From: an uncultured Pelagibacteraceae bacterium
GTDB lineage: Bacteria; Pseudomonadota; Alphaproteobacteria; Pelagibacterales; Pelagibacteraceae
Reading direction: 5' to 3'
DNA length: 64,000 bases
NCBI GenBank assembly: GCA_902580945.1
Contig: CACHML010000001.1
Location: forward strand, 1-64,000
Shown: in pieces, positions 1 to 64,000 of the stretch
Numbering within the stretch: the first letter of the stretch is position 1
How the letters are laid out: each line of letters begins with the position of its first letter
Translations under genes and position numbers: made by a program
Notes under the pieces: generated by a model
Seen by the model: the letters and a program-made list of their open reading frames with translations, nothing else
What the model was told of the DNA's origin: nothing
The model's database searches: none

Positions 1-1137
1 TCTGCAGGAGAATTCAAAAGTAGAAAAGAAAAGATAATTAAACTTTTAAAAGAGGAAAAATTAGATGCTCTCCTTATGTTTAGGCAGGAATCGATGTATT
101 GGCTCACTGGATATGACACATTCGGGTATGTTTTTTTTCAAACATTAGTTTTGGATCAAAAAGGTAATATTATTTTATTAACAAGAGCTCCAGATTTAAG
201 ACAAGCACAAAATACATCAAATATTAATGATATCAGAATATGGGTTGATAAAAATGAATCAAACCCAACTGAAGATCTTAAAGTTATTTTAGATGAATTA
301 AATTTAAAAGGAAAAAAAATCGGAATTGAATATGAAGCATACGGATTAACTGGTCGAAATGCTTTAAGGTTGAATAAATCTCTAGAAAATTACTGCTCAA
401 TAGTAGATACTTCTGAATTAGTTACTAAATTAAGAGTTATAAAATCTGATGAAGAAATTAATTATGTAAAAAAGGCGGCAAATTTAGCTGACAAAGCTTT
501 AAGTGAGGTTTGGAAGCATGCAAAAGCAGGTGTAAGTGAGTCTAAAATTTTAGCTGAAATGAATAAAGTTATATTTGAGGGGGGTGGTGATTATCCTGCG
601 AATGAATTTATAATTGGATCTGGCAAAAATGCACTTCTTTGTCGATACCAGGCTGAAAAACAAATATTAAATTCCCAAGATCAACTGACTATAGAATGGG
701 CTGGAACATACAGACATTATCACTCAGCAATGTTTCGGACTATTCCAATCGGAAAAGCTGATCCAAATCATTATAAAATGCACGAAGCTTGTATTGAGGC
801 TTTAAATAATTGTGAGAATAAATTGAAACCAGGGAACAAAGTTGGTGAAGTATATGATATTCATGCAAAAACTTTTGATGATTTAGGTTATAAAAATTCT
901 AGAATGAATGCTTGTGGTTATTCTTTGGGGGCAACCTTTTCACCTAATTGGATGGATTGGCCAATGTTGTACACTAGAAATCCATATGTAATTAAACCAG
1001 GAAATGTATTTTTTATGCATATGATATTAATGGATTCTGAAAATAATTTAGCAATGAACTTAGGTGAAACTTACCTAGTTACAGAAAATGGAAACGAAAG
1101 ACTTGGCAATCAAAAACTTGATTTAGTCGTTATTTGA
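1..1137 (+). CDS. Creatinase/ectoine-hydrolase-like M24 family protein, 5' truncated by window edge
   Basis: The frame is open from base 1, so the first ATG at 76 is internal and the N-terminus lies outside the window. The visible part shows the pita-bread M24 pattern: an N-terminal domain followed by a C-terminal domain from about residue 130. At the place where metal-dependent aminopeptidases carry the D-x-D pair, this protein reads TIEWAGTYRHYHSAM, and the later His/Glu ligands are also not obvious. That points to the metal-independent creatinase or DoeA-type ectoine hydrolase branch rather than a prolidase. Such enzymes hydrolyse C-N bonds of small osmolyte-like substrates in the cytoplasm. 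It ends 12 bases before the convergent dhaK. The M24 fold is certain; the substrate is inference. Confidence 0.8.
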   Translation, partial: SAGEFKSRKEKIIKLLKEEKLDALLMFRQESMYWLTGYDTFGYVFFQTLVLDQKGNIILLTRAPDLRQAQNTSNINDIRIWVDKNESNPTEDLKVILDELNLKGKKIGIEYEAYGLTGRNALRLNKSLENYCSIVDTSELVTKLRVIKSDEEINYVKKAANLADKALSEVWKHAKAGVSESKILAEMNKVIFEGGGDYPANEFIIGSGKNALLCRYQAEKQILNSQDQLTIEWAGTYRHYHSAMFRTIPIGKADPNHYKMHEACIEALNNCENKLKPGNKVGEVYDIHAKTFDDLGYKNSRMNACGYSLGATFSPNWMDWPMLYTRNPYVIKPGNVFFMHMILMDSENNLAMNLGETYLVTENGNERLGNQKLDLVVI

Positions 1138-1149
1138 TCAAAAAAAGTT

Positions 1150-2142
1150 TTACATTCCCCATCTCATTGCCGCTGTATGAACTGGAGAGTCCCAATGCTT
1201 TAAGATTTCATCATCACATTTGAGAAGAGTAATTGAAGCACCTTGCATTTCAAGTGATGTACAATAATTTCCAACTAAACTTTTTGTTACCTGAACACCC
1301 TTTGATTGTAAAATTTGACATGCATCCTCATAAACTAAATATAATTCTGTTAAAGGAGTGCCTCCCATTCCATTTACGAAAAGTAAATTCTTTTCATTTT
1401 TTTCTGGTTTTAAATTATCTAAAATAGCTTCAAGTATATTTCCTGCAATTGTTTTTGAGGGTTGAATTTTTTCTCTTTTTCTCCCTGGCTCACCGTGGAT
1501 CCCTACACCAAACTCCATTTCATCATCGCCTATATCGAAAGTCGGTTTTCCTGCAGCAGGAACAGTGCAACTTGTAAATGCAACTCCCATTGTACCAGCG
1601 TTTTTATTTACTTTTTCACCAAGTTTTTTACATTCTTCGAGTGATCCGCCATGTTCAGCTAAAGATCCAACTATTTTTTCTACTAATACTGTTGCTGCAA
1701 CACCTCTTCTTCCAGTTGTAAATGTAGAGTCTTCAACAGCAACATCATCGTTAGTGACAATACTATCATTTTTGCCAGAGTACATTTCAGCTCCCATTTG
1801 AAAGTTCATTATGTCTCCAGAATAATTTTTAACAATAAATAAAACTCCTGCACCACTATCAACATGTTCTGCTGCTGCTTGCATTTGATCAGGTGTTGGT
1901 GCTGAAAATACAAAACCTGGGCATGCAGCATCTAACATTCCATGACCAACAAATCCTCCATGCATTGGTTCATGACCACTTCCACCACCTGAAATTAGGG
2001 AGACTTTTCCATCTTTGGTTTTATTTTTTCTTGAAACAAAACTTGGGTCTAGATTGACGTTTATAATGTCGCTATGTGCCTTTCCAAAACCTGTAAGGCT
2101 CTCTTTTAAAAAATCATCGTTATTGTTAATAAATTTTTTCAT
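1150..2142 (-). CDS. dhaK: Dihydroxyacetone kinase subunit DhaK
   Basis: This 330-residue protein matches full-length DhaK, which binds dihydroxyacetone or a related short ketose covalently through a histidine. SGGGSGHEPMHGGFVGHGML lies at residues 51-70, and the substrate-binding His is H216 in GVGIHGEPG. It is the last gene of the sugar-type ABC operon, eight bases after dhaL. No DhaM-like phosphotransfer protein is nearby. The pair may therefore be an ATP-dependent kinase for a short-chain ketose made from the transported sugar, although a PTS-linked role cannot be excluded from this window. Confidence 0.93.
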   Translation of the reverse strand: MKKFINNNDDFLKESLTGFGKAHSDIINVNLDPSFVSRKNKTKDGKVSLISGGGSGHEPMHGGFVGHGMLDAACPGFVFSAPTPDQMQAAAEHVDSGAGVLFIVKNYSGDIMNFQMGAEMYSGKNDSIVTNDDVAVEDSTFTTGRRGVAATVLVEKIVGSLAEHGGSLEECKKLGEKVNKNAGTMGVAFTSCTVPAAGKPTFDIGDDEMEFGVGIHGEPGRKREKIQPSKTIAGNILEAILDNLKPEKNEKNLLFVNGMGGTPLTELYLVYEDACQILQSKGVQVTKSLVGNYCTSLEMQGASITLLKCDDEILKHWDSPVHTAAMRWGM

Positions 2143-2150
2143 TTTACCTC

Positions 2151-2777
2151 CTAATTATTAATTACTGATTTACAAATTGTATCGATTATAAGCTGTGAAG
2201 ATCGCGCTCCAGGATCTATATGTCCTTTTGCACGTTCACCTAAAAAAGAAGCTCTACCTTTTGTGGCTAACATATCTTTTGTGGATAACATTCTTTCTTC
2301 AGCAATTTTTATTACTTCATTTAAACCTGATTTAAATTCTCTTTCATTTTTTAATTCGTTAAGTTTTTCAGAAACTGGTATTAAAACATCCATCATAGTT
2401 TTTTCTCCAACATTAGCTTTTCCTCTTTCTTTCATGGCTTTAATTCCACTAATAATCATTTCACATGCTTTATTAAAATCAACATCTTTATCTAAATCAG
2501 GAGATTTAGCCATGGTCATAAAAAAAGTTCCAAATAATGCGCCTGATGATCCACCGATACCTGACAGAACTTTCATTGCTATCATATTTAAAGCTTTAGC
2601 TAATGGTAAATCTTTAATTGAATCTTCAAGTTCAACAACTAACTTTAAACCTCTTTGAATGTTAAAAATATGGTCACCGTCTCCAATTTTTTGATCAAGA
2701 ACTTCTATTTCAGCAGAATTTTCATCTATAACTTTTTGGACACCCTTTGCTTGAGAAATTAAAAAACTAACGCTCAT
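2151..2777 (-). CDS. dhaL: Dihydroxyacetone kinase subunit DhaL
   Basis: This is the nucleotide-binding partner of DhaK, which phosphorylates the ketose held by that subunit. Family marks are GDGDH followed by NIQRGL (acidic metal-binding loop), GGSSGALFG, and GRASFLGERAKGHIDPGA near the C-terminus. I start it at the ATG whose complement ends at 2777, because AAGGAAA lies about a dozen bases upstream. The longer frame to 2801 would add eight residues and a larger overlap with the ATPase gene. It overlaps the upstream ATPase stop by 11 bases, which suggests translational coupling. Confidence 0.92.
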   Translation of the reverse strand: MSVSFLISQAKGVQKVIDENSAEIEVLDQKIGDGDHIFNIQRGLKLVVELEDSIKDLPLAKALNMIAMKVLSGIGGSSGALFGTFFMTMAKSPDLDKDVDFNKACEMIISGIKAMKERGKANVGEKTMMDVLIPVSEKLNELKNEREFKSGLNEVIKIAEERMLSTKDMLATKGRASFLGERAKGHIDPGARSSQLIIDTICKSVINN

Positions 2778-3774
2778 AAATTCTGTTTCCTTCTTGGTCA
2801 AATTTTAAAACTTTTTCATTGTTGATGTCAAAATTAATTGTCTCATTTATTGATGATTGATAATTACCTTGAATTGATACAAGTATTTCTTGGTCTTTAA
2901 AATTTAAAGCAACTACTGTTTCAGAGCCTAGATTTTCAATTGAGATAATTTTGGCTGAGTGGTTACCATTGCCTATTGTGATATTCTCAGGTCTTATACC
3001 AAAAGTAGGTACATCATCCATTTCAAGTAAGGTTCCAGGGAGAATATTGATTTTTGGCGAACCCAATCTTTGCGAGACATATATAGAATTTGGATTTTCA
3101 TATATCTCTTCAGGAGTGCCAATTTGCACTAAATGGCCTTCTTTTAAAACTCCAATTTTATCTGCTAAAGTAGTTGCTTCTGCTTGATCATGTGTAACAT
3201 AAAGTATTGTTGCATTTAGATTGGTTTGAATGTTTTTTAATTCAACCCTTAAACTCTCTCTTAATTTAGCATCAAGAGAGGATAACGGTTCATCCATCAA
3301 GTATAAATTTGGCTCACGAACTAGTGCACGTCCAATTGCAACTCTTTGCATCTCACCACCAGATAATTGTGTAGCTTTATTATTTAGCTTATTTGAAATC
3401 TTTAACATGCTTGCAATATTCTCAACCTTAGTTTTAATTTCTTCCTCAGGTAATTTTCTCATCGGAGATCTTAAAGGGAATGCTAAATTTTCATAAACAC
3501 TATAGTGAGGATATAAAGAGTATTGTTGAAAGACAAAACAAACATCTCTTGATGCTGGTTGATCTTCGGTTACGGACTCATTGTTAAATAGAATACTTCC
3601 ATTATCTATTTTCTCTAATCCAGCAATACATCTTAATGTAGTAGTTTTTCCAGCACCAGATGGACCTAATAAAACAAAAAACTGACCATCCTCAATCGTA
3701 AAATTTATATCATGTAAGGCCTCAATTTTTTTATTATAGGTTTTAGATAAATTTTTTAATTCTATTTTTGCCAT
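2767..3774 (-). CDS. Sugar-type ABC transporter ATP-binding protein (first of two)
   Basis: This 335-residue MalK/UgpC-type ATPase powers the importer encoded upstream. Walker A is GPSGAGKTT (about residues 37-45), the signature is LSGGEMQR, Walker B is LYLMDEP, and the switch His is in YVTHDQAE. The C-terminal 100 residues form the OB-like TOBE regulatory domain (FGIRPENITIG). Its start overlaps the stop of the second ATPase by one base (TAATG). Two different ATPases for one permease pair implies a heterodimeric motor. The substrate cannot be read from this subunit. Confidence 0.93.
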   Translation of the reverse strand: MAKIELKNLSKTYNKKIEALHDINFTIEDGQFFVLLGPSGAGKTTTLRCIAGLEKIDNGSILFNNESVTEDQPASRDVCFVFQQYSLYPHYSVYENLAFPLRSPMRKLPEEEIKTKVENIASMLKISNKLNNKATQLSGGEMQRVAIGRALVREPNLYLMDEPLSSLDAKLRESLRVELKNIQTNLNATILYVTHDQAEATTLADKIGVLKEGHLVQIGTPEEIYENPNSIYVSQRLGSPKINILPGTLLEMDDVPTFGIRPENITIGNGNHSAKIISIENLGSETVVALNFKDQEILVSIQGNYQSSINETINFDINNEKVLKFDQEGNRIYER

Positions 3775-4856
3775 TAATTCATAAACTCACTTTTAAGAGA
3801 TTTGTCAGTCTCGCCATCAAAAATAATTATGTTATCATTTGAAGGTTTTACTTGAACGTTTTCATTAATTTTTACACTTGTTGAAATATCAGTTTTTACT
3901 TTGATTTCTCCAAAATTAGTTTTAACGGTTATAATTTTTCTTGAACCTAAATATTCAACTCCAAATACCGAACCTTTAAGACCACCCTCATTAGTAAGAG
4001 ATAAATTTTCAGGACGAATACCAAATGAGTTTTTTTTGCCTTTTGATATCTCATACTGTTTAGGTATACTAAAATCTGTTCCTTCTATATTTAAAGTCGA
4101 CTGTTCATTAGAAATACCTTGATCAATATTTATAAAATTCATTCCAGGGGAGCCAATAAATGACGCTACAAATTTAGTTGCAGGTTTATTGTAGATTACT
4201 GAAGGTTCATCGGCTTGTAAAATTTCACCACCATCCATTACAGCAATACGATCAGCTAACGACATTGCCTCTAATTGATCGTGTGTTACATAAACAGTGG
4301 TAGCTCCAATATCGATATGTAATTTCTTAAGTTCTAAACACATTAATTCTCTAAATTCTGCATCTAAAGTACCTAAAGGCTCATCCATTAAAAATGCTTT
4401 TGGTCTTCTTACTAAAGCTCTACCGAGGGCTACACGTTGTCTATCTCCACCCGATAAAGAAGAAATATTGGAGTTTAAAATATGATCAATTCTTAAAAGT
4501 TTTGCTGCCTCCTCAACTCTAGTTTTAATTTCACTTCTACTATAACCTTGCATTTTAAGAGGAAAAGATAGGTTATTTTTTACATTCATATGTGGATAGA
4601 GGGCAAACAATTGAAAAACGAAGGCAATATCTCTCTCAGATGCTCTTAACATTCCAACTTCTTCTTCTCCTAAGTAAATTTCTCCTGATGTTGGTAATTC
4701 TAATCCAGCAATCATTCTAAGAGTTGTTGTTTTTCCACATCCAGATGGTCCAAGCAAAACAAAAAACTCTTTATCATTAATTGTTAAATTAGAATTTTTA
4801 ACTGCTGTGAAATCGCCAAATGATTTTTGTAAATTTACTATTTTAATTTTAGACAT
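3774..4856 (-). CDS. Sugar-type ABC transporter ATP-binding protein (second of two)
   Basis: This 360-residue protein is another MalK/UgpC-class ATPase, with Walker A GPSGCGKTT, signature LSGGDRQR, Walker B AFLMDEP, and the H-loop YVTHDQLEAMSLADR. A TOBE domain with FGIRPENLSL is at the C-terminus. It is about as long as its partner but clearly divergent, so the pair is not a recent duplication. It follows the 63-residue membrane protein by one base and precedes the other ATPase with a TAATG overlap, within a tightly coupled operon. Confidence 0.93.
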   Translation of the reverse strand: MSKIKIVNLQKSFGDFTAVKNSNLTINDKEFFVLLGPSGCGKTTTLRMIAGLELPTSGEIYLGEEEVGMLRASERDIAFVFQLFALYPHMNVKNNLSFPLKMQGYSRSEIKTRVEEAAKLLRIDHILNSNISSLSGGDRQRVALGRALVRRPKAFLMDEPLGTLDAEFRELMCLELKKLHIDIGATTVYVTHDQLEAMSLADRIAVMDGGEILQADEPSVIYNKPATKFVASFIGSPGMNFINIDQGISNEQSTLNIEGTDFSIPKQYEISKGKKNSFGIRPENLSLTNEGGLKGSVFGVEYLGSRKIITVKTNFGEIKVKTDISTSVKINENVQVKPSNDNIIIFDGETDKSLKSEFMN

Positions 4857-4857
4857 A

Positions 4858-5049
4858 TTAATCCGGAAAGTGACTTGTAATTACGAAACCTATAGTTCCA
4901 ACTAAAATTACAATAAATGAGTAAGTATACATCCACATTGCAAATGGTTGCAACAACATGAAAACTCCTAGTAAAATTAATACTGTAGATAAATTTTCCC
5001 AGTAAACTCTTCTAAATATTTTTCTCATTAATGATTTTTCTTCTTGCAT
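4858..5049 (-). CDS. Small two-helix membrane protein of the sugar ABC operon
   Basis: This 63-residue protein has a short basic N-terminus (KIFRRVYWEN) and two hydrophobic segments at about residues 19-36 and 40-58. I do not recognise a named family. Similar small membrane proteins lie between permease and ATPase genes in some alphaproteobacterial polyol/sugar importers, so an accessory transporter role is reasonable inference. Its ATG overlaps the permease stop (TAATG) and its stop is one base before the next ATG, which strongly supports that it is real. An internal Met at residue 8 is an alternative start. Confidence 0.7.
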   Translation of the reverse strand: MQEEKSLMRKIFRRVYWENLSTVLILLGVFMLLQPFAMWMYTYSFIVILVGTIGFVITSHFPD

Positions 5050-5993
5050 TATTTTCTAACTGCTCCAAAAGTAATACCTCTTAAAAGGTGTTTTCTTAAA
5101 ATAATTGTAAAAATCATTACTGGTAATAAAAATAAAGTTGTACCAGCCCCAATAGCTGGCCAATCCAAACCTCCTTCTCCTATAATTGTTGGGATAAATG
5201 GTGGAGCAGTTTGTGCATTAAATTGAGTTAGTAGAACAGCAAATGCATATTCGTTCCACGAAAAAATCATACAAAATATTGCTGTTGCTGCAATACCAGT
5301 CATCGCTTGTGGGAGAACAACTTTAAAGAAGGCTTGAAGTCTAGAATATCCATCAATCATAGCAGCTTCTTCATATTCTTTTGGAATTTCATCCATAAAT
5401 CCTTTTAATAGCCATACTGCTAAACTTAAATTTACTACTGTATATAATATGATCATTCCAAGGTGAGTGTCTCCTAACCCTAATTTTCTATACATAATGA
5501 ATATAGGAACAGCTACCGCTATTGGTGGAAACATCCTGGTAGAAAGAATAAAAAATAATAAATCGTCTTTTAATGGAACTCTAAATCTAGAGAAAGCATA
5601 CGCCGCTAATGCACCCAAAAATACTGATGCAAAGGTTGAGCCAAAACCAATTATCATTGAATTTGAGTATCTGCCTAAAAATTTTGATGGCCCTGTTATG
5701 ACCATTTCTCTACTTCTAACTAATTCTTCATACCAGGTTTCTGGTGCGGGTAAAGAATCAAGATATTCCTGAGATTGTCTTGATCTATTAGTGAATAAAT
5801 TAACATATCCCTCTAATGATGGCTCAAATAGTACTTCAGGTGGGTAAGAAATTGCACTATTAACATTCTTAAAACTTGTCATTACCATCCAAGAAATAGG
5901 TATCAATGTTATTACTGTGTAAACAATAATAATTGTTGCAGCAAGTTTCTTTGAAAACGACGAAGGTTCTAAATATGATCTAGATGTGTCCAT
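5049..5993 (-). CDS. Sugar-type ABC transporter permease (MalG-like)
   Basis: This 314-residue inner-membrane permease has about six transmembrane helices. It carries the coupling-helix EAA motif EYEEAAMIDGYSRLQAFFKVVLP at about residues 210-230. The N-terminus (LAATIIIVYTVITLIPISWM) and the C-terminal RGITFGAVRK are typical of the CUT1 second permease. A roughly 50-residue periplasmic insert after the first helix contains RSRQSQEYLDSLPAPETWYE. It overlaps the first permease gene through ATGA at 5991-5995. Confidence 0.93.
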   Translation of the reverse strand: MDTSRSYLEPSSFSKKLAATIIIVYTVITLIPISWMVMTSFKNVNSAISYPPEVLFEPSLEGYVNLFTNRSRQSQEYLDSLPAPETWYEELVRSREMVITGPSKFLGRYSNSMIIGFGSTFASVFLGALAAYAFSRFRVPLKDDLLFFILSTRMFPPIAVAVPIFIMYRKLGLGDTHLGMIILYTVVNLSLAVWLLKGFMDEIPKEYEEAAMIDGYSRLQAFFKVVLPQAMTGIAATAIFCMIFSWNEYAFAVLLTQFNAQTAPPFIPTIIGEGGLDWPAIGAGTTLFLLPVMIFTIILRKHLLRGITFGAVRK

Positions 5994-6892
5994 CAGCGTT
6001 CCTTTATTTTGTTCATTACTTTTACATAAACATTTCCAAAACCAAAAATAGTTACAAATAAAATGACAGCAAAAGCTGAACTATAACCAGTTTTCCATTT
6101 TTCAAATGCTTCTCTTTTTAAATTGATCGAGGCGAGCTCTGTAGCTGAACCAGGACCGCCAGATGTAAGTTCAACAACCATGTCGAACATTTTGAAATTC
6201 TCGATCCCTCTAAATAACAAAGCCAATAATAAAAATGGTAACACAGATGGTAGTGTAATGTAGATAAATTGTTGCCATTTACTAGCTCTGTCAACTTCAG
6301 CAGCCTCATATAAATAATTTGGAACTGATCTTAGACCAGCTAAACAAATCAACATTGTAAAAGGTGTCCACATCCAAGTATCAACTATAACTATCGACCA
6401 TGGTGCGAGTTCACTTGAACCAATCATATCAAAACTTCCAAAATCGTAAAAAAAGTTTACTACATAATTAAATAAACCTACTTGAGGATTATAAAGATAA
6501 GTCCAAAAAACGCCCACAACAGCAGGCGATAACATCATTGGTAATACTATTAGTGTGGTTAATAATTCATTACCTTTAAATTTCCTGTTTAATAATAAAG
6601 CTAAACCTAATCCTATTACTGCCTGAAGTAACAAAGTCCAAAACATAAAGTTTGCTGTAACTTGCATTTTTTCCCAAATAGCTTCTTTGTTGAGAACTTT
6701 TATATAATTTTTTAAACCGACAAACTGCGGTTCTCTTCCAATTTTATTTGCGTAAAAATTTGTGAAAGACATTCTGATGGCATAAATCAATGGATAAATA
6801 TTTATCGCCAATAAAAGAAAAACAGAAGGTCCAATGAAAAGCCATGCTACAGCCTTATCAGAAAGTCCTTTAAATTTTTTTTTAACGCTCAT
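5993..6892 (-). CDS. Sugar-type ABC transporter permease (MalF-like)
   Basis: This 299-residue permease has six predicted helices and opens with DKAVAWLFIGPSVFLLLAI, typical of the first CUT1 permease (BPD_transp_1). The EAA loop reads YEAAEVDRASKWQQFIYITLP. It pairs with the downstream MalG-like protein to form the channel. It is the first gene after the hairpin that separates it from the binding-protein gene, so its expression is probably lower than that of the binding protein. Confidence 0.93.
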   Translation of the reverse strand: MSVKKKFKGLSDKAVAWLFIGPSVFLLLAINIYPLIYAIRMSFTNFYANKIGREPQFVGLKNYIKVLNKEAIWEKMQVTANFMFWTLLLQAVIGLGLALLLNRKFKGNELLTTLIVLPMMLSPAVVGVFWTYLYNPQVGLFNYVVNFFYDFGSFDMIGSSELAPWSIVIVDTWMWTPFTMLICLAGLRSVPNYLYEAAEVDRASKWQQFIYITLPSVLPFLLLALLFRGIENFKMFDMVVELTSGGPGSATELASINLKREAFEKWKTGYSSAFAVILFVTIFGFGNVYVKVMNKIKER

Positions 6893-6902
6893 ATGATTTT
6901 TT

Positions 6903-6938
6903 AAAAAAAAGGGGAGATATTACCCCCCCTTTTTTTTT
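6903..6938 (-). terminator. Intra-operon hairpin with U-tract between binding protein and permease genes
   Basis: Read on the minus strand there is a run of A, then GGGG pairing with CCCC around a short loop, then at least eight T. The arms are 6926-6938 and 6903-6914. This is the form of an intrinsic terminator or attenuator, and also of a 3' end that protects against decay. It lies just after the binding-protein stop at 6958 and just before the permease ATG at 6892. It would uncouple abundant binding protein from scarce permease. Confidence 0.75.
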
Positions 6939-6957
6939 ATATTTTTAAATATTAATG

Positions 6958-8262
6958 TTAAAGTTTTCCGTCTGCTTCAAATACTTCAACCCACTCTTCG
7001 ATAATTTTATCTAGAGCGCCTTTAGCAGTTCCTTTTCCATTAACAACATAATCATGAATAGCTTCCTGCATAGGTAACATTAACTCAACAAATGTTGGTT
7101 CTTGCCAAAAATCTTTGACAATTCCCATTGAGTCTAGGAAACCTTGTGCATAAACTGTAGATGTAGGGAACGATGGTGAATTTAAAACATCATTATGACA
7201 TGAATATCCACCTAAATCCCACCATTTTTGTTGTACATCTGGTCTTGCAAACCATTTAATATATTCTAATGCAAGATCTTGTTTATCTGAATATTTAACT
7301 ACAGATATACCTTGTCCGCCTAATGTTGCAGCAGCTACGTTTTGTTTTGGATTTGCAAAGAAGCCACTAACTCTGCCGTCGCTATCTTCTTTAGAAACAC
7401 CTGGCCAAAAAGCATACCAGTTCATTTGGAATGCTACTTGTCCTGATTTATATGCATCTAAGTTTGCTACCATATAAGCATCAGAATGTCCCGGAGGAGC
7501 ACAGTCCTCATATAATTTTCTGTAGAACTCTACAGCTTCTACTGCTTGCGGAGAATTGAAATAACCTTCCATATCATATGGTTTGTTTGGATTTTCATAC
7601 TCCATACCCCATGCGTACATAGCAGCTGTTACTCCCATTGTAATACCTTCAGATCCACGCTCTGTATTTATAGCAGCACCGTATCTTTTTTGACCATCAA
7701 TTTCTCTTCCTTGGAAAAAAGTACACATATCATAAAGCTGATCCCAACTAGCAGGTACACCTAAATCATAACCATGTTTCTTTTTGAATTCAGATTTAAG
7801 CTCTGGTCTATCAAACCAGTCTTTTCTATAAGCCCATGCTAATGCATCTCCCATAGCTGGTAATGCATAATAATTTTCACTTCCTTTTGGCCATGTTGAA
7901 TACGCATAAACTGTTGCAGGTGAGAAATCGTTCATCGAAATTCCCTCTTTATCAAAAAAGTCATTCAATTTTACGTAGTGTCCATACACTGCACCAGCAC
8001 CTATCCATTGTGAGTCACCAATTAACAAGTCAAAAGTTTTACCTTTGTTGTTAAGTTCGTTCAACATACGATCAGCAAAATTAGGCCAAGGTACGAATTC
8101 GAAATTAACATCTATTCCTGTCTCTGCTGTAAACTCTTTAGTAAGTTCTTGTAATGCGTTAGCAGGGTCCCATGCGGCCCATCCTAATGTTATTGACTTA
8201 GCATTTGAATTTGCAGAAAAAGTAAATAGAGAAACAAACAATAAAATCATTATTTTTTTCAT
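6958..8262 (-). CDS. Extracellular solute-binding protein of a sugar-type ABC importer
   Basis: This periplasmic binding protein (family 1, SBP_bac_1 fold) is about 434 residues with the start I use. The ATG complementary to 8260-8262 has an AGGAG site directly upstream and begins a clean signal peptide (KKIMILLFVSLFTFSANSNA). The longer frame to 8307 would bury that signal. The mature protein starts KSITLGWAAWDPANALQELT and is rich in aromatic residues (WWDLGGYS, NWYAFWPG), as expected for a carbohydrate pocket. It diverges from the isomerase and dehydrogenase genes, which suggests a sugar or cyclitol ligand. The exact ligand is unknown. Confidence 0.92.
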   Translation of the reverse strand: MKKIMILLFVSLFTFSANSNAKSITLGWAAWDPANALQELTKEFTAETGIDVNFEFVPWPNFADRMLNELNNKGKTFDLLIGDSQWIGAGAVYGHYVKLNDFFDKEGISMNDFSPATVYAYSTWPKGSENYYALPAMGDALAWAYRKDWFDRPELKSEFKKKHGYDLGVPASWDQLYDMCTFFQGREIDGQKRYGAAINTERGSEGITMGVTAAMYAWGMEYENPNKPYDMEGYFNSPQAVEAVEFYRKLYEDCAPPGHSDAYMVANLDAYKSGQVAFQMNWYAFWPGVSKEDSDGRVSGFFANPKQNVAAATLGGQGISVVKYSDKQDLALEYIKWFARPDVQQKWWDLGGYSCHNDVLNSPSFPTSTVYAQGFLDSMGIVKDFWQEPTFVELMLPMQEAIHDYVVNGKGTAKGALDKIIEEWVEVFEADGKL

Positions 8263-8379
8263 TTTATCTCCTATTAATTTAATTATTCTTAATAATAGTC
8301 TATCCAAGAAGACTTGTGCCTGCTAGTATTTTTTTTTGTAAAAATAGTTGGTGTAAAAAATTAAAGAGAAAGGGGAATT
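8263..8379. promoter_or_regulatory. Divergent promoter region between sugar importer and sugar-modifying genes
   Basis: These 117 bases separate two gene sets transcribed away from each other and should hold both promoters. AGGAG-type ribosome sites are visible on both sides (GGAGAT before the minus-strand ATG, AAAGGGGAATT before 8380). I see no clear operator and no regulator gene next to it. Confidence 0.5.
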
Positions 8380-9435
8380 ATGAACAAAATAAAAGGTCCT
8401 GCAATTTTCCTAGCACAATTTGTAGGCGAAGATGCACCGTTTAATTCTTTAGATAATATTTGTAGATGGGCATCATCCCTTGGTTACAAAGGTATACAAA
8501 TTCCAAGTTGGGACGGTAGATTAATTGATTTAAAAAAAGCATCTGAAAGTAAAGATTATTGTGATGAGATTAAAGGAATTGCTAAATCACACAATTTAGA
8601 AATTACGGAATTATCAACTCACTTGCAAGGTCAACTTGTTGCAGTGCATCCTGCTTATGACACTGCTTTTGATGGTTTTGCTGCACCTGAAGTAAGAGGA
8701 AATCCTAAAGCAAGACAAGAATGGGCTGTAAATCAATTAATGATGGCTGGAAAGGCATCTAACAGTCTAGGAATAGATAAACATGTAACCTTCTCAGGAG
8801 CACTTGCTTGGCCTTATGTTTACCCTTGGCCACAAAGACCTGAAGGGTTAATTGAAAATGCATTTGATGAATTATCAAAAAGATGGAAGCCAATTCTTGA
8901 TCACTTTGATAATAATGGGGTTGATTTATGTTATGAAATACATCCAGGTGAAGATCTTCACGATGGTGTAACTTTTGAAATGTTCTTAGAAAGAGTTGGT
9001 AATCACAAAAGATGTAATATGCTTTTTGATCCAAGTCATTATGTTCTACAGCATCTGGATTATTTAGCTCATATTGATATTTATCATGAGAAGATAAAAA
9101 TGTTTCACGTTAAAGATGCTGAATTAAATCCATCTGGAAAACAAGGAGTGTACGGTGGATTTCAATCATGGGTAAATAGAGCTGGTAGATTTAGATCGCT
9201 TGGTGATGGACAAGTTGATTTTAAATCTATATTTTCAAAACTAACTTCATATGATTATGATGGTTGGGCAGTTCTTGAATGGGAATGCTGTCTTAAACAT
9301 CCAGAAGATGGAGCAAGAGAGGGAGCAGAATTTATTCAAAATCATATAATTAATACAACAGAAAAAGCTTTTGATGATTTTGCAGGTAGCGGAGCTGACC
9401 ATGAAGCAAATAAAAAAATGCTTGGCATTAATTAA
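8380..9435 (+). CDS. Xylose isomerase-like TIM-barrel sugar isomerase/epimerase
   Basis: This 351-residue protein belongs to the AP endonuclease 2 / xylose isomerase-like barrel superfamily (IolE, IolI, sugar phosphate isomerase/epimerase). Metal-site segments are visible: CYEIHPGEDLHDG (Glu and His), NMLFDPSHYVLQHLD, KMFHVKDAE, and a closing Glu in AVLEWECC. It diverges from the sugar importer and overlaps the following Gfo/Idh/MocA gene by one base. Such pairs act on keto-sugars or inositols after uptake. The exact reaction cannot be read from the sequence. Confidence 0.85.
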   Translation: MNKIKGPAIFLAQFVGEDAPFNSLDNICRWASSLGYKGIQIPSWDGRLIDLKKASESKDYCDEIKGIAKSHNLEITELSTHLQGQLVAVHPAYDTAFDGFAAPEVRGNPKARQEWAVNQLMMAGKASNSLGIDKHVTFSGALAWPYVYPWPQRPEGLIENAFDELSKRWKPILDHFDNNGVDLCYEIHPGEDLHDGVTFEMFLERVGNHKRCNMLFDPSHYVLQHLDYLAHIDIYHEKIKMFHVKDAELNPSGKQGVYGGFQSWVNRAGRFRSLGDGQVDFKSIFSKLTSYDYDGWAVLEWECCLKHPEDGAREGAEFIQNHIINTTEKAFDDFAGSGADHEANKKMLGIN

Positions 9436-10589
9436 TGAATAGAAAAATACGCATCGGCATGGTTGGTGGTGGTAAAGATGCTTTTATTGGAAGTGTCCAC
9501 AGAATAGCTTTAAGACTTGATGGGTATTATGAATTAGTTGCTGGATCATTTTCATCTGACTTTGAAAATTCAAAAGAAACTGGAAAAAATCTTGGTCTAG
9601 AAAATAGTCGGATCTATAAAACCTATCAAGAGATGGCTGAAAAAGAGTCAACTAGAGCAGATGGTATTGATGTAGTTTCAATAGTAACTCCAAATCATTT
9701 ACATGTACCTATTGCAAAAATTTTTGCAGAAAATGGAATACATATTATTTGCGATAAGCCAATCGGTATGTCTAGTAAGGAAGCAATAGATCTTAAAAAG
9801 GTAATTGAAAGCAAAAAATTAATATTTGCTTTGACACATAATTACACTGGATATCCTATGGTTCGACATGCAAGATCTTTAGTTCAAAAAGGGGACTTGG
9901 GTTCTTTAAGAGTTATTCAAGCTGAATATCCACAAGATTGGTTAACAACAAAAGCAGAGGATAGTGGATTAAAGCAAGCCGAATGGAGAACTGATCCCAA
10001 TAGATCTGGCGCTGGTGGTTGTATAGGAGATATTGGAACTCATGCTTATAATTTGATTAGGTTTATAACTGGATTGGAGGTAGATGAAATTTCAGCTGAT
10101 ATTCATACATTTGTTGAAGGGAGAAAAGTAGATGATAATGCCCAAATAATGCTAAGATTTAAAGGGGGTGCAAAAGGATCAATATGGTCAAGCCAAGTAG
10201 CAGTTGGAAATGAAAATAATCTTAAAATTAGAATATATGGAGAAAATGCTGGAATTGAGTGGAGACAAGAAGATCCAAATTACTTGAGTTATACTAAATT
10301 TGGCAGCCCTGCTCAAAACATTACAAGAGGGAGCAATATTACTAGTGATGAAGCTAAAAATGTAACAAGAATTCCCCAAGGTCATCCAGAAGGTTATTTA
10401 GAAGGTTTTGCTAATATTTATAATGATGTTTACAAAGAGCTATCAGCTAATATTGATAGACAAGAATATGATAAGTCAAATAATTGTTATCCTACAATTG
10501 ATGATGGAATTGATGGGATGAAGTTTATAGAAAACGTTATTAAGTCAAGTAAGAACAATAGTAAATGGATCCAATTTAATTCTAATTAA
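9435..10589 (+). CDS. Gfo/Idh/MocA family NAD(P)-dependent oxidoreductase
   Basis: This 384-residue sugar or cyclitol dehydrogenase begins with a Rossmann fold (IGMVGGGKDAFIGSVHR, first 25 residues). It carries the family landmarks SIVTPNHLHVP, ICDKPIGMS (Lys of the EKP-like motif) and CIGDIGTHAYNL in the C-terminal alpha/beta domain. It is coupled to the TIM-barrel gene by an ATG overlapping the stop. Together they probably oxidise and then isomerise the sugar imported by the divergent ABC system. myo-Inositol-type and 3-keto-sugar routes are both possible. Confidence 0.88.
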   Translation: MNRKIRIGMVGGGKDAFIGSVHRIALRLDGYYELVAGSFSSDFENSKETGKNLGLENSRIYKTYQEMAEKESTRADGIDVVSIVTPNHLHVPIAKIFAENGIHIICDKPIGMSSKEAIDLKKVIESKKLIFALTHNYTGYPMVRHARSLVQKGDLGSLRVIQAEYPQDWLTTKAEDSGLKQAEWRTDPNRSGAGGCIGDIGTHAYNLIRFITGLEVDEISADIHTFVEGRKVDDNAQIMLRFKGGAKGSIWSSQVAVGNENNLKIRIYGENAGIEWRQEDPNYLSYTKFGSPAQNITRGSNITSDEAKNVTRIPQGHPEGYLEGFANIYNDVYKELSANIDRQEYDKSNNCYPTIDDGIDGMKFIENVIKSSKNNSKWIQFNSN

Positions 10590-10680
10590 ATTTTGTTGAT
10601 AATTATAATTAATAAAACCCATTTTGATCTATTGTTTTTTTTAATAATTTGAAATCAATTTTCTAGAATGATAAATTATA

Positions 10681-10724
10681 TTTACCATATCTCATGGTAA
10701 AAAAGAGACCGATATCGCATCGGT
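10681..10724 (+). promoter_or_regulatory. Tandem hairpins in the leader of a small basic protein gene
   Basis: Two perfect hairpins stand side by side. The first pairs TTTACCAT (10681-10688) with ATGGTAAA (10694-10701) around loop ATCTC. The second pairs ACCGAT (10708-10713) with ATCGGT (10719-10724) around loop ATCGC. The near-identical five-base loops and matching stem ends (ACC...GGT) suggest a designed RNA element, either a leader or a small RNA. I do not recognise a named riboswitch class. Confidence 0.55.
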
Positions 10725-10761
10725 TAAAAGCGAGTTTTGGAAAAACAAACAAGGAGAGTGT

Positions 10762-10953
10762 ATGAAAAGAATGCACAGAGTATTAAGTTCGTTTAGCCGA
10801 GGCTCAAAGAACGCTAGGCTAAATCAACTTATGTTTCGAAACTTGAAAACTGTAGAAACTAATGCAAATGGCACAAGTGGATACGTTATCAAATCTGGAA
10901 AAAATTCAGGAGAAACATTAGGTCACTTAAAGAAAGAGGCTAAAAAGTTTTAG
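10762..10953 (+). CDS. Small basic protein, function unknown
   Basis: This 63-residue protein is rich in Lys and Arg (MKRMHRVLSSFSRGSKNARL at the start, HLKKEAKKF at the end) and has no Cys, signal peptide or membrane segment. It has a strong ribosome site (AAGGAG, six bases before the ATG), its own structured leader and a perfect downstream stem-loop, so it looks like a stand-alone, well-expressed gene. I do not recognise a family. A nucleic-acid or ribosome-associated role is only a guess from the charge. Confidence 0.7.
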   Translation: MKRMHRVLSSFSRGSKNARLNQLMFRNLKTVETNANGTSGYVIKSGKNSGETLGHLKKEAKKF

Positions 10954-10967
10954 CTAAAAAAAATGAG

Positions 10968-10999
10968 ATATGGGGCAGAATAATCTAGATGCCCCATAT
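10968..10999 (+). terminator. Stem-loop after the small basic protein gene
   Basis: ATATGGGGCA (10968-10977) pairs perfectly with TGCCCCATAT (10990-10999) around a 12-base loop. The T-run that follows is poor, so it may be a processed 3' end as well as a terminator. The next gene downstream is convergent (minus strand), so it could serve that side too. Confidence 0.65.
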
Positions 11000-11036
11000 T
11001 AATAAATTCATTATTATTTTCTATTTCATAATTCCT

Positions 11037-11849
11037 TTATTTAAATTCTAAGAGAGTCTCTGCAACTATATATTTAACTTGCTTCTCTGAAAAAGACAGG
11101 ATCTGATTATTATTATTTGAAATAACGTTAACAATAAGTGGATATGAAACTTTACTATTTAGTTTTAAATAATTACTTATAAAATTTTTTGAATTTAGAT
11201 AAAAAATTTTACCACAATTAAATTCTTTAATTTTATTATTCTTACATTTTGTTTTTTCTTTGAAATTCATTTTAAATCTTTGATCTGGAAAACGAGGAAA
11301 TTCATAGAATATCTGATTTTTAGAGTCTTGGTAACCCTCTTTATAATATCCTGTAAATTCTAATATTTCTTTTATAACTTTTTCTTCAGTCGTTTTAGTT
11401 TTTGAGCCTATGTATCTATCTTTACATTTGTCTAAATAAATATTCTTTTGCTTGCCTGGCAATGCTTGTGCTGCTAATTCAGTTAAACACCAAGCTTCAA
11501 TCATTCCCAATGCAAATATTGATCCTGTAATTTCACCTAGCGGATTATGCATCATGGTCGCAGATTTTTTTTTGGTTATATATGTTTTAGCTATATCTTC
11601 TCTCATTAATACTTCTGGAATGAGAAAAACTTCTCTTAATTTAAATTCATAAGAGAAATACTCTCCTATTTGAGATTTTTTGAAAATTAGTTCTTCTCTA
11701 TCTTTTTCAGATTTTTCCTCTAAATAAACTTTTTTTGTTTCGCCTTTTATTGTTTTGGTCTTAACCTTAGTTTTAGTTGGAACTTGAGTTCCACAACCAA
11801 TTAAAAATATTAAAAAAGTAAAAATAATAGTATTAAAATAACGTTTCAT
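11037..11849 (-). CDS. Predicted lipoprotein, function unknown
   Basis: This 270-residue protein has a lipoprotein signal (hydrophobic FNTIIFTFLIFLIGCG with the lipobox Cys at residue 19). A Lys/Thr-rich linker follows (TKTKVKTKTIKGETKK), typical of surface-tethered lipoproteins. The middle has a conserved-looking segment LGEITGSIFALGMIEAWCLT (roughly residues 103-122) and two later Cys. I do not recognise the family. It stands alone, 24 bases upstream of the SOUL gene on the same strand. Confidence 0.75.
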   Translation of the reverse strand: MKRYFNTIIFTFLIFLIGCGTQVPTKTKVKTKTIKGETKKVYLEEKSEKDREELIFKKSQIGEYFSYEFKLREVFLIPEVLMREDIAKTYITKKKSATMMHNPLGEITGSIFALGMIEAWCLTELAAQALPGKQKNIYLDKCKDRYIGSKTKTTEEKVIKEILEFTGYYKEGYQDSKNQIFYEFPRFPDQRFKMNFKEKTKCKNNKIKEFNCGKIFYLNSKNFISNYLKLNSKVSYPLIVNVISNNNNQILSFSEKQVKYIVAETLLEFK

Positions 11850-11873
11850 AATTAGTTAAATTATCAAATATAA

Positions 11874-12440
11874 TTATTTATTCCAAAATACTCTAAACAT
11901 AACTTCATTTCTTCTCATTAAAGGTAATGTGAAAGGACCATTATATGTAGCTCTTATAGCTTTTCCATTTATGTCAACTTTATCTTCAAGAAGTCTCTGA
12001 TTAAGTATATCCCTATGTTTAAAAAAATTATTATCAGATGCTCGTCCAGAATACTGAATTACGGCAAAATAACCCTCTTCAATTGTTGAAATTTTTATTT
12101 CTGGGTTATTAGGAAGTGGTGCGTTTTCTTTTGTAAACTTAGAAGGTAAATAAAATTGCATATAATAACCTTCATCTGTTTTACCCTGTGTTACTGGAAC
12201 TGTCATTTTAATCTCCTCATCCTTATTATTTTGCCCAGAAATATATCTAAAGAGTTTTCTAAAACCGCTATCATTATCTTTATTAATTACCTCTACAACT
12301 AACCGTTCTTTATAATGTCTAATCTCATAGCCTTCAGTTGATTGAACTACATTGTATGGGGCTTCTTCATATGCCATAGATGAAGAATATTGAAAAAAAT
12401 AAGATAAACAAATTAAAAATAATAAAGTTAATTTTCTCAT
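11874..12440 (-). CDS. SOUL heme-binding family protein with signal peptide
   Basis: This 188-residue protein starts with a signal peptide (LTLLFLICLSYFFQYSSSMA). SOUL-domain hallmarks follow: YNVVQSTEGYEIRHYKERL near the N-terminus, MTVPVTQ in the middle, and ATYNGPFTLPLMRRNEVMF at the end. SOUL proteins bind heme or related tetrapyrroles, and this one is probably periplasmic. It overlaps the preceding NAD(P)-binding gene by four bases (ATGA), so the two are likely co-translated. Confidence 0.88.
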   Translation of the reverse strand: MRKLTLLFLICLSYFFQYSSSMAYEEAPYNVVQSTEGYEIRHYKERLVVEVINKDNDSGFRKLFRYISGQNNKDEEIKMTVPVTQGKTDEGYYMQFYLPSKFTKENAPLPNNPEIKISTIEEGYFAVIQYSGRASDNNFFKHRDILNQRLLEDKVDINGKAIRATYNGPFTLPLMRRNEVMFRVFWNK

Positions 12441-13096
12441 AATTTTTTACCAAGTTCTTCTAGTTTATCAGATAAAAAAGTTATTTGACTATATTTTTCT
12501 GAAGCAATTTTAATCATAGCTCTTGCTACTTTTTCAACTCTAATTGGACTATATTTTTGTAAACTCCCAAAAAAAAATAAAGATAAAAATTTCATAATGG
12601 GTATACCTAGAAACTCCCCAATTCTAAAAGTTTCTCTGTTACCAATTAAAAATGAGGGCCTCACAATACTTAATTTAGAAAATCCAATTTGTTTCAATTC
12701 TTCTTCTGCTTGTCCTTTATTTTTTAAATATGTACTCGATGAATTTGCGTTTGCTCCTATAGAGGAGACATAAATAAAATTCTTTACTGAATTAAATTTA
12801 GCAATTTTAGCTAAATTTACAGGAAGCTCATATTCAATTCTTCTGTATTCTATTTTATCAGGTGTATCTTTATGCGTGGTACCTATGCAAAAAAAACAGT
12901 CATCCCCTTTGATTTTTTCCTTTATCAAATCTAAATTTGAAAAATCTGTATCAATAATTTCTATTTTTGAATTATTTATATTTGGTTTAGTTCTTACAAA
13001 TAATAAAATTTTATCGTAACGAGTGTCATTTATAAGAATATTTAAAATATTTGAACCAATTAAACCTGAAGACCCAAATATCAAAGCTGTTTTCAT
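12437..13096 (-). CDS. NAD(P)-binding atypical SDR (HTATIP2/YwnB-like)
   Basis: This 219-residue Rossmann protein opens with ALIFGSSGLIGSNILNILI, the extended glycine-rich motif of NAD(P)H-binding sugar-epimerase-like proteins. A YVSSIGANANSSSTYLKNKG segment carries the Ser-Tyr-Lys-type active-site region, and SIVRPSFLIGNRE follows, as in oxidoreductase HTATIP2 homologues. The substrate is unknown. It overlaps the aminotransferase stop by one base and the SOUL start by four. Confidence 0.85.
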   Translation of the reverse strand: MKTALIFGSSGLIGSNILNILINDTRYDKILLFVRTKPNINNSKIEIIDTDFSNLDLIKEKIKGDDCFFCIGTTHKDTPDKIEYRRIEYELPVNLAKIAKFNSVKNFIYVSSIGANANSSSTYLKNKGQAEEELKQIGFSKLSIVRPSFLIGNRETFRIGEFLGIPIMKFLSLFFFGSLQKYSPIRVEKVARAMIKIASEKYSQITFLSDKLEELGKKL

Positions 13097-14250
13097 TATT
13101 TTGCTAAATAATTTTCACTCATAAACAATTTAATTCTTTTCATTCCCTCAATGATATCATTTGTACTTCTTGCGTAAGAAAATCTTATTGTAGAATTACC
13201 TCTTTTTTGATCAAAATCTAATCCAGGAGTTATGGCAACTCCAGCTTCATCTAACACTTCCTTGCAGAATTTGAGGCTATCATTGGTGTATTTAGAAATA
13301 TCAACATAAATATAAAATGCACCATCAGGAGGAGAAAATTTTCCTAATCCAGCTTTAGGTAATTCTTCTAAAAGTATTTCTCGATTTTTTTTATAAACAT
13401 TTACATTTTCATTTAATTCAATATCAGCGTCCATTGCCGATAACGCTGTTAATTGGCTTACATGTGGTGGACATATAAATAAATTTTGTGATAATCTTTC
13501 TACTTGTCGTACATGATCTTCTGGAACAATCATCCAGCCTATTCGCCAACCTGTCATTGAAAAATATTTAGAAAAAGAATTTATAACATAACATTTGTCT
13601 GTTATTTCTAACGCTGTTGTGGGATTGTTTTCATATTGAATACCGTGGTATATTTCATCACTTATAAAGCTTACATTATTCTCATGTGCAACGTTTATTA
13701 AATTTTTTAGAGTTTCCTTATCAACCATCGATCCAGTTGGATTTGCAGGGGATGCAACTAGAATGCCGTTTAAATTATTTTTTTTAATATCTTCTGGTAT
13801 TGGCTGAAATTTATTTTGTATTTCAGTTTGAATATCTACTGGAATTAAATCTTGAGCTTTTAAAATTTGTCGGTAACTAGGATAGCCAGGTGCTGCTATA
13901 CCCACTCTATCACCAATATTAAACAAAGATGTAAAAGATAAAATAAAAGCTCCAGATGAACCTACAGTTATTACAACTCTATTTGGATTTAAATCAATGT
14001 TGTACCAATCTCCGTATAACTTAGAAATACGTTCTCTCAAAGATGGAAGTCCAAGAGTAACCGTATAGCCTAAGTTATTATTAGATATTTCTTTAGTAAT
14101 AAATTTTTTTGCTAATTTTGGAGCTGGGGTTCCTGGCTGCCCTACTTCCATATGTATAATATGTTTACCATTTTTTTCAGCTATTCTAGCGGACTCCATT
14201 ACATCCATTACAATAAACGGATCAACATTGCTTCTTTTTGAATTTTTCAT
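13096..14250 (-). CDS. PLP-dependent class I/II aminotransferase
   Basis: This 384-residue fold-type I aminotransferase shows the usual sequence of marks: VGQPGTP near the N-terminus, VASPANPTGS (Asn for the cofactor), SDEIYHGIQYE (Asp for the pyridine nitrogen), the PLP lysine in INSFSKYFSMTGWRIGW, and the carboxylate-binding Arg in TIRFSYARS. It resembles AspC/alanine-type aminotransferases, but the amino donor cannot be assigned. It heads a small operon with the SDR and SOUL genes. Confidence 0.92.
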   Translation of the reverse strand: MKNSKRSNVDPFIVMDVMESARIAEKNGKHIIHMEVGQPGTPAPKLAKKFITKEISNNNLGYTVTLGLPSLRERISKLYGDWYNIDLNPNRVVITVGSSGAFILSFTSLFNIGDRVGIAAPGYPSYRQILKAQDLIPVDIQTEIQNKFQPIPEDIKKNNLNGILVASPANPTGSMVDKETLKNLINVAHENNVSFISDEIYHGIQYENNPTTALEITDKCYVINSFSKYFSMTGWRIGWMIVPEDHVRQVERLSQNLFICPPHVSQLTALSAMDADIELNENVNVYKKNREILLEELPKAGLGKFSPPDGAFYIYVDISKYTNDSLKFCKEVLDEAGVAITPGLDFDQKRGNSTIRFSYARSTNDIIEGMKRIKLFMSENYLAK

Positions 14251-14273
14251 TTTCTATTTGATTTTAAAAAAAT

Positions 14274-14465
14274 TTATAAATTAATTTTAAAAGTTCTTAC
14301 TGATTTTTCTTCGGAAACTTTAAGAATTTTGAATTTAGATGTTTTCTCTAATTTTTGACCTTTGTTTGTCACAAATGATTTCATTTTTTTTACTTCTCCC
14401 TCAGACATTTTTCTAGTGTACTTAAGTGTATATTTTTTTGAGCCTATAACAAAGATTGTTTTCAT
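14274..14465 (-). CDS. Small basic protein, function unknown
   Basis: This 63-residue, Lys-rich protein lies between the histidine phosphatase and the aminotransferase genes on the same strand, 12 bases downstream of the phosphatase stop. It has no Cys, signal or membrane segment, and I recognise no family. The coding case rests on position, strand and the absence of any competing frame. Confidence 0.5.
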   Translation of the reverse strand: MKTIFVIGSKKYTLKYTRKMSEGEVKKMKSFVTNKGQKLEKTSKFKILKVSEEKSVRTFKINL

Positions 14466-14477
14466 AAATTCTATATA

Positions 14478-15026
14478 TTATAAAGTATCGATTGATCCAA
14501 TAATATTCAAGTTTTTATCTGTCACAACTATTTCACCAGAAGATGTTCCAATATTTAAAATTGCCCCAATAACTACGTAGTGCGTAACAAATACAATATT
14601 ACTTTTACTATCTATGCTTTCTATAAATTTAAAAAAATCTTTTATCTGTTTATCCTCATTAGCTGCAAATCTTATATCATAGAATGAATTTAGAGCGTCA
14701 AATGTCTCAAAGTCATCAAAAGCATATTTTGCAGTGTCTTTACATCTGCACCACTCACTAGAATAAATATTATCAATTTTGATCTCATTTTTTTTAAAAA
14801 TTAATCCAATTTTTTTTGATTGCTGAATTCCTATTTCATTTAAATTTCTTTGAGTAGAACAGTTTTGCAATTCAAAATTTTCTGGATCACCATTACCTGG
14901 AGCAAGTGCATGTCTTATAAATATAAGTTTGTCTCCCTCTTTTAAAGATTCAATAACTTTGTCATTGGCAAATGAATAATTTAATTGAAAAAATAAAACT
15001 GAAAAAATTAAAATTAATTTTTTCAT
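14478..15026 (-). CDS. Secreted histidine phosphatase family protein
   Basis: This 182-residue protein has an N-terminal signal (LILIFSVLFFQLNYSFA). The histidine phosphatase core is present: FIRHALAPGNGDP gives the RH nucleophile motif, YSSEWCRCKDTA the second Arg, and VFVTHYVVIGAI the second His. It is a short periplasmic member of the branch-2-like or SixA/PhoE-like phosphatases with unknown substrate. Its ATG is one base after the TPR gene stop, so the two are probably co-transcribed. Confidence 0.85.
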   Translation of the reverse strand: MKKLILIFSVLFFQLNYSFANDKVIESLKEGDKLIFIRHALAPGNGDPENFELQNCSTQRNLNEIGIQQSKKIGLIFKKNEIKIDNIYSSEWCRCKDTAKYAFDDFETFDALNSFYDIRFAANEDKQIKDFFKFIESIDSKSNIVFVTHYVVIGAILNIGTSSGEIVVTDKNLNIIGSIDTL

Positions 15027-15027
15027 C

Positions 15028-15573
15028 TTAAACAGATTGATCTTTAATTAGTTCCTTTATTTGAGGTATCATTATTTTTGGAGACCTCATTGATGGATAA
15101 ATTTTTTTTACTCTTTCGTAGCTGCTTAAAGCTTTTTCATAGTTTTTTAATTTCATTTGCACTAAGCCTTGACCTGATAAAGCTCCAAAATGTCTTTTTT
15201 CTAATTTTAAAACTTCATCAATATCGTCTTGTGACGCTTGATACTTACCCATCAAATAAAGAACTGTAGCTCGTTTATTCCACCCTTCTGCCCATTTTGG
15301 ATCCAGTTCAATAACAGTTGTAAATATATCTTCAGCTTTTTGGTATTCTTGACTATTCATAAATGATGTTCCTCTAGATAATAAACTGGTTAAGTTTTGA
15401 TCTTTTGGATGTGTTGTCCAAATACCCCAAATTTTCATTTCAGTTTCCCTTGCTGAGATTTCGCCATCTTCTAAAAGTTTTTCAAAAAGTTTATCTAATT
15501 GATTGTTATCTGCTGAAAAGGCTGGATTAAAAAATAAAGTTAAGACTATTAAGCTTTTTAAAATAATTTTCAT
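15028..15573 (-). CDS. Secreted TPR-repeat protein
   Basis: This 181-residue protein starts with a signal peptide (ILKSLIVLTLFFNPAFSA). Tandem tetratricopeptide repeats follow, for example YQKAEDIFTTVIELDPKWAE, WNKRATVLYLMGKYQASQDD, and LVQMKLKNYEKALSSYERV. TPR domains mediate protein contacts, so this is probably a periplasmic scaffold. It lies six bases after the TldE/PmbA gene and just before the phosphatase gene. Confidence 0.85.
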   Translation of the reverse strand: MKIILKSLIVLTLFFNPAFSADNNQLDKLFEKLLEDGEISARETEMKIWGIWTTHPKDQNLTSLLSRGTSFMNSQEYQKAEDIFTTVIELDPKWAEGWNKRATVLYLMGKYQASQDDIDEVLKLEKRHFGALSGQGLVQMKLKNYEKALSSYERVKKIYPSMRSPKIMIPQIKELIKDQSV

Positions 15574-15579
15574 TAATTC

Positions 15580-16899
15580 TTATTTTCCCCCAACAATCAT
15601 ACCTTCAACATGCATGGTTGGTGAATTGGTAGAATAATTAAATTCTAGATCGTCAGCTAGAGTTATATTTTGAAAAATATTATTTAAATTTCCAGCGATT
15701 GTTATTTCACTTACCGGATATGAAAATTCACCATTTTCAATCATTATACCACTTGCACCTACGGAATAATCTCCATTAATAATATTTGTGCCGTGTCCGA
15801 TAGTTTCTTTTATGTAAAGAAGTTTTTTTTCGGATTTAATCAACTCACTAAAAGTTTTAGATCCGTTTTCAAAATACAGATTTGTTGTACCACTTGCTCT
15901 GCCATTAGACTTTCTGTTTATTTTTTTTCCATTGTAAGTGTCAATCAAATAATCCTGAAGTATTCCATTTTTAATTAAATCCAAATTAATTATACCTATA
16001 CCTTCACTGTCAAAATAACGTGATCCATTAGCTTTTTTGATATCACCACGATCATTAATATTTATTTCAGTGTTGAATACTTTTTGGTTTAATTTGTCCT
16101 TTAAAAAAGTAGTACCTTTTGCAATGGCACTTGATGAAATGGCGCTAGCAAAGATTGAAAGAAAGTTTTTTGATATTCTTTTGTCAAATATAAGGCTAAT
16201 TTTTTCACTTTTAATCTTTTTTGGATTTAATTTTTTTACAGCATGATCCGCAGCAATAGATCCAAGCTCTTTTGGTTTTAAAATGTCATTATAAAATCTT
16301 TTACTAGTATATTCATAATCTCTTTCCATACTTCCATTGCTTTTAGAAACAACTTCACAATAAGCTGTAAATTGAGAAGTTTTATATCCATCAGCAAATC
16401 CATTTGAATTAGCTAATAAAAAATTTGATTTATTTTCTCCAAATCCTGAACCATTGGTATTTACAATTTTATTATTTGAAAAAGCCTCATCTTCTGCCTC
16501 TTTTATATAATTAATTTTATCTTCATTACTCAAATGAGTTTCATCGTATAAATCTAAATCTTTCAAACCGCTAAAATGAAGATCTTTATCTGGCAGTGAA
16601 TTATATTCATCTTCGGGCGTTATCTTCATTGTTTCAATACATCTATCAACTAATTCATTTAAGTTATTCTCTTTAAGGTTTGATGATGCAATTGAGGACT
16701 TTTTTTTTCCTAAATATGTAGTAAGAACAACTCCAAGATTTTCTGATCTTTCAGAACCATCTAATTTTTTATTCCTAACATTAATATTTTCAGATACAGA
16801 ACTCTGTACCAAAATACTTGCGTCAGTTGAGCCAAGTTTTTTTGATTTGCTAAGACAAATATCAGCAATTTTTTTTAGATAATCTTGATCTTTAATCAT
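15580..16899 (-). CDS. pmbA: Metalloprotease TldE/PmbA family protein
   Basis: This 439-residue protein is the TldE/PmbA half of the TldD/TldE protease, which trims unfolded or modified peptides in the cytoplasm. It lacks the zinc HExxxH motif, as expected for this subunit. It shows family segments such as GSGFGENKSNFLLANSNGF and the C-terminal GIMIENGEFSYPVSEITIAGN. The gene follows tldD by five bases, so the heterodimer is made from one message. Confidence 0.92.
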   Translation of the reverse strand: MIKDQDYLKKIADICLSKSKKLGSTDASILVQSSVSENINVRNKKLDGSERSENLGVVLTTYLGKKKSSIASSNLKENNLNELVDRCIETMKITPEDEYNSLPDKDLHFSGLKDLDLYDETHLSNEDKINYIKEAEDEAFSNNKIVNTNGSGFGENKSNFLLANSNGFADGYKTSQFTAYCEVVSKSNGSMERDYEYTSKRFYNDILKPKELGSIAADHAVKKLNPKKIKSEKISLIFDKRISKNFLSIFASAISSSAIAKGTTFLKDKLNQKVFNTEININDRGDIKKANGSRYFDSEGIGIINLDLIKNGILQDYLIDTYNGKKINRKSNGRASGTTNLYFENGSKTFSELIKSEKKLLYIKETIGHGTNIINGDYSVGASGIMIENGEFSYPVSEITIAGNLNNIFQNITLADDLEFNYSTNSPTMHVEGMIVGGK

Positions 16900-16904
16900 T
16901 GAAA

Positions 16905-18317
16905 TTACAATTGAGTTCCACCAACTGTCATATTGTTTATCAACAAAGATGGTTGTCCAACACCAACAGGAACGCCTTGTCCTGCTTTTCCACAGGTACC
17001 AATTCCTGGGTCTAACATCATATCATTTCCAACCATTAAAATTTCTTTTAATGATGATGGTCCGTCACCTATTAGAGTTGCGCCTTTTATCGGAGCTCCT
17101 ACTTTGCCATTAATTATTTCATATGCCTCTGTACAATTGAAAACAAATTTTCCTGATGTTATGTCCACTTGACCACCACCAAAACTTACCGCAAATATAC
17201 CCTTATCGACTGATTTAATCATTTCCTCTTGAGTGTTTGTGCCACCTAGCATGATCGTATTTCTCATCCTTGGCATTACGACATGTTTGTAACTTTCTCG
17301 TCTTCCATTTCCTGTGGATTTTGTATTCATTAATCTGGCGTTTAATCTATCTTGCATAAAATTTTTAAGAATTCCGTCCTCTATTAAAACAGTTCTTTCG
17401 GTTGGAGTTCCCTCGTCATCAATATTTAAACTACCTCTTCTATTATCTATTGTGCCATCGTCAATTATTGTAACTCCTTTGCTTGCAACTTTTTTTCCAA
17501 CTAAATCATGAAACGCAGAAGTTTTTTTTCTATTAAAGTCTCCCTCTAAACCATGACCAACAGCTTCATGAATTAAAATAGCAGGCCAGCCTGGTCCGAG
17601 TACTACTTTCATCTCTCCAGCTGGTGAGGGTTTGCTTTCTATGTTTGTATTTGCAATCCTAAAAGCTTCATCGCAAACTTTTTTCCAGTTATCGTTCTTT
17701 AAATACTCATCATAATCTTGTCTTCCACCAATTCCGTAAACACCAGTTTCTTTTCTTCCATTTTTTTCAACCATCACTGACATGTTAATTCTAACCAATG
17801 GTCGATTGTCTGATAATAGCTCTCCACCAGATCTAATAATTTCAATATTTTTCTTCTCAGCTAAAAGACTAGCTGTAACTTGCTTTACACTACCATCTTT
17901 AGATCTGGCATACTCATTCATATTATTTAGTAACTCTATTTTTGATTTCATTGATTTGCTTTCAATCGGATCAATGTCTTTGTAAAGTTTTTGATTAGTT
18001 TTTTTTATTTCTGAATTATAAGTGCCACTATTGTTTTTTAAGGTTGATTTAAGATTATCACTTGAATTTTTTAACGATTTTTCTGAAATTTCATTTGAAT
18101 GTGAGTAAGCCACTGTATCGCCTGTGACCGCTCTAAAACCATAGCCTAAATCAGAGGTATAGTTTGAACTTTTGATTTTATTATCATCTAAAACGATAGT
18201 TTCTGATTTTGTATCTTCGACGTAAAGTTCACCATCATCACAACTATTTAAAGTCTCTGAAACAATTTTATCAGCTTTTTCTAGAGATAATTCTGAGTTT
18301 TTTAGTAAAGAGGTCAT
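16905..18317 (-). CDS. tldD: Metalloprotease TldD
   Basis: This 470-residue protein contains the zinc motif HEAVGHGLEGDFNR (HExxxH) at about residue 250. The other TldD signatures are also present: ILKNFMQDRLNAR, GNGRRESYKHVVMPRMRNT, GFRAVTGDTVAYSHSN near the N-terminus and GTCGKAGQGVPVGVGQPS at the C-terminus. It forms a heterodimer with the adjacent PmbA/TldE. The first gene of the pair, it follows a 75-base gap that should hold the promoter. Confidence 0.95.
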   Translation of the reverse strand: MTSLLKNSELSLEKADKIVSETLNSCDDGELYVEDTKSETIVLDDNKIKSSNYTSDLGYGFRAVTGDTVAYSHSNEISEKSLKNSSDNLKSTLKNNSGTYNSEIKKTNQKLYKDIDPIESKSMKSKIELLNNMNEYARSKDGSVKQVTASLLAEKKNIEIIRSGGELLSDNRPLVRINMSVMVEKNGRKETGVYGIGGRQDYDEYLKNDNWKKVCDEAFRIANTNIESKPSPAGEMKVVLGPGWPAILIHEAVGHGLEGDFNRKKTSAFHDLVGKKVASKGVTIIDDGTIDNRRGSLNIDDEGTPTERTVLIEDGILKNFMQDRLNARLMNTKSTGNGRRESYKHVVMPRMRNTIMLGGTNTQEEMIKSVDKGIFAVSFGGGQVDITSGKFVFNCTEAYEIINGKVGAPIKGATLIGDGPSSLKEILMVGNDMMLDPGIGTCGKAGQGVPVGVGQPSLLINNMTVGGTQL

Positions 18318-18392
18318 AGATCATATTTAAGGGCGAATTATTTATAATCAAGAATGATATGCGCGATCATTGATCACATCAAAACACATAAA

Positions 18393-19271
18393 TTAGCTAA
18401 TTTTATCTAAAAAAAAATTGGTTAAATATTTTACAGTTGCTTTTGGGTTTTGTTCTGGAATGAAATGACCTGAATTTATTGCATGTCCTTCAATTTTTTT
18501 AGTTGTATATTTCTGCCAAATTTTTACTGGTTTGAATTGTCTACCAATTACACCCTTATTTCCCCACAATACTTGAATAGGAATATTTAGTTTTTTCTTT
18601 CTGTCTTTTTTATCATGATCCAAGTCAATTGTTGCAGAGGCTCTATAATCTTCACATGATCCGTGAATTCTTTTTGGTTGCTTAAAACATTTTAAATAAC
18701 CTTCTTCAACTTTTCCAAATTTATGATTTCCAGACCATTTATCTAGGCAGTTTTTCATCCATTTTCTTGGATCACTCATAATCATTCTTTCAGGTAGCCA
18801 CTTAGGTTGAATTAAAAAAAACCAATGAAAGTATGCTTTAGCAAAGTCTTTAGTTGTTAATTCATACATATCTAATGTGGGGCAAATATCTAAAACACTC
18901 AAAGCTAATATATTTTTTCTATGGTCCCTTGCTAATCTGTGAGCCACTCTTCCTCCTCTATCATGTCCTGCTACAAAGAATTTAGAATAACCTAATTTTA
19001 CCATTATTTGTTTCATGTCACTTGCCATTTCTCTTTTGGAATAATTAAAATGATTTTTATCTGAGGGTGGAGCTAAACTATTACCATATCCCCTTAGGTC
19101 TGCAGCAATAACCGTAAATTTTTTTGATAATTCTAGAGCAGTCTTGTGCCACATTAAATGTGTTTGTGGATAACCATGAAGCAAAAGTAACGGCGGACCC
19201 TCACCTCCTACTCTACAGAAAATTTTACCTTTTCTAACTTTTACGTATTTTGACTTAAAACCTTTAAACAT
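18393..19271 (-). CDS. Alpha/beta hydrolase with haloacetate/fluoroacetate dehalogenase active-site pattern
   Basis: This 292-residue cytoplasmic alpha/beta hydrolase has the oxyanion segment LLLLHGYPQT. The nucleophile motif GHDRGGR places Asp104, Arg105 and Arg108, LDICPT has Asp128, and YFHWFFLIQP gives His149 and Trp150. Tyr209 lies in EDYRASA, and the catalytic His is H269 in NSGHF. The order and the D104-D128-H149-W150 spacing equal those I recall for fluoroacetate dehalogenase (D110, D134, H155, W156), including the two carboxylate-binding Arg. C-halogen hydrolysis of a haloacid is therefore plausible. An epoxide hydrolase relative is the alternative. It is divergent from guaC. Confidence 0.82.
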   Translation of the reverse strand: MFKGFKSKYVKVRKGKIFCRVGGEGPPLLLLHGYPQTHLMWHKTALELSKKFTVIAADLRGYGNSLAPPSDKNHFNYSKREMASDMKQIMVKLGYSKFFVAGHDRGGRVAHRLARDHRKNILALSVLDICPTLDMYELTTKDFAKAYFHWFFLIQPKWLPERMIMSDPRKWMKNCLDKWSGNHKFGKVEEGYLKCFKQPKRIHGSCEDYRASATIDLDHDKKDRKKKLNIPIQVLWGNKGVIGRQFKPVKIWQKYTTKKIEGHAINSGHFIPEQNPKATVKYLTNFFLDKIS

Positions 19272-19376
19272 GCTTAATAATATGAATTTTTGAAAGTATA
19301 ACTAATGAAAGCTTAGTATCAATATTAATAATATTTAATTTGAATTTACTTTGTGCACCTGTATAAATTCGGATTT

Positions 19377-20411
19377 GTGAGAATTGAAGAAGAATTAAAA
19401 CTAGATTATTCAGACGTCCTTTTTAGACCTAAAAGAAGTACGCTACAAAGTCGTAAAGATGTAAATCTTCTAAGAACATACAGATTTAAATATAGTAAAA
19501 ATGAGTGGTCGGGTATTCCTATAATGGCTGCAAATATGGATGGGGTCGGAGAGCTTGGAGTAGCTGAGAAATTATCTGAATATGGCATGATTACATGTTT
19601 AACTAAACAACATGATGTAAAAAAAATAAAACAATTTAAAAAAATTAAATCTATTTATAAAAATATAGCTATTAGCATTGGTACTAAAAAAGAAGATTTT
19701 GAAAATTTAAACAAAGTTTTAAGAGAATTTGGATTTATAAAGTTCATTTGTATTGATGTTGCTAATGGTTATTCTGAATACTTTAGTCAATTTCTTAAAT
19801 CTGTGAGAGATAAATATCCTACAAAAACTATTATAGCTGGAAATGTAGTTACTGCAGATATGACACAAGAACTTATTTTATCTGGTGCAGATATTGTAAA
19901 AGTTGGGATTGGTCCAGGAAGTGTTTGTACAACAAGAATTCAAACAGGAGTTGGCTACCCTCAATTAAGTGCTGTAATTGAATGTGCTGATGCAGCACAT
20001 GGTTTAGGAGCTCATATAATTGCAGACGGTGGATGTACATGTCCTGGAGATGTTGCAAAAGGTTTTGGTGGTGGTGCGGATTTTGTAATGTTAGGTGGAA
20101 TGTTTGCAGGTCACGACGAAGGCAAAGGGAAAATAGTTAAATCAAACGGTTCAAAATATATTGAATTTTATGGTTCAAGCTCTGAAACAGCAAATAAAAA
20201 GCATTATGGAGGATTATCAAATTACAGAAGTAGTGAAGGAAGAACTGTAAGAATTAAATATAGAGGAAAAATAAAAGATACAATTCAAGATATTCTAGGT
20301 GGCGTTAGAAGTAGTTGCACATATGTGGGTGCTCCTTCATTAAAACAATTAAGTAAATGTACTACTTTTGTAAGAGTTGCAAAACAATTTAACGATACTT
20401 TCACAAAATAA
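19377..20411 (+). CDS. guaC: GMP reductase
   Basis: This IMPDH/GMPR-family barrel converts GMP to IMP with NADPH. The catalytic Cys is in [21 protein letters not shown] replaces the IMPDH-type MDTV segment, and [13 protein letters not shown] and YRSSEGR follow. I prefer the GTG at 19377, giving a start of [20 protein letters not shown] that fits GMP reductases. The longer frame from 19353 adds only eight unlike residues. There is no CBS insert, which separates it from IMP dehydrogenase. It is followed three bases later by the dehydrogenase gene. Confidence 0.93.
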
Positions 20412-20413
20412 AA

Positions 20414-21478
20414 ATGAAAGAGTATAAAATTGCATCCATTGCAGGAGATGGAATTGGTAAAGAAGTAGTTCCAGAAGCTCAAAAAATTTTAAAAGAAGTT
20501 GCCAATCAACATCAATTTAAATTACAAATTGATGAATTTGATTTTTCTTCGTGTGATTATTATGAAAAACACGGAAAAATGCTGCCTGATGATTGGAAGG
20601 ATAAAATAGGGAGTCATGATGCTATATTTTTTGGCGCTGTTGGAATGCCAGACCGATACCCAGATCATGTTACTTTATGGGGATCACTACTTCAGTTTAG
20701 AAGAGAATTTGATCAATTTATAAATCTAAGACCAGTAAAATTATTTGAAGGTGTAAATGCCCCACTAGCTAATAAGAAACCCGGAGATATTGATATGATG
20801 ATAGTTCGAGAAAATACAGAGGGAGAGTATTCTTCAGTTGGTGGAAAGATGTATCAAAACACTGAAAGAGAAATTGTAATTCAAGAAACTATTATGTCAA
20901 AACATGGGATAGACAGAGTACAAAAGTTTGCATTTGAATTAGCAAAAAAACGTAAAAGAAAAAAATTAACTAATGCTACTAAATCTAATGGTATATCAAT
21001 TACTATGCCTTACTGGGATGAAAGATTTAATGAAAACAAGAAAAGCTATCCTGAAATTGAAACTGATCAATTTCATATTGATATATTAACTGCAAGATTT
21101 GTTTTAACTCCTGAATGGTTTGATGTTGTCGTGGCTTCAAACTTATTTGGTGATATTTTATCAGATCTAGGGCCAGCATGTACTGGAACTATAGGCATTG
21201 CACCTTCTGGGAATATTAACCCTACAAACAAATATCCATCATTATTTGAACCAGTGCATGGTTCAGCCCCAGATATAGCAGGAAAAGGTATTGCTAATCC
21301 CGTAGGACAAATATGGTCTGGTGCCATGATGTTAGATTATTTGGGAGAAAAAGAAGCTGCATCAAGAATAGTAAAATCAATCGAAAAGACTTTATTAGAA
21401 AAAAATAATAGAACAAAAGATTTAGATGGTGATAGCAACACCAAAGAATGTGCTAGTAAAGTTCTAAGCAACTTGTAG
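20414..21478 (+). CDS. Tartrate dehydrogenase / D-malate dehydrogenase family protein
   Basis: This 354-residue member of the isocitrate/isopropylmalate dehydrogenase family has IASIAGDGIGKEVVPEA at the start. FGAVGMPDRYPDHVTLWGSL is the signature of the tartrate/D-malate branch. IVRENTEGEYSSVGG and NLFGDILSDLGPACTGTIGI (metal-binding Asp) follow. It oxidises D-malate, tartrate or a similar 2-hydroxyacid with NAD. The last 15 bases overlap the convergent transporter gene. Exact substrate is uncertain because this subgroup is promiscuous. Confidence 0.9.
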   Translation: MKEYKIASIAGDGIGKEVVPEAQKILKEVANQHQFKLQIDEFDFSSCDYYEKHGKMLPDDWKDKIGSHDAIFFGAVGMPDRYPDHVTLWGSLLQFRREFDQFINLRPVKLFEGVNAPLANKKPGDIDMMIVRENTEGEYSSVGGKMYQNTEREIVIQETIMSKHGIDRVQKFAFELAKKRKRKKLTNATKSNGISITMPYWDERFNENKKSYPEIETDQFHIDILTARFVLTPEWFDVVVASNLFGDILSDLGPACTGTIGIAPSGNINPTNKYPSLFEPVHGSAPDIAGKGIANPVGQIWSGAMMLDYLGEKEAASRIVKSIEKTLLEKNNRTKDLDGDSNTKECASKVLSNL

Positions 21479-22393
21479 ATATTGAATTGCAAAAAAAATT
21501 GTACCTATAGAGGCAAAAGTAGAAATAAATAGAGCTTTAATAATATTTTCAGGACTAACATTGTAAGCTGAACATAATACTACCGCAGTGTGTCCACACG
21601 GTGCTACACTTACAAAAAATGCACCTGGTATTTTTTCAGGTAATCCAGCATCAAAAAATATAAATGCTATGATTAATAAAATTAGCGGAGATATTACCAA
21701 CTTTAAAATAGAGATGGTTGAAGTTAATTTATTTATAACTTTGTGAGTATAAAAAGAAAGAGTAATACCAATTGCAAACAAACCAACAGGAGAAACACAG
21801 GCCGCTAAAACAGATAGCACGTAATCAATCGGCGTATTATCAATTTTATAGTTAAATATAAAAAGCAAAAGTCCAATTAAAATTGAAAATATCATTGGAT
21901 TAAAAGTCACATTCCTCAGAAAAAACAGTAATTTAATATTTTTTTTTGTAGTTAATTCTAAGAAAAAAGTAATCACAGATAGTAATATAACTCCATCCAT
22001 TAATATTATACTGGTAACTTGTGTTATAACTTCTGTTCCAAAATAAATTTTTGTAATTGGTAATAATAAAGTTACGTGGTTAGACAAGGAAACCATAAGT
22101 GACCATATAATTGACTCAGGTATGGGTCTTTTAAAAAGTTTACTTGTCACAAAAAAAGTAAACAAACCTAGAGAAGCTTGCATTAAAAAATATGAAATTA
22201 TTTGCTTAATGTCTACCTGTCCAATTTCACTCTGTGCAACAAATTTTATAATTAGTGCAGGTACCGCAACGTAGAATAAAAATAAGTTCAAAACTTTTGC
22301 ATGGCTTAGATCAAATATTTTCAGTCTTCCAAATATAAATCCGAGCAAAGTTATAAAAATAAAAGGTGTTAACCCAAGAAAGATGGAATACAT
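21464..22393 (-). CDS. AEC (auxin efflux carrier) family transporter
   Basis: This 309-residue inner-membrane protein has about ten hydrophobic segments in the two five-helix halves of the AEC family. It opens FIFITLLGFIFGRLKIFD and ends with FFVSVAPCGHTAVVLCSAYN, a typical conserved segment near the crossing helices. AEC proteins export small acids such as malate or malonate. It is the last gene of the run that starts at the iron transporter, after the dioxygenase gene by five bases, and it overlaps the convergent dehydrogenase gene. Confidence 0.88.
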   Translation of the reverse strand: MYSIFLGLTPFIFITLLGFIFGRLKIFDLSHAKVLNLFLFYVAVPALIIKFVAQSEIGQVDIKQIISYFLMQASLGLFTFFVTSKLFKRPIPESIIWSLMVSLSNHVTLLLPITKIYFGTEVITQVTSIILMDGVILLSVITFFLELTTKKNIKLLFFLRNVTFNPMIFSILIGLLLFIFNYKIDNTPIDYVLSVLAACVSPVGLFAIGITLSFYTHKVINKLTSTISILKLVISPLILLIIAFIFFDAGLPEKIPGAFFVSVAPCGHTAVVLCSAYNVSPENIIKALFISTFASIGTIFFAIQYLQVA

Positions 22394-22397
22394 TTGA

Positions 22398-23189
22398 TTA
22401 TAATATTGTTATTCTGTGAAGAATTCTATTTCCTTTAAAAGGAGTAGCTTGATGAAGCATTGCTCTATTATCCCAAATAGCAAGCTGGTCTTTTTCCCAT
22501 TCTAAAGCATATTGAAATTTTTTTTTAGTCTGGTGACTGAATAAAAAATTTTTTAATTTATTTTTATGTTTAGTCATATTTGTGTTAAATTTTATAAAGT
22601 GTCCAGGGCTACAGTATATAGTTTTTTTATTATTAATAGTTTTAATAATCTTGTGACTTGCAATTAATTCTTTTGAAATTTTTCCCTTTTCTTTCTCTCT
22701 TTCAACTGTGGTAATTGATATAGGTCCATGTGATGAGTAAATGCCTTTTAATTTATTAAGTCTAATTTTCTGATTATTAGTCAGTTTTTCATATGCTAAA
22801 TACTGTGAAGAAAACTCAGTATTTGCAACACCTTTTTTTGGTACCAATTTTGATAGCAACATTGTGTATCTTGGTGGTTTTTTTGTATATGAAGAGTCTG
22901 TATGAAATTGTTCACCAAAGCTTGGTCCCTTGTCTGAGGATTTTCTTTGTACAACAGTAATTTGTGGGTATTTTTTATTTAATCCTCTCAACCTTGGATA
23001 GTTCGCAGGTTTCCCAAATTTTTGTGCAAAATTTAGATAAGCTTTAGAATTAAGCTTTTGTTTTGGAAAATAAATCATACCATATTTATCAAGTGTAGAT
23101 TTTATTTGTTTCAATTCATTTTTATTAATTTTATTGAGATTACAAATAATCTCTGCTGCCTTATTTTTTTTAGGAATAATTTTAAACAT
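22398..23189 (-). CDS. TauD/TfdA-family Fe(II)/2-oxoglutarate dioxygenase
   Basis: This 263-residue protein has the HxD pair in EQFHTDSSY at about residue 96. The distal His lies in AMLHQATPF and the 2-oxoglutarate-binding Arg in NRILHRITI, so the facial triad is complete. Members hydroxylate taurine, gamma-butyrobetaine, carnitine-type and other small zwitterions. Its ATG overlaps the stop of the DMGDH-like gene by one base, so a methylated amine substrate is a sensible guess. Substrate not assignable from sequence alone. Confidence 0.88.
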   Translation of the reverse strand: MFKIIPKKNKAAEIICNLNKINKNELKQIKSTLDKYGMIYFPKQKLNSKAYLNFAQKFGKPANYPRLRGLNKKYPQITVVQRKSSDKGPSFGEQFHTDSSYTKKPPRYTMLLSKLVPKKGVANTEFSSQYLAYEKLTNNQKIRLNKLKGIYSSHGPISITTVEREKEKGKISKELIASHKIIKTINNKKTIYCSPGHFIKFNTNMTKHKNKLKNFLFSHQTKKKFQYALEWEKDQLAIWDNRAMLHQATPFKGNRILHRITIL

Positions 23190-25633
23190 TAGGCATTTTT
23201 AATGTTTTTTTGATTAAGTGGCTTTTGAATTAATGAAACAGGATATTTTTTCTTTTCTATTTCAATAGATAAATTTTTATCAATTAAATTTTTAATTGTA
23301 TTACCAGAATTTACATAACCAAAAGACATATTTTTTTCAAAATTGAATGAATAATTCCCTGAAGTTGTTCTACCAATTATTTTATCATCTAAGTAAATCG
23401 GTTCTTCATGAAGCAGCAGAGGTTGTCCTGGTTTATTATCTTTAAGAACCATCATTGCGAACAATTTTGTTGGTTTTTGATCTTTAATTTTTAATAAAGC
23501 TTCTTTTCCAATAAAATTAATATTTTTTTTATAACTGATAGCAAATTGAAGTCCAGCTTGGTATTGATTCTCTTCGGGGGATATATCATGCCCCCAATGT
23601 AAAAACCCACTTTCCATTCTCATTATATCCATTGCGTGCGCCCCACATAGAGATAAATTATGATTTTTACCTTCATTGACTATAGTTAAGAAAAGTTTTT
23701 TGCTATCTTCTATCTTTACATATAACTCAAATCCAATTTCACCCACATAGGACAGTCTTTGAGCCCAAACATCAATTCCATCTATATTCACCTTTTTACC
23801 ATGACTAAATTTTATTCCTTCATTTGAAAAATCATTATCACTTATATTTGATAATAGTTTTCTGGTATTTGGTCCATACAATCCTAAGCATGCAAAATCC
23901 TCTGTTACATCTTTAAAGTTTATTTTTTCTGAGAGGTATTTTTTTATATGAAATTTATCGTGTTCTCTTGTTGCAGCTGGACCTATTATTCTAAAATGAT
24001 TTTTAGTCAGGCAAGTTATAGTTACATCTGTCTCTATACCACCATCTTCATTTAGCATCTGGGTGTAAGTTGATCTACCCTCAACATCTTTTATATTTGC
24101 TGTACACAATTTTTGTAATTCATCATGGACATTTTCTCCAGCAAGATCAAATTTAGAAAAAGGTGTTAATTCGAATAATCCGACATTTTTTCTTGTATTT
24201 TTGGTCTCATATTCAGCAGATGGATACCAATTTTGATAACCAAAACTGTATTCATATTCAGCTTTTGCACCATTTAAAGAATACCACATGGGTCTCTCAA
24301 AACCGCCTGAAGATCCAAAACAAGCACCTAATTTTTTTAATTCTTCATGGTATGGTAAAGTGATTTGGTTTCTTGAAGTTTGATGTTGTTTATATGGCCA
24401 ATGCATTCCATATAAATCGCCAAGTGTCTCTGTCACTCTTTCCATAATAAATTTTTTTGAAGAATGGAATTGTTGAAATCTTTTTATATCTACCGAGAAT
24501 AAATCCTCATTAATATGTCCATTGATCATCCATTCAGCAGTAACACGACCTGCACCACCTGAACTTGCTATACCGATGCTATTAAACCCGCAACAAGTGA
24601 ATAAGTTTTTTATTTCTGGAGTCTCTCCTAATAAATATTGCGTATCAGGTGTAAAAGATTCTGGGCCAGAGAAAAATTTTCTAATTCCTGCATTTTCTAA
24701 CATTGGCAATCTATGAAAAGATTTTTTTAAATAAGGTTCAAAATGATCAAAATCATCTGGCAATTCTCCAAAAGAAAAATTTTCTGGTACAATACCAGTA
24801 TCTTTAAAAGCAGGTTTGGCATTTGGTTCAAAAATTCCAACTAACATTTTCCCAGCATCTTCTTTTAGATAAAGACAATTATTATAATCTCTCAAAACTG
24901 GTAAATTTGTAGGTAGATCTTTCATCGGCTCCGTGATCACATAAAAATGTTCATTAGGATATAATGGAATACTCACATTCATTTTTTCACCAATTTGCCT
25001 AGACCACATACCAGTAGCTAGAACAATATACTCACAATCTATTTTTCCTTGTTCAGTCTCTACTCCAACTATAGATTTATTTTTGACCAAAATTTTTGTA
25101 ACAGGTGTTTTTTCAAAAATTTTTGCACCTTCCATCCTAGCCGCTTTTGCTAAAACGTTGGTGACACCTACTGGATCAGCCTGTCCATCTTTAGGCATAA
25201 AAACACTTCCAATAATATCCTCGTTATTTACTACTGGGTATAAATCTTTTGTTTGTTTTTTATCTAAAACTTGCACTTCAACATCTGATAATTGAGCTGT
25301 CGTTGCTTGTCTTAGTAACTCTTGCATTCTATCATTTGTTGTTGCAACTGTAATTGCACCATTTTGTTTTAATCCAATTGATAAACCAGTCTTTTTTTCT
25401 AAATCTTGGTAAAGATCTAAAGTATATTTTCTAAGTTTTGTTATAGTTGATGATGCTCCTAATTGGCCCATAAGACCGGCAGCGTGCCAAGTTGTTCCTG
25501 ATGTCAATTGATCTCTTTCTAATAAAACGACATCTTTCCAACCAAATTTAGCAAGATGGTATGCGCATGATGTACCTGCAACACCGCCTCCAATTACTAC
25601 AACTTTTGAGCTTTTTGGTAATTCTTTATCCAT
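23189..25633 (-). CDS. FAD-dependent demethylating dehydrogenase with GcvT domains (DMGDH/SarDH-like), copy 1
   Basis: This protein of about 814 residues has a DAO-type flavin domain (VVVIGGGVAGTSCAYHLAKFG), with the likely flavin-linking His in GTTWHAAGLMG. FAO_M linker and C-terminal aminomethyltransferase (GcvT) domains follow (VGEIGFELYVKIEDSKKLF, GAHAMDIMRMESGFLHWGHD). Such enzymes oxidise an N-methyl group and hand the C1 unit to tetrahydrofolate in the second domain. I start at ATG 25633. The frame to 25654 uses TTG and an unlikely leader. It lies between an iron ABC operon and a TauD-like gene, unlike copies 2 and 3. Confidence 0.9.
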   Translation of the reverse strand: MDKELPKSSKVVVIGGGVAGTSCAYHLAKFGWKDVVLLERDQLTSGTTWHAAGLMGQLGASSTITKLRKYTLDLYQDLEKKTGLSIGLKQNGAITVATTNDRMQELLRQATTAQLSDVEVQVLDKKQTKDLYPVVNNEDIIGSVFMPKDGQADPVGVTNVLAKAARMEGAKIFEKTPVTKILVKNKSIVGVETEQGKIDCEYIVLATGMWSRQIGEKMNVSIPLYPNEHFYVITEPMKDLPTNLPVLRDYNNCLYLKEDAGKMLVGIFEPNAKPAFKDTGIVPENFSFGELPDDFDHFEPYLKKSFHRLPMLENAGIRKFFSGPESFTPDTQYLLGETPEIKNLFTCCGFNSIGIASSGGAGRVTAEWMINGHINEDLFSVDIKRFQQFHSSKKFIMERVTETLGDLYGMHWPYKQHQTSRNQITLPYHEELKKLGACFGSSGGFERPMWYSLNGAKAEYEYSFGYQNWYPSAEYETKNTRKNVGLFELTPFSKFDLAGENVHDELQKLCTANIKDVEGRSTYTQMLNEDGGIETDVTITCLTKNHFRIIGPAATREHDKFHIKKYLSEKINFKDVTEDFACLGLYGPNTRKLLSNISDNDFSNEGIKFSHGKKVNIDGIDVWAQRLSYVGEIGFELYVKIEDSKKLFLTIVNEGKNHNLSLCGAHAMDIMRMESGFLHWGHDISPEENQYQAGLQFAISYKKNINFIGKEALLKIKDQKPTKLFAMMVLKDNKPGQPLLLHEEPIYLDDKIIGRTTSGNYSFNFEKNMSFGYVNSGNTIKNLIDKNLSIEIEKKKYPVSLIQKPLNQKNIKNA

Positions 25634-25660
25634 GGATTTATTATTAACGTACAATAATAA

Positions 25661-26719
25661 TTAAAAACAGACAATGTGGTCAATATGAATTGGTCTTTTA
25701 ATACCAAATTTTTCATCTATCTCATGTTGATGAATATGATGAGAATGTACGAATACAGGAATTTGTAAGTTACTTTCAGTTTTAAGGGTGTAGATAAAAT
25801 TTGTTCCTCTGAATTTTCGATCAACTACTTCCAATTTTAAATTACTTTTGTCATCATGCTCTAGATCTTCAGGTTGCAATAAAAGTTTAACATCAGATCC
25901 ATTAGGGTAATGTTTTACAAAATTGCCTTGGATTGTTCCTAGATCTTTATTTTCTAAACTATTCTCACTTGTTACTTTTGCTGGAATTAATATTCCTCTA
26001 TTTAAAAAATTTACAACCTCAATTGAATTTGGAAAGTGATAAACATTGTATGGGTCGTCAAATTGTTTAAGTTGTTTATTTAAAATAATTCCACACTTGC
26101 TTCCCAAATAAAAAGCTTCATATGAGTCATGTGTTACAATAATAGTTGTTATTTTAGATTTGCTTAATAATTGTTTTAACTCAACTTGAATTTCTTCTTT
26201 AAAACTTTGATCAACATTTGAAAGTGGTTCATCTAGAAGAAGTAAATCTGGATTAGAAACTAATGATCTTGCAAGCGATGCTCTTTGAGCTTCTCCAGCA
26301 CTTATTTCATGAGGATATTTATTTAATATTTTTTTTAGGTTTAAAAAACTAATTATTTCTTTTGGATTTATTTTCTTTTTCTTTTTACTTTTTTTTTCAG
26401 TACCAATTAAAATATTTTTTTCAACGTTGTAGTGAGGAAATAAACTATTTTCTTGAAAAGCAAGTGATATGTTTCGGTCCTCTGGTTCAACATGTTTGTT
26501 CTTTGAGGACATTAACTTGTTATTTATTGTTATTGATCCATTAACGATCTTCTCTAATCCAGCAATAGTTCTTAGAATTGTTGTTTTTCCTATTCCAGAT
26601 GGCCCTAATAGACAAATTATATCGCCTTCATTTTGAATTGAAAAAGAGACGTTTTTTACTTTAGTTTGACCACTAACTATAAAGTCAACATTTTTAATTT
26701 CTAAAAAATTTTTACTCAT
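25661..26719 (-). CDS. Ferric iron ABC transporter ATP-binding protein (FbpC-like)
   Basis: This 352-residue ATPase has Walker A GPSGIGKTT, Walker B LLLLDEP and H-loop IIVTHDSYEA. The signature reads ISAGEAQR rather than LSGGQ, a modest departure seen in some FbpC relatives. A TOBE-like C-terminal domain follows. Its start overlaps the permease stop by eight bases. Together with the permease and binding protein it forms a ferric-ion importer of the FbpABC/FutABC type. It ends 27 bases before the DMGDH-like gene. Confidence 0.9.
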   Translation of the reverse strand: MSKNFLEIKNVDFIVSGQTKVKNVSFSIQNEGDIICLLGPSGIGKTTILRTIAGLEKIVNGSITINNKLMSSKNKHVEPEDRNISLAFQENSLFPHYNVEKNILIGTEKKSKKKKKINPKEIISFLNLKKILNKYPHEISAGEAQRASLARSLVSNPDLLLLDEPLSNVDQSFKEEIQVELKQLLSKSKITTIIVTHDSYEAFYLGSKCGIILNKQLKQFDDPYNVYHFPNSIEVVNFLNRGILIPAKVTSENSLENKDLGTIQGNFVKHYPNGSDVKLLLQPEDLEHDDKSNLKLEVVDRKFRGTNFIYTLKTESNLQIPVFVHSHHIHQHEIDEKFGIKRPIHIDHIVCF

Positions 26720-28340
26720 TATTATCTTTTAAAATATATTTAGAAGATATTGTAATAAAAAAAGCTGCAATTAAAATTAAAAATAATGATGGCACTGCTG
26801 CTGCTTCAAGCATGTCCTCGGATGCAGAAATATATGCTGTTGTTGCAAATGTTTCAAAATTAAAAGGTCTTAAAACTAAGGTAATTGGTAATTCTCTAAT
26901 TATTTCCAGCGAAATTAGTATAATTACAAATAAAAGTGAATTTCTTAAATATGGAATGTGGATATTAAAAAAAGTCTTTCTTTTTGAATAACCAAGTAGA
27001 TAGGCACTTTCATCAACTGAAAAATTTATTTTTTCATAACCAGATTTAATCCCATTAAATGCTAATGAATAAAAACGAATGAAATAAACAATTATTAATC
27101 CTAAGATTGACCCAATAAATATTTTTTTAATAGATAAAAAACCAAGAGATTTAATTATATTATTATCAAACCATGCAATAAAAGTTATAAAGGCTACAGC
27201 TAATATTACACCTGGTATTGCATATCCTGATATTGATAGTGTCGATAAAAAATTAAGAGTTTTATTTTTGGAAACACGGTTACCATAATTTGAAAGCAAT
27301 GCAAAAAATATTAAAACAATACTGGATAGTGTCACTAAATATAAAGTATTTAATAAAAGGTTAATTACATTTACATCAAAAAAGTTTTCTGGAAATTTAA
27401 TTGTCCAATAGACCATTTGACTTAATGGAAATAAAAAACTAAAAAAAAATAATAGAAAACAAAACAAGAATGCAAAAAAAGAATTTATACCTGAGAGTTT
27501 TATTTTTTCTTTTTGTTTAAATCCACCTCTAGAGTCCAAATGATATTTTGCCTTTTTTCTAGATAGTTTTTCTGTTAAAAATAAAATGAATATGAATAAT
27601 AGTAAAAAGAAAGATATTCTATTTGCAAAAGCTAAATCATCAAATGTTATCCATGCATTATAAATACCTGTTGTAAGAGTATTAACTGAAAAAAAGTCAA
27701 CAGCTCCAAATTCTGCCAATGTTTCCATTGCAACTAAAGATAGACCTGCAACAATTGCAGGTCGTGAAGCAGGTAAAATAATAAAAAAAAAAGATTTAAA
27801 TTTCGAAAAACCTAAGTTTTTTCCAAGTTCAATTAAGTTTTGTGATTGATATAAAAATGAAGATCTTCCTAATATGTAAACATAAGCGTAAAGTGAAAAT
27901 GAAATTGATAAAATTAATCCAAACATACCGTCAAATTTTGGTATAAGTTGATTAAATTCGCCTTCACCAAATAAGGTCTTTAATATAGTAAATGCAGTTC
28001 CGAAATTATCAAAGAAGGCAAATAACGAATATGCATATATATAAGGTGGAATTGCAAAAGATAAAATTAAAGCCCATTTAAAAAAGTTAACTCCAGGAAA
28101 TTCATAAAACGACACTAAATATGATGCTCCTACTCCCAAGATAAAAGTTAAAATTAAAACACCAATCAAAAGCAATAAAGAATTAAGAATATACTCAAAT
28201 AGAAAAGTGGATTTTAAAATTTCAAAATATCGAGAAGTTTCTTCAAAAAAACTAATTGAAACGGTTATAATTGGAATAATAACAAGTAATGAAACTAATA
28301 AAGAGCTTAAAAACCATATATTAAGTTTGTTTGAATTCAT
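26712..28340 (-). CDS. Ferric iron ABC transporter permease (FbpB-like, two fused permease domains)
   Basis: This 542-residue inner-membrane protein has about twelve hydrophobic helices and two BPD_transp_1 units. The two coupling loops are visible as LIELGKNLGFSKFKSFFFII and ESAYLLGYSKRKTFFNIHIP. FbpB-type permeases are such internal duplications. It lies after a hairpin at 28388-28420 that separates it from the binding-protein gene. It overlaps the ATPase start by eight bases. Confidence 0.9.
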   Translation of the reverse strand: MNSNKLNIWFLSSLLVSLLVIIPIITVSISFFEETSRYFEILKSTFLFEYILNSLLLLIGVLILTFILGVGASYLVSFYEFPGVNFFKWALILSFAIPPYIYAYSLFAFFDNFGTAFTILKTLFGEGEFNQLIPKFDGMFGLILSISFSLYAYVYILGRSSFLYQSQNLIELGKNLGFSKFKSFFFIILPASRPAIVAGLSLVAMETLAEFGAVDFFSVNTLTTGIYNAWITFDDLAFANRISFFLLLFIFILFLTEKLSRKKAKYHLDSRGGFKQKEKIKLSGINSFFAFLFCFLLFFFSFLFPLSQMVYWTIKFPENFFDVNVINLLLNTLYLVTLSSIVLIFFALLSNYGNRVSKNKTLNFLSTLSISGYAIPGVILAVAFITFIAWFDNNIIKSLGFLSIKKIFIGSILGLIIVYFIRFYSLAFNGIKSGYEKINFSVDESAYLLGYSKRKTFFNIHIPYLRNSLLFVIILISLEIIRELPITLVLRPFNFETFATTAYISASEDMLEAAAVPSLFLILIAAFFITISSKYILKDNNE

Positions 28341-28387
28341 AAGAGTAATTTAATTTAATCTTCAATATAGTCTCAATTTAATAATTT

Positions 28388-28420
28388 AAAAGTGCCTACG
28401 AAAGATACATAAGCACTTTT
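28388..28420 (-). terminator. Intra-operon hairpin before the iron permease gene
   Basis: AAAAGTGC (complement of 28413-28420) pairs with GCACTTTT (complement of 28388-28395) around a 17-base loop on the minus strand. It lies after the binding protein and 60-residue gene and before the permease ATG at 28340. A weak T-run follows. It resembles the hairpins after the other two binding-protein genes in the window. Confidence 0.6.
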
Positions 28421-28432
28421 ATTAAGAAAAGG

Positions 28433-28615
28433 TCAGACATTGAATACTTTTAGAATGTGCGGAAAATCTTTAGTATTTATCTCTGAGAACTTTCTTTTAT
28501 TTATTCTATTGTTAATTTTTTTACACTCCTCAGCACATGGGACACATGGCTTGGCTGATTTATTGTAATTAACATCAGATATAAATTTTTTTTTATTCGT
28601 CAATGTTACTTCCAA
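28433..28615 (-). CDS. Small Cys-containing protein after the iron-binding protein gene
   Basis: This 60-residue frame starts with TTG overlapping the last ten bases of the binding-protein gene and stops just before the operon hairpin. It holds a three-Cys cluster CVPCAEECKKINN (CxxCxxxC) at about residues 23-35, and is otherwise Lys/Asn rich. The Cys pattern fits metal binding, but no family is recognised. A second TTG four codons later is an alternative start. Moderate to low certainty. Confidence 0.45.
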   Translation of the reverse strand: MEVTLTNKKKFISDVNYNKSAKPCVPCAEECKKINNRINKRKFSEINTKDFPHILKVFNV

Positions 28616-29634
28616 CCTGCAGCTGTCATTACTTCTAATGCGTCTGCTTGTTTATCTCCATAACTAGCAACACTTGTGGTTAAATCTTGTTTAAAATCTA
28701 AACCTAAGTTGTTTACTACTAATGGGTTTGGTGACACACCTGAAATCATCGGGAACTCAAAAGTATTATTAGTGAAATGTTCTTGAGCCTCAGGTGATAA
28801 TAAATAATCTACAAGTGCAATTGCATTAGCTTTATTTGGAGCACCTTTAACAAGAGCAGCACAACTAATGTTCATATGTGTTCCTCTATCGTTTTGATTA
28901 GGGAAAAATGCTTTTACTTTTTTAGCAGCTGCTTGTTGTTCTGCACCTTTGTTCCCTGATAACATCAAAGCTAAATAGTATGTGTTTGCAACTGCAATAT
29001 CTGCTTCTCCTGCTGCAACTGCCATAATCTGAGCTCTATCATTACCTTTTGGATCTCTAGCCATGTTAGCAACAACACCTTTTGCCCACTCTCCAGCAGC
29101 TTTTTTCCCATTATTTTTTACTAATGATGCTACTAAAGATTTGTTGTAAATATTGCTAGATGCTCTTATTGCAATTCTACCTTTCCATTTAGGATCCGCC
29201 AGACTTTCATAAGTTAATCCAGATAATTCGGCACCACTAACTCTTTCTGGAGCGTAATAGACTATTCTAGCTCTCTTAGCTACACCAACCCAGTGAGTTG
29301 TTCTAAAGTTTTTTGGAACTGAAGATTTGATAGTTGGCGAAACAAGTCCTGCTTGCGTCATACCTTTAGCTTTAAAAGCACCACATCTTCCAGCATCTGC
29401 TGTTATGTAAAGATCGGCAGCTGAGTCTGCTCCTTCTTCGATCATTCTTTTTTCTAAAGCTCCAGCTTTACCATTAATTAAATTTACTTTAATTCCAGTT
29501 GCTGCAGTAAATTTACTATAAAGTTCTGCGTCAGCTTTATAGTGTCTAGCATTGAATATATTCACCTCATTTGCTATCGCAAAAGTTGAAACAAATAAGG
29601 ATAGAATTAATGCTGAAATTGATATTTTTTTCAT
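28606..29634 (-). CDS. Ferric iron ABC transporter substrate-binding protein (FbpA/FutA-like)
   Basis: This 342-residue protein has a signal peptide (ISISALILSLFVSTFAIA). The mature start NEVNIFNARHYKADAELYS is typical of FutA/FbpA ferric-binding proteins. Iron-ligand tyrosines are visible in SNIYNK and ANTYYLALML, and YYAPERV adds another. It captures Fe(III) in the periplasm for the permease and ATPase downstream. A Fur-box-like palindrome lies about 60 bases upstream of its start, so it is probably iron-repressed. Confidence 0.93.
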   Translation of the reverse strand: MKKISISALILSLFVSTFAIANEVNIFNARHYKADAELYSKFTAATGIKVNLINGKAGALEKRMIEEGADSAADLYITADAGRCGAFKAKGMTQAGLVSPTIKSSVPKNFRTTHWVGVAKRARIVYYAPERVSGAELSGLTYESLADPKWKGRIAIRASSNIYNKSLVASLVKNNGKKAAGEWAKGVVANMARDPKGNDRAQIMAVAAGEADIAVANTYYLALMLSGNKGAEQQAAAKKVKAFFPNQNDRGTHMNISCAALVKGAPNKANAIALVDYLLSPEAQEHFTNNTFEFPMISGVSPNPLVVNNLGLDFKQDLTTSVASYGDKQADALEVMTAAGWK

Positions 29635-29693
29635 TAATCTCTCTCTATGTTAATTGTTAATGTATTTATAATGATTTTGAGAACTATTCGCAA

Positions 29694-29714
29694 TGAGAAT
29701 GATTATCAATCTCA
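29694..29714. promoter_or_regulatory. Fur-box-like operator upstream of the ferric-binding protein gene
   Basis: The 21-base stretch TGAGAATGATTATCAATCTC plus A is an imperfect palindrome that closely follows the classical Fur box pattern (two GAT/ATC-rich half sites). Outer arms ACTATT and AATAGT flank it and extend the symmetry. It sits about 60 bases before the FutA-like start and about 40 bases downstream of the LysR stop. Iron repression by Fur is the natural reading. Confidence 0.8.
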
Positions 29715-29754
29715 ATAGTGTCGCAGATATGATTTATGTGATTTTTAGGGTTTT

Positions 29755-30645
29755 TTAAGACTTAAACTCAGAAATTTTACTATAAAGAAAGTTTCTAAAG
29801 GTTGTAACTCTAGCAACATTTTTAAGAGATTCTGGAAAAACGAAATGAGCTTCTGTAATTGGGCCTTCAACGTTAGGTAAAACTTTAATTACATTTCTTG
29901 ATAATGATACCAAATAATCAGGTAAAGCAGCAAGTCCTACTCCACTTTCAACTGCTAGTAACAAACCCATAACACTGTTTACCTTCATTACAGTTTTTCT
30001 TTTTTTATTATCTTTCACTCCTAATTTCAGTGCCCAATCAGGATTAAAAACAGGAGAAGGTGCCCCTCTTCCAAATGATATAAATTTGTGCTTGCTTAAA
30101 TCATTTATTGTTTTTGGTATTCCATATTTTTCTAAATATTTAGTAGACCCATAAATATGGTAATTAATATCCATCAATTTTCTTTGAATATAATTTAATT
30201 GTTTAGGTCTTCTCATAAAAATACCAATATCGGCTTGTCTAGTACTTAAATCCAATTCTTTATCATCAAAAATTAATTCTATTTCAATTTCTGGATTTAA
30301 TTGCATAAATTCTTGAATCCTTGGTGTTAACCAGTGGGTACCAAAACTTCTTACAGTAGTAATAGTCAATTTTCCTGTTGGCTTATGTTTTTGGTCCCCC
30401 AATGTTGTTTCAACCTCTTTAAGTTTACTTATTACCTCATGAGCTGTTTTGTAAACGTACTCTCCATTTTCAGTTAACGTTAAGCCTCTAGCATGTCTTT
30501 CAAATAATTTTACTTTTAAATCTTCCTCTAATGACTGAATTTGTCTGCTTATAGCAGACTGGCTTAGATTAAGTATAACTGTAGCGCTGGTAAAGCTACC
30601 TGCTTCGGCTACTGCATGAAAAATTTTTAATTTATCCCAATCCAT
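29755..30645 (-). CDS. LysR-family transcriptional regulator
   Basis: This 296-residue regulator begins with a winged helix-turn-helix (FHAVAEAGSFTSATVILNLS then QSAISRQIQSLEEDL, residues 10-44). The effector-binding domain includes KLTITTVRSFGTHWLTPRIQ. It overlaps the stop of the acuI gene by one base and so is co-transcribed with acuI and probably folE. Acrylate or a related metabolite is a possible effector. The target may be its own operon, but no operator could be assigned. Confidence 0.92.
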   Translation of the reverse strand: MDWDKLKIFHAVAEAGSFTSATVILNLSQSAISRQIQSLEEDLKVKLFERHARGLTLTENGEYVYKTAHEVISKLKEVETTLGDQKHKPTGKLTITTVRSFGTHWLTPRIQEFMQLNPEIEIELIFDDKELDLSTRQADIGIFMRRPKQLNYIQRKLMDINYHIYGSTKYLEKYGIPKTINDLSKHKFISFGRGAPSPVFNPDWALKLGVKDNKKRKTVMKVNSVMGLLLAVESGVGLAALPDYLVSLSRNVIKVLPNVEGPITEAHFVFPESLKNVARVTTFRNFLYSKISEFKS

Positions 30646-31646
30646 TATTTATTTACATCAACTAATATTCTATTTTTTAATTTTCCTTCTAACATTTCAG
30701 GAAAAACATTTAAAAGTTCATTCAAACCCACAGTTTTAATTGATTTTTCCAAAATATTGAAATCTACATATTTGGGAACTTCACCCCAAACAAACTCTTT
30801 TCTTTTATTACTAATATTTACTGAGTCGATGCCCCATAATTTAACTGCTCTTAGAAAAAAAGGCACAACTGAAGTATTTAATTTATTGCTACTTGCATTA
30901 CCACAAATTGCTACTATTCCTTTTAATCTAGTTTGAGAAATTGCATTAGCTAAAATATTTCCACCAACAGTGTCTACAACACCATCCCAAGTACCTTTTC
31001 CAATCAAACCAGCTTCACCTTCAAATTCTTTACGATCTATAACGTTTTTCGCACCTAATTCCCTCAAATATTCTGCTTTATCTGGTTTACCTGTCAATGC
31101 AGTTACATTACAACCCATTTTAGATAATACCATTACTGCAACCATTCCAACACCCCCAGTAGATCCAGTTACAAGTACATCGTTAACTTTGCTTTGTAAA
31201 AATAACTCTTCTTTAGCTTTTACGGCAAAGGCACATAGCATTGCTGTTAAGCCAGCAGTTCCCATCATCATTGCATTTTTGCTATTTAGATTTTTTGGTC
31301 TTTTTATTAGATGTTCTGCTTTAACTCTTGCGTATTGTGAAAATCCACCATGAAATAATTCACCAACTCTACAACCAGTAAGAATTACCTCATCTCCAAC
31401 TTTAAATTCATCTGATTTACTTTCGCTAACTGATCCAGAAAAATCAATCCCAGGAATTCTTGGAAACTCTTTAACTAACTTTGCACCATTTTTTAAAATT
31501 AAAGCATCTTTATAATTTAAATCAGAGTAATCGACTTTTACTAAGACATCACCGTCTTTTAGAAAATCTAAATTTAAATCACTAACTGCTCTAGTGAACT
31601 TTTCTCCCTCTTGGTTAATAACCAAGGCTTTAAAAGTATCAGGCAT
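30645..31646 (-). CDS. acuI: Acrylyl-CoA reductase (AcuI/YhdH-like MDR family)
   Basis: This 333-residue zinc-free medium-chain reductase has FPRIPGIDFSGSV, GDEVILTGCRVGELFHGGFS and the NADPH Rossmann motif VLVTGSTGGVGMVAVMVLSK. These are hallmarks of AcuI/YhdH proteins, which reduce toxic acrylyl-CoA to propionyl-CoA after DMSP cleavage. The dddP gene elsewhere in the window makes acrylate and supports this assignment. It lies between folE and lysR with short spacing or overlap. Other quinone-reductase-like substrates are an alternative. Confidence 0.85.
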   Translation of the reverse strand: MPDTFKALVINQEGEKFTRAVSDLNLDFLKDGDVLVKVDYSDLNYKDALILKNGAKLVKEFPRIPGIDFSGSVSESKSDEFKVGDEVILTGCRVGELFHGGFSQYARVKAEHLIKRPKNLNSKNAMMMGTAGLTAMLCAFAVKAKEELFLQSKVNDVLVTGSTGGVGMVAVMVLSKMGCNVTALTGKPDKAEYLRELGAKNVIDRKEFEGEAGLIGKGTWDGVVDTVGGNILANAISQTRLKGIVAICGNASSNKLNTSVVPFFLRAVKLWGIDSVNISNKRKEFVWGEVPKYVDFNILEKSIKTVGLNELLNVFPEMLEGKLKNRILVDVNK

Positions 31647-31660
31647 TTTTTAATTAAACT

Positions 31661-32263
31661 CTATTTTGCTATAAATCTCAAATATCTATTTTGATAGCTA
31701 AGATCATCTTTAAATTGACCTAGATAAAAATTAGTGACTGTTGTTGCTTGTTCTTTTTTTATACCTCTCATAGTCATACACTGATGAGTTGAATCTATTG
31801 TAACAGCAACACCTTTGGCATCTAAAGACTCCATCAATGTATTTGCAATTTGAACTGTTAATCTTTCTTGAGTTTGAAGTCTTTTAGAAAAAACTTCAAC
31901 AACTCTTGCAATTTTACTCAAACCAACGACTCTTTCATTTGGAATATAGGCAACGTGAGCAATGCCAATTATTGGAGCCATATGATGTTCACAATGACTT
32001 TGAACAGATATATTTTTTTGAACTACCATATCACTATATCCTTCTACATCTCCAAATGTTTTGCTTAAGATTTCTTTTGGATCTTCTTGGTAGCCTTTAA
32101 AATATTCTTTAAACGCTTTTGTTACTCTTTTAGGAGTTTCTAGTAAACCCTCTCTAGTAGGGTCCTCTCCTATCCATCTTAAAATTTTAATAAATGCCTC
32201 TCTAGCCTCCTCATCGGAAACGCTTTCTGGTTTTTTGTTATTTTCGTTTTTTACTAATTTCAT
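31661..32263 (-). CDS. folE: GTP cyclohydrolase I
   Basis: This 200-residue enzyme converts GTP to dihydroneopterin triphosphate, the first step of folate synthesis. Zinc ligands are in VQSHCEHHMAPIIG and HQCMTMRGI. The segment VGLSKIARVVEVFSKRLQTQ and the final QNRYLRFIAK are typical. A folate supply fits the many THF-linked demethylation genes in the window. It diverges from hisI and heads the acuI-lysR run. Confidence 0.95.
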   Translation of the reverse strand: MKLVKNENNKKPESVSDEEAREAFIKILRWIGEDPTREGLLETPKRVTKAFKEYFKGYQEDPKEILSKTFGDVEGYSDMVVQKNISVQSHCEHHMAPIIGIAHVAYIPNERVVGLSKIARVVEVFSKRLQTQERLTVQIANTLMESLDAKGVAVTIDSTHQCMTMRGIKKEQATTVTNFYLGQFKDDLSYQNRYLRFIAK

Positions 32264-32343
32264 GAAGGGTTTTTATATATATAAATCGTCAAATTTAAAA
32301 TATTTAATATATTCCTTAATATGCTAGATAATGCGGATTATAT

Positions 32344-32811
32344 ATGTTTAAAAAAAGAGAAAATGTCGCTGATATAGAGGAAGGTAACCTATTATCGCCA
32401 AAATTTGATAATGACGGTTTAATTCCTGTGATTACTACATGCAGTAAAACTAAAGAAATTCTAATGCATGGATATATGAATGTTGAAGCATTAAAATTGA
32501 CTATTGAAACAAAAGAAGCTCATTACTGGAGTAGATCTAGAAAAGCGATTTGGCATAAAGGAAAAACAAGTGGATTTACTCAAAAAGTAAAAGAAATAAG
32601 AATTGATGACGATCAAGATGCGGTATGGATTACTGTTGATATTGGTGATGGAGCTAGTTGCCATGTTGGCTATAGATCTTGCTTCTATAGATCAGTTCCA
32701 ATGGGAAAAATTGAGAATGGTCGAAAAGTCGAAATGAAATTTGAAGAAGAAAACAAAAAATTTGATCCAGAGGTTGTTTATAAAGGACAACCAAATCCTA
32801 CCAAAATTTAA
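32344..32811 (+). CDS. hisI: Phosphoribosyl-AMP cyclohydrolase
   Basis: This 155-residue enzyme opens the adenine ring of phosphoribosyl-AMP in histidine synthesis. The family core is clear: EAHYWSRSRKAIWHKGKTSG, an acidic metal site in IDDDQDAVW, and GASCHVGYRSCFYR with two zinc-ligand Cys. It has an N-terminal extension of about 30 residues (RENVADIEEGNLLSPKFD), typical of the alphaproteobacterial form without a HisE domain. It overlaps the next gene by one base. Confidence 0.95.
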   Translation: MFKKRENVADIEEGNLLSPKFDNDGLIPVITTCSKTKEILMHGYMNVEALKLTIETKEAHYWSRSRKAIWHKGKTSGFTQKVKEIRIDDDQDAVWITVDIGDGASCHVGYRSCFYRSVPMGKIENGRKVEMKFEEENKKFDPEVVYKGQPNPTKI

Positions 32812-33185
32812 TGAGTGAAATTCAAAAAAATGTTCTTGGAGAAGATTTAGAAGAATGTTCAAAAAATCCTTTAACCGGTTGGTTTAGAGATGGTTGTTGC
32901 AATACAGATGAAAATGATCATGGGTTACATACAGTTTGTGTAAAAGTTAATGATGAATTTTTACAATGGTGTAAAGAAGCTGGTAATGATTTAATCACGC
33001 CTCACCCTGAGTTTGGTTTTCCTGGACTTAAAGATGGTGACAACTGGTGTGTATGTGCAGGTTGGGTTGCTAGAGCCTTAGAAGCAGGAATTGGATGTTC
33101 TATTTATCTAAAAAAAACTCATATGAACACTTTAAAACTTGTACCAATTGAAACTTTAAAAAAGTTTGCAATAGATCTTTCCTAA
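32811..33185 (+). CDS. DUF2237 family protein
   Basis: This 124-residue, Cys-rich protein carries the DUF2237 pattern: NVLGEDLEECSKNPLTGWFR, DGCCNTDENDHGLHTVC, and DGDNWCVCAGWVARALEAG. The function of the family is unknown. It shares a TAATG junction with hisI and abuts the convergent ETF-QO gene with no spacer. Confidence 0.88.
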   Translation: MSEIQKNVLGEDLEECSKNPLTGWFRDGCCNTDENDHGLHTVCVKVNDEFLQWCKEAGNDLITPHPEFGFPGLKDGDNWCVCAGWVARALEAGIGCSIYLKKTHMNTLKLVPIETLKKFAIDLS

Positions 33186-34805
33186 TCACATATTTCCATA
33201 CTTAGGTCCGCCGCCACCTTCTGGGGTAACCCATGTAATATTTTGTGATGGCTCTTTTATATCGCAAGTTTTGCAATGAATACAGTTTTGAGAATTTATA
33301 ACAAACTTTTCAACTTCATTTTCTTTCTGTATTTCATAAACACCAACAGGACAATATCTTTGAGCGGGCTCATCATATTTTCCTAAGGTATATTTAATTG
33401 GCAAATCTTTATCTTTAAGTTGAAGATGAACAGGTTGATTATCTGTATGGTTTGTTCCTGTTAAGTAAACTGAACTAGTTTTATCAAATGTAATCACATT
33501 ATCTGGCTTTGGATACTCTATTTTTGGCATTTCATTAGCGGGCTTCAATGTTTCGTGATCGGCATGCTTATGTTTAAGAGTAAAAGGTAATTTTCCTTTA
33601 AATAAAATTTGATCAATTCCTGTAAATATTATACCTAAAATTAAACCCCAACTAAAACTTGGTTTAACATTTCTGGCTTCATATAATTCCTTATAAACCC
33701 AACTATTTTTAAATTTTTTCTCATAAACAGATAATTCTTTGTTAAGATTAAAATGATCTACGATAGTTTCAGCTGCAATCATCCCGCTCTTCATTGCCGT
33801 GTGAGAACCTTTTATTTTTGGCATATTTAAAGTACCAGCATCACAACCAACTAATAATGCACCTGGCATAAACATTTTAGGCAAACTTTGAAAACCACCT
33901 TCTATAAGTGCTCTTGCTCCATAGGATATTCTTTTACCACCTTCCAACATTGATTTGATTGCAGGATGAGTTTTAAATCTTTGAAATTCATCAAAAGGTG
34001 ATAAATGAGGATTTTTATAATCAAGCCCTATGACATAACCTAAAAAAATCTGTTTATTTTCAGCATGATAAACAAAGCTTCCTCCATAAGTATTATTATC
34101 TAAAGGCCAGCCAGCTGTATGCATTACTAAACCTTCTTCATGTTTTTCCTCTTTTAATTCCCAAATCTCTTTGAAACCAATTCCATATTGTTGTGGATCT
34201 TTACCTTTATCTAATTCAAATTTTTTGATTAATTCTTTTCCTAAATGACCCCTACAGCCTTCCGCGAAAACTGTTACCTTTCCATGGAGCTCCATTCCAG
34301 GTTCATAGCTATCTTTTTTATTTCCATCTTTGTCTAAACCCATGTCTTGAGTTGCAATACCTTTCACAGAACCATCTTCATTATATAAAACCTCACTTGC
34401 AGGAAACCCTGGAAATATTTCAACACCTAAATTTTCAGCTTGCTCTGCTAACCATCTACATAAATTAGCAAGACTAATTATATAGTTATTATGATTTTGT
34501 TGAACTTTAGGTAATAACCAAGTTGGCCAACTAATTTTTTTAGTCTTTCCTAAAAATAAAAATTTTTCTTTAGTAACTTTTGTTTTAATTGGTGCATTAA
34601 GATCCTTCCAATTAGGTAACAGTTCATCTAAAGCTCGTGTTTCAAACACGTTCCCTGATAAAATATGTGCACCTATTTCAGATGCTTTTTCTAACAGGCA
34701 GACATTAATATCTGGATTTAACTGCTTTAATTTAATTGCAGTTGAAAGTCCTGATGGTCCGCCACCTACGATTACTACATCGTATTCCATCACTTCTCTG
34801 GACAT
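33186..34805 (-). CDS. Electron transfer flavoprotein-ubiquinone oxidoreductase
   Basis: This 539-residue membrane-associated protein passes electrons from ETF to ubiquinone. It has the FAD dinucleotide fold VVIVGGGPSGLSTAIKLKQL. A C-terminal 4Fe-4S site follows (CPVGVYEI, then NCIHCKTCDIKEPSQNITW) and ends GGGGPKYGNM, as in other ETF-QOs. It terminates the run that begins with BHMT and follows etfA by 21 bases. The electron source is likely the DMGDH-like flavoproteins, and fatty acid or acyl-CoA enzymes may share it. Confidence 0.96.
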   Translation of the reverse strand: MSREVMEYDVVIVGGGPSGLSTAIKLKQLNPDINVCLLEKASEIGAHILSGNVFETRALDELLPNWKDLNAPIKTKVTKEKFLFLGKTKKISWPTWLLPKVQQNHNNYIISLANLCRWLAEQAENLGVEIFPGFPASEVLYNEDGSVKGIATQDMGLDKDGNKKDSYEPGMELHGKVTVFAEGCRGHLGKELIKKFELDKGKDPQQYGIGFKEIWELKEEKHEEGLVMHTAGWPLDNNTYGGSFVYHAENKQIFLGYVIGLDYKNPHLSPFDEFQRFKTHPAIKSMLEGGKRISYGARALIEGGFQSLPKMFMPGALLVGCDAGTLNMPKIKGSHTAMKSGMIAAETIVDHFNLNKELSVYEKKFKNSWVYKELYEARNVKPSFSWGLILGIIFTGIDQILFKGKLPFTLKHKHADHETLKPANEMPKIEYPKPDNVITFDKTSSVYLTGTNHTDNQPVHLQLKDKDLPIKYTLGKYDEPAQRYCPVGVYEIQKENEVEKFVINSQNCIHCKTCDIKEPSQNITWVTPEGGGGPKYGNM

Positions 34806-34826
34806 ATTATTTTTTTACAGTATTTG

Positions 34827-35780
34827 TTATTTTTGTATAGTGTTTAATTTGTTCAACTCCTCTAAGAATTGAGGAAGTGCTTCGAATAAATCAGCTTCTA
34901 GGCCGTAGTCTGCGACACTAAAAATTGGTGCCTCACCATCTTTATTTATAGCCACGATAACTTTACTTTCTTTCATGCCAGCTAAATGCTGGATAGCCCC
35001 AGAAATTCCAACTGCTATATATAAGTCTGGAACTACTACTTTACCTGTTTGTCCAACCTGATGTTCGTTTGTAATATAACCTGCATCAACTGCTGCTCTT
35101 GATGCCCCTATTGCAGCATTTAATTTGTCTGCAACATCAGTTATTAATTTGAAATTCTCACCACTTTGCAACCCTCTTCCTCCAGAAATAACAATTCTAG
35201 CTGTTCCTAATTCAGGTCTATCTGATTTAATTTCCTCTCTGTTCACAAATTTTGTGTTTTCAGTTTTATCTGCTGCATCCACTTTCTCAATTTCTGCTGA
35301 CCCACCTGTGGTTTCAGCCGCCTCAAATGATGTTGGTCTTATTGTTATACACTTTTTCTCGTCATTACTTTTGACAGTAGCAAATGCATTACCAGCATAA
35401 ATTGGTCTTAGGAATGTATCTGGAGCAATTACTTTTATTATATCACTCACTTGTGAAATATCTAATAATGCAGCAATTCTAGGCATTAGATTTTTTCCAA
35501 AGGTATTTGCTGAACAGACTATATGAGAGTATTTATCTGCATGTTTTAAAATTGCTGAAGTATAATTTTCAGCAATATAATTTTCATAAATTTCATTGTC
35601 CATATGAAGTACTTTTTTTACCAAAGGCACCTCAGATAAGGATTTTGCAACATCATCTGCGTTATGACCAATTAATAAAACATGTAAGTCTTGATCTATT
35701 TGAGATGCAGCTGTAATTGCGTTTAAAGTAAATGATTTGACTTCTTTATTGTTATGCTCTGCTATCAATAAAACTGACAT
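34827..35780 (-). CDS. etfA: Electron transfer flavoprotein alpha subunit
   Basis: This 317-residue ETF alpha subunit has the FAD-binding C-terminal domain with [35 protein letters not shown] and [15 protein letters not shown]. It accepts electrons from dehydrogenases and delivers them to ETF-QO. It overlaps etfB by one base in a TAATG-like junction and is 21 bases from the ETF-QO gene. Confidence 0.96.
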
Positions 35781-36529
35781 TATATCACCTTAGCCTCATT
35801 TTTTAATTTTTGCACCAACTCCTCAACACTAGCAACCTTTATACCTGCTTTTCTTTTTGGCGGTTCCTCAATTTTAATATGTTCTATTCTAGGGTTAGTA
35901 TCAACTCCTAGATCTGACGCATTAATTTGTTCAATAGGTTTTTTCTTTGCTTTCATAATATTTGGTAGTGATGCATATCTTGGTTCATTTAGTCTTAAGT
36001 CACATGTCACTATTGCAGGTGTATTAACTTCAATAGTTTCTAAACCTTCATCGACTTCTCTAGTTACTTCTAATGAATTTTCTTTAACCTCAATTTTTGA
36101 AGCAAAAGTAGCTTGAGGCCAGTTTAAATGTGCAGCCAACATTTGACCAGTTTGGTTGCAATCATCGTCAATTGCTTGTTTGCCCATGAAAACTAAATCC
36201 GGATTTTCTTTTTCAACAATTTTTTTAAGAATTTTAGAAACAGCAAGAGGTTCTAGTATACTATCCACTTTTACATGAATACCTCTATCCGCTCCAACTG
36301 CTAGTGCTTTTCTAACAGTCTCTTGGGCTTTTTCTTCTCCAACTGTTACAGCTATTATTTCTGAAGCTTTTCCAGCCTCTTTAATTTTAACAGCTTCCTC
36401 AATTGCATTATCATCTGGTGGATTAGTTGACATTTTAACATTGTCTGTCACAACGCCACTGCCATCCTCTTTTACTCTTATTTGGACGTTATAATCAATT
36501 ACCCTTTTTACAGCGACTAAAATTTTCAT
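35780..36529 (-). CDS. etfB: Electron transfer flavoprotein beta subunit
   Basis: This 249-residue subunit binds AMP and docks to EtfA. Signature stretches include [40 protein letters not shown] and [20 protein letters not shown]. Its ATG overlaps the stop of DMGDH-like copy 2, so the electron donor and acceptor are translationally coupled. This coupling is strong evidence that the dehydrogenase uses ETF. Confidence 0.96.
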
Positions 36530-38964
36530 TATGCTCTTAATAATTTATTTTCTGCATCATAAGGACTCTCTTCTAAGATTGTTGCCTCATGCATCTTACC
36601 AAGTATATCAATCTTTAGTTTTTGTCCAATATTAGCTAGCTCTGGCTTAACCATTCCGAGTGCGATAGATTTTCCTAGTCTAAAACCAAAGTCACCTCCT
36701 GTTGCTCTACCAACTACACTGCCATTTTCATAAATAGGGTTATTTCCTAGCACATCTGCATCACTTGTTTCATGGACTTCTAAAGTAACAAGTTTGTTAT
36801 CAAAACCTTTCTCTCTCCATTTATTCAAAGCTTCTAAACCAATAAAACTTCCTTTATTTGGATGGACAAATCTATCTAAACCACTTTCATATGGTGAATA
36901 TTCAATGGATAATTCGGTGCCAACCAATTTGTAAGATTTTTCAACTCTTAAACTGTTCATAGCTCTTATACCATATGGTTTTAAACCTAAATCTTGTCCT
37001 GCATCCATTAACTTATCAAAAATATGGTTTTGATATTCAATAGGATGATGTAGTTCCCAACCTAACTCTCCTACAAAATTTACTCTCATTGCATTTACTG
37101 GGGCAAATCCTACATCTACTTGTTTTGCACTTAACCATTTAAAATTTTCATTTGAAAAATCATCATTAGATACTCTTTGCATTAACTCTCTGGCTTTTGG
37201 TCCTGATACAACTAGAACACCTTTGCTGTTTGTTAAATTTTCAAATTGAACAGATCCATCTTTTGGCATCCAACCTAATATCCAGTCATGATCTAACCTT
37301 TGAAATGCTCCAGCAGAAACCAAATAAAAACTACTTTCCGATTCTCTCATTATTGTAAATTCTGAATGAACACCACCTTTAGTATTCAATGCATGACATA
37401 AATTAATTCTACCTATTTTTTTTGGAAGTTTGTTTGCGACCAACTTATCTAAAAATTCCTCAGCTCCAGGACCTTTTATTCTACATTTTGCAAATGCTGT
37501 CATATCTAGTAGACCAACATTTTCCTTTACATTCTTGCACTCTTTCTCAATAGCTTTGAACCAATTTGATCTTCTAAAAGACCAATCGTCCTTTTGCTCC
37601 ATCCCATCAGTTGCAAAAAAATTAGGTCGTTCCCAACCAAACTTTTGACCGAAAACTGCACCAAGATTTTTCATTCTGTCATAACAAGGTGCTGTTCTTA
37701 ATGGTCTGGCAGCTGGTCTTTCTTCGTCTGGAAAGTGAGTGATAAACACATGACTGTAAGCTTCTTCATTTTTCTCTTTAAGATAAGATTTTGAGCAATA
37801 GTCCCCATATCTTCTCGGTTCAACACCTAACATATCTATTGTTGGCTCTCCATCTATAATCCACTCTGCTAATTGCCAACCTGCTCCACCAGCAGCAGTA
37901 ATTCCAAAGCTGTGACCTTCATTTATCCAAAAATTTTTTAAACCCCATGCTGGTCCAACAATGGGATTTCCATCAGGTGTATAACAGATAGCACCGTTGT
38001 AAACTTTTTTAACTCCTACTTCTCCAAAAGCAGGAACTCTATGTATCGCACCTTCAATATGTGGTGCTAGTCTATCCAAGTCTTCTTGGAACAATTCGTA
38101 TTCAGACTCTTTGGAAGGTCCATTAACATAACATGCTGGAGCTCCATCTTCATAGGGACCTAATATTAAACCACCGGCCTCTTCTCTCATATACCATCTA
38201 CTATCACTATCTCTTAATACTCCCATCTCAGGTAATCCATCTTTTTTTCTTTTTTGAATTTCTGGATGTGGCTCTGTTACAATATATTGATGTTCAACAG
38301 GTATTACCGGAATGTCCAAACCAACCATTTTTCCAGTCTGTCTAGCAAAGTTTCCAGAGCAAGAGATTACATGTTCGCATTCTATTGACCCTTTATCTGT
38401 TTCAACAATCCAACCATCTTTATTTTGTCTCATCGCTAAAACTGTTGTGTTTCTATATATCTCAGCTCCTCTATTTCTCGCCCCTGTTGCTAACGCTTGA
38501 GTTAGATCAGCAGGTTGAATGTAGCCATCTTCAGGATGTTGTATTGCTCCAACTAGATCATCTGTATGACATAATGGCCAAATTTCTTTAACTTGTTCTG
38601 GATTTAAAAATTTAACATCTACTCCGATTGTTTTAGCAACACCCGCATACTGGTGGTATTCATCCATCCTGTCTTTATTACTTGCTAATCTGATATTTGA
38701 TACAACGCTAAATCCAACATTTTTTCCGGTTTCCTCTTCTAAACTTTTATATAAATTGACTGCATACTTATGAAGTTGTCCTACTGAATAACTCATATTA
38801 AATAATGGAAGAAGTCCCGCAGCATGCCATGTGGAACCTGAAGTTAATTCTTTTCGTTCAACTAATACAACATCAGACCAACCTTTTTTTGCTAAATGAT
38901 AAAGCGCGCTGACACCTACAACGCCTCCCCCAACTACTACGACTTTTGCTTTTGATTTCATCAT
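36529..38964 (-). CDS. FAD-dependent demethylating dehydrogenase with GcvT domains (DMGDH/SarDH-like), copy 2
   Basis: This 811-residue flavoprotein-aminomethyltransferase fusion has the Rossmann fold [20 protein letters not shown] and the flavin-linking motif [10 protein letters not shown]. The two-domain GcvT half includes [20 protein letters not shown] and [15 protein letters not shown]. It removes an N-methyl group from DMG, sarcosine or a relative and makes methylene-THF. Its direct coupling to etfB-etfA-ETF-QO gives the respiratory route. It is the first gene after a 40-base gap in the long run. Confidence 0.92.
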
Positions 38965-39004
38965 GCGATTTTTACCTAATTTTTCTTATAAACAAAACAT
39001 AATT

Positions 39005-39229
39005 CTAATAGTCATAATCGTCATCATCGTCATCATCGTCATCTCTCCATCCCATTTGATACATCAGATAAGCTGCGGTTATTACACTAATGACACCTGC
39101 AACCATACCAAAATTTACACCCATCTCTTGTCCAAAATAATACCATCCAATTTGGGTCGCGCCAATTGGCGGGATACAAAGAATAGCCATTAATATTGCA
39201 ATTCTAACTGGAAAACTTGGTTTTTTCAT
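39005..39229 (-). CDS. Small membrane protein with poly-aspartate tail
   Basis: Starting at the ATG that overlaps the previous stop (complement of 39227-39229), this is a 74-residue protein. It has two hydrophobic segments (VRIAILMAILCIPPIGATQI and FGMVAGVISVITAAYLMYQM) and an acidic end of nine Asp then YDY, encoded by a GAY repeat. No family is recognised. The tail may bind cations or proteins at the membrane. A longer frame to 39283 is less likely. Confidence 0.65.
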   Translation of the reverse strand: MKKPSFPVRIAILMAILCIPPIGATQIGWYYFGQEMGVNFGMVAGVISVITAAYLMYQMGWRDDDDDDDDDYDY

Positions 39230-39711
39230 TAGATAGATGAACCCATCGGCATAGGTTGAGAGACCGCAGTGGTAAGCCAACAATTTTTTAAAAATCCATC
39301 GAGGTCATATTTTTCAACTTGCCATTTAAATTTATAATACTTTTTGTCTTTGTCCATAATTGTCACTTCAAAAGTCGATACGCCCTTTGATTTATATACC
39401 TCTACAATTTCATAATTCTCGTGATTTAAAAGCATTGAGTAGGAATCTGTTTTGATCATATTTTTAAATCTCTCAATAGGTCCTGTTACTCTCTGATTAT
39501 TTGGGTGCGCAAAAAACCATGTTTGAATTATCCCATGATCTTTACTGGGAGTATCATTTTTCATCAAAGCATTAAGTTGAATTTCAATTACTTCTCTAGG
39601 TTTAATATTTGGATTTGGTTTTTTTATTTCAGCTTTTAATTCATTTGTAGAAAAAATTAAAAATATAAATACAAAAAAAATTCTATAAATGTCTGGCTGT
39701 ATTTTTAACAT
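39229..39711 (-). CDS. Secreted DUF4864-like protein
   Basis: I use the start at 39711, which gives a signal-like IYRIFFVFIFLIFSTNELKA. The mature part has WFFAHPNNQRVTGPIERFKN and an ending of KYDLDGFLKNCWLTTAVS, like DUF4864 proteins. Function unknown. It overlaps the end of the flavodoxin-fold gene upstream by 29 bases and shares a TAATG junction with the poly-Asp protein. A frame to 39792 adds residues lying fully inside the neighbour. Confidence 0.7.
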   Translation of the reverse strand: MLKIQPDIYRIFFVFIFLIFSTNELKAEIKKPNPNIKPREVIEIQLNALMKNDTPSKDHGIIQTWFFAHPNNQRVTGPIERFKNMIKTDSYSMLLNHENYEIVEVYKSKGVSTFEVTIMDKDKKYYKFKWQVEKYDLDGFLKNCWLTTAVSQPMPMGSSI

Positions 39712-40252
39712 CTTCCAAAAACTCAATTCTTTTTTCATTTGATACAAATGGTACAGCAAAATATCGTTTATAGGTAATGTCATAAATACCACACTTATTA
39801 AAAATACCTTTTTTAATTCTTCTAAGGGGTAAATTTAAAAAAAAATCTGAAATTGAGAATCTAGGTGAACCATATGTGCAAAAAATCAAAGCTTTTTTGC
39901 TTTTTAGTTTACCAACAGCATATCCATAATTACCGAAAAGTTTCTTAAATGAAAAAGCCCAAGGTGGTGCTAAAACCTTATCGATCCAACCTTCTACAAT
40001 AGCAGGCATTCTATAATTCCATATGGGAGCAACTAGAACAATTAGATCAGAATCATCAATTTTTCTTCTGTGATCCAAAACAATATCATCAGCATTTTCA
40101 CCAGCATATACTGGATCAAATTTTTCTTTATATAAATCTATACATTCAACTAAATGACCATTTTCTCTCGCAGATTTTATGAAATTATCTTTTATAGCAG
40201 AATTAAAAGATTTATCGTTATAATGTCCATATACCAAAAATACTTTTTTCAT
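39683..40252 (-). CDS. NAD(P)H dehydrogenase (quinone)-like flavodoxin-fold protein
   Basis: This 189-residue protein has a flavodoxin-like fold with FLVYGHYNDKSFNSAIKDNF, VLVAPIWNYRMPAIVEGWID, and FCTYGSPRFSISDFFLNLP. It belongs to the NQO1/MdaB/KefF-like group, which uses FMN or FAD to reduce quinones. Its ATG overlaps the CoA-binding gene stop. The physiological substrate is unknown. Confidence 0.85.
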   Translation of the reverse strand: MKKVFLVYGHYNDKSFNSAIKDNFIKSARENGHLVECIDLYKEKFDPVYAGENADDIVLDHRRKIDDSDLIVLVAPIWNYRMPAIVEGWIDKVLAPPWAFSFKKLFGNYGYAVGKLKSKKALIFCTYGSPRFSISDFFLNLPLRRIKKGIFNKCGIYDITYKRYFAVPFVSNEKRIEFLEDVKNTARHL

Positions 40253-40719
40253 TAATCTTTAAGCACTGGAAAAACTGGATTAGATTTTTGAAAAAGTTTT
40301 TGGTACTCCTGTTTAATACATCTATTGGAAATAAATTGGATATTTTCTTTGTCTGCTAAAACTTTTGCCTCATCACTGTGAATTCCGTATTGTAACCATA
40401 AAACTTTTGTTCCTTTTTTAATTGCTTCTTTTGCAATTCCTTCAGCCTCTTTTGAGGGTCTAAAAACATCAACTATATCTATTTCTTCCTTTATCTTATC
40501 TAAACTTTCGATCATTTGTTCCCCATTTACAATCTCACCAACTGCAAAAGGGTTAATAGGAATAACTTTATAACCAAAATTTTGCATATATTTCATAACA
40601 ACATTTGCTGGTTTTCTCTTAAGATTTTTTCTATCCTCTCCTTTTTTTTCAGAGCTCACTCCAATCATAGCTATGGTTTTTGATTTTCTTAAAATGGATT
40701 TAATTTCGTTATCGTTCAT
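40252..40719 (-). CDS. CoA-binding domain protein (YccU-like)
   Basis: This 155-residue Rossmann-like CoA-binding protein shows IAMIGVSSEKKGEDRKNLKR at the N-terminus, YKVIPINPFAVGE, and VLWLQYGIHSDEAK. The SSEK and VIPINP stretches are classic YccU/succinyl-CoA-ligase-alpha-like marks. Biological role unknown. It lies 21 bases after the crotonase gene in the long run. Confidence 0.9.
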   Translation of the reverse strand: MNDNEIKSILRKSKTIAMIGVSSEKKGEDRKNLKRKPANVVMKYMQNFGYKVIPINPFAVGEIVNGEQMIESLDKIKEEIDIVDVFRPSKEAEGIAKEAIKKGTKVLWLQYGIHSDEAKVLADKENIQFISNRCIKQEYQKLFQKSNPVFPVLKD

Positions 40720-40740
40720 TATTTTCTTTCTGAATAACTA

Positions 40741-41514
40741 TTATTTATTTTTCCAACTAGGTTTTCTTTTTTGTAAAAAAGCTGATATTCCCTCTTTTGC
40801 ATCTTGCGAAGCCATATTTACAGTCATCATTTTACTTGTAAACTTATAAGCATCTCCTAGTGGCATCTCTAATTGTTTATAAAATGCTTGTTTTCCGATT
40901 TTAATTGTTAAATTTGATTTTGAAGAAATTTTTTTTGCAATTTTTAAAACTTCTGCATTTAGCTTTTTGTTTGAAAAACAATCATTAATCAAACCAATTT
41001 CCTTAGCGTATTTTGCATTTATTGGGTCTCCAGTCAGAAGCATCTTCATCATGATTTTACGAGTTACTTTTCTACTTACAGCAACCATTGGAGTGCTGCA
41101 GAAAAGTCCAATATTTACTCCTGGTGTTGCAAAGGTGGCATTTGTTGTACTGTAAGCTAGGTCACAACTTGCAGCTAACTGACATCCGGCTGCATAAGCT
41201 GCACCATGCACTTTTGCAATAACAGGTTTCTTTCCTTCAACAATTTTCATCATTAATTTTGAGCAAAGATTAAATAATTTTAAGTGATTTGATCTATTTT
41301 TAATTCCACCAACCTCTTTAAGATTATGACCAGCACTGAATCCTTTACCTGATCCCTCTAATATTATTACTCTTGTATCATCATCCTTATCTAATCGAGT
41401 AAAAGCATCCAAAAGATCTCTTAAAGTTTTAAATGACAGTGAATTATAAGTTTTAGGATCATTAATTATTACATTTGTAATTCCGTTTCCTAATTTTTTT
41501 GTTTTTACATTCAT
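40741..41514 (-). CDS. Crotonase-fold protein (ECHDC3-like), both catalytic glutamates absent
   Basis: This 257-residue protein has the crotonase fold (FSAGHNLKEV oxyanion segment, VHGAAYAAGCQLAASCD, FATPGVNIGLFCSTP). Where enoyl-CoA hydratases have Glu in GCELA and in the xPE segment, this one has Gln and Gly. The pattern matches ECHDC3-like proteins, so a simple hydratase role, including acryloyl-CoA hydration, is not supported. It sits between the nucleotidyltransferase and the CoA-binding gene, so it probably still handles a CoA or related thioester. Confidence 0.85.
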   Translation of the reverse strand: MNVKTKKLGNGITNVIINDPKTYNSLSFKTLRDLLDAFTRLDKDDDTRVIILEGSGKGFSAGHNLKEVGGIKNRSNHLKLFNLCSKLMMKIVEGKKPVIAKVHGAAYAAGCQLAASCDLAYSTTNATFATPGVNIGLFCSTPMVAVSRKVTRKIMMKMLLTGDPINAKYAKEIGLINDCFSNKKLNAEVLKIAKKISSKSNLTIKIGKQAFYKQLEMPLGDAYKFTSKMMTVNMASQDAKEGISAFLQKRKPSWKNK

Positions 41515-41521
41515 ATTAAAG

Positions 41522-41896
41522 TTATTTTAACTCACCATCTTCACGCATTTTAGCTCTAATTTTTGTAGCAGAAATTTTTTGTATTTCTTCAGATAATACT
41601 ATCTCCTCAATTTTGTAACCAACTCCTCTCCCATAACAAATATTTGTAATATTTGGCACCATCATTATTTTAAATCTTCCTTCAAATTCAGGATTTAATT
41701 TATTTTCAATATTTTTTTTTACTGTTTCAAAGTCGAATGGATTATCATCAACTCCTTGAACGTCTCTTATTTGAATACACACTTGACCGGTTTTTTTGAT
41801 GATCTCTTTAAATAAAGTATAGTGACCCTCATGAAATGGCTGCCATCTTCCAAGCATTTGTGCTGTTGGTTTTTTATTATCCCATTCATAACTCAT
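41522..41896 (-). CDS. Small cytidylyltransferase-like nucleotidyltransferase
   Basis: This 124-residue single-domain protein has GRWQPFHEGHYTLFKEII (HxGH nucleotidyltransferase motif) and the C-terminal ISATKIR motif. It is smaller than NadD or NMN adenylyltransferases but has both active-site landmarks. Its ATG shares a TAATG junction with the kinase gene. The two may form a kinase plus nucleotidyl-transfer pair acting on one substrate, which is inference from coupling. Confidence 0.8.
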   Translation of the reverse strand: MSYEWDNKKPTAQMLGRWQPFHEGHYTLFKEIIKKTGQVCIQIRDVQGVDDNPFDFETVKKNIENKLNPEFEGRFKIMMVPNITNICYGRGVGYKIEEIVLSEEIQKISATKIRAKMREDGELK

Positions 41897-42303
41897 TATG
41901 ATATCTCCTTTATTATTTTATCCGCCCAAAACTTAGCATCTTGAGTAGTTACATGAAAATCATATTTTTCTGGTTTGACAAACATTTGATTAGTATCGTC
42001 AAACCTTCCTTCTTTAATCGTGTCTACCCAAATAACAAAATCTGCAGGGAATAAACTTCTTGCTTCTGGAGTTGGGCAAATAAAATCTGCCACAACATAA
42101 TTTCCTTGATTTTTCAGCTTTAAAGCAAAGTCTGCCATTCTTTTAGCTTGTCTTTTTCTACCCTCCTCAGAAAAATCCCAATCATTTGCTTCTTTTCTAA
42201 CTTCGTCAGCATTTAATCTTTTTGCATTCAGTTTTGGAGCAAGTTCTTCTGCCAATGTTGTTTTGCCAGCCCCAGGCAAACCCATAATTAAAACTATTTT
42301 CAT
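41896..42303 (-). CDS. Small P-loop kinase, adenylylsulfate-kinase-like
   Basis: This 135-residue kinase opens with IVLIMGLPGAGKTTLAEELA (Walker A) and continues LNADEVRKEANDWDFSEEGR. It resembles a shortened APS kinase (CysC is usually 170-200 residues). There is no ATP sulfurylase nearby, and the partner is a mini nucleotidyltransferase, so sulfate activation is doubtful. It overlaps dddP by one base and the nucleotidyltransferase by one base. Confidence 0.8.
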   Translation of the reverse strand: MKIVLIMGLPGAGKTTLAEELAPKLNAKRLNADEVRKEANDWDFSEEGRKRQAKRMADFALKLKNQGNYVVADFICPTPEARSLFPADFVIWVDTIKEGRFDDTNQMFVKPEKYDFHVTTQDAKFWADKIIKEIS

Positions 42304-43538
42304 TAAATTTGTTCTAAAGGATGATGAGACATTAATTCTAATCCATTTTCGCCAACTAAATATTGTTGTTCTAATTTCACTCCCTCATGACCTCCAACTT
42401 CGCCGATATAACTTTCTAGGGTAATTGTCATATTTTTTTGAAATATACCGCTTCTTTCTCCACCATCAGTCGGATATCTAATTGCTGGCCACTCATCACA
42501 TAAACCTATTCCATGAAGCATGACTGAATATCTATTTCCGTAATATTTTTCAGGAAGTATCCATGCCTTTTCAGTAAATTCTCTAAATGATACTCCATCT
42601 TTAATTAATCTTGAATTATAGTCAATCTGCTCAACTGCTGTTGAATAAATTTTTTTTTGATGTTCATTAAATTTATTTCCACAAACAAAAGTTCTAGAAA
42701 TATCTGCACAATATCCATAAGGGCCTACCATATCTGTATCAAAGGATACGATCTCACCATCTTGAATAATCTTATTACTACTTTCTTGCATCCAAGGATT
42801 GGTTCTAGAGCCTGAAGATAATATTCTACACTCTATCCACTCTCCACCATTTTCAATGTTCGTTTTATGTAAAATCGACCATAACTCATCTTCAGTAATT
42901 CCTGATTTCAAATAATCTCTCATTTTAATTATTCCAATATCAGCAACATCTAAAGCTGCTCGCATGCATTTAATTTCTTCAGACGATTTAATAACTCTAG
43001 CCTGTTCAAGTATTTTTTTCGCTTCTAAAACTTGAATTCCTTTTTTATTAAGCTCATTTACGGCTGGACCATTGATTACATCAATTGCGATTTTTTTACT
43101 TTTAAAATAAGAGTTAGATAAATCATTTACTTCATTGACCCATTTTTTAAGTTGCAACTCTGATTGGTCACCATTGCTAAAATAATCCCAAGTAATTGCT
43201 GGTCTTATTTCATCTATTAAATTGAGACCTTTAGATAATATTTCACAGTTAAAATATTCATATAATATTGTTGGACCATCAACAGAGATAAAACAATATC
43301 TTGTAAGATTATGCATATTATAAACACTCATATTCACAGTATCTAATGCATACCTTACATTTACTGGATCAAATAAAATACATGCCTCTATATTATTTTT
43401 CTTTAATTCATTTCTTAATCTGTCAAGTCTATAAGATCTAAGTTCGTCAAAATCTATTTCATCTTCTCTTAATCTTTTTTTTGAAATATATTTCTTAATT
43501 GGTTGGTTTTCTGAAAGAATTTTTCTGTTAAACTTCAT
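42303..43538 (-). CDS. dddP: DMSP lyase DddP (M24 fold)
   Basis: This 411-residue protein cleaves dimethylsulfoniopropionate to DMS and acrylate. All residues I recall for DddP are present: metal ligands Asp267 and Asp269 (SFDTDMVG), Asp279 (YCADISRT), His342 (MLHGIGLCDEW), Glu375 (TLESY) and Glu390 (GVKLEQQ), with catalytic Asp348. Spacing also agrees: 10 residues between Asp269 and Asp279, six between His342 and Asp348, 15 between the two Glu. It lies two bases after the SET gene and couples to the kinase gene. AcuI for acrylate is at 30.6 kb. Confidence 0.88.
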   Translation of the reverse strand: MKFNRKILSENQPIKKYISKKRLREDEIDFDELRSYRLDRLRNELKKNNIEACILFDPVNVRYALDTVNMSVYNMHNLTRYCFISVDGPTILYEYFNCEILSKGLNLIDEIRPAITWDYFSNGDQSELQLKKWVNEVNDLSNSYFKSKKIAIDVINGPAVNELNKKGIQVLEAKKILEQARVIKSSEEIKCMRAALDVADIGIIKMRDYLKSGITEDELWSILHKTNIENGGEWIECRILSSGSRTNPWMQESSNKIIQDGEIVSFDTDMVGPYGYCADISRTFVCGNKFNEHQKKIYSTAVEQIDYNSRLIKDGVSFREFTEKAWILPEKYYGNRYSVMLHGIGLCDEWPAIRYPTDGGERSGIFQKNMTITLESYIGEVGGHEGVKLEQQYLVGENGLELMSHHPLEQI

Positions 43539-43540
43539 CT

Positions 43541-43981
43541 CTATAACATCTGTACACCAACTCCTGTTTTTGGATAGGTGTATAAATTATAATTTGCACA
43601 AAGCTCATCTCCTGGTTTCAAATCTTTTATTGAAACCATAAAAAAATATTTTGCGTCTGGTTTCTCTCTTAAATTATAATACATGTTTTCTAAATTATCA
43701 TCATTTTCGTTAAATTTTTTTGCTTTTGCGGTAGGATCAATTGGATCACCAAATTTTAATGTAGGTAAAATATTTGATACCATTCTTTGAACTGTAGGAT
43801 TGTCAGAATGATTATAAAAACCACCTAATGGAGTTCTTATATATTTATTTTCAAACTGCTCATCTCTTATGTGAGTAATTCCGATAAAAGTATTAGCTTT
43901 AATTTCTTTGGTTGAGAATAATCCCAAACCTTCGATTGGTGAACTTTTTATTGTTAATGCATCTGGTAAAGGTCTGTACAT
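43541..43981 (-). CDS. SET domain protein
   Basis: From the ATG at 43981 this is a 146-residue SET-domain protein: SPIEGLGLFSTKEIKANTFI, GGFYNHSDNPTVQR (NHS motif) and LKPGDELCANYNLYTYP. SET domains transfer methyl from SAM to protein lysines. A short single SET protein is unusual for a compact marine bacterium. A GTG at 44020 would extend it by 13 residues into the Rieske gene. Target unknown. Confidence 0.82.
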   Translation of the reverse strand: MYRPLPDALTIKSSPIEGLGLFSTKEIKANTFIGITHIRDEQFENKYIRTPLGGFYNHSDNPTVQRMVSNILPTLKFGDPIDPTAKAKKFNENDDNLENMYYNLREKPDAKYFFMVSIKDLKPGDELCANYNLYTYPKTGVGVQML

Positions 43982-43995
43982 ATATTTCGCACTTT

Positions 43996-45171
43996 CTACA
44001 CAATGTGAGTTGCCACCCACTTGTGAAATTGATGTGTTGGATTATCCATATCAGGAGAAAAATTTCCACCATTATATGCATGTGAGTTGCGGCCTAATTG
44101 CATTCTTTGAATTATACCAACATCTTCTTTTTGAATATCTTCCCACAATTTATGATTTTGTTTTCTTAATGATTTAAATTCTAATGATTTTGCGGCTTTT
44201 TCACCTACATAATATATTTCCATGTGCTCTAAAGTTTTTTTATGACTAATGGGTTCTAACCAATATGCGTAGAAATGATCTTTATGTATACCTAACATAA
44301 CATTGGGAAACAAAGCTACATACTCTGCAATATTTTCTTTTTCTTTGGGCCAGTTAGGAAAGCAAGGAAATTTTTTCTTACCTTTAAATTTTGGATTGTA
44401 AACAACTGTGCCTTGGCCTGCAAAGCGGTTTGGTAATCCTTGAATATGATAGTGATCTTCAATTTTTGAATAAGAATTTAAACCTGGATGAACCCATGGC
44501 AAATGATAACTTTCACAATAATTTTCAATTGCAAATTTCCAATTACATTTTGCATTTATTTTAAAATAACCAAAATCATTTGCATGATTAATTAATTTTC
44601 TATCTTTTTTTTTCCAAAATTTAGCCCACCTATCACTTAAGGGTTTAATATATTTTTCAAATGGAATTTCGTTGTTACTAATATTAATAAAAATTAAATC
44701 TAACCAAACACATGATCTTATTTCTTTTAAATTGTTTTTATTTTTTTTAAATTTTGGGCTACTATGTTGGTTCATCCCACCTATATGAGGTGTTGCAATT
44801 AGCTTTCCATCTGATGTGTATGACCATGAATGATAAGGACATCTGATAACATTTCTAATATTGCCTTTTTTGTTTACTAGCTTTACTCCTCTATGACTAC
44901 AGACGTTATGAAAAACTTTTATCTGATCTTTTTTATTCCTTACTAAAAATAATGGCAGTCCTAACAAGTTAAATGGTTTTACATCGCCGATATTTGGCAA
45001 AGAACTTGCTACTCCTATTACAGTCCATTTATTTTCAAATATTTTCTCTCTTTCTATTAAAGTATAATCTTTACTTGTATAACATTCGTTGGGGAGTCCA
45101 TGTGCTTTTGAAATTGGTTTCTTAACTATATCTAATTTTTTTTTATCTATAATTTTATAAATTGCTGACAT
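43996..45171 (-). CDS. Rieske-type ring-hydroxylating/demethylating oxygenase alpha subunit
   Basis: This 391-residue protein has a Rieske 2Fe-2S site at Cys91, His93, Cys111 and His114 (VCSHRGVKLVNKKGN, CPYHSW). A mononuclear iron site follows in ENYCESYHLPWVHPG. Homologues demethylate quaternary amines such as glycine betaine, stachydrine or carnitine (GbcA/CntA class). The neighbourhood, with BHMT and DMGDH-like genes, supports N-methyl substrate chemistry. No reductase subunit is seen adjacent. Exact substrate is unknown. Confidence 0.87.
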   Translation of the reverse strand: MSAIYKIIDKKKLDIVKKPISKAHGLPNECYTSKDYTLIEREKIFENKWTVIGVASSLPNIGDVKPFNLLGLPLFLVRNKKDQIKVFHNVCSHRGVKLVNKKGNIRNVIRCPYHSWSYTSDGKLIATPHIGGMNQHSSPKFKKNKNNLKEIRSCVWLDLIFINISNNEIPFEKYIKPLSDRWAKFWKKKDRKLINHANDFGYFKINAKCNWKFAIENYCESYHLPWVHPGLNSYSKIEDHYHIQGLPNRFAGQGTVVYNPKFKGKKKFPCFPNWPKEKENIAEYVALFPNVMLGIHKDHFYAYWLEPISHKKTLEHMEIYYVGEKAAKSLEFKSLRKQNHKLWEDIQKEDVGIIQRMQLGRNSHAYNGGNFSPDMDNPTHQFHKWVATHIV

Positions 45172-45172
45172 T

Positions 45173-45802
45173 TTATTTTGTCACTTCATATAGACCAAGC
45201 CATGCATTTACATCTTTACTAGCAATATAATCAGATTTAAAAAACTCTATTTCTTTCCATTTATTTTCATTTTTTAATTGTTTGATTTTTTTATCAAATC
45301 CATATTCCTCATATATTCCCTCGTTAATAGTGAAACAAATTAGACCTTTATTTTTAGTAATTCTAATAAACTCATCTAATGCAGGTGGTTTTACATGTCC
45401 AAAAGTAAATGTGCCCACACACATTAAAGCATCATATTGATCATCCTTTTCCTTGATTGGTTTATTTAAATCTACTTTATCTAATTTTTTATAAAGGTTA
45501 TTTGGAACCAAATCTAAAAGTTTTTGGGATAGATCGGCACCAAAAAAATTAGTGAAACCATACTTTTTCAATTCTACACCAACCAATCCAGTTCCACATC
45601 CAGCATCATAAATATTAATATCTTTTTCTTTTTGATGTTTATTGAAAACTTCTGCTGTTTCCTTTGGGCCAGTATAATTCCATTCAACCATATCTTTATC
45701 ATATTTATTATCCAAACCCCATTCGTCATAAAAATCCATCACCTCTTTTGTTTCTTTTAGTTTATAAATTGGAACTTTGTTACCTACATCTTTTTGGGCC
45801 AT
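45173..45802 (-). CDS. SAM-dependent class I methyltransferase
   Basis: This 209-residue protein has the SAM-binding motif INIYDAGCGTGLVGVELKKY and resembles WBSCR27/methyltransferase-like proteins (MDFYDEWGLDNKYDKD start). It overlaps the DMGDH-like gene stop by one base and is one base before the Rieske gene. Its small substrate or protein target is unknown. It could generate or consume a methylated osmolyte. Confidence 0.85.
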   Translation of the reverse strand: MAQKDVGNKVPIYKLKETKEVMDFYDEWGLDNKYDKDMVEWNYTGPKETAEVFNKHQKEKDINIYDAGCGTGLVGVELKKYGFTNFFGADLSQKLLDLVPNNLYKKLDKVDLNKPIKEKDDQYDALMCVGTFTFGHVKPPALDEFIRITKNKGLICFTINEGIYEEYGFDKKIKQLKNENKWKEIEFFKSDYIASKDVNAWLGLYEVTK

Positions 45803-48207
45803 TACCCTCTCATTTTTTCTCCACTTGGATCATAAAGTGGTTCTTTGATAATTGAACAATTGAATAAATCACCATTAATTTCTACTTGTATTCCATCTTC
45901 AGATGATAAATTTTTTTGATCTAGATATGAAAAAGCAACACTTTTATTTACAAAATGAGCAAATCCACCTGAAGTTATATACCCAATGCTATTATCTCCC
46001 TTCATTACTGCTTCATTGTTTGTGACATCTATGTCGTTTGTTTGAATTATTAAAGGAACTAATCTATTCGAGCTATTATCTTGTTTAGCTTTTTCTTTAC
46101 CAATAAATTCTTTGTTCCAATTAATGAAACTTTCTAATCCAGTTTCTTTAGCAGTAAAATCAGGTCGATAGTCTAAAGTCCACGCACCCCAATTTTTCTC
46201 TAGTCTCATAGACATTAAAGCTCTTCCACCAAAAGGTTTAATACCAAATTCTTTTCCCGCCTCCATTAACTCCTCATAAAGTTTAATTTGGAAATGTGGC
46301 GCAACATATATTTCATAACCAAGTTCACCCGTGAATGAAATTCGGTTTATAATTGCTGGAACACCTCCAACAAACATTCTTCTTGAGTCTCTAAATCTAA
46401 ATTTTTCATTAGATACATCGTCTCTAACTATTTTTTCTAAAACTTTTCTCGAATTAGGTCCTGCTATAGATATTCCATGAAATTCATCTGATCTATTTTT
46501 ATATTCAACATTAAATTTATCTAAATGGCTTTCAAACCAACGTCTATGCATTTCTTGAGCTGCACCTGAACCAAAAACCATAAATTCGTTTTCATCAAGG
46601 CATGAAACTGTAAGATCGCCACATAATTTTCCTCTATAAGATAACATTGGAGATAACGATATTCTTCCAGGATTTGGAAGCTTACCTGCCATAATATGAT
46701 CTAAAAATTTTCTTGCATCTTTTCCTTTAAATTGATGTTTTGAAAAATTAGCAACTTCAATAAAACCAACATTTTCTCTTACATTAATAACTTCTTTGGA
46801 GACATAATTATGCGATCTAGATCTTTTTATAGTTGGCTCTTCGTATGCATCTTTTTTATCATTTGCAAACCACAAAACATTTTCTAAACCAAAGCTGTCT
46901 CCCATAACCGCTCCTTGTTCTACAAACCGATCATAAAGAGCTGTTGTTTTTTGTTTTCTTCCTTTTGGCAAAGTTTCATTTGGAAATGTCATAATAAATC
47001 TTCGTTCATAATTTTCAGAAGATTTAATTGTTCCGTATTGAGGTGATGCATAATCTCCAAATCTTGCAACATCCATTGCCCAAACATCTATTGATGGTTC
47101 TCCATCAATTATCCATTCAGCAATACATTTTCCAACTCCACCTCCTTGACAAAAACCAGCCATTACTCCCACTGCTACCCAATAATTTTTCATTCCTGGA
47201 ACTGGACCAATTAATGGTGATCCATCAGGTCCAAAAGTAAAAGGCCCATTTACAATATTTTTAATTCCTGCTTTTTCTAACGCTGGCATTCTTTCAAAAC
47301 CTATTGCTAATCTATCTTGGATATTATCTAGTTTTGGTTCTAATAACTCATGACCAAAATTCATAGGTGTTCCTTCAACCTTCCATGGTGTTGATTTTGG
47401 TTCATAAGTTCCAAGAAGCATTCCTTTTCCTTCTTGCCTAAAATAAATGTTTCCTTCAAAATCAGTTCCAATAGGAATTCTTTGATCACCCATTGCTTCA
47501 ATTTCTGGAATAGCTTCAGTGATTAAGTAGTGATGCTCCATTGGTTGAACTGGAAGATTAATTCCTGCAAGCTGGCCAACTTCTCTTGCCCATAAACCTC
47601 CAGCGTTAATAACTATTTCTGCTTTTATATTACCCTTGTCAGTTATAACATCCCAAGTTCCATCCTCTTTTTGTTTTGTGTCTTTTACAACTGTATGTGT
47701 ATAATATTTTCCACCATGAACTTTTGCTGCTTTAGCAAAAGCATAAGTCACACCTGATGGATCTACTTCTCCATCAATAGGATCCCACAATGCTAGAAGG
47801 TATCTTGATGGATCAATTAAAGGATTTTTCTTTTTTACTTCCTCTAAAGAAACAAACTCTTGGTCAAGACCCATATATCTTGCTTTAGACCTCTCTCTTT
47901 TTAAATAATCCGCCCAAACATCATTTGAAGCCAAATAAAATCCCCCACTTGATTTGAATCCAACTGAATGGCCAGACTCTTTTTCAATTTCTTTGTACAA
48001 TCCGATTGTATAAGCCATCATTCTAGAAATATTTGGGTCAGATGAAATCACATGTACATTTCCAGCTGCATGCCAAGAGGATCCAGATGTGAGTTCATTT
48101 CTTTCAAGAAGAATACAATCTTTTAAACCAAACTTTGATAAATGATAAAGAATGGAACAGCCTACTACGCCGCCACCTATGATGACTACTTTTGCATGAT
48201 TTTGCAT
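45802..48207 (-). CDS. FAD-dependent demethylating dehydrogenase with GcvT domains (DMGDH-like), copy 3
   Basis: This 801-residue protein has VVIIGGGVVGCSILYHLSKF, the flavin-linking motif SSWHAAGNVHVI, and GcvT-half marks FTGELGYEIYVAPHFQ and ALMSMRLEKNWGAW. It follows the BHMT gene by one base. BHMT makes dimethylglycine, so copy 3 is the best candidate for dimethylglycine dehydrogenase in the window. Electrons would go to the ETF proteins at the end of the same run. Confidence 0.92.
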   Translation of the reverse strand: MQNHAKVVIIGGGVVGCSILYHLSKFGLKDCILLERNELTSGSSWHAAGNVHVISSDPNISRMMAYTIGLYKEIEKESGHSVGFKSSGGFYLASNDVWADYLKRERSKARYMGLDQEFVSLEEVKKKNPLIDPSRYLLALWDPIDGEVDPSGVTYAFAKAAKVHGGKYYTHTVVKDTKQKEDGTWDVITDKGNIKAEIVINAGGLWAREVGQLAGINLPVQPMEHHYLITEAIPEIEAMGDQRIPIGTDFEGNIYFRQEGKGMLLGTYEPKSTPWKVEGTPMNFGHELLEPKLDNIQDRLAIGFERMPALEKAGIKNIVNGPFTFGPDGSPLIGPVPGMKNYWVAVGVMAGFCQGGGVGKCIAEWIIDGEPSIDVWAMDVARFGDYASPQYGTIKSSENYERRFIMTFPNETLPKGRKQKTTALYDRFVEQGAVMGDSFGLENVLWFANDKKDAYEEPTIKRSRSHNYVSKEVINVRENVGFIEVANFSKHQFKGKDARKFLDHIMAGKLPNPGRISLSPMLSYRGKLCGDLTVSCLDENEFMVFGSGAAQEMHRRWFESHLDKFNVEYKNRSDEFHGISIAGPNSRKVLEKIVRDDVSNEKFRFRDSRRMFVGGVPAIINRISFTGELGYEIYVAPHFQIKLYEELMEAGKEFGIKPFGGRALMSMRLEKNWGAWTLDYRPDFTAKETGLESFINWNKEFIGKEKAKQDNSSNRLVPLIIQTNDIDVTNNEAVMKGDNSIGYITSGGFAHFVNKSVAFSYLDQKNLSSEDGIQVEINGDLFNCSIIKEPLYDPSGEKMRG

Positions 48208-48208
48208 G

Positions 48209-49249
48209 TTAGTATTTTATTTCTTTATTGACGTCTTTCAATGTCTTGTCTGTCCCATGGTGAAAATGTTTAGTCATATCTGGCATGTACTTCATGGCAA
48301 TTGGTTTTTTACCAACTGCAACAGCCATTTCTCTAACATGATGAGCTTCAGCACCACAACAAATACCGATTAAATTAATTTTTTCTTTAAGACATTCTTT
48401 TGCAAATTCAGCCATTTCAAATCTGTTACAATATAAATTATCTAGAGCAACAGGGAATGCATTTCCTCCAGGAATGCAGTCACATCCGTGATCTGTTTGA
48501 TTCAAAAATCCTGGTTCTTCCTCTGTTGTTCTATATGGAACAGGAAGACCTGCAACATGACAGGAAACTTTTTTTCTTATTTTTTTTAAAAGTTTCATGG
48601 TCATTTCTGGACCTCTGTAACAATTCAAACCAACAACATCAGCACCAAGATCTTCAATTATTTTACATGCATCTTCAGCAGTGTGGCCATCTCTTGTCAA
48701 ATCACCACGAGGTATTGCATAATTGGCAACTGCAATCAAACCTTCATCCTTAATTGCTTTTAAAGCTATCTTCATTTCATCTACCCAATTAATTGTTTCT
48801 GCGACTACAAAGTCAACTCCTGCCTCTTTTGCCCAAAGCACTTGCTCTTCGTACATCTTTTGACATTCTTTGAATGAGTTTTTGTCTTTTGGATCAAAAA
48901 TATTTGTATTAGCAACATCTCCACAAACCATTAAATCTAAATCTTTAAATTCTTTCGCAGCATCCTTTGCAATTTTAAGTGCATTTTTTTGCATCGGCTC
49001 TAGCAAATGTTCTTTTCCAATAATTCTTAATTTCTCTCTATGTCCATAATAGGTGAAAGCTTGAACAATATCTGAACCAGCTCTAATAAATTCTCTATGT
49101 AATTGTGTAACTACATCAGGATGTTCTAGCACTACTTCTGGCACAAATGGACCTGCAGAAAGATATCCTCTCCTTTCCATCGCAAATAAATATCCCTCTG
49201 CGAATATTACGGGACCCTCATCTAATCTTGATAATAAATTTTTATTCAT
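48209..49249 (-). CDS. bhmT: Betaine-homocysteine S-methyltransferase
   Basis: This 346-residue zinc enzyme moves a methyl group from glycine betaine to homocysteine, yielding dimethylglycine and methionine. Zinc-ligand cysteines are C210 (VGLNCYRGPEM) and C297/C298 (GICCGAEAHH). The N-terminal half shows FAEGYLFAMERRGYLSAGPF and VVAETINWVDEMK. It is the first gene of the long minus-strand run and diverges from the betaine-type transporter genes. A DMSP-using paralogue cannot be excluded. Confidence 0.9.
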   Translation of the reverse strand: MNKNLLSRLDEGPVIFAEGYLFAMERRGYLSAGPFVPEVVLEHPDVVTQLHREFIRAGSDIVQAFTYYGHREKLRIIGKEHLLEPMQKNALKIAKDAAKEFKDLDLMVCGDVANTNIFDPKDKNSFKECQKMYEEQVLWAKEAGVDFVVAETINWVDEMKIALKAIKDEGLIAVANYAIPRGDLTRDGHTAEDACKIIEDLGADVVGLNCYRGPEMTMKLLKKIRKKVSCHVAGLPVPYRTTEEEPGFLNQTDHGCDCIPGGNAFPVALDNLYCNRFEMAEFAKECLKEKINLIGICCGAEAHHVREMAVAVGKKPIAMKYMPDMTKHFHHGTDKTLKDVNKEIKY

Positions 49250-49408
49250 ATTTATTTAATAATTTATTTCTAAATAATTTATTTAATAATTTATTTCTAA
49301 AGAAAGAGAGTATAAAGACAATTTTAACACAACTCAAAGTTGAAACTAGTTTGCAATTTTTCCATCTATATGTTCTGATGATTTATAATTAATTAATTAG
49401 GAGAAATA
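49250..49408. promoter_or_regulatory. Divergent promoter region between bhmT and proX
   Basis: These 159 bases start both the 16-gene minus-strand run and the proX-proW run. On the plus strand an AGGAG site (about 49400) precedes the proX ATG. On the minus side the leader of bhmT holds a tandem repeat. I searched for a SAM-type riboswitch fold and did not find a convincing one. Confidence 0.5.
49252..49300. repeat. 27-base tandem repeat, 1.8 copies
   Basis: The 22-base unit TTATTTAATAATTTATTTCT plus AA occurs at 49252-49273 and again, identical, at 49279-49300 with a five-base spacer. It lies in the bhmT leader. It may be simple AT slippage or a spaced binding site. Confidence 0.7.
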
Positions 49409-50419
49409 ATGAAAATCAAAAAATTACTTCTATCTGCTGCTGTAATATTTGGACTAACTTCTTTTGGAAGTGTTGCCAACGCAGCTTGTGGGAACATAAC
49501 TATCGCTAATATGAACTGGGCTTCAGCAAACTTCATGGCTGAAGTTGACAAAATCATATTAGAAGAAGGTTACGGATGTTCTGTTGAATTGGTGCCAGGT
49601 GCAACAATGCCTACATTTACATCTATGCAAGAAAAAGGTGAGCCAGATGTTGCTCCAGAATTTTGGGCTAACGCTGCAATCATTGCTTTAAATAAAGCAG
49701 TTGATGAAGGAAAAATGCACTCACTTAATAAAGCACCTATTACTGGTTTAGGTGAAGGATGGTGGGTGTTACCTGCTACTTTAGAAAAACATCCTGAACT
49801 TACAACTGCTGAAGCAATTTTGGCAAGACCGGATCTATTTCCTCATCCAGAGGATCCATCAAAAGGTGGGTTTCATATTTGTCCTCCAGGATGGAACTGT
49901 GAACTAAGTAATAGAAATCTTTACAAAGCTTTTGACATGGAAGCAAAAGGTTGGGCTATTGTTGAAACAGGTTCTGCTGCAGGATTAGATGGATCAATTG
50001 CTAAAGCTGCTGAAAGAGGTGAAAACTGGTTTGGTTACTATTGGTCACCAACAGCTATCATTGGTAAATATGATATGAGAGCTGTGGACATGGGAGCTTG
50101 GGGTGGAAAAGATAACTGGGATAAATGTATAGTTTTACCAGAACAAGAATGTGGAGACCCTAAAGCAACTTCATGGACAAAATCTGAAGTTTACACAATC
50201 GTAACTGACAATTTCAAAAATACAGCTGGAAGTGCTGGTATGGATTATTTCAAAAAAAGAACTTATCCAGGTCCAGTAATGAACGGTATGTTAGTTTGGA
50301 TGGGTGAAAACCAAGCAGAGGGTGCTGATGCTGCAATTGAATTCCTAACAAACCAAGAAGATGTTTGGTCTAAGTGGGTTTCAAGTGAAGCTGCTGCAAA
50401 AATAAAAAAAGCACTTTAA
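49409..50419 (+). CDS. proX: Glycine betaine/proline-type ABC transporter substrate-binding protein
   Basis: This 336-residue protein has a signal peptide (LLLSAAVIFGLTSFGSVANA). The mature start ACGNITIANMNWASANFMAE is typical of ProX/OpuAC proteins. Aromatic box candidates include ITIANMNWASAN, PEFWANA, EGWWVLP and FGYYWSP, fitting a quaternary ammonium or sulfonium ligand. It is divergent from bhmT, so glycine betaine or DMSP are likely ligands. A strong ribosome site (AGGAG) precedes the ATG. Confidence 0.9.
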   Translation: MKIKKLLLSAAVIFGLTSFGSVANAACGNITIANMNWASANFMAEVDKIILEEGYGCSVELVPGATMPTFTSMQEKGEPDVAPEFWANAAIIALNKAVDEGKMHSLNKAPITGLGEGWWVLPATLEKHPELTTAEAILARPDLFPHPEDPSKGGFHICPPGWNCELSNRNLYKAFDMEAKGWAIVETGSAAGLDGSIAKAAERGENWFGYYWSPTAIIGKYDMRAVDMGAWGGKDNWDKCIVLPEQECGDPKATSWTKSEVYTIVTDNFKNTAGSAGMDYFKKRTYPGPVMNGMLVWMGENQAEGADAAIEFLTNQEDVWSKWVSSEAAAKIKKAL

Positions 50420-50434
50420 TAAAATAAAATATTG

Positions 50435-50460
50435 CCAAACCCACTCTTTAGTGGGTTTGG
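50435..50460 (+). terminator. Intra-operon hairpin between proX and proW
   Basis: CCAAACCCACT (50435-50445) pairs perfectly with AGTGGGTTTGG (50450-50460) around loop CTTT. Only weak T follows. It lies between the proX stop and the proW start and probably sets binding protein above permease level. Confidence 0.75.
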
Positions 50461-50472
50461 TTGTGTAAAATT

Positions 50473-51357
50473 ATGGATTTCTTTAATAAAATTCCTGTAA
50501 TGGATCGAACAGCTTTAAGAGAGCTTAAAAAAGGAATAGACTCTAGTTTTAAAGAATTTTCAAGAGCCTATGGAGATGGAATTGAAGGTTTTTTTGATCC
50601 ACTTTTGCATTTTTTAATTTGGTTGGAAAAATTATTAGTCAATAGTCCTTGGCCATTAGTAATAGGTGTATTTGCTTTGTTGGCATGGATTGGATCAAGA
50701 AGTATTAAACTGGTAATAGGTACAATAGTTTGTTTTATGATTATTGGTTATTTTGGAATGTGGAAAAACTGTATGGCAACAGTTGCTATCATTTCTGTAT
50801 CAACACTAGTTTGTATTGTAGTCGGTATTCCAATTGGTGTGTTAATGTCTAAATCAAGCAGAGCAGAAAAAGCAATTTTACCCGTTTTGGATATGATGCA
50901 AACTATTCCAAGTTTTGTTTATTTAATTCCTATAATTATGCTTTTAGGTATTGGAAAAGTGCCTGGTTTATTGGCAGTTTGTATTTATGCTTTACCGCCG
51001 GTAGTAAGGCTGACAAATCTTGGAATAAGAGAAGTAGATAAAGAAACACTTGAGGCAAGTGAGGCTTTTGGTGCAACTCCAATGCAAAAATTAAAATCTG
51101 TACAAATACCATTGTCGTTACCAACAATTTTTGCTGGAATTAACCAAACAATTATGATGGCGTTGGCTATGGTAGTTATCGCATCAATGATAGGTGTTAA
51201 AGGGCTTGGAGTTCCTATTTTACAAGCTATTTCTAATCAATATTTAGCACTTGGAATGATGAATGGTTTGGCAATAGTAGCTCTAGCAATCATCTTTGAC
51301 AGAGTTACACAGCAGTATGGTCAAAGAATTCAAAAACACAGAGGTCAGAAAAAATAA
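50473..51357 (+). CDS. proW: Glycine betaine/proline-type ABC transporter permease
   Basis: This protein of about 294 residues has several membrane helices and the BPD_transp_1 EAA segment KETLEASEAFGATPMQKLKS followed by VQIPLSLPTIFAGIN. I take the ATG at 50473. The frame from TTG 50461 would begin inside the hairpin tail. No ProV ATPase gene follows, so the ATPase must be elsewhere. The next gene is MTHFR-like, 62 bases on. Confidence 0.92.
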   Translation: MDFFNKIPVMDRTALRELKKGIDSSFKEFSRAYGDGIEGFFDPLLHFLIWLEKLLVNSPWPLVIGVFALLAWIGSRSIKLVIGTIVCFMIIGYFGMWKNCMATVAIISVSTLVCIVVGIPIGVLMSKSSRAEKAILPVLDMMQTIPSFVYLIPIIMLLGIGKVPGLLAVCIYALPPVVRLTNLGIREVDKETLEASEAFGATPMQKLKSVQIPLSLPTIFAGINQTIMMALAMVVIASMIGVKGLGVPILQAISNQYLALGMMNGLAIVALAIIFDRVTQQYGQRIQKHRGQKK

Positions 51358-51419
51358 CCCTGACACTTTGATCTAATATTTTTCTAGACAGTTATTTTAA
51401 AATAAATAATTATTCATTA

Positions 51420-52148
51420 ATGAATTTTTCATTAGAAATTGGACCTCACACTGATCTTGATACTTTACCAAGTGTGAAAGATGTATATGTCACAATGCTA
51501 CCTGGAGGTGATTATAGGGAGACTGCTGACAAGTCTGGAGATTTGGTAAAAAAAGGTTTTAACCCAGTTCCTCATTTTCCAGCTAGATCAATTAATAGCG
51601 AAAGTGAATTAAAAGAGTATGTTTTAAGATGTAAAGATTTAGGTGTAAAACAAGTTCTTGTTATTGGAGGTAGTCGTGAACCAATTGGAAAATTTGATAG
51701 CTCCTATCAGATATTAGAAACAGGATATTTTGATGGGATTAAGATCGGAATTGCTGGACATCCAGAGGGGAGTCCTGATATATCCGATTCAGATTTAGAA
51801 AAAGCTATGATAGATAAAAAGCCTTATGCTGATTATATTGTTACTCAATGGTTACTTGATGCTCAGCCTATTGTAGATTTTATTTCTAAACAAACGATAC
51901 CAGTTCATGTTGGAATAACTGGGCCAATGAAAATTTCAAGCTTAATAAAGTTTGCAAATATTGTAGGGGCAAAAAATTCCATTAACTTTCTTAAATCTAA
52001 TTTTACTAAGGCATTAGATTTATTGAAACCTAAAGACCCTAATGATCTAATTGGGAAAGTTAAATCGCATACTGATTATTTTCACATTTATACATTCGGC
52101 GGCTTGAAGGAAACAAACAAGTGGTTGAAGGAGAATAACTATGTCTAA
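51420..52148 (+). CDS. Methylenetetrahydrofolate reductase-like protein (MetF fold, short)
   Basis: This 242-residue protein is shorter than MetF (about 290). It has the MetF-like barrel segments KQVLVIGGSREP, KIGIAGHPEGSPDI and DYIVTQWLLDAQPIVDF. It overlaps the DmdA-like gene by eight bases, so the pair is co-translated. Probable job: oxidising 5-methyl-THF made by the partner to methylene-THF, or the reverse. Cofactor use is unverified. Confidence 0.85.
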   Translation: MNFSLEIGPHTDLDTLPSVKDVYVTMLPGGDYRETADKSGDLVKKGFNPVPHFPARSINSESELKEYVLRCKDLGVKQVLVIGGSREPIGKFDSSYQILETGYFDGIKIGIAGHPEGSPDISDSDLEKAMIDKKPYADYIVTQWLLDAQPIVDFISKQTIPVHVGITGPMKISSLIKFANIVGAKNSINFLKSNFTKALDLLKPKDPNDLIGKVKSHTDYFHIYTFGGLKETNKWLKENNYV

Positions 52149-53499
52149 AGAATTTGACTATAGTAAGCTAAGACACGTAACATCAGTAGATCAATCTGAT
52201 AGAAAAGTGCCTTATAATTTAAGACAAAGCGGACCAACAAAAGTTGAAATGTTAATTTCAACACGTGTAAGAAAATCACCATACTGGCATTTATCAATGC
52301 AAGCTGGTTGTTGGAGAGCAACTGTATATAATCGTATTTACCATCCAAGAGGGTATGTAAAACCTGAAGATGGAGGTGCAATGGTTGAGTACGATGCAAT
52401 TGTTAATCATGTAACAATGTGGAATGTTGCAGTTGAAAGACAAATTAGAGTGAAGGGCCCAGATGCAGAAAAATTTGTAGACTATGTAATTACAAGAGAT
52501 GCTACAAAAATTTCTCCGATGAGAGCAAGATATGTAATTCTTTGTAATGCATATGGCGGCGTTTTAAATGATCCTATACTTTTAAGAATATCAAAAGACG
52601 AATTTTGGTTTAGTTTGTCTGATAGTGATATAGGTCTTTATTTACAGGGTGTAAACTCCGATGAAAGATTTAATGTAGAAATTGATGAAATAGATGTAAG
52701 TCCTGTTCAAATTCAAGGACCAAAATCTAAAGCGTTGATGAAAGATTTATGTGGAGATCAGGTTGATTTTGACAATATGCCTTTCTATGGTTTAGCTGAG
52801 GCTAAAGTTGGTGGAAGAAGTTGCGTAATATCACAATCAGGTTTTTCAGGAGAAGCAGGTTATGAAATATATTTAAGAGAATGCACTTTATACGCTGAAG
52901 ATATGTGGAATGCAGTTCTTGAAGCAGGTAAAAAACATAGCTTAATGGTAATTGCTCCAGCTCACCACAGAAGAATCCAAGCTGGCATTCTCTCTTGGGG
53001 GCAAGATATGGACAATCAACATAACCCATTCCAATGTAATTTAGGTTATCAAGTTTCATTATCAGGTAAAGGAGAGTGGAATAAGAAGGCAGATTATGTT
53101 GGAAAAAAAGCTCTTGAAAAAATGAAAGCTGATTTAAAAGCTGGACATAAACCTTATAAACTTCAATTGGTTGGACTAGAATTAGGTGGAAAGCCAATTG
53201 AGGAATACGCTCCTGATTTTTGGTTAATTTCAGATGAAGGTGGTGGAGAGCCAATTGGGTTTATTACTTCGCCATGGTATCACCCTGAAAAAAAACAAAA
53301 TATTGCAATGGGTTATGTGCCATTCGATGGAACTCTGAATGCTAATGGTTTTCCAAAAGGAAAAATAGGAACAAAATTTAAAGTTCATTTACCTGAAAAG
53401 TATTCAGAAACTCCAGGAAAACCAGTTGATGCTGTTGTTGTTGATATACCATTCAAAGAATCTTACAACGCAAACACCAGAGAAGTTGTAAAAGGATAA
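52141..53499 (+). CDS. DmdA/LigM-like tetrahydrofolate-dependent O-, S- or N-demethylase
   Basis: This 452-residue GcvT-family protein shows a DmdA-like core: HVTMWNVAVERQIRVKGPDA, SGFSGEAGYEIYL at residue 233 onward, and RRIQAGILSWGQDMDNQHNP. DmdA of SAR11, as I remember it, is about 369 residues with SGW where this has SGF (residues 233-235), and this one has an 80-residue extra stretch. Hence a relative with another methyl donor, such as a methoxylated aromatic (LigM) or a betaine, is as likely as DMSP. The MTHFR-like partner and ProXW fit THF-linked osmolyte demethylation. Confidence 0.85.
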   Translation: MSKEFDYSKLRHVTSVDQSDRKVPYNLRQSGPTKVEMLISTRVRKSPYWHLSMQAGCWRATVYNRIYHPRGYVKPEDGGAMVEYDAIVNHVTMWNVAVERQIRVKGPDAEKFVDYVITRDATKISPMRARYVILCNAYGGVLNDPILLRISKDEFWFSLSDSDIGLYLQGVNSDERFNVEIDEIDVSPVQIQGPKSKALMKDLCGDQVDFDNMPFYGLAEAKVGGRSCVISQSGFSGEAGYEIYLRECTLYAEDMWNAVLEAGKKHSLMVIAPAHHRRIQAGILSWGQDMDNQHNPFQCNLGYQVSLSGKGEWNKKADYVGKKALEKMKADLKAGHKPYKLQLVGLELGGKPIEEYAPDFWLISDEGGGEPIGFITSPWYHPEKKQNIAMGYVPFDGTLNANGFPKGKIGTKFKVHLPEKYSETPGKPVDAVVVDIPFKESYNANTREVVKG

Positions 53500-53500
53500 A

Positions 53501-53527
53501 CTTATGGGGAGTTTTCCTCCCCTTAAG
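53501..53527 (+). terminator. Stem-loop after the DmdA-like gene
   Basis: GGGGAG (53506-53511) pairs with CTCCCC (53517-53522) around loop TTTTC. With one mismatch the stem extends to CTTA and TAAG. It lies two bases after the stop. No T-run follows, so it may be a 3' end protector. Confidence 0.55.
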
Positions 53528-53533
53528 AAAATT

Positions 53534-54100
53534 ATGTCAGAGTTTTTAAGAATAATTTTTCAAATTATATCAATAAAAAAAGAGTTCTTTAAAAATAATA
53601 AAAATTTTGGAGAGGCTTCAATTTATTTTGCAATTTTAATAATTATAATTACTGGTCTCTTAAATTTAATTCCACAGAAATCATTATTTGAGGTTATTAA
53701 TCTAAATTACAATATAGGAATAATAAAAGGACCATCATTGAGAAATGTTGTTTTTTTCTCAGTTTTATTTTGGATTATAAAATCATTTTATATATATTTT
53801 GTTGGAGTAATTGTTTTTCCAAATAAAAAAACTAATTGTAATTTTAGAAAAATTTTAATTTTAATTGGATATGCTAATGCACCAATGATATTTAATTTTT
53901 TAATTTTTACTCCATCTTTATTATTTTTAGCAATTATTACTTACATTTGGTATAATATATCTTTAATAGTGGGTCTTAATATTATTTTAAATTACAATAA
54001 TATAATCAAATCTACGCTAGTTGTTCTCTCCCCAATAATAATTCTTTTAATTTATATTTTTTCAACCCAAGTCCAAATAACTCCAGGAATAATTAGTTAA
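53534..54100 (+). CDS. Yip1-like polytopic membrane protein
   Basis: From the ATG at 53534 this is a 188-residue protein with about five hydrophobic segments and a Yip1-like layout (IILIIIITGLLNLI-type helices, ILIGYANAPMIFNFLIF). The frame to 53504 begins inside the stem-loop and is unlikely. Function unknown. Its last codons overlap the convergent 53-residue gene by four bases. Confidence 0.72.
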   Translation: MSEFLRIIFQIISIKKEFFKNNKNFGEASIYFAILIIIITGLLNLIPQKSLFEVINLNYNIGIIKGPSLRNVVFFSVLFWIIKSFYIYFVGVIVFPNKKTNCNFRKILILIGYANAPMIFNFLIFTPSLLFLAIITYIWYNISLIVGLNIILNYNNIIKSTLVVLSPIIILLIYIFSTQVQITPGIIS

Positions 54101-54258
54101 ATTGGAAAAATGGTTTTTGATGTCTTACAAAATTTGCAAATTTTATAACCATTAAGTATTAAATTCTGAAAAACACTTTCGTGATTATCTAGGCACTCCT
54201 CACAAATATCATTTTTATCGTTCTCATCTTTATCTTCTTGATTTTGTTCTTTAATCAT
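54097..54258 (-). CDS. 53-residue putative zinc-ribbon mini-protein
   Basis: This short gene begins with ATG overlapping the DUF3726 stop (ATGATTAA), so it is translationally coupled. It has an acidic first half and two CxxC pairs: C19/C22 in ICEECLDN and C41/C44 in ICKFCKTS, spaced 19 residues, as in a small zinc ribbon. It ends on TAA at 54097-54099, four bases inside the convergent gene. No family recognised. The coupling and CxxC pattern are the evidence. Confidence 0.7.
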   Translation of the reverse strand: MIKEQNQEDKDENDKNDICEECLDNHESVFQNLILNGYKICKFCKTSKTIFPI

Positions 54259-54859
54259 TATCGGTTAATCCAGCTCCTGCCGTTCTTGCTTTTGATTCCT
54301 CACTTTCCTCAACATAAGTTTTAATAGAAAGTTTATGTATTTCTGTCCAATCATCCTCGGAGAAATTATTTTTATTATCTAAAAATTTAATATTTATTTT
54401 GTCTGATTTTTCTAAAATATCTCCACTTAAATAATTAGAATATATTGATTCATTAAAATTAAACAAAAACTCTTTATTATCCATTTTTAAGAATATTCTT
54501 TTACCAACAATCTCTGATGCCCTACTCAAAAAAGATAAAAATATGAGGGGAAAGGCTATTTTGTTAATTTCAATTTCATTAAATTTTAAAATTATAGGTG
54601 ACTGATCAAAAAAATTTAACCCACAAAGTATTGGGCAATAATATCCTTTTGCTGTATTTGAAGATGAAATTTCTCCAATATTTTCGAAGTTACTAATATT
54701 ATAAATTTTAAAGTATTGGTTAAGATTTTTAAGTCCTGGTAAACCAAACATTTCAAGTAATCTTATATTTTTTCCAACCTCCTCAGATATTCCCCATGAA
54801 AAACCTTTGGCCTTAGTTGCCCTTTTAATTGTAGTTTCTATTTCGCTATAACTTCTCAT
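54251..54859 (-). CDS. DUF3726 family protein
   Basis: This 202-residue protein carries DUF3726 signs: RSYSEIETTIKRATKAKGFS with WGISEEVGK at the start, and the end KTYVEESEESKARTAGAGLT followed by DND. Function of the family is unknown. It is six bases after the 550-residue gene and coupled to the mini-protein, forming a four-gene block with the M19-like gene. Confidence 0.85.
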   Translation of the reverse strand: MRSYSEIETTIKRATKAKGFSWGISEEVGKNIRLLEMFGLPGLKNLNQYFKIYNISNFENIGEISSSNTAKGYYCPILCGLNFFDQSPIILKFNEIEINKIAFPLIFLSFLSRASEIVGKRIFLKMDNKEFLFNFNESIYSNYLSGDILEKSDKINIKFLDNKNNFSEDDWTEIHKLSIKTYVEESEESKARTAGAGLTDND

Positions 54860-54865
54860 ACGGAA

Positions 54866-56518
54866 TTAATTATACATCCAATAATTATCAAAATTTGAGA
54901 GTTCAGACGGTAAAGGTGCTCCCTGAAACATGCAAATACGTAACCACTTGTCTGATCTAGGATCAAATTTTATTGCTCCAAAAAAAGACAGCTTAAGTCT
55001 TAACATATCAATAGGCATTAATTTAGAACCAATTGTATTATCTTGAATTTCTGCATAAGGACATTTTTCAGAAATAAATACTCTTCTTACTACATGTCTT
55101 AAATGATTATTATCCAATAAAAATTTTCCAATTTTGGAACTATTTTTTTTTGTGAACACTATTTCATAAAGCTTTTTGATATCTCTTGCAATTGCAAGTG
55201 GTTGTTCTAAATTTGATCCATCATCGATATATCTATCCCCTATTCTTGGCTCCTCTTTGTTTTTTGAAATAAACCAGAAATTTTTATTATTTTCTTCCTT
55301 ATTAAAATCAATTTTCAAAATTTCAGAGTAATTCTTTTCAATTATATTTCTTAAATCCTCGATAGTTCTTTCAACAGGAATATTAAAGTATTTTTCTTCA
55401 TTTGAACTCATTTTAGATACTAAAGGATCAACTATTTTATCATATGGCTCCATCATCATAGAAACGATATACTCAATACATTCATCATTTAAATTCTCCT
55501 CAGCCCACATATAAATATTATTAAATTGATAAGAATTTTCTAATTTAAACTCATCTTTCATAAATTTTATAAATTTTTTTAAATCAATTGTTAAATTTTT
55601 AATTTTTTCTCTTTGAAATTCACTCTCTGTATGCCAGCTAGTAATATTTTTAAGTGATTTAATTAAACACTGGTAAAAAATTTCTAAATCACTCTTAGAA
55701 ACTTTTTCTATTTCTCTTATTTTTTTTAAAACTGTTTCTCTAGCAATTATCCAGTTATTAAGTAAAGTGGGATGGTTTACTATAAATGGTGCCATGCCAA
55801 GTCCTGTAGAATTTCCTATTCCTAGAGTTCTGCTGATATTATCATCTAGTTCAACAGCGTTCTTCGGACTAATGCTTTTTGCGATATGATTAACTTGGTC
55901 AAATGTGAATTGTCTTACTAAATAGACCAACATCATTTCTAGTCTAAATGGCCCACAAATTTCATCCCTATTTTTAATCCTAAATCTATCAGCTAAACCA
56001 AATTTACCAGATCCATAGACTGCAGTAGTTCTATAAAGATAACCAACTTTAGATATAAATTCTTTATCTGGTTGTTGACCTTTTGATAAATTTTCAACTA
56101 CATGATTAAACAACCTGACAGATTTATTAGCTCTTGATAGGGTTAATTCTTTGTAAGATAGTCTTCCAACCTCTTGTTTAGGCACATTATTACTAAGTCT
56201 ATCAACATCTTCTTTTGTTGGAATTCCATCAAATAGAGTAAATGCAGCATCCCATCTAGTGGCAATAACTCTATCTGATCTTTCATCATCCTGTATTTCA
56301 TTGGCAAAACAAATTAAAGAGTAAGTTTTTTTTTCTTTAGTAAAAGAATAAATTGCTCTTCCAAATCCTTTGTCATTTAATTGAAATAAATCTCTACTAT
56401 ATCTCCAGTCTTTAAATTCTTTTAAGAAAGATCTTAGAAAGGAGAGTTTTGATTGATGAAAAGAGCCAAGTTTAGACAATTTCATCAGGAATTTAGGGTC
56501 TCTTAACTTAACTTCCAT
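54866..56518 (-). CDS. Uncharacterised 550-residue protein of the DUF3726 block
   Basis: I do not recognise a family in this 550-residue soluble protein. It lacks signal and membrane segments. Noteworthy parts are RDEICGPFRLEMMLVYLVRQ, NISRTLGIGNSTGLGMAPFI followed by VNHPTLLNNWIIARE (around residues 225-265), and RHVVRRVFISEKCPYAEIQD near the C-terminus. The Gly-rich loop could bind a nucleotide or phosphate. Its ATG overlaps the M19-like stop, so it is made together with it. Confidence 0.8.
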   Translation of the reverse strand: MEVKLRDPKFLMKLSKLGSFHQSKLSFLRSFLKEFKDWRYSRDLFQLNDKGFGRAIYSFTKEKKTYSLICFANEIQDDERSDRVIATRWDAAFTLFDGIPTKEDVDRLSNNVPKQEVGRLSYKELTLSRANKSVRLFNHVVENLSKGQQPDKEFISKVGYLYRTTAVYGSGKFGLADRFRIKNRDEICGPFRLEMMLVYLVRQFTFDQVNHIAKSISPKNAVELDDNISRTLGIGNSTGLGMAPFIVNHPTLLNNWIIARETVLKKIREIEKVSKSDLEIFYQCLIKSLKNITSWHTESEFQREKIKNLTIDLKKFIKFMKDEFKLENSYQFNNIYMWAEENLNDECIEYIVSMMMEPYDKIVDPLVSKMSSNEEKYFNIPVERTIEDLRNIIEKNYSEILKIDFNKEENNKNFWFISKNKEEPRIGDRYIDDGSNLEQPLAIARDIKKLYEIVFTKKNSSKIGKFLLDNNHLRHVVRRVFISEKCPYAEIQDNTIGSKLMPIDMLRLKLSFFGAIKFDPRSDKWLRICMFQGAPLPSELSNFDNYWMYN

Positions 56519-57486
56519 TAATTAATTCCTTTATAAAAATTAAACCAATTATTTCCTAAAATATCATTTACTTCATTTTTATTAAAACCAATTTTTTTTA
56601 ATCCTTTATCTAAATTACTAAACCCTCTGGCATCAATAAACCACTCAGGTTGATCAGGAAATTCTGGTTTACTTTTGCTCCCTTCACCATAATTTTTTGT
56701 TTTACTCCACGTTCCATTTCTCATCCACTCGACGATACTATTTGGTTGGTTCAAACAAAGATCGGAGCCAATGCCTATATTTTTTACTCCCATTATATCA
56801 ACAGTTTTTGCTACCATTTCACAAAAACTATCTAATTTACAATCTGTTCCATTTTTTAGATGATGCGCATACAAAGAAAGCCCTAGCATTCCTCCACTGT
56901 TTGATAAATGTTTTAAAAGTTTTTCAGATTTATTTCTTAAAGCACTATGCCAAAAAGACGGATTAGCATGAGTAATTGCAATTGGTTTTTCGCTAATATC
57001 TATAGCATCTAAAGTACTTTTTTCACCTGAATGCGACATATCAATTACTATTCCAATTCGATTCATTTCTTTTATAGCTTCTCTTCCAAAATTTGTTACA
57101 CCAGAGTCGTTTTTTTCATAACATCCTGTAGCTAAAAGAGATTGGTTATTGTAAGTAAGTTGCATAAATCTACATCCATGATGATGAACTTTTTCAATTA
57201 AGTTAATATCATCCTCAATTGGAGAACAGTTTTGAAAACCAAAAAATATTGCAGTTTTATTTTCTGACTTAGCCTTTATAATATCCTCAAAAGTTTTTCC
57301 CAAAAATATTAGATCTGAATTTTCGCTAAGTAAGTTATCCCATTCTTTCAATTTAATTAAAAATTCATCATAGTCTTCATGATATACTACTGTTGCATGT
57401 ACTGCGCTTAATCCTGCGTCCCTGTTAATTTTAAAAATATCTCTAGACCAGTTGCAATATTGAAGATTATCAATTCGATAATTCAT
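56518..57486 (-). CDS. Membrane-dipeptidase-like (M19) protein with altered metal site
   Basis: This 322-residue protein has the M19 barrel (TNFGREAIKEMNRIG, IVIDMSHSGEKST, ITHANPSFWHSALRNKSEKL). His152 and His173 match the two later zinc His, but the usual N-terminal HxD is replaced by QYCNWSRD, and the bridging Glu by Gln85 (FFGFQNCSP). It has no signal peptide. Ordinary dipeptidase activity is therefore doubtful. First gene of the block, divergent from purE. Confidence 0.82.
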   Translation of the reverse strand: MNYRIDNLQYCNWSRDIFKINRDAGLSAVHATVVYHEDYDEFLIKLKEWDNLLSENSDLIFLGKTFEDIIKAKSENKTAIFFGFQNCSPIEDDINLIEKVHHHGCRFMQLTYNNQSLLATGCYEKNDSGVTNFGREAIKEMNRIGIVIDMSHSGEKSTLDAIDISEKPIAITHANPSFWHSALRNKSEKLLKHLSNSGGMLGLSLYAHHLKNGTDCKLDSFCEMVAKTVDIMGVKNIGIGSDLCLNQPNSIVEWMRNGTWSKTKNYGEGSKSKPEFPDQPEWFIDARGFSNLDKGLKKIGFNKNEVNDILGNNWFNFYKGIN

Positions 57487-57573
57487 ATTAAAAATACATT
57501 ATAATTATTACAAATTTTGTCGACTAGTTTTAATTTTAAGACTATATTGATTATATTAATTCAAAAACTTAGC

Positions 57574-58068
57574 ATGAAAAAGAAAAGATATAGTCACAGA
57601 GTATCCATAGTAATGGGGAGTAAATCTGACTATTCCACAATGAAATTATGTGAAAAAACTCTTAAATTACTCAAAGTTAACTATGAAACTAATATTGTTT
57701 CTGCTCACAGAACACCTGAAAGAATGTTCAATTATGCAAAATCAGCAGAGTCAAGAAACATTAATGTTATTATTGCAGGCGCGGGGGGATCTGCACATTT
57801 ACCTGGCATGATTGCTGCATTAACAAGAATACCAGTAATAGGTGTTCCTATTGAAAGTAAAAAACTAAAAGGTCTAGATAGTCTTTTATCTATAGCTCAA
57901 ATGCCTAAAGGTATTCCAGTTGGAACAGTTGCTATAGGGACTGATGGTGCCATAAATGCTGCATTGTACGCAGCATCTATAATTTCTAATTTTGATCCTA
58001 AAATTAAAAATAGCTTAATAAAGTGGAGATCTAAACAATCTAAATCTGTTAAGAAAAAACCATATTAA
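57574..58068 (+). CDS. purE: N5-carboxyaminoimidazole ribonucleotide mutase
   Basis: From the ATG at 57574 this is a 164-residue PurE. Signatures are [59 protein letters not shown], and [13 protein letters not shown]. It converts N5-CAIR to CAIR in purine synthesis. The stop and purK ATG are adjacent. An upstream in-frame start at 57517 adds a hydrophobic leader not seen in PurE. Confidence 0.96.
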
Positions 58069-59112
58069 ATGAAAAATCCTATTTTAGGAATTATAGGTGG
58101 AGGTCAACTTGGAAGTTTGCTGTCAGTAGCTGCTAACAAAATTGGCATTAAAACTGTTATTTTAAGCGATGATGAGGATGCACCAGCTAAAAATTTTACG
58201 GAAAAGTTCATATATGGAAAATATGACAACAAATCAATTACTCAGGAATTTATCGATAGTGTCGATTTAGTTACTTATGAATTTGAGAATATTCCATTTC
58301 GTATTCTTCAAAGTATAAATAATGAAAAAACAGTTTTGCCTAAACCTGAGATAAATAATTTAATCCAAAATAGATTGACAGAGAAAAATTTTCTAAATGA
58401 TATAAATATCCAAACTACCCAATATGTCTCTATAAAACATATGGATGAATTAAATGAAAATGAAAATTTGTTACCAGGATTGCTAAAAACAACTACATTA
58501 GGATATGATGGGAAAGGTCAATACAAATTAAATAGTAAAAAGGACATATCTAATGAAATAGATTTTTCTAAAGAATACATATTAGAAAAATTTATTAATT
58601 TAAAAAAAGAAATATCTGTTATCATTTCAAGATTTGGTAATCAAAAATATGAAATATATGAACCAATTGAAAATGTTCATGAAGACCAAATTTTAAAGCA
58701 CTCTAAAATCCCTGCAGATGTTTCGGATGAAATTAAAATCAAATCCACTGAGTGGTCAAAAAAAATTGTTGAGGATTTAGATTATATTGGAACTTTATGT
58801 GTAGAGTTTTTTATTGATAAAAATGATAATTTATATGCAAACGAAATAGCTCCCAGAGTTCATAACTCAGGACATTTGACAATTAATTCTCACAATATAA
58901 GTCAATTTGAAAATCATGTTAGGGCTGTATGTGGTTTAGAAAAAATTAAAACAAAAAAAATATATAATGCCAAAATGATAAATTTAATAGGTGATGATAT
59001 TTCAATGTATAGAGACAAAAAATTTTCTGAGAATGAATTCTTTTTTGACTATCTTAAAAAAGATATAAAAAATAAAAGAAAAATGGGTCATATAACAATC
59101 ATTGAAAAATAA
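58069..59112 (+). CDS. purK: N5-carboxyaminoimidazole ribonucleotide synthase
   Basis: This 347-residue ATP-grasp enzyme starts ILGIIGGGQLGSLLSVAANK. It has KTTTLGYDGKGQYKL and NEIAPRVHNSGHLTINSHNI, both PurK hallmarks. It uses ATP and bicarbonate to make N5-CAIR for the adjacent PurE. Confidence 0.95.
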   Translation: MKNPILGIIGGGQLGSLLSVAANKIGIKTVILSDDEDAPAKNFTEKFIYGKYDNKSITQEFIDSVDLVTYEFENIPFRILQSINNEKTVLPKPEINNLIQNRLTEKNFLNDINIQTTQYVSIKHMDELNENENLLPGLLKTTTLGYDGKGQYKLNSKKDISNEIDFSKEYILEKFINLKKEISVIISRFGNQKYEIYEPIENVHEDQILKHSKIPADVSDEIKIKSTEWSKKIVEDLDYIGTLCVEFFIDKNDNLYANEIAPRVHNSGHLTINSHNISQFENHVRAVCGLEKIKTKKIYNAKMINLIGDDISMYRDKKFSENEFFFDYLKKDIKNKRKMGHITIIEK

Positions 59113-59116
59113 TATC

Positions 59117-59737
59117 TTAAATTTGTTGAATTAATGAGGCGCTATTATTTGTTGGTTTATTGACATCCTTAGATATTTCGTGAAAAGTCAAACTTACTTT
59201 ATTACACTCTTTTAAAAAAGTTGAACCAAAATGTTCAATGTTTAAATATTTATCAATATCTTTTTCATAAAGTATTACTGGTTGTCTATGGTGAATTTCT
59301 GAAATATTTTGGTTTGCCTCCTCAGTTATCATGCAAAATTGGCCTTCATCGTAAATTGCAGCTATAAAAATTGTCTTTTTATCATTTCTGAAAAAATAAT
59401 ATGGAATTTTGTTATCTTTTGTTCTTTTCCACTCATAGAAACCATCGGCAACAACTACACATCTTTGTGTTTTAATGAGTTTTTTAAATGAAACCTTTTC
59501 ATCGATTGTCTCTAATCTTGCATTTATCAAAGCTTTAAAGTCTTTCTGTTTTGCCCATGATGGAATAATTCCCCATTTAAGATTTTCAACCGTATTGCCG
59601 TTTTTATATTTCTTGACTACAGGAAGATTTTGATATGGGTGTGCATTGTAATTATCACTGTCTTGAACATTAATCGCAGTTTTCACGATATTTTTTGTTT
59701 TTGTAACAGCATTCGTAATTACGTATCTTCCGCACAT
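59117..59737 (-). CDS. SRAP (YedK/HMCES) abasic-site-processing protein
   Basis: This 206-residue protein begins MCGRYV, giving the catalytic Cys2 that links to abasic sites in single-stranded DNA. It also has NARLETI, DGFYEWKR and IHHRQPVILYE. All four SRAP motifs are present. It protects replication forks from abasic DNA damage. It stands alone, convergent with purK and divergent from the GNAT gene. Confidence 0.95.
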   Translation of the reverse strand: MCGRYVITNAVTKTKNIVKTAINVQDSDNYNAHPYQNLPVVKKYKNGNTVENLKWGIIPSWAKQKDFKALINARLETIDEKVSFKKLIKTQRCVVVADGFYEWKRTKDNKIPYYFFRNDKKTIFIAAIYDEGQFCMITEEANQNISEIHHRQPVILYEKDIDKYLNIEHFGSTFLKECNKVSLTFHEISKDVNKPTNNSASLIQQI

Positions 59738-59784
59738 ATATTTAATATTGGTTTAATTTGTTTTTCGATTATATGTTCTTCAAA

Positions 59785-60243
59785 ATGATTAAATCAATAG
59801 AAAATAACTTTGATAACCCACAGGTAAATGAACTTCTTAGAATTCATTTTATTGAATTAAGATCTGTATCGCCAGAGGGTAGTTCACATGTATTAGATGT
59901 GCAAGGTTTGAGAGTTCCCAGTATAAAATTTTGGAGTTTATGGGAGAATAATGATTTAATTGGATGCGGAGCTTTAAAAACCCTTTCAGAAGAACATGGG
60001 GAATTTAAGTCAATAAGGGTCGCAGACAAATTTAGGAAAAAAAGATATGGAGAAAAAATTATTGCACATTTAATAGATAAATCAAAAAAAATTGGAATTA
60101 AAAAATTAAGCGTTGAAACAGGAGCTGGAGATTTTTTTGCCCCAGCAAGAAAATTATTTAAAAATTTTGGATTCAAAAAATGCAAACCTTTTGCACATTA
60201 CAAAGAGGATTCAAATTCGTGTTATTATAGTTTAAATTTATAA
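59785..60243 (+). CDS. GNAT family N-acetyltransferase
   Basis: From the ATG at 59785 this 152-residue protein has the GNAT core: FKSIRVADKFRKKRYGEKII (acetyl-CoA loop) and GAGDFFAPARKLFKNFGFKK. This resembles the YsnE-type acetyltransferases. Substrate unknown. The frame to 59758 would add a hydrophobic leader. Followed four bases later by a hypothetical gene. Confidence 0.88.
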   Translation: MIKSIENNFDNPQVNELLRIHFIELRSVSPEGSSHVLDVQGLRVPSIKFWSLWENNDLIGCGALKTLSEEHGEFKSIRVADKFRKKRYGEKIIAHLIDKSKKIGIKKLSVETGAGDFFAPARKLFKNFGFKKCKPFAHYKEDSNSCYYSLNL

Positions 60244-60247
60244 TTTC

Positions 60248-60688
60248 ATGAAAAAAAATTTAGCCAAACCCTATATACTTTATGTCGCTGAGGTTATTTA
60301 TTTAGCAATAAGTGAAATAAAAAGTAAAGAGCAGAATATTAGCAATATTGATGCTATGGAAAGATTCATAGGTTCACCATTATATGAAAAAATAAGTAGT
60401 GGTAAGTATCATGATGATTGGTTTGAAGAGTTAAAAAAAAATAATTATATTGATATTAATTCTGGGGAAAAAATTTCTACCGAAGTAATTAGACTTTTAA
60501 ATCTTCAAAAAGAAGCTATGATGAAGCAATTAATTAAATTTCCTGATTTATACTATGCAAAAAGCCATTTTCCTTTAGATATCTCTCAAAGAGCTATTAA
60601 CCATCTGTGGAGAGTGTGTGAAAGTTACGAGTTGTGGTGTAATGAAACAAAGAATACTAAGTTAATAAAATTAAAAATAATTGAATAA
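60248..60688 (+). CDS. Hypothetical protein
   Basis: This 146-residue soluble protein, with no signal or membrane segment, is unrecognised. Marks are DAMERFIGSPLYEKISSGKY and ISQRAINHLWRVCESYELWC. It lies between the GNAT gene and the transporter gene in the same direction, with short gaps, so it is probably a real gene of that run. Confidence 0.65.
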   Translation: MKKNLAKPYILYVAEVIYLAISEIKSKEQNISNIDAMERFIGSPLYEKISSGKYHDDWFEELKKNNYIDINSGEKISTEVIRLLNLQKEAMMKQLIKFPDLYYAKSHFPLDISQRAINHLWRVCESYELWCNETKNTKLIKLKIIE

Positions 60689-60692
60689 ATTT

Positions 60693-62306
60693 ATGAATCA
60701 AATTTCCAAATTTATCGACTCCACTTTACTAGATTTAGGAAGACAATTTAAACTATCTTATTTACCACCTTTAATGATTTATCTTGCAGCTGGAATTTCA
60801 GGTTTAACAGGAATAGTGGGTACATTTTTTGTTAAAGATTATCTAAATTTATCAGCAGCCTTTCTTGCTGGGCTAGGGTTTTGGGCTGGTATTCCTTGGG
60901 CACTAAAAATGCCATTAGGTCATTTAGTAGATCTAATTTGGAACAAAAAAAATTATATGGTTTATGTAGGAGCTACACTAATTGGTTTAAGCTTGTTGAT
61001 AATGTATGGATTAATTATCCATACAGAATGGATGTCCACAATTCTAAAAGTAGAGACTTGGTTTGTAGTAAGTGTTCTTTTAGCTCCCATTGGATATGTG
61101 GTTCAAGATGTTGTCGCAGATGCAATGACAGTAGAAGCTGTTCCAATTGTTAATGAAGAAGGTCAAAAATTTTCACAAGATCAGATTAAAACAATGCATA
61201 CTACAATGCAGACACTTGGACGATTTGCAATTATCGGTGGTACTGTTCTAGTTGCTTTAGTAAATGTAATCTTATTTAAAGGCGTAGATACTTTAGAACA
61301 AGCGGACAAAATAGAGCTCTATGGATCAATTTATATTTATGCACTAGTAATACCATTTGTTTCAATTTTAGGAGTAATTTTTGCTAACTATCTTAAAAAT
61401 AAAAAAAAAAATAAATTAATTGGTCAGGGTTTAGTCGGTAACGAAGATAATTACGAACATAAAAAAACAGAGATTAATTGGTGGATTTTAGGTGGTAGTT
61501 TAATTTTTGTAATTTTTACACTCAGCGTTGGCTCCTTCGGAGTTCCTTTCGCTCAAGAAATAGTTTTTTTAGGATCTATGGTAATTATTTTGTTCCTGAT
61601 GAGTAAATTGATAAAAGAACTGCCTCAAAATTTAAGATCTACGATTGTCGGGACGGCTGTGATTATATTCGTATTTAGAGCAATGCCAGGTCCAGGTCCG
61701 GGACTATCTTGGTTTGAAATAGATGAATTAAAATTTAATGAACAGTTTTTTTCTATATTATCACTACTAGCTTCGGTCTTAACATTGTTAGGAATTATTT
61801 TGCTTAGACCTTTTATGTCAAATAATTCTATAGCAAAAATCATTGTAGTTTTGTCAATCGCTGGTGCAATATTATTTCTGCCAAGTGTAGGAATGTATTA
61901 CGGATTTCATAATTGGACCTCATCAATAACAAATGGAATTGTTGATGCTAAATTTATTGCACTAATTAATACAGCATTAGAGTCGCCTTTAGGTCAGGTC
62001 TCTATGATACCTTTACTAGCATGGATTGCTAAAAATGCACCTTCGAACCTAAAAGCTACTTTTTTTGCAGTTTTTGCGTCTTTTACAAATTTAGCATTAT
62101 CAGCAAGTGCTTTAGGAACAAAATACTTAAATGAAATTTATACAATTACTCGTGAAGTCAAAGATAAAGTGACTAATGCAATATTGACTACTGCTGATTA
62201 CTCAGAATTGGGAATATTATTAATAACTGTAACATTGCTGACTTTAATTTTACCAATTTTGTTCGTATTTATTATTCAAAAAACAAGATTTAAAACTTTA
62301 GAATAG
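60693..62306 (+). CDS. BT1-like folate/pteridine-type MFS transporter
   Basis: This protein of about 537 residues has some twelve transmembrane helices. LGFWAGIPWALKMPLGHLVD and APIGYVVQDVVADAMTVEAV recall the BT1 (folate-biopterin) transporter family. I start at ATG 60693. The frame to 60681 uses TTG across the previous stop. A folate or pterin substrate is possible from the family name and THF-centred context, but unproven. Confidence 0.8.
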   Translation: MNQISKFIDSTLLDLGRQFKLSYLPPLMIYLAAGISGLTGIVGTFFVKDYLNLSAAFLAGLGFWAGIPWALKMPLGHLVDLIWNKKNYMVYVGATLIGLSLLIMYGLIIHTEWMSTILKVETWFVVSVLLAPIGYVVQDVVADAMTVEAVPIVNEEGQKFSQDQIKTMHTTMQTLGRFAIIGGTVLVALVNVILFKGVDTLEQADKIELYGSIYIYALVIPFVSILGVIFANYLKNKKKNKLIGQGLVGNEDNYEHKKTEINWWILGGSLIFVIFTLSVGSFGVPFAQEIVFLGSMVIILFLMSKLIKELPQNLRSTIVGTAVIIFVFRAMPGPGPGLSWFEIDELKFNEQFFSILSLLASVLTLLGIILLRPFMSNNSIAKIIVVLSIAGAILFLPSVGMYYGFHNWTSSITNGIVDAKFIALINTALESPLGQVSMIPLLAWIAKNAPSNLKATFFAVFASFTNLALSASALGTKYLNEIYTITREVKDKVTNAILTTADYSELGILLITVTLLTLILPILFVFIIQKTRFKTLE

Positions 62307-62309
62307 TTT

Positions 62310-62897
62310 CTAAATACATTTATAGCCATATTCCAGTGAAGCATCAGTTATTGAGTGGTACATAGATTCCCCAAAACTACGAAGTGAAAAAATTCTAGCT
62401 TTTTCAGGATTATCTTCAACCATATCAACTAAAAAAGATATTCCGTTATATGATGAGTTGATGCACATATTTTTACTAAATATATTGAAATTAAACGGAC
62501 AACCTTTTTTTAAAACCTCTTTAACATTAGGTCCTTCTATTTCTATAATTGCTTTTGAGTGTGATAGATCTGTAACAGCAAAGTCGCTATCATTAAAATT
62601 TTTCAAAATTTCACTAAAAAGTTCTTTTTTTTTGGAAACAACAAGCCAATTGTTTGGTGAATTCCACAATATTCTTAAATTTTCATTTGCGACAACTTTT
62701 TGTGCTTCATTAAAAAATTGCAAATTATTAAGTTTTATATCATTTATTTTAATTGAAGAATTTTTGTACTGAACTATTTGAACAATTAATAAATTTTTTA
62801 ACTCAGAAATTTTCAATAATTCATTTTCAGTTTTATTTTCAAAATTTCCATAAGAGCCCTCTGAATGAATGTTCTGCAAAGGTGATAACATCGTCAT
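62310..62897 (-). CDS. soxG: Sarcosine oxidase gamma subunit
   Basis: This 195-residue protein matches the gamma subunit of heterotetrameric sarcosine oxidase, e.g. NLRILWNSPNNWLVV, DSDFAVTDLSHSKAIIEIEG and KGCPFNFNIF. It overlaps soxA by four bases (ATGA). The oxidase demethylates sarcosine to glycine, giving methylene-THF and hydrogen peroxide. Confidence 0.88.
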   Translation of the reverse strand: MTMLSPLQNIHSEGSYGNFENKTENELLKISELKNLLIVQIVQYKNSSIKINDIKLNNLQFFNEAQKVVANENLRILWNSPNNWLVVSKKKELFSEILKNFNDSDFAVTDLSHSKAIIEIEGPNVKEVLKKGCPFNFNIFSKNMCINSSYNGISFLVDMVEDNPEKARIFSLRSFGESMYHSITDASLEYGYKCI

Positions 62898-64000
62898 GAT
62901 CTAACTCTCTTTCCTTCAGGATCTACATAATGAGAAGAGACAATCTCTACAGGTATCGTTTTATTTTTTAAAGGTGACATAGCAAAGAGTTTTTGTCCTA
63001 TCATATTTTTACCATCTTTAATTATTGCTAAAGAAAATGGGTTATCATATTCAACACTCCAACATGAGGCCGAAACATGACCTAATTTTGGGTTAGGTAA
63101 TTTTGCTTTTGGATCTTTTACTATGTAAGATCCCTCAGGTATACTTGTAGTTTTATCAATTGGAACTACGCCAACTAATTTTTCTCTATCCGTAGATGTA
63201 AAGGCAGATCTGTTTAAAGATCTTTTGCCTATAAAATCTTTTTTCTTACTAACTAGCCCTTCTAAAGATGCATCGTAAGGGATTGTTCTTCCATCTAATT
63301 CAGATCCTGCAACATGGCCCATTTCTATTCTTAAAGTTGATAAAGCTTCAGTTCCATATGGTTGTATTTGAAATTCTTTTCCAACTTCCATGATTTTTTC
63401 CCACATGAAATATCCGTTATCAGATTCAACGTTAATCTCATATGCTAACTCACCAGAAAACGAAATTCTGTAAATTTTTGCAGGAACTCCAAATAAATCA
63501 GCCTCTTTATAACCCATAAATGGCAAACCTTCGTTTGAAACATCTAAATTAGGGAATAATTTCATTAATAATTTTCTAGAATTAGGTCCTGCGATTGCTG
63601 CGCCTGCCCATTGCTCTGTGGTTGATACAACGTTTACATTTAATTCTGGCCACACTAGTTGTAAATAATATTCTAAATGAGATAGAACATTTGCTGCTTG
63701 AGCTGTTGTAGTTGTCATGTGATAATGATTTTCGGAAATCCTTGTTGTTGTTCCATCATCCATTACAATTCCATCTTCTCTTAACATTACACCGTATCTT
63801 GCTTTACCTACTGGAAGTTTAAGCCAAGCGTTAGTATAAACTCTATTTAAAAATTCTGCTGCATCTGGTCCTTTAACATCTATTTTACCTAATGTTGTAA
63901 CATCACATACGCCTACATTTTGTCTTACATTCTTTGCCTCTCTTTTTGATGCTTCAAATAACCCTTCATTTCCTTGCTTGTAATATCTTGGTCTTAACCA
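62894..64000 (-). CDS. soxA: Sarcosine oxidase alpha subunit, 5' part cut by window edge
   Basis: The minus-strand frame stays open to base 64000, so the N-terminal part lies outside. The visible portion reads FLNRVYTNAWLKLPVGKARY, then GIVMDDGTTTRISENHYHMT and IRISFSGELAYEI-type GcvT segments, typical of SoxA's C-terminal half. The ATG at 63787 is internal. It transfers the sarcosine methyl to THF. soxB and soxD should lie further upstream. Confidence 0.92.
   Translation of the reverse strand, partial: WLRPRYYKQGNEGLFEASKREAKNVRQNVGVCDVTTLGKIDVKGPDAAEFLNRVYTNAWLKLPVGKARYGVMLREDGIVMDDGTTTRISENHYHMTTTTAQAANVLSHLEYYLQLVWPELNVNVVSTTEQWAGAAIAGPNSRKLLMKLFPNLDVSNEGLPFMGYKEADLFGVPAKIYRISFSGELAYEINVESDNGYFMWEKIMEVGKEFQIQPYGTEALSTLRIEMGHVAGSELDGRTIPYDASLEGLVSKKKDFIGKRSLNRSAFTSTDREKLVGVVPIDKTTSIPEGSYIVKDPKAKLPNPKLGHVSASCWSVEYDNPFSLAIIKDGKNMIGQKLFAMSPLKNKTIPVEIVSSHYVDPEGKRVRS

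Follow-up and report, generated by a model that had tools for sequence, protein, structure and literature searches.

The locus is a block of four genes on the minus strand of the window, i.e. the whole stretch of 64,000 nucleotides analysed, from an uncultured Pelagibacteraceae bacterium of the SAR11 group, with oxidase-type genes at the end of the same stretch:

56518..57486, minus strand: M19-like protein, 322 aa, assigned by Pfam and placed by alignment in a divergent subclass
54866..56518, minus strand: P550, 550 aa, a conserved protein with no match in Pfam or NCBIfam and no convincing one among PDB sequences
54251..54859, minus strand: DUF3726 protein, 202 aa, with a predicted Ldh2-like fold without NAD-binding domain
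54254..54277, minus strand: codons for the C-terminal tail of the DUF3726 protein, its final eight residues GAGLTDND
54097..54258, minus strand: CxxC mini-protein, 53 aa, in which two CxxC pairs are invariant and form a zinc-ribbon-like motif
62310..64000, minus strand: soxG-like gene and 3' part of a soxA-like gene, named by sequence reading, linked context outside the block

The M19-like and P550 genes overlap by one base (TAATG), the P550 and DUF3726 genes are separated by six bases, and the DUF3726 and mini-protein genes overlap by eight bases (ATGATTAA). The coordinates, strands and junctions of the four genes given in the initial annotation all hold on re-check. Comparison with 10 relatives showed a synonymous excess in all four genes, with median pN/pS values of 0.17 for M19, 0.14 for P550, 0.13 for DUF3726 and 0.43 for the mini-protein. 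A defence system was rejected: PADLOC returned nothing for the M19-like, P550 and DUF3726 proteins and only a hit of 12 bits (E 0.022) for the mini-protein.

The proposal that the M19-like, P550 and DUF3726 genes are joined as a unit is borne out by their co-occurrence across genomes. The three genes are adjacent in 35/35 Pelagibacterales loci (the window and 34 others), and the named Pelagibacteraceae loci contain M19 in 80/80 and DUF3726 in 79/80 cases. Among class-wide loci, picked by DUF3726, P550 adjoins DUF3726 in all 34 and M19 lies within 4 kb in 31, while the other 3 carry P550 and DUF3726 with no M19 nearby; among phylum-wide loci, picked by P550, DUF3726 is the adjoining gene in 29 of 30. 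Because these linkage counts far exceed chance, chance adjacency is rejected. The trio is one conserved unit, which stays linked instead of being scattered separately in other genomes, and within it the pairing of P550 with DUF3726 varies least. Two P550 copies are present in four genomes of one class family. The search of viral contigs for P550 gave 16 pattern matches, with 0 relatives among them.

The CxxC mini-protein, which had also been counted as part of the system, is present in 19/22 same-genus loci (window included) and in 75/80 named Pelagibacteraceae loci. It was found in 0/13 sister-family loci, with L028 and L032 ending before the place, and in 1/34 class loci, that locus being of the window's genus. 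With a distribution restricted to this genus in the loci compared, it was dropped as a core member and is the loosest one, a genus-level addition.

P550 matched no Pfam or NCBIfam family, its PDB sequence profile search gave a single hit at E 0.75, and fold comparison gave no Foldseek match at E ≤0.001 and a best VIA Z of 4.6 with no row standing out. This null does not establish that the fold is new; the model has a pLDDT of 75, and several of the most conserved loops are predicted with low confidence. These searches agree with the initial description of the protein as unrecognised. Over 26 diverse sequences, 80 residues of P550 are invariant, many of them charged or polar. We consider P550 the candidate catalytic subunit and the likely ring-opening enzyme.

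The Pfam identity of the DUF3726 protein (75 bits) stood, and its AlphaFold model has a pLDDT of 88.5. The first 16 Foldseek rows for this model are Ldh2-type, at E-values of only 0.02-0.18, and VIA returned 15 Ldh2-type entries at Z 8.7-10.6, the next entry being at Z 4.2; among the 15 are 3uoe (Z 10.6, rmsd 6.5 over 178 residues) and 4fju (Z 9.4, rmsd 3.4 over 156 residues), in a setting where rmsd values are often 5-8 and even models that have no relatives commonly reach a best Z of 7-8. We take all the matched structure entries to belong to the Ldh2 family (type-2 malate-lactate dehydrogenases, delta1-piperideine-2-carboxylate reductase). The DUF3726-Ldh2 profile match has a P of 3.3e-5, the best of 23 controls reaching 0.061, while the PDB sequence profile search gave no hit and nothing on DUF3726 was found in the literature searched. 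As the 178 residues align inside residues 2-297 of 3uoe, about 120 residues are therefore missing, which from their place we infer to be the NAD domain. That DUF3726 is an Ldh2-like protein without NAD domain is well supported by prediction. The initial annotation gave DUF3726 no known function; at the level of prediction it can now be recognised as a reduced Ldh2-like protein, a putative kinship that is new here.

The His of the SHG motif is catalytic in the Ldh2 family. In the window DUF3726 its position is occupied by Phe38, and a His stands in this column in only 2 of 21 DUF3726 sequences (L069 and L074). The C-terminal tail AGAGLxDND is invariant in form in SAR11 and is predicted to be disordered. 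Across the 21 class sequences, GAG lies within the last 12 residues in all 21 and a DND end is found in 14; a universal tail is ruled out, just 8/21 ending exactly in AGAGLxDND, and the DND end is absent from the DUF3726 neighbours in Vibrio, Variovorax, S. meliloti and Natrinema.

The M19-like protein matches Peptidase_M19 (PF01244, 228 bits) over residues 22-317. In an alignment anchored on Asp6, HxD is replaced by Leu8-x-Tyr10 and the bridging Glu by Gln85, while His152, His173, Arg184 and Asp242 are kept here and in all 29 aligned M19 proteins; we take the HxD, Glu, His and Asp columns to be the M19 metal ligands. At the bridging-Glu column, 16 of the 29 proteins have Glu and 13 have Gln, Leu replaces the first His in 11 of these 13, and the HxD column holds both H and D in 11 proteins and H alone in 5 more. 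The closest solved relative, the amidohydrolase PDB 2i5g, presumably the P. aeruginosa dgc-cluster protein, has the same substitutions in the printed alignment. Judged from the alignment, the ligand loss is common to a divergent M19 subclass, 2i5g included, and the M19-like protein differs from the ordinary dipeptidases with two metals. The loss of HxD and Glu with retention of the two later His, as first annotated, is thus real, with slightly different letters, and the outcome of an ordinary metal dipeptidase did not occur. On PA5396/PA5397 nothing was found in the literature searched.

The window block adjoins an OpuAC-type betaine transporter and a GcvT-like aminomethyltransferase. The sarcosine-oxidase/N-methylglutamate-dehydrogenase type operon extends beyond the window's end, as far as contig position 67416, and from these sox/mgd-type genes mgd and sarcosine oxidase are indistinguishable. 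According to PMC3160333, two sox operons are present in SAR11, and it was unclear there which of them encodes N-methylglutamate dehydrogenase. The soxB-like gene lies on the window's contig, about 9 kb from the block, and is 80% identical to the copy of L026, where it is directly beside the block. Such genes near the block are seen in the window's contig and in some others, L026 and roseobacters among them. As a strict partner of P550 the soxB-like gene is not borne out across 61 relatives: it is present in 20/40 P550-positive genomes (18/23 in the window's genus and 2/17 in the sister family) and in 7/21 P550-negative ones, all counted on incomplete genomes.

In other bacteria, the trio is linked in part of the cases to full-length Ldh, aldehyde dehydrogenase (ALDH), LysR and betaine-type transporters. 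Aminobacter has the six-gene set LysR-ALDH-M19-P550-DUF3726-Ldh, with a betaine ABC transporter. A BCCT transporter is added to the block in Ruegeria sp. TM1040 and two Phaeobacter, and in these a helix-turn-helix regulator gene and genes of the sarcosine-oxidase family lie immediately upstream of LysR; the six-gene set with the BCCT gene is found in Ruegeria TM1040 and Phaeobacter porticola, and the window has three of the six. The P550, DUF3726 and M19 orthologues have the locus tags PGA1_RS18830, PGA1_RS18825 and PGA1_RS18840 in Phaeobacter inhibens DSM 17395, and TM1040_RS02335, RS02340 and RS02325 in Ruegeria TM1040. A Vibrio plasmid carries ALDH (58%)-M19-BCCT-P550, and Rieske and FAD-dependent oxidoreductase genes and glycine-betaine ABC transporters are also among the neighbours. 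DUF3726 was found in 14/19 genomes with block-type ALDH and 19/24 with block-type Ldh, against 43/385 overall, a co-occurrence which partly recounts the same adjacency. ALDH or Ldh is close by in just 18/34 class loci, and 17 of the 43 DUF3726-positive genomes have neither block-type gene at the cuts used. Close copies of the block-type ALDH and Ldh are absent from the window's genome, where the best matches reach 38% and 36% against those of L026, and no LysR gene adjoins the block. The divergent trios of S. meliloti and Variovorax have other neighbours, and the substrate may therefore vary.

We consider it fairly probable that the trio forms the conserved centre of a pathway that breaks down a betaine-like, N-methylated alkaloid, homarine (N-methylpicolinate) being the most likely one; from the gene association, which is directly observed, we infer the substrate and chemistry. 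P550 would be the catalytic subunit opening or dearomatising the pyridinium ring, with DUF3726 bound to it as obligate partner and the GAG...DND tail, in SAR11 and many other Alphaproteobacteria, perhaps placed in the active site. The M19-like protein, with half of the metal site kept, would hydrolyse a C-N (possibly N-formyl) intermediate or serve as scaffold. Aldehyde dehydrogenase and Ldh would complete the route to N-methylglutamate, from which Mgd would release glutamate, the one-carbon unit passing to tetrahydrofolate. SAR11 of the window's genus have kept only this core of the block, with the CxxC mini-protein added, and the remaining steps would come from distant paralogues. According to PMC13390433, Mgd was reported to take part in homarine catabolism, and the AraC-type regulator gene tmaR adjoins mgdABCD in R. 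pomeroyi; this bacterium takes up homarine fast (PMC12817926).

A catabolic block of the same type could act on another substrate (trigonelline, stachydrine/N-methylproline or another betaine), homarine not being the SAR11 substrate. The neighbours are generic for betaines (BCCT, glycine-betaine ABC, Rieske, FAD-dependent oxidoreductase), the OpuAC-type transporter and GcvT-like gene beside the window block are compatible with such a compound, and both the divergent trios in other contexts and the paired P550 copies of the four genomes point the same way; we nevertheless hold this rather unlikely, since the genes that make up the block and the sox/mgd-type genes close to it seem to fit the reported homarine operon better than known betaine pathways. 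With still lower probability, the M19-like protein itself hydrolyses N-methylated intermediates through a one-metal or altered site, like its relative in the dgcAB dimethylglycine operons, and P550-DUF3726 is accessory. The four residues kept in 29/29 proteins, the amidohydrolase 2i5g with its identical substitutions and the pepD-type gene before dgcAB (PMC12093977) are consistent with this, but M19 is the less constant partner, as 3/34 class loci have the P550-DUF3726 pair and no M19 nearby. It is very improbable that the proteins are pseudoenzymes in a complex that catalyses nothing and serves regulation, storage or as a chaperone, for although residues or a domain of the parent enzyme family are missing in two of the three, the 80 invariant P550 residues, so many charged or polar, and the linkage to catabolic enzymes and transporters argue against it.

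Under the homarine proposal, one can tentatively go further: P550 might be the catalytic subunit of a new type of enzyme that opens pyridinium rings, in which two former enzymes have become obligate subunits, one of Ldh2 fold without NAD domain (and with the GAG...DND tail in SAR11 and many other Alphaproteobacteria), the other of M19 fold with half a metal site, and variants in roseobacters, rhizobia, Vibrio, Variovorax and haloarchaea might handle a range of N-methylated aromatics. In ocean SAR11, the trio probably helps to consume a nitrogen-rich algal compound such as homarine, and naming a gene block for a homarine-type compound would connect a common molecule with a cell that is itself very common. 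One open-ocean study places homarine among the most abundant particulate metabolites (PMC8269247), and a later author correction states that homarine values were overstated because of an impure standard (PMC10308880). As a predicted Ldh2-like protein without NAD domain, constantly paired with P550, DUF3726 offers a concrete target for an unexplained reaction.

Compared with known systems, Ldh2 dehydrogenases are of about 332 aa with a central NAD domain, whereas DUF3726 proteins are of about 200 aa, without this domain by prediction, and lack the SHG His in 19/21 sequences. The M19 membrane dipeptidases share with the window protein the Pfam match, both later His, the Arg and the last Asp, and differ in the HxD and bridging Glu, replaced here. 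The amidohydrolase 2i5g, presumably the pepD-type M19 protein of a dgcAB operon, shows the same HxD and Glu loss; its partners would be dgcAB, whereas those of the window protein are P550 and DUF3726. A predicted dipeptidase gene pepD and a hypothetical gene precede dgcAB in Vibrio natriegens and stand at the same place in P. aeruginosa (PMC12093977), and the part of PMC3691474 available makes no mention of a dipeptidase.

A further putative likeness is to a homarine operon. The initial annotation saw in the block a candidate for an undescribed system; the conserved unit stands, and the system may not be undescribed: its fuller form appears to resemble a homarine operon published in 2026. This operon, reportedly named homABCDER, presumably occurs in SAR11; the 2026 work is cited in PMC13390433 as Ferrer-Gonzalez et al., Nat Microbiol (doi 10.1038/s41564-026-02313-7). 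Compared with it, only three genes, plus the CxxC mini-protein, are kept together in the window's genus. Its five structural genes and regulator would fit the ALDH, M19-like, P550, DUF3726, Ldh and LysR genes of Aminobacter and Ruegeria TM1040, and a link to N-methylglutamate dehydrogenase may be common to it and to the context of the block.

The initial annotation described four minus-strand genes at 54097-57486, and the coordinates read in the window confirmed this block, which belongs to a genome of 1.23 Mb:

56518-57486, minus strand, M19-like protein
54866-56518, minus strand, 550-residue protein (P550)
54251-54859, minus strand, DUF3726 protein
54097-54258, minus strand, 53-residue mini-protein with two CxxC pairs

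The M19-like and DUF3726 proteins were recognised by Pfam matches, the sole Pfam/NCBIfam match of the mini-protein fell below the cut-off and P550 gave no match in Pfam or NCBIfam, in agreement with its earlier description as unrecognised. Synonymous changes are in the majority in all four genes. P550 was found in 40 of 61 genomes, comprising the window genome and its relatives (12/19 among the most complete). The proposal that the M19-like, P550 and DUF3726 proteins form a joined unit was borne out by the co-occurrence check: the three genes adjoin one another at every one of the 35 Pelagibacterales loci read (the window's among them), these loci being chosen by P550 and two of them (L028 and L032) having DUF3726 cut by contig ends. 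A scan of a named collection, in which the best 80 of at least 587 confirmed loci, likewise chosen by P550, each bore the label Pelagibacteraceae, Pelagibacterales or Candidatus Pelagibacter (SAR11), gave M19 in 80/80, DUF3726 in 79/80 and the mini-protein in 75/80. The block is real and strongly conserved.

Class-wide, DUF3726 is present in 43 of 385 genomes. P550 adjoins it in all of the first 30 DUF3726 loci read (window included) and stands beside it in 34/34 wider class loci, with M19 at most 4 kb away in 31 of the latter. No M19 gene was found within 4 kb at L076, L081 and L084, the L076 genome having an intermediate-type M19 protein on a different contig (L254); the M19 match is weak at L093, and at L086 M19 lies on the opposite strand. 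At phylum level, P550 occurs in 29 of 398 genomes; DUF3726 is beside it in 29 of the 30 loci read (window included), with weak scores in some, and M19 is inside the short flank in 14/30. Plasmid records gave 168 further hits, Vibrio, Variovorax, Caballeronia and one haloarchaeon among them.

The window M19-like protein was aligned with the M19 proteins of 29 loci from the class sample. At the HxD place the window has Leu-x-Tyr, while 11/29 aligned proteins have both H and D and 5 more have H alone; the column of window Gln85 holds Glu in 16/29 and Gln in 13/29. Leu occupies the first His place in 11 of the 13 Gln-type proteins, six of which read Leu-x-Tyr, and the two later His, Arg184 and Asp242 are retained in all the proteins aligned. 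The replacement of HxD and Glu argues that the window protein is not an ordinary two-metal dipeptidase. The reported ligand loss therefore stood, with both later His kept, but the alignment indicates that it marks a common M19 subclass and not a single gene. The nearest solved relative, PDB entry 2i5g, has the same substitutions, and the dgcAB-adjacent dipeptidase is presumably of the same type as 2i5g. A predicted dipeptidase is reported to adjoin dgcAB both in Vibrio natriegens and in P. aeruginosa (PMC12093977).

The AlphaFold model of DUF3726 is good (pLDDT 88.5, pTM 0.79). The first 16 Foldseek matches were all Ldh2-type dehydrogenases, with E-values of only 0.02-0.18, and in a second structure comparison all 15 entries listed at Z 8.7-10.6 (rmsd 3.4-8.2) were of this type, the next entry having Z 4.2; we take these Ldh2-type entries to be one family. 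In an independent comparison with a profile of full-length Ldh2-type dehydrogenases (Ldh), mostly encoded near DUF3726 in other bacteria, DUF3726 gave P 3.3e-5, the best of 23 control families giving 0.061; an earlier run gave 1.9e-4, and its two controls scored 0.56 and 0.19. The hhalign probability was 72% (48% in that earlier run), and the sequence match is limited to the N-terminal 66 columns. Ldh exceeds DUF3726 by about 130 residues, a difference consistent with loss of the central NAD domain, and the SHG histidine is replaced in 19/21 DUF3726 sequences. The C-terminus is AGAGLxDND in 79/79 SAR11 sequences (from the best 80 of at least 587 loci); among 21 diverse class sequences, window included, the DND end is present in 14 and GAG within the last 12 residues in all. 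Residues 196-202 are predicted to be disordered, and the tail looks like a putative arm that would order on a partner. DUF3726 neighbours in S. meliloti, Variovorax, Vibrio and Natrinema are without the DND end.

P550 has 80 invariant residues common to the window and 25 sequences at 38-65% identity to it. Its model is moderate (pLDDT 75, pTM 0.80), and several of the most conserved loops fall in the least confident segments, as if a partner or cofactor may be needed. Two structure comparisons of this model gave no fold match that stands out, which is not proof of a new fold. Four genomes of the phylum sample (G214, G312, G603, G732), all of family f24, have two P550 copies each.

Aminobacter has a divergently oriented LysR gene followed in turn by aldehyde dehydrogenase (ALDH), M19, P550, DUF3726, Ldh and a glycine-betaine-type ABC transporter. 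Shinella keeps LysR, ALDH, M19 and P550 in this order with a DUF3726 match behind, its Ldh lying farther away on the other strand. In Phaeobacter porticola and Ruegeria TM1040, a BCCT transporter is inserted between M19 and P550, and an HTH regulator and sarcosine-oxidase-family genes lie directly upstream of LysR; P. inhibens has the same layout, although its incomplete annotation lists no Ldh. Among the 34 class loci, a nearby ALDH (at least 50% identity) occurs in 11, a nearby Ldh (at least 46%) in 12 and one or the other in 18. With E cuts set by us at 1e-170 and 1e-80 for the ALDH and Ldh searches, block-type ALDH is present in 19/385 genomes (14 DUF3726-positive) and block-type Ldh in 24/385 (19 DUF3726-positive), counts that are not independent of the linkage counts because much of this co-occurrence mirrors the same adjacency. 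At these cuts both were absent from the window genome and the two other same-genus genomes of the 385-genome sample; the best window-genome matches to the ALDH and Ldh of L026, a SAR11 sister-family locus, reach 38% and 36%.

A divergent trio, in the order P550, DUF3726-like, M19, is found on S. meliloti pSymB (L182) and a Variovorax plasmid (L186). Its P550 is 28-31% identical to the Phaeobacter query, the DND tail is lacking, the transporters differ and, in L182, the ORF at the DUF3726 position is beyond the reach of the profile; this trio possibly serves a different substrate. On a haloarchaeal Natrinema plasmid (L187), P550 is accompanied by a DUF3726-like protein, a BCCT transporter and an aldehyde dehydrogenase, and the 20 kb read gave no M19 match.

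Within 25 kb on, the window contig carries soxG-, soxA- and soxB-like, formate-tetrahydrofolate-ligase-like and trimethylamine-monooxygenase-like genes, named by reading the sequences without a family search. In the relatives set, this soxB-like gene is present in 20/40 P550-positive and 7/21 P550-negative genomes, and its tie to P550 is therefore loose. In L026 a soxBDAG-like operon (9485-14595), also named by reading, directly adjoins the block. At 53504-54258 of the window, a Yip1-domain gene and the neighbouring mini-protein gene are divergent alleles, their proteins being 34% and 60% identical to those of the nearest relative (L002) against 93-97% for the flanking GcvT-like, DUF3726, P550 and M19 proteins, which looks like a local allele replacement. 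At 51420-53499, a metF-like gene is followed by a GcvT/DmdA-like aminomethyltransferase gene (238 bits, under the 410-bit DmdA cut-off); these are perhaps the SAR11_1264/SAR11_1265 pair, given with substrate unknown in PMC3160333.

The R. pomeroyi genes tmaR-mgdABCD are described in PMC13390433, which also cites a study reporting a role for N-methylglutamate dehydrogenase in the catabolism of homarine. From gene content and carbon counting, we infer a mechanism in which P550 with DUF3726 would open the ring, the M19-like protein would perform a hydrolysis step, and ALDH and Ldh would carry out oxidation and reduction steps. Within the literature searched, this analysis adds the DUF3726 fold assignment, the mapping of the M19 subclass and the reduced form of the block in SAR11. 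In SAR11 the block is probably the core of a pathway that has recently been described elsewhere in a fuller form. The homarine operon, homABCDER, is reportedly found in SAR11 and Rhodobacterales and leads to N-methylglutamate and glutamate. Set against this operon, the fuller loci here hold five enzymes and a regulator, beside genes of the sarcosine oxidase/N-methylglutamate dehydrogenase type and quaternary-amine transporters.
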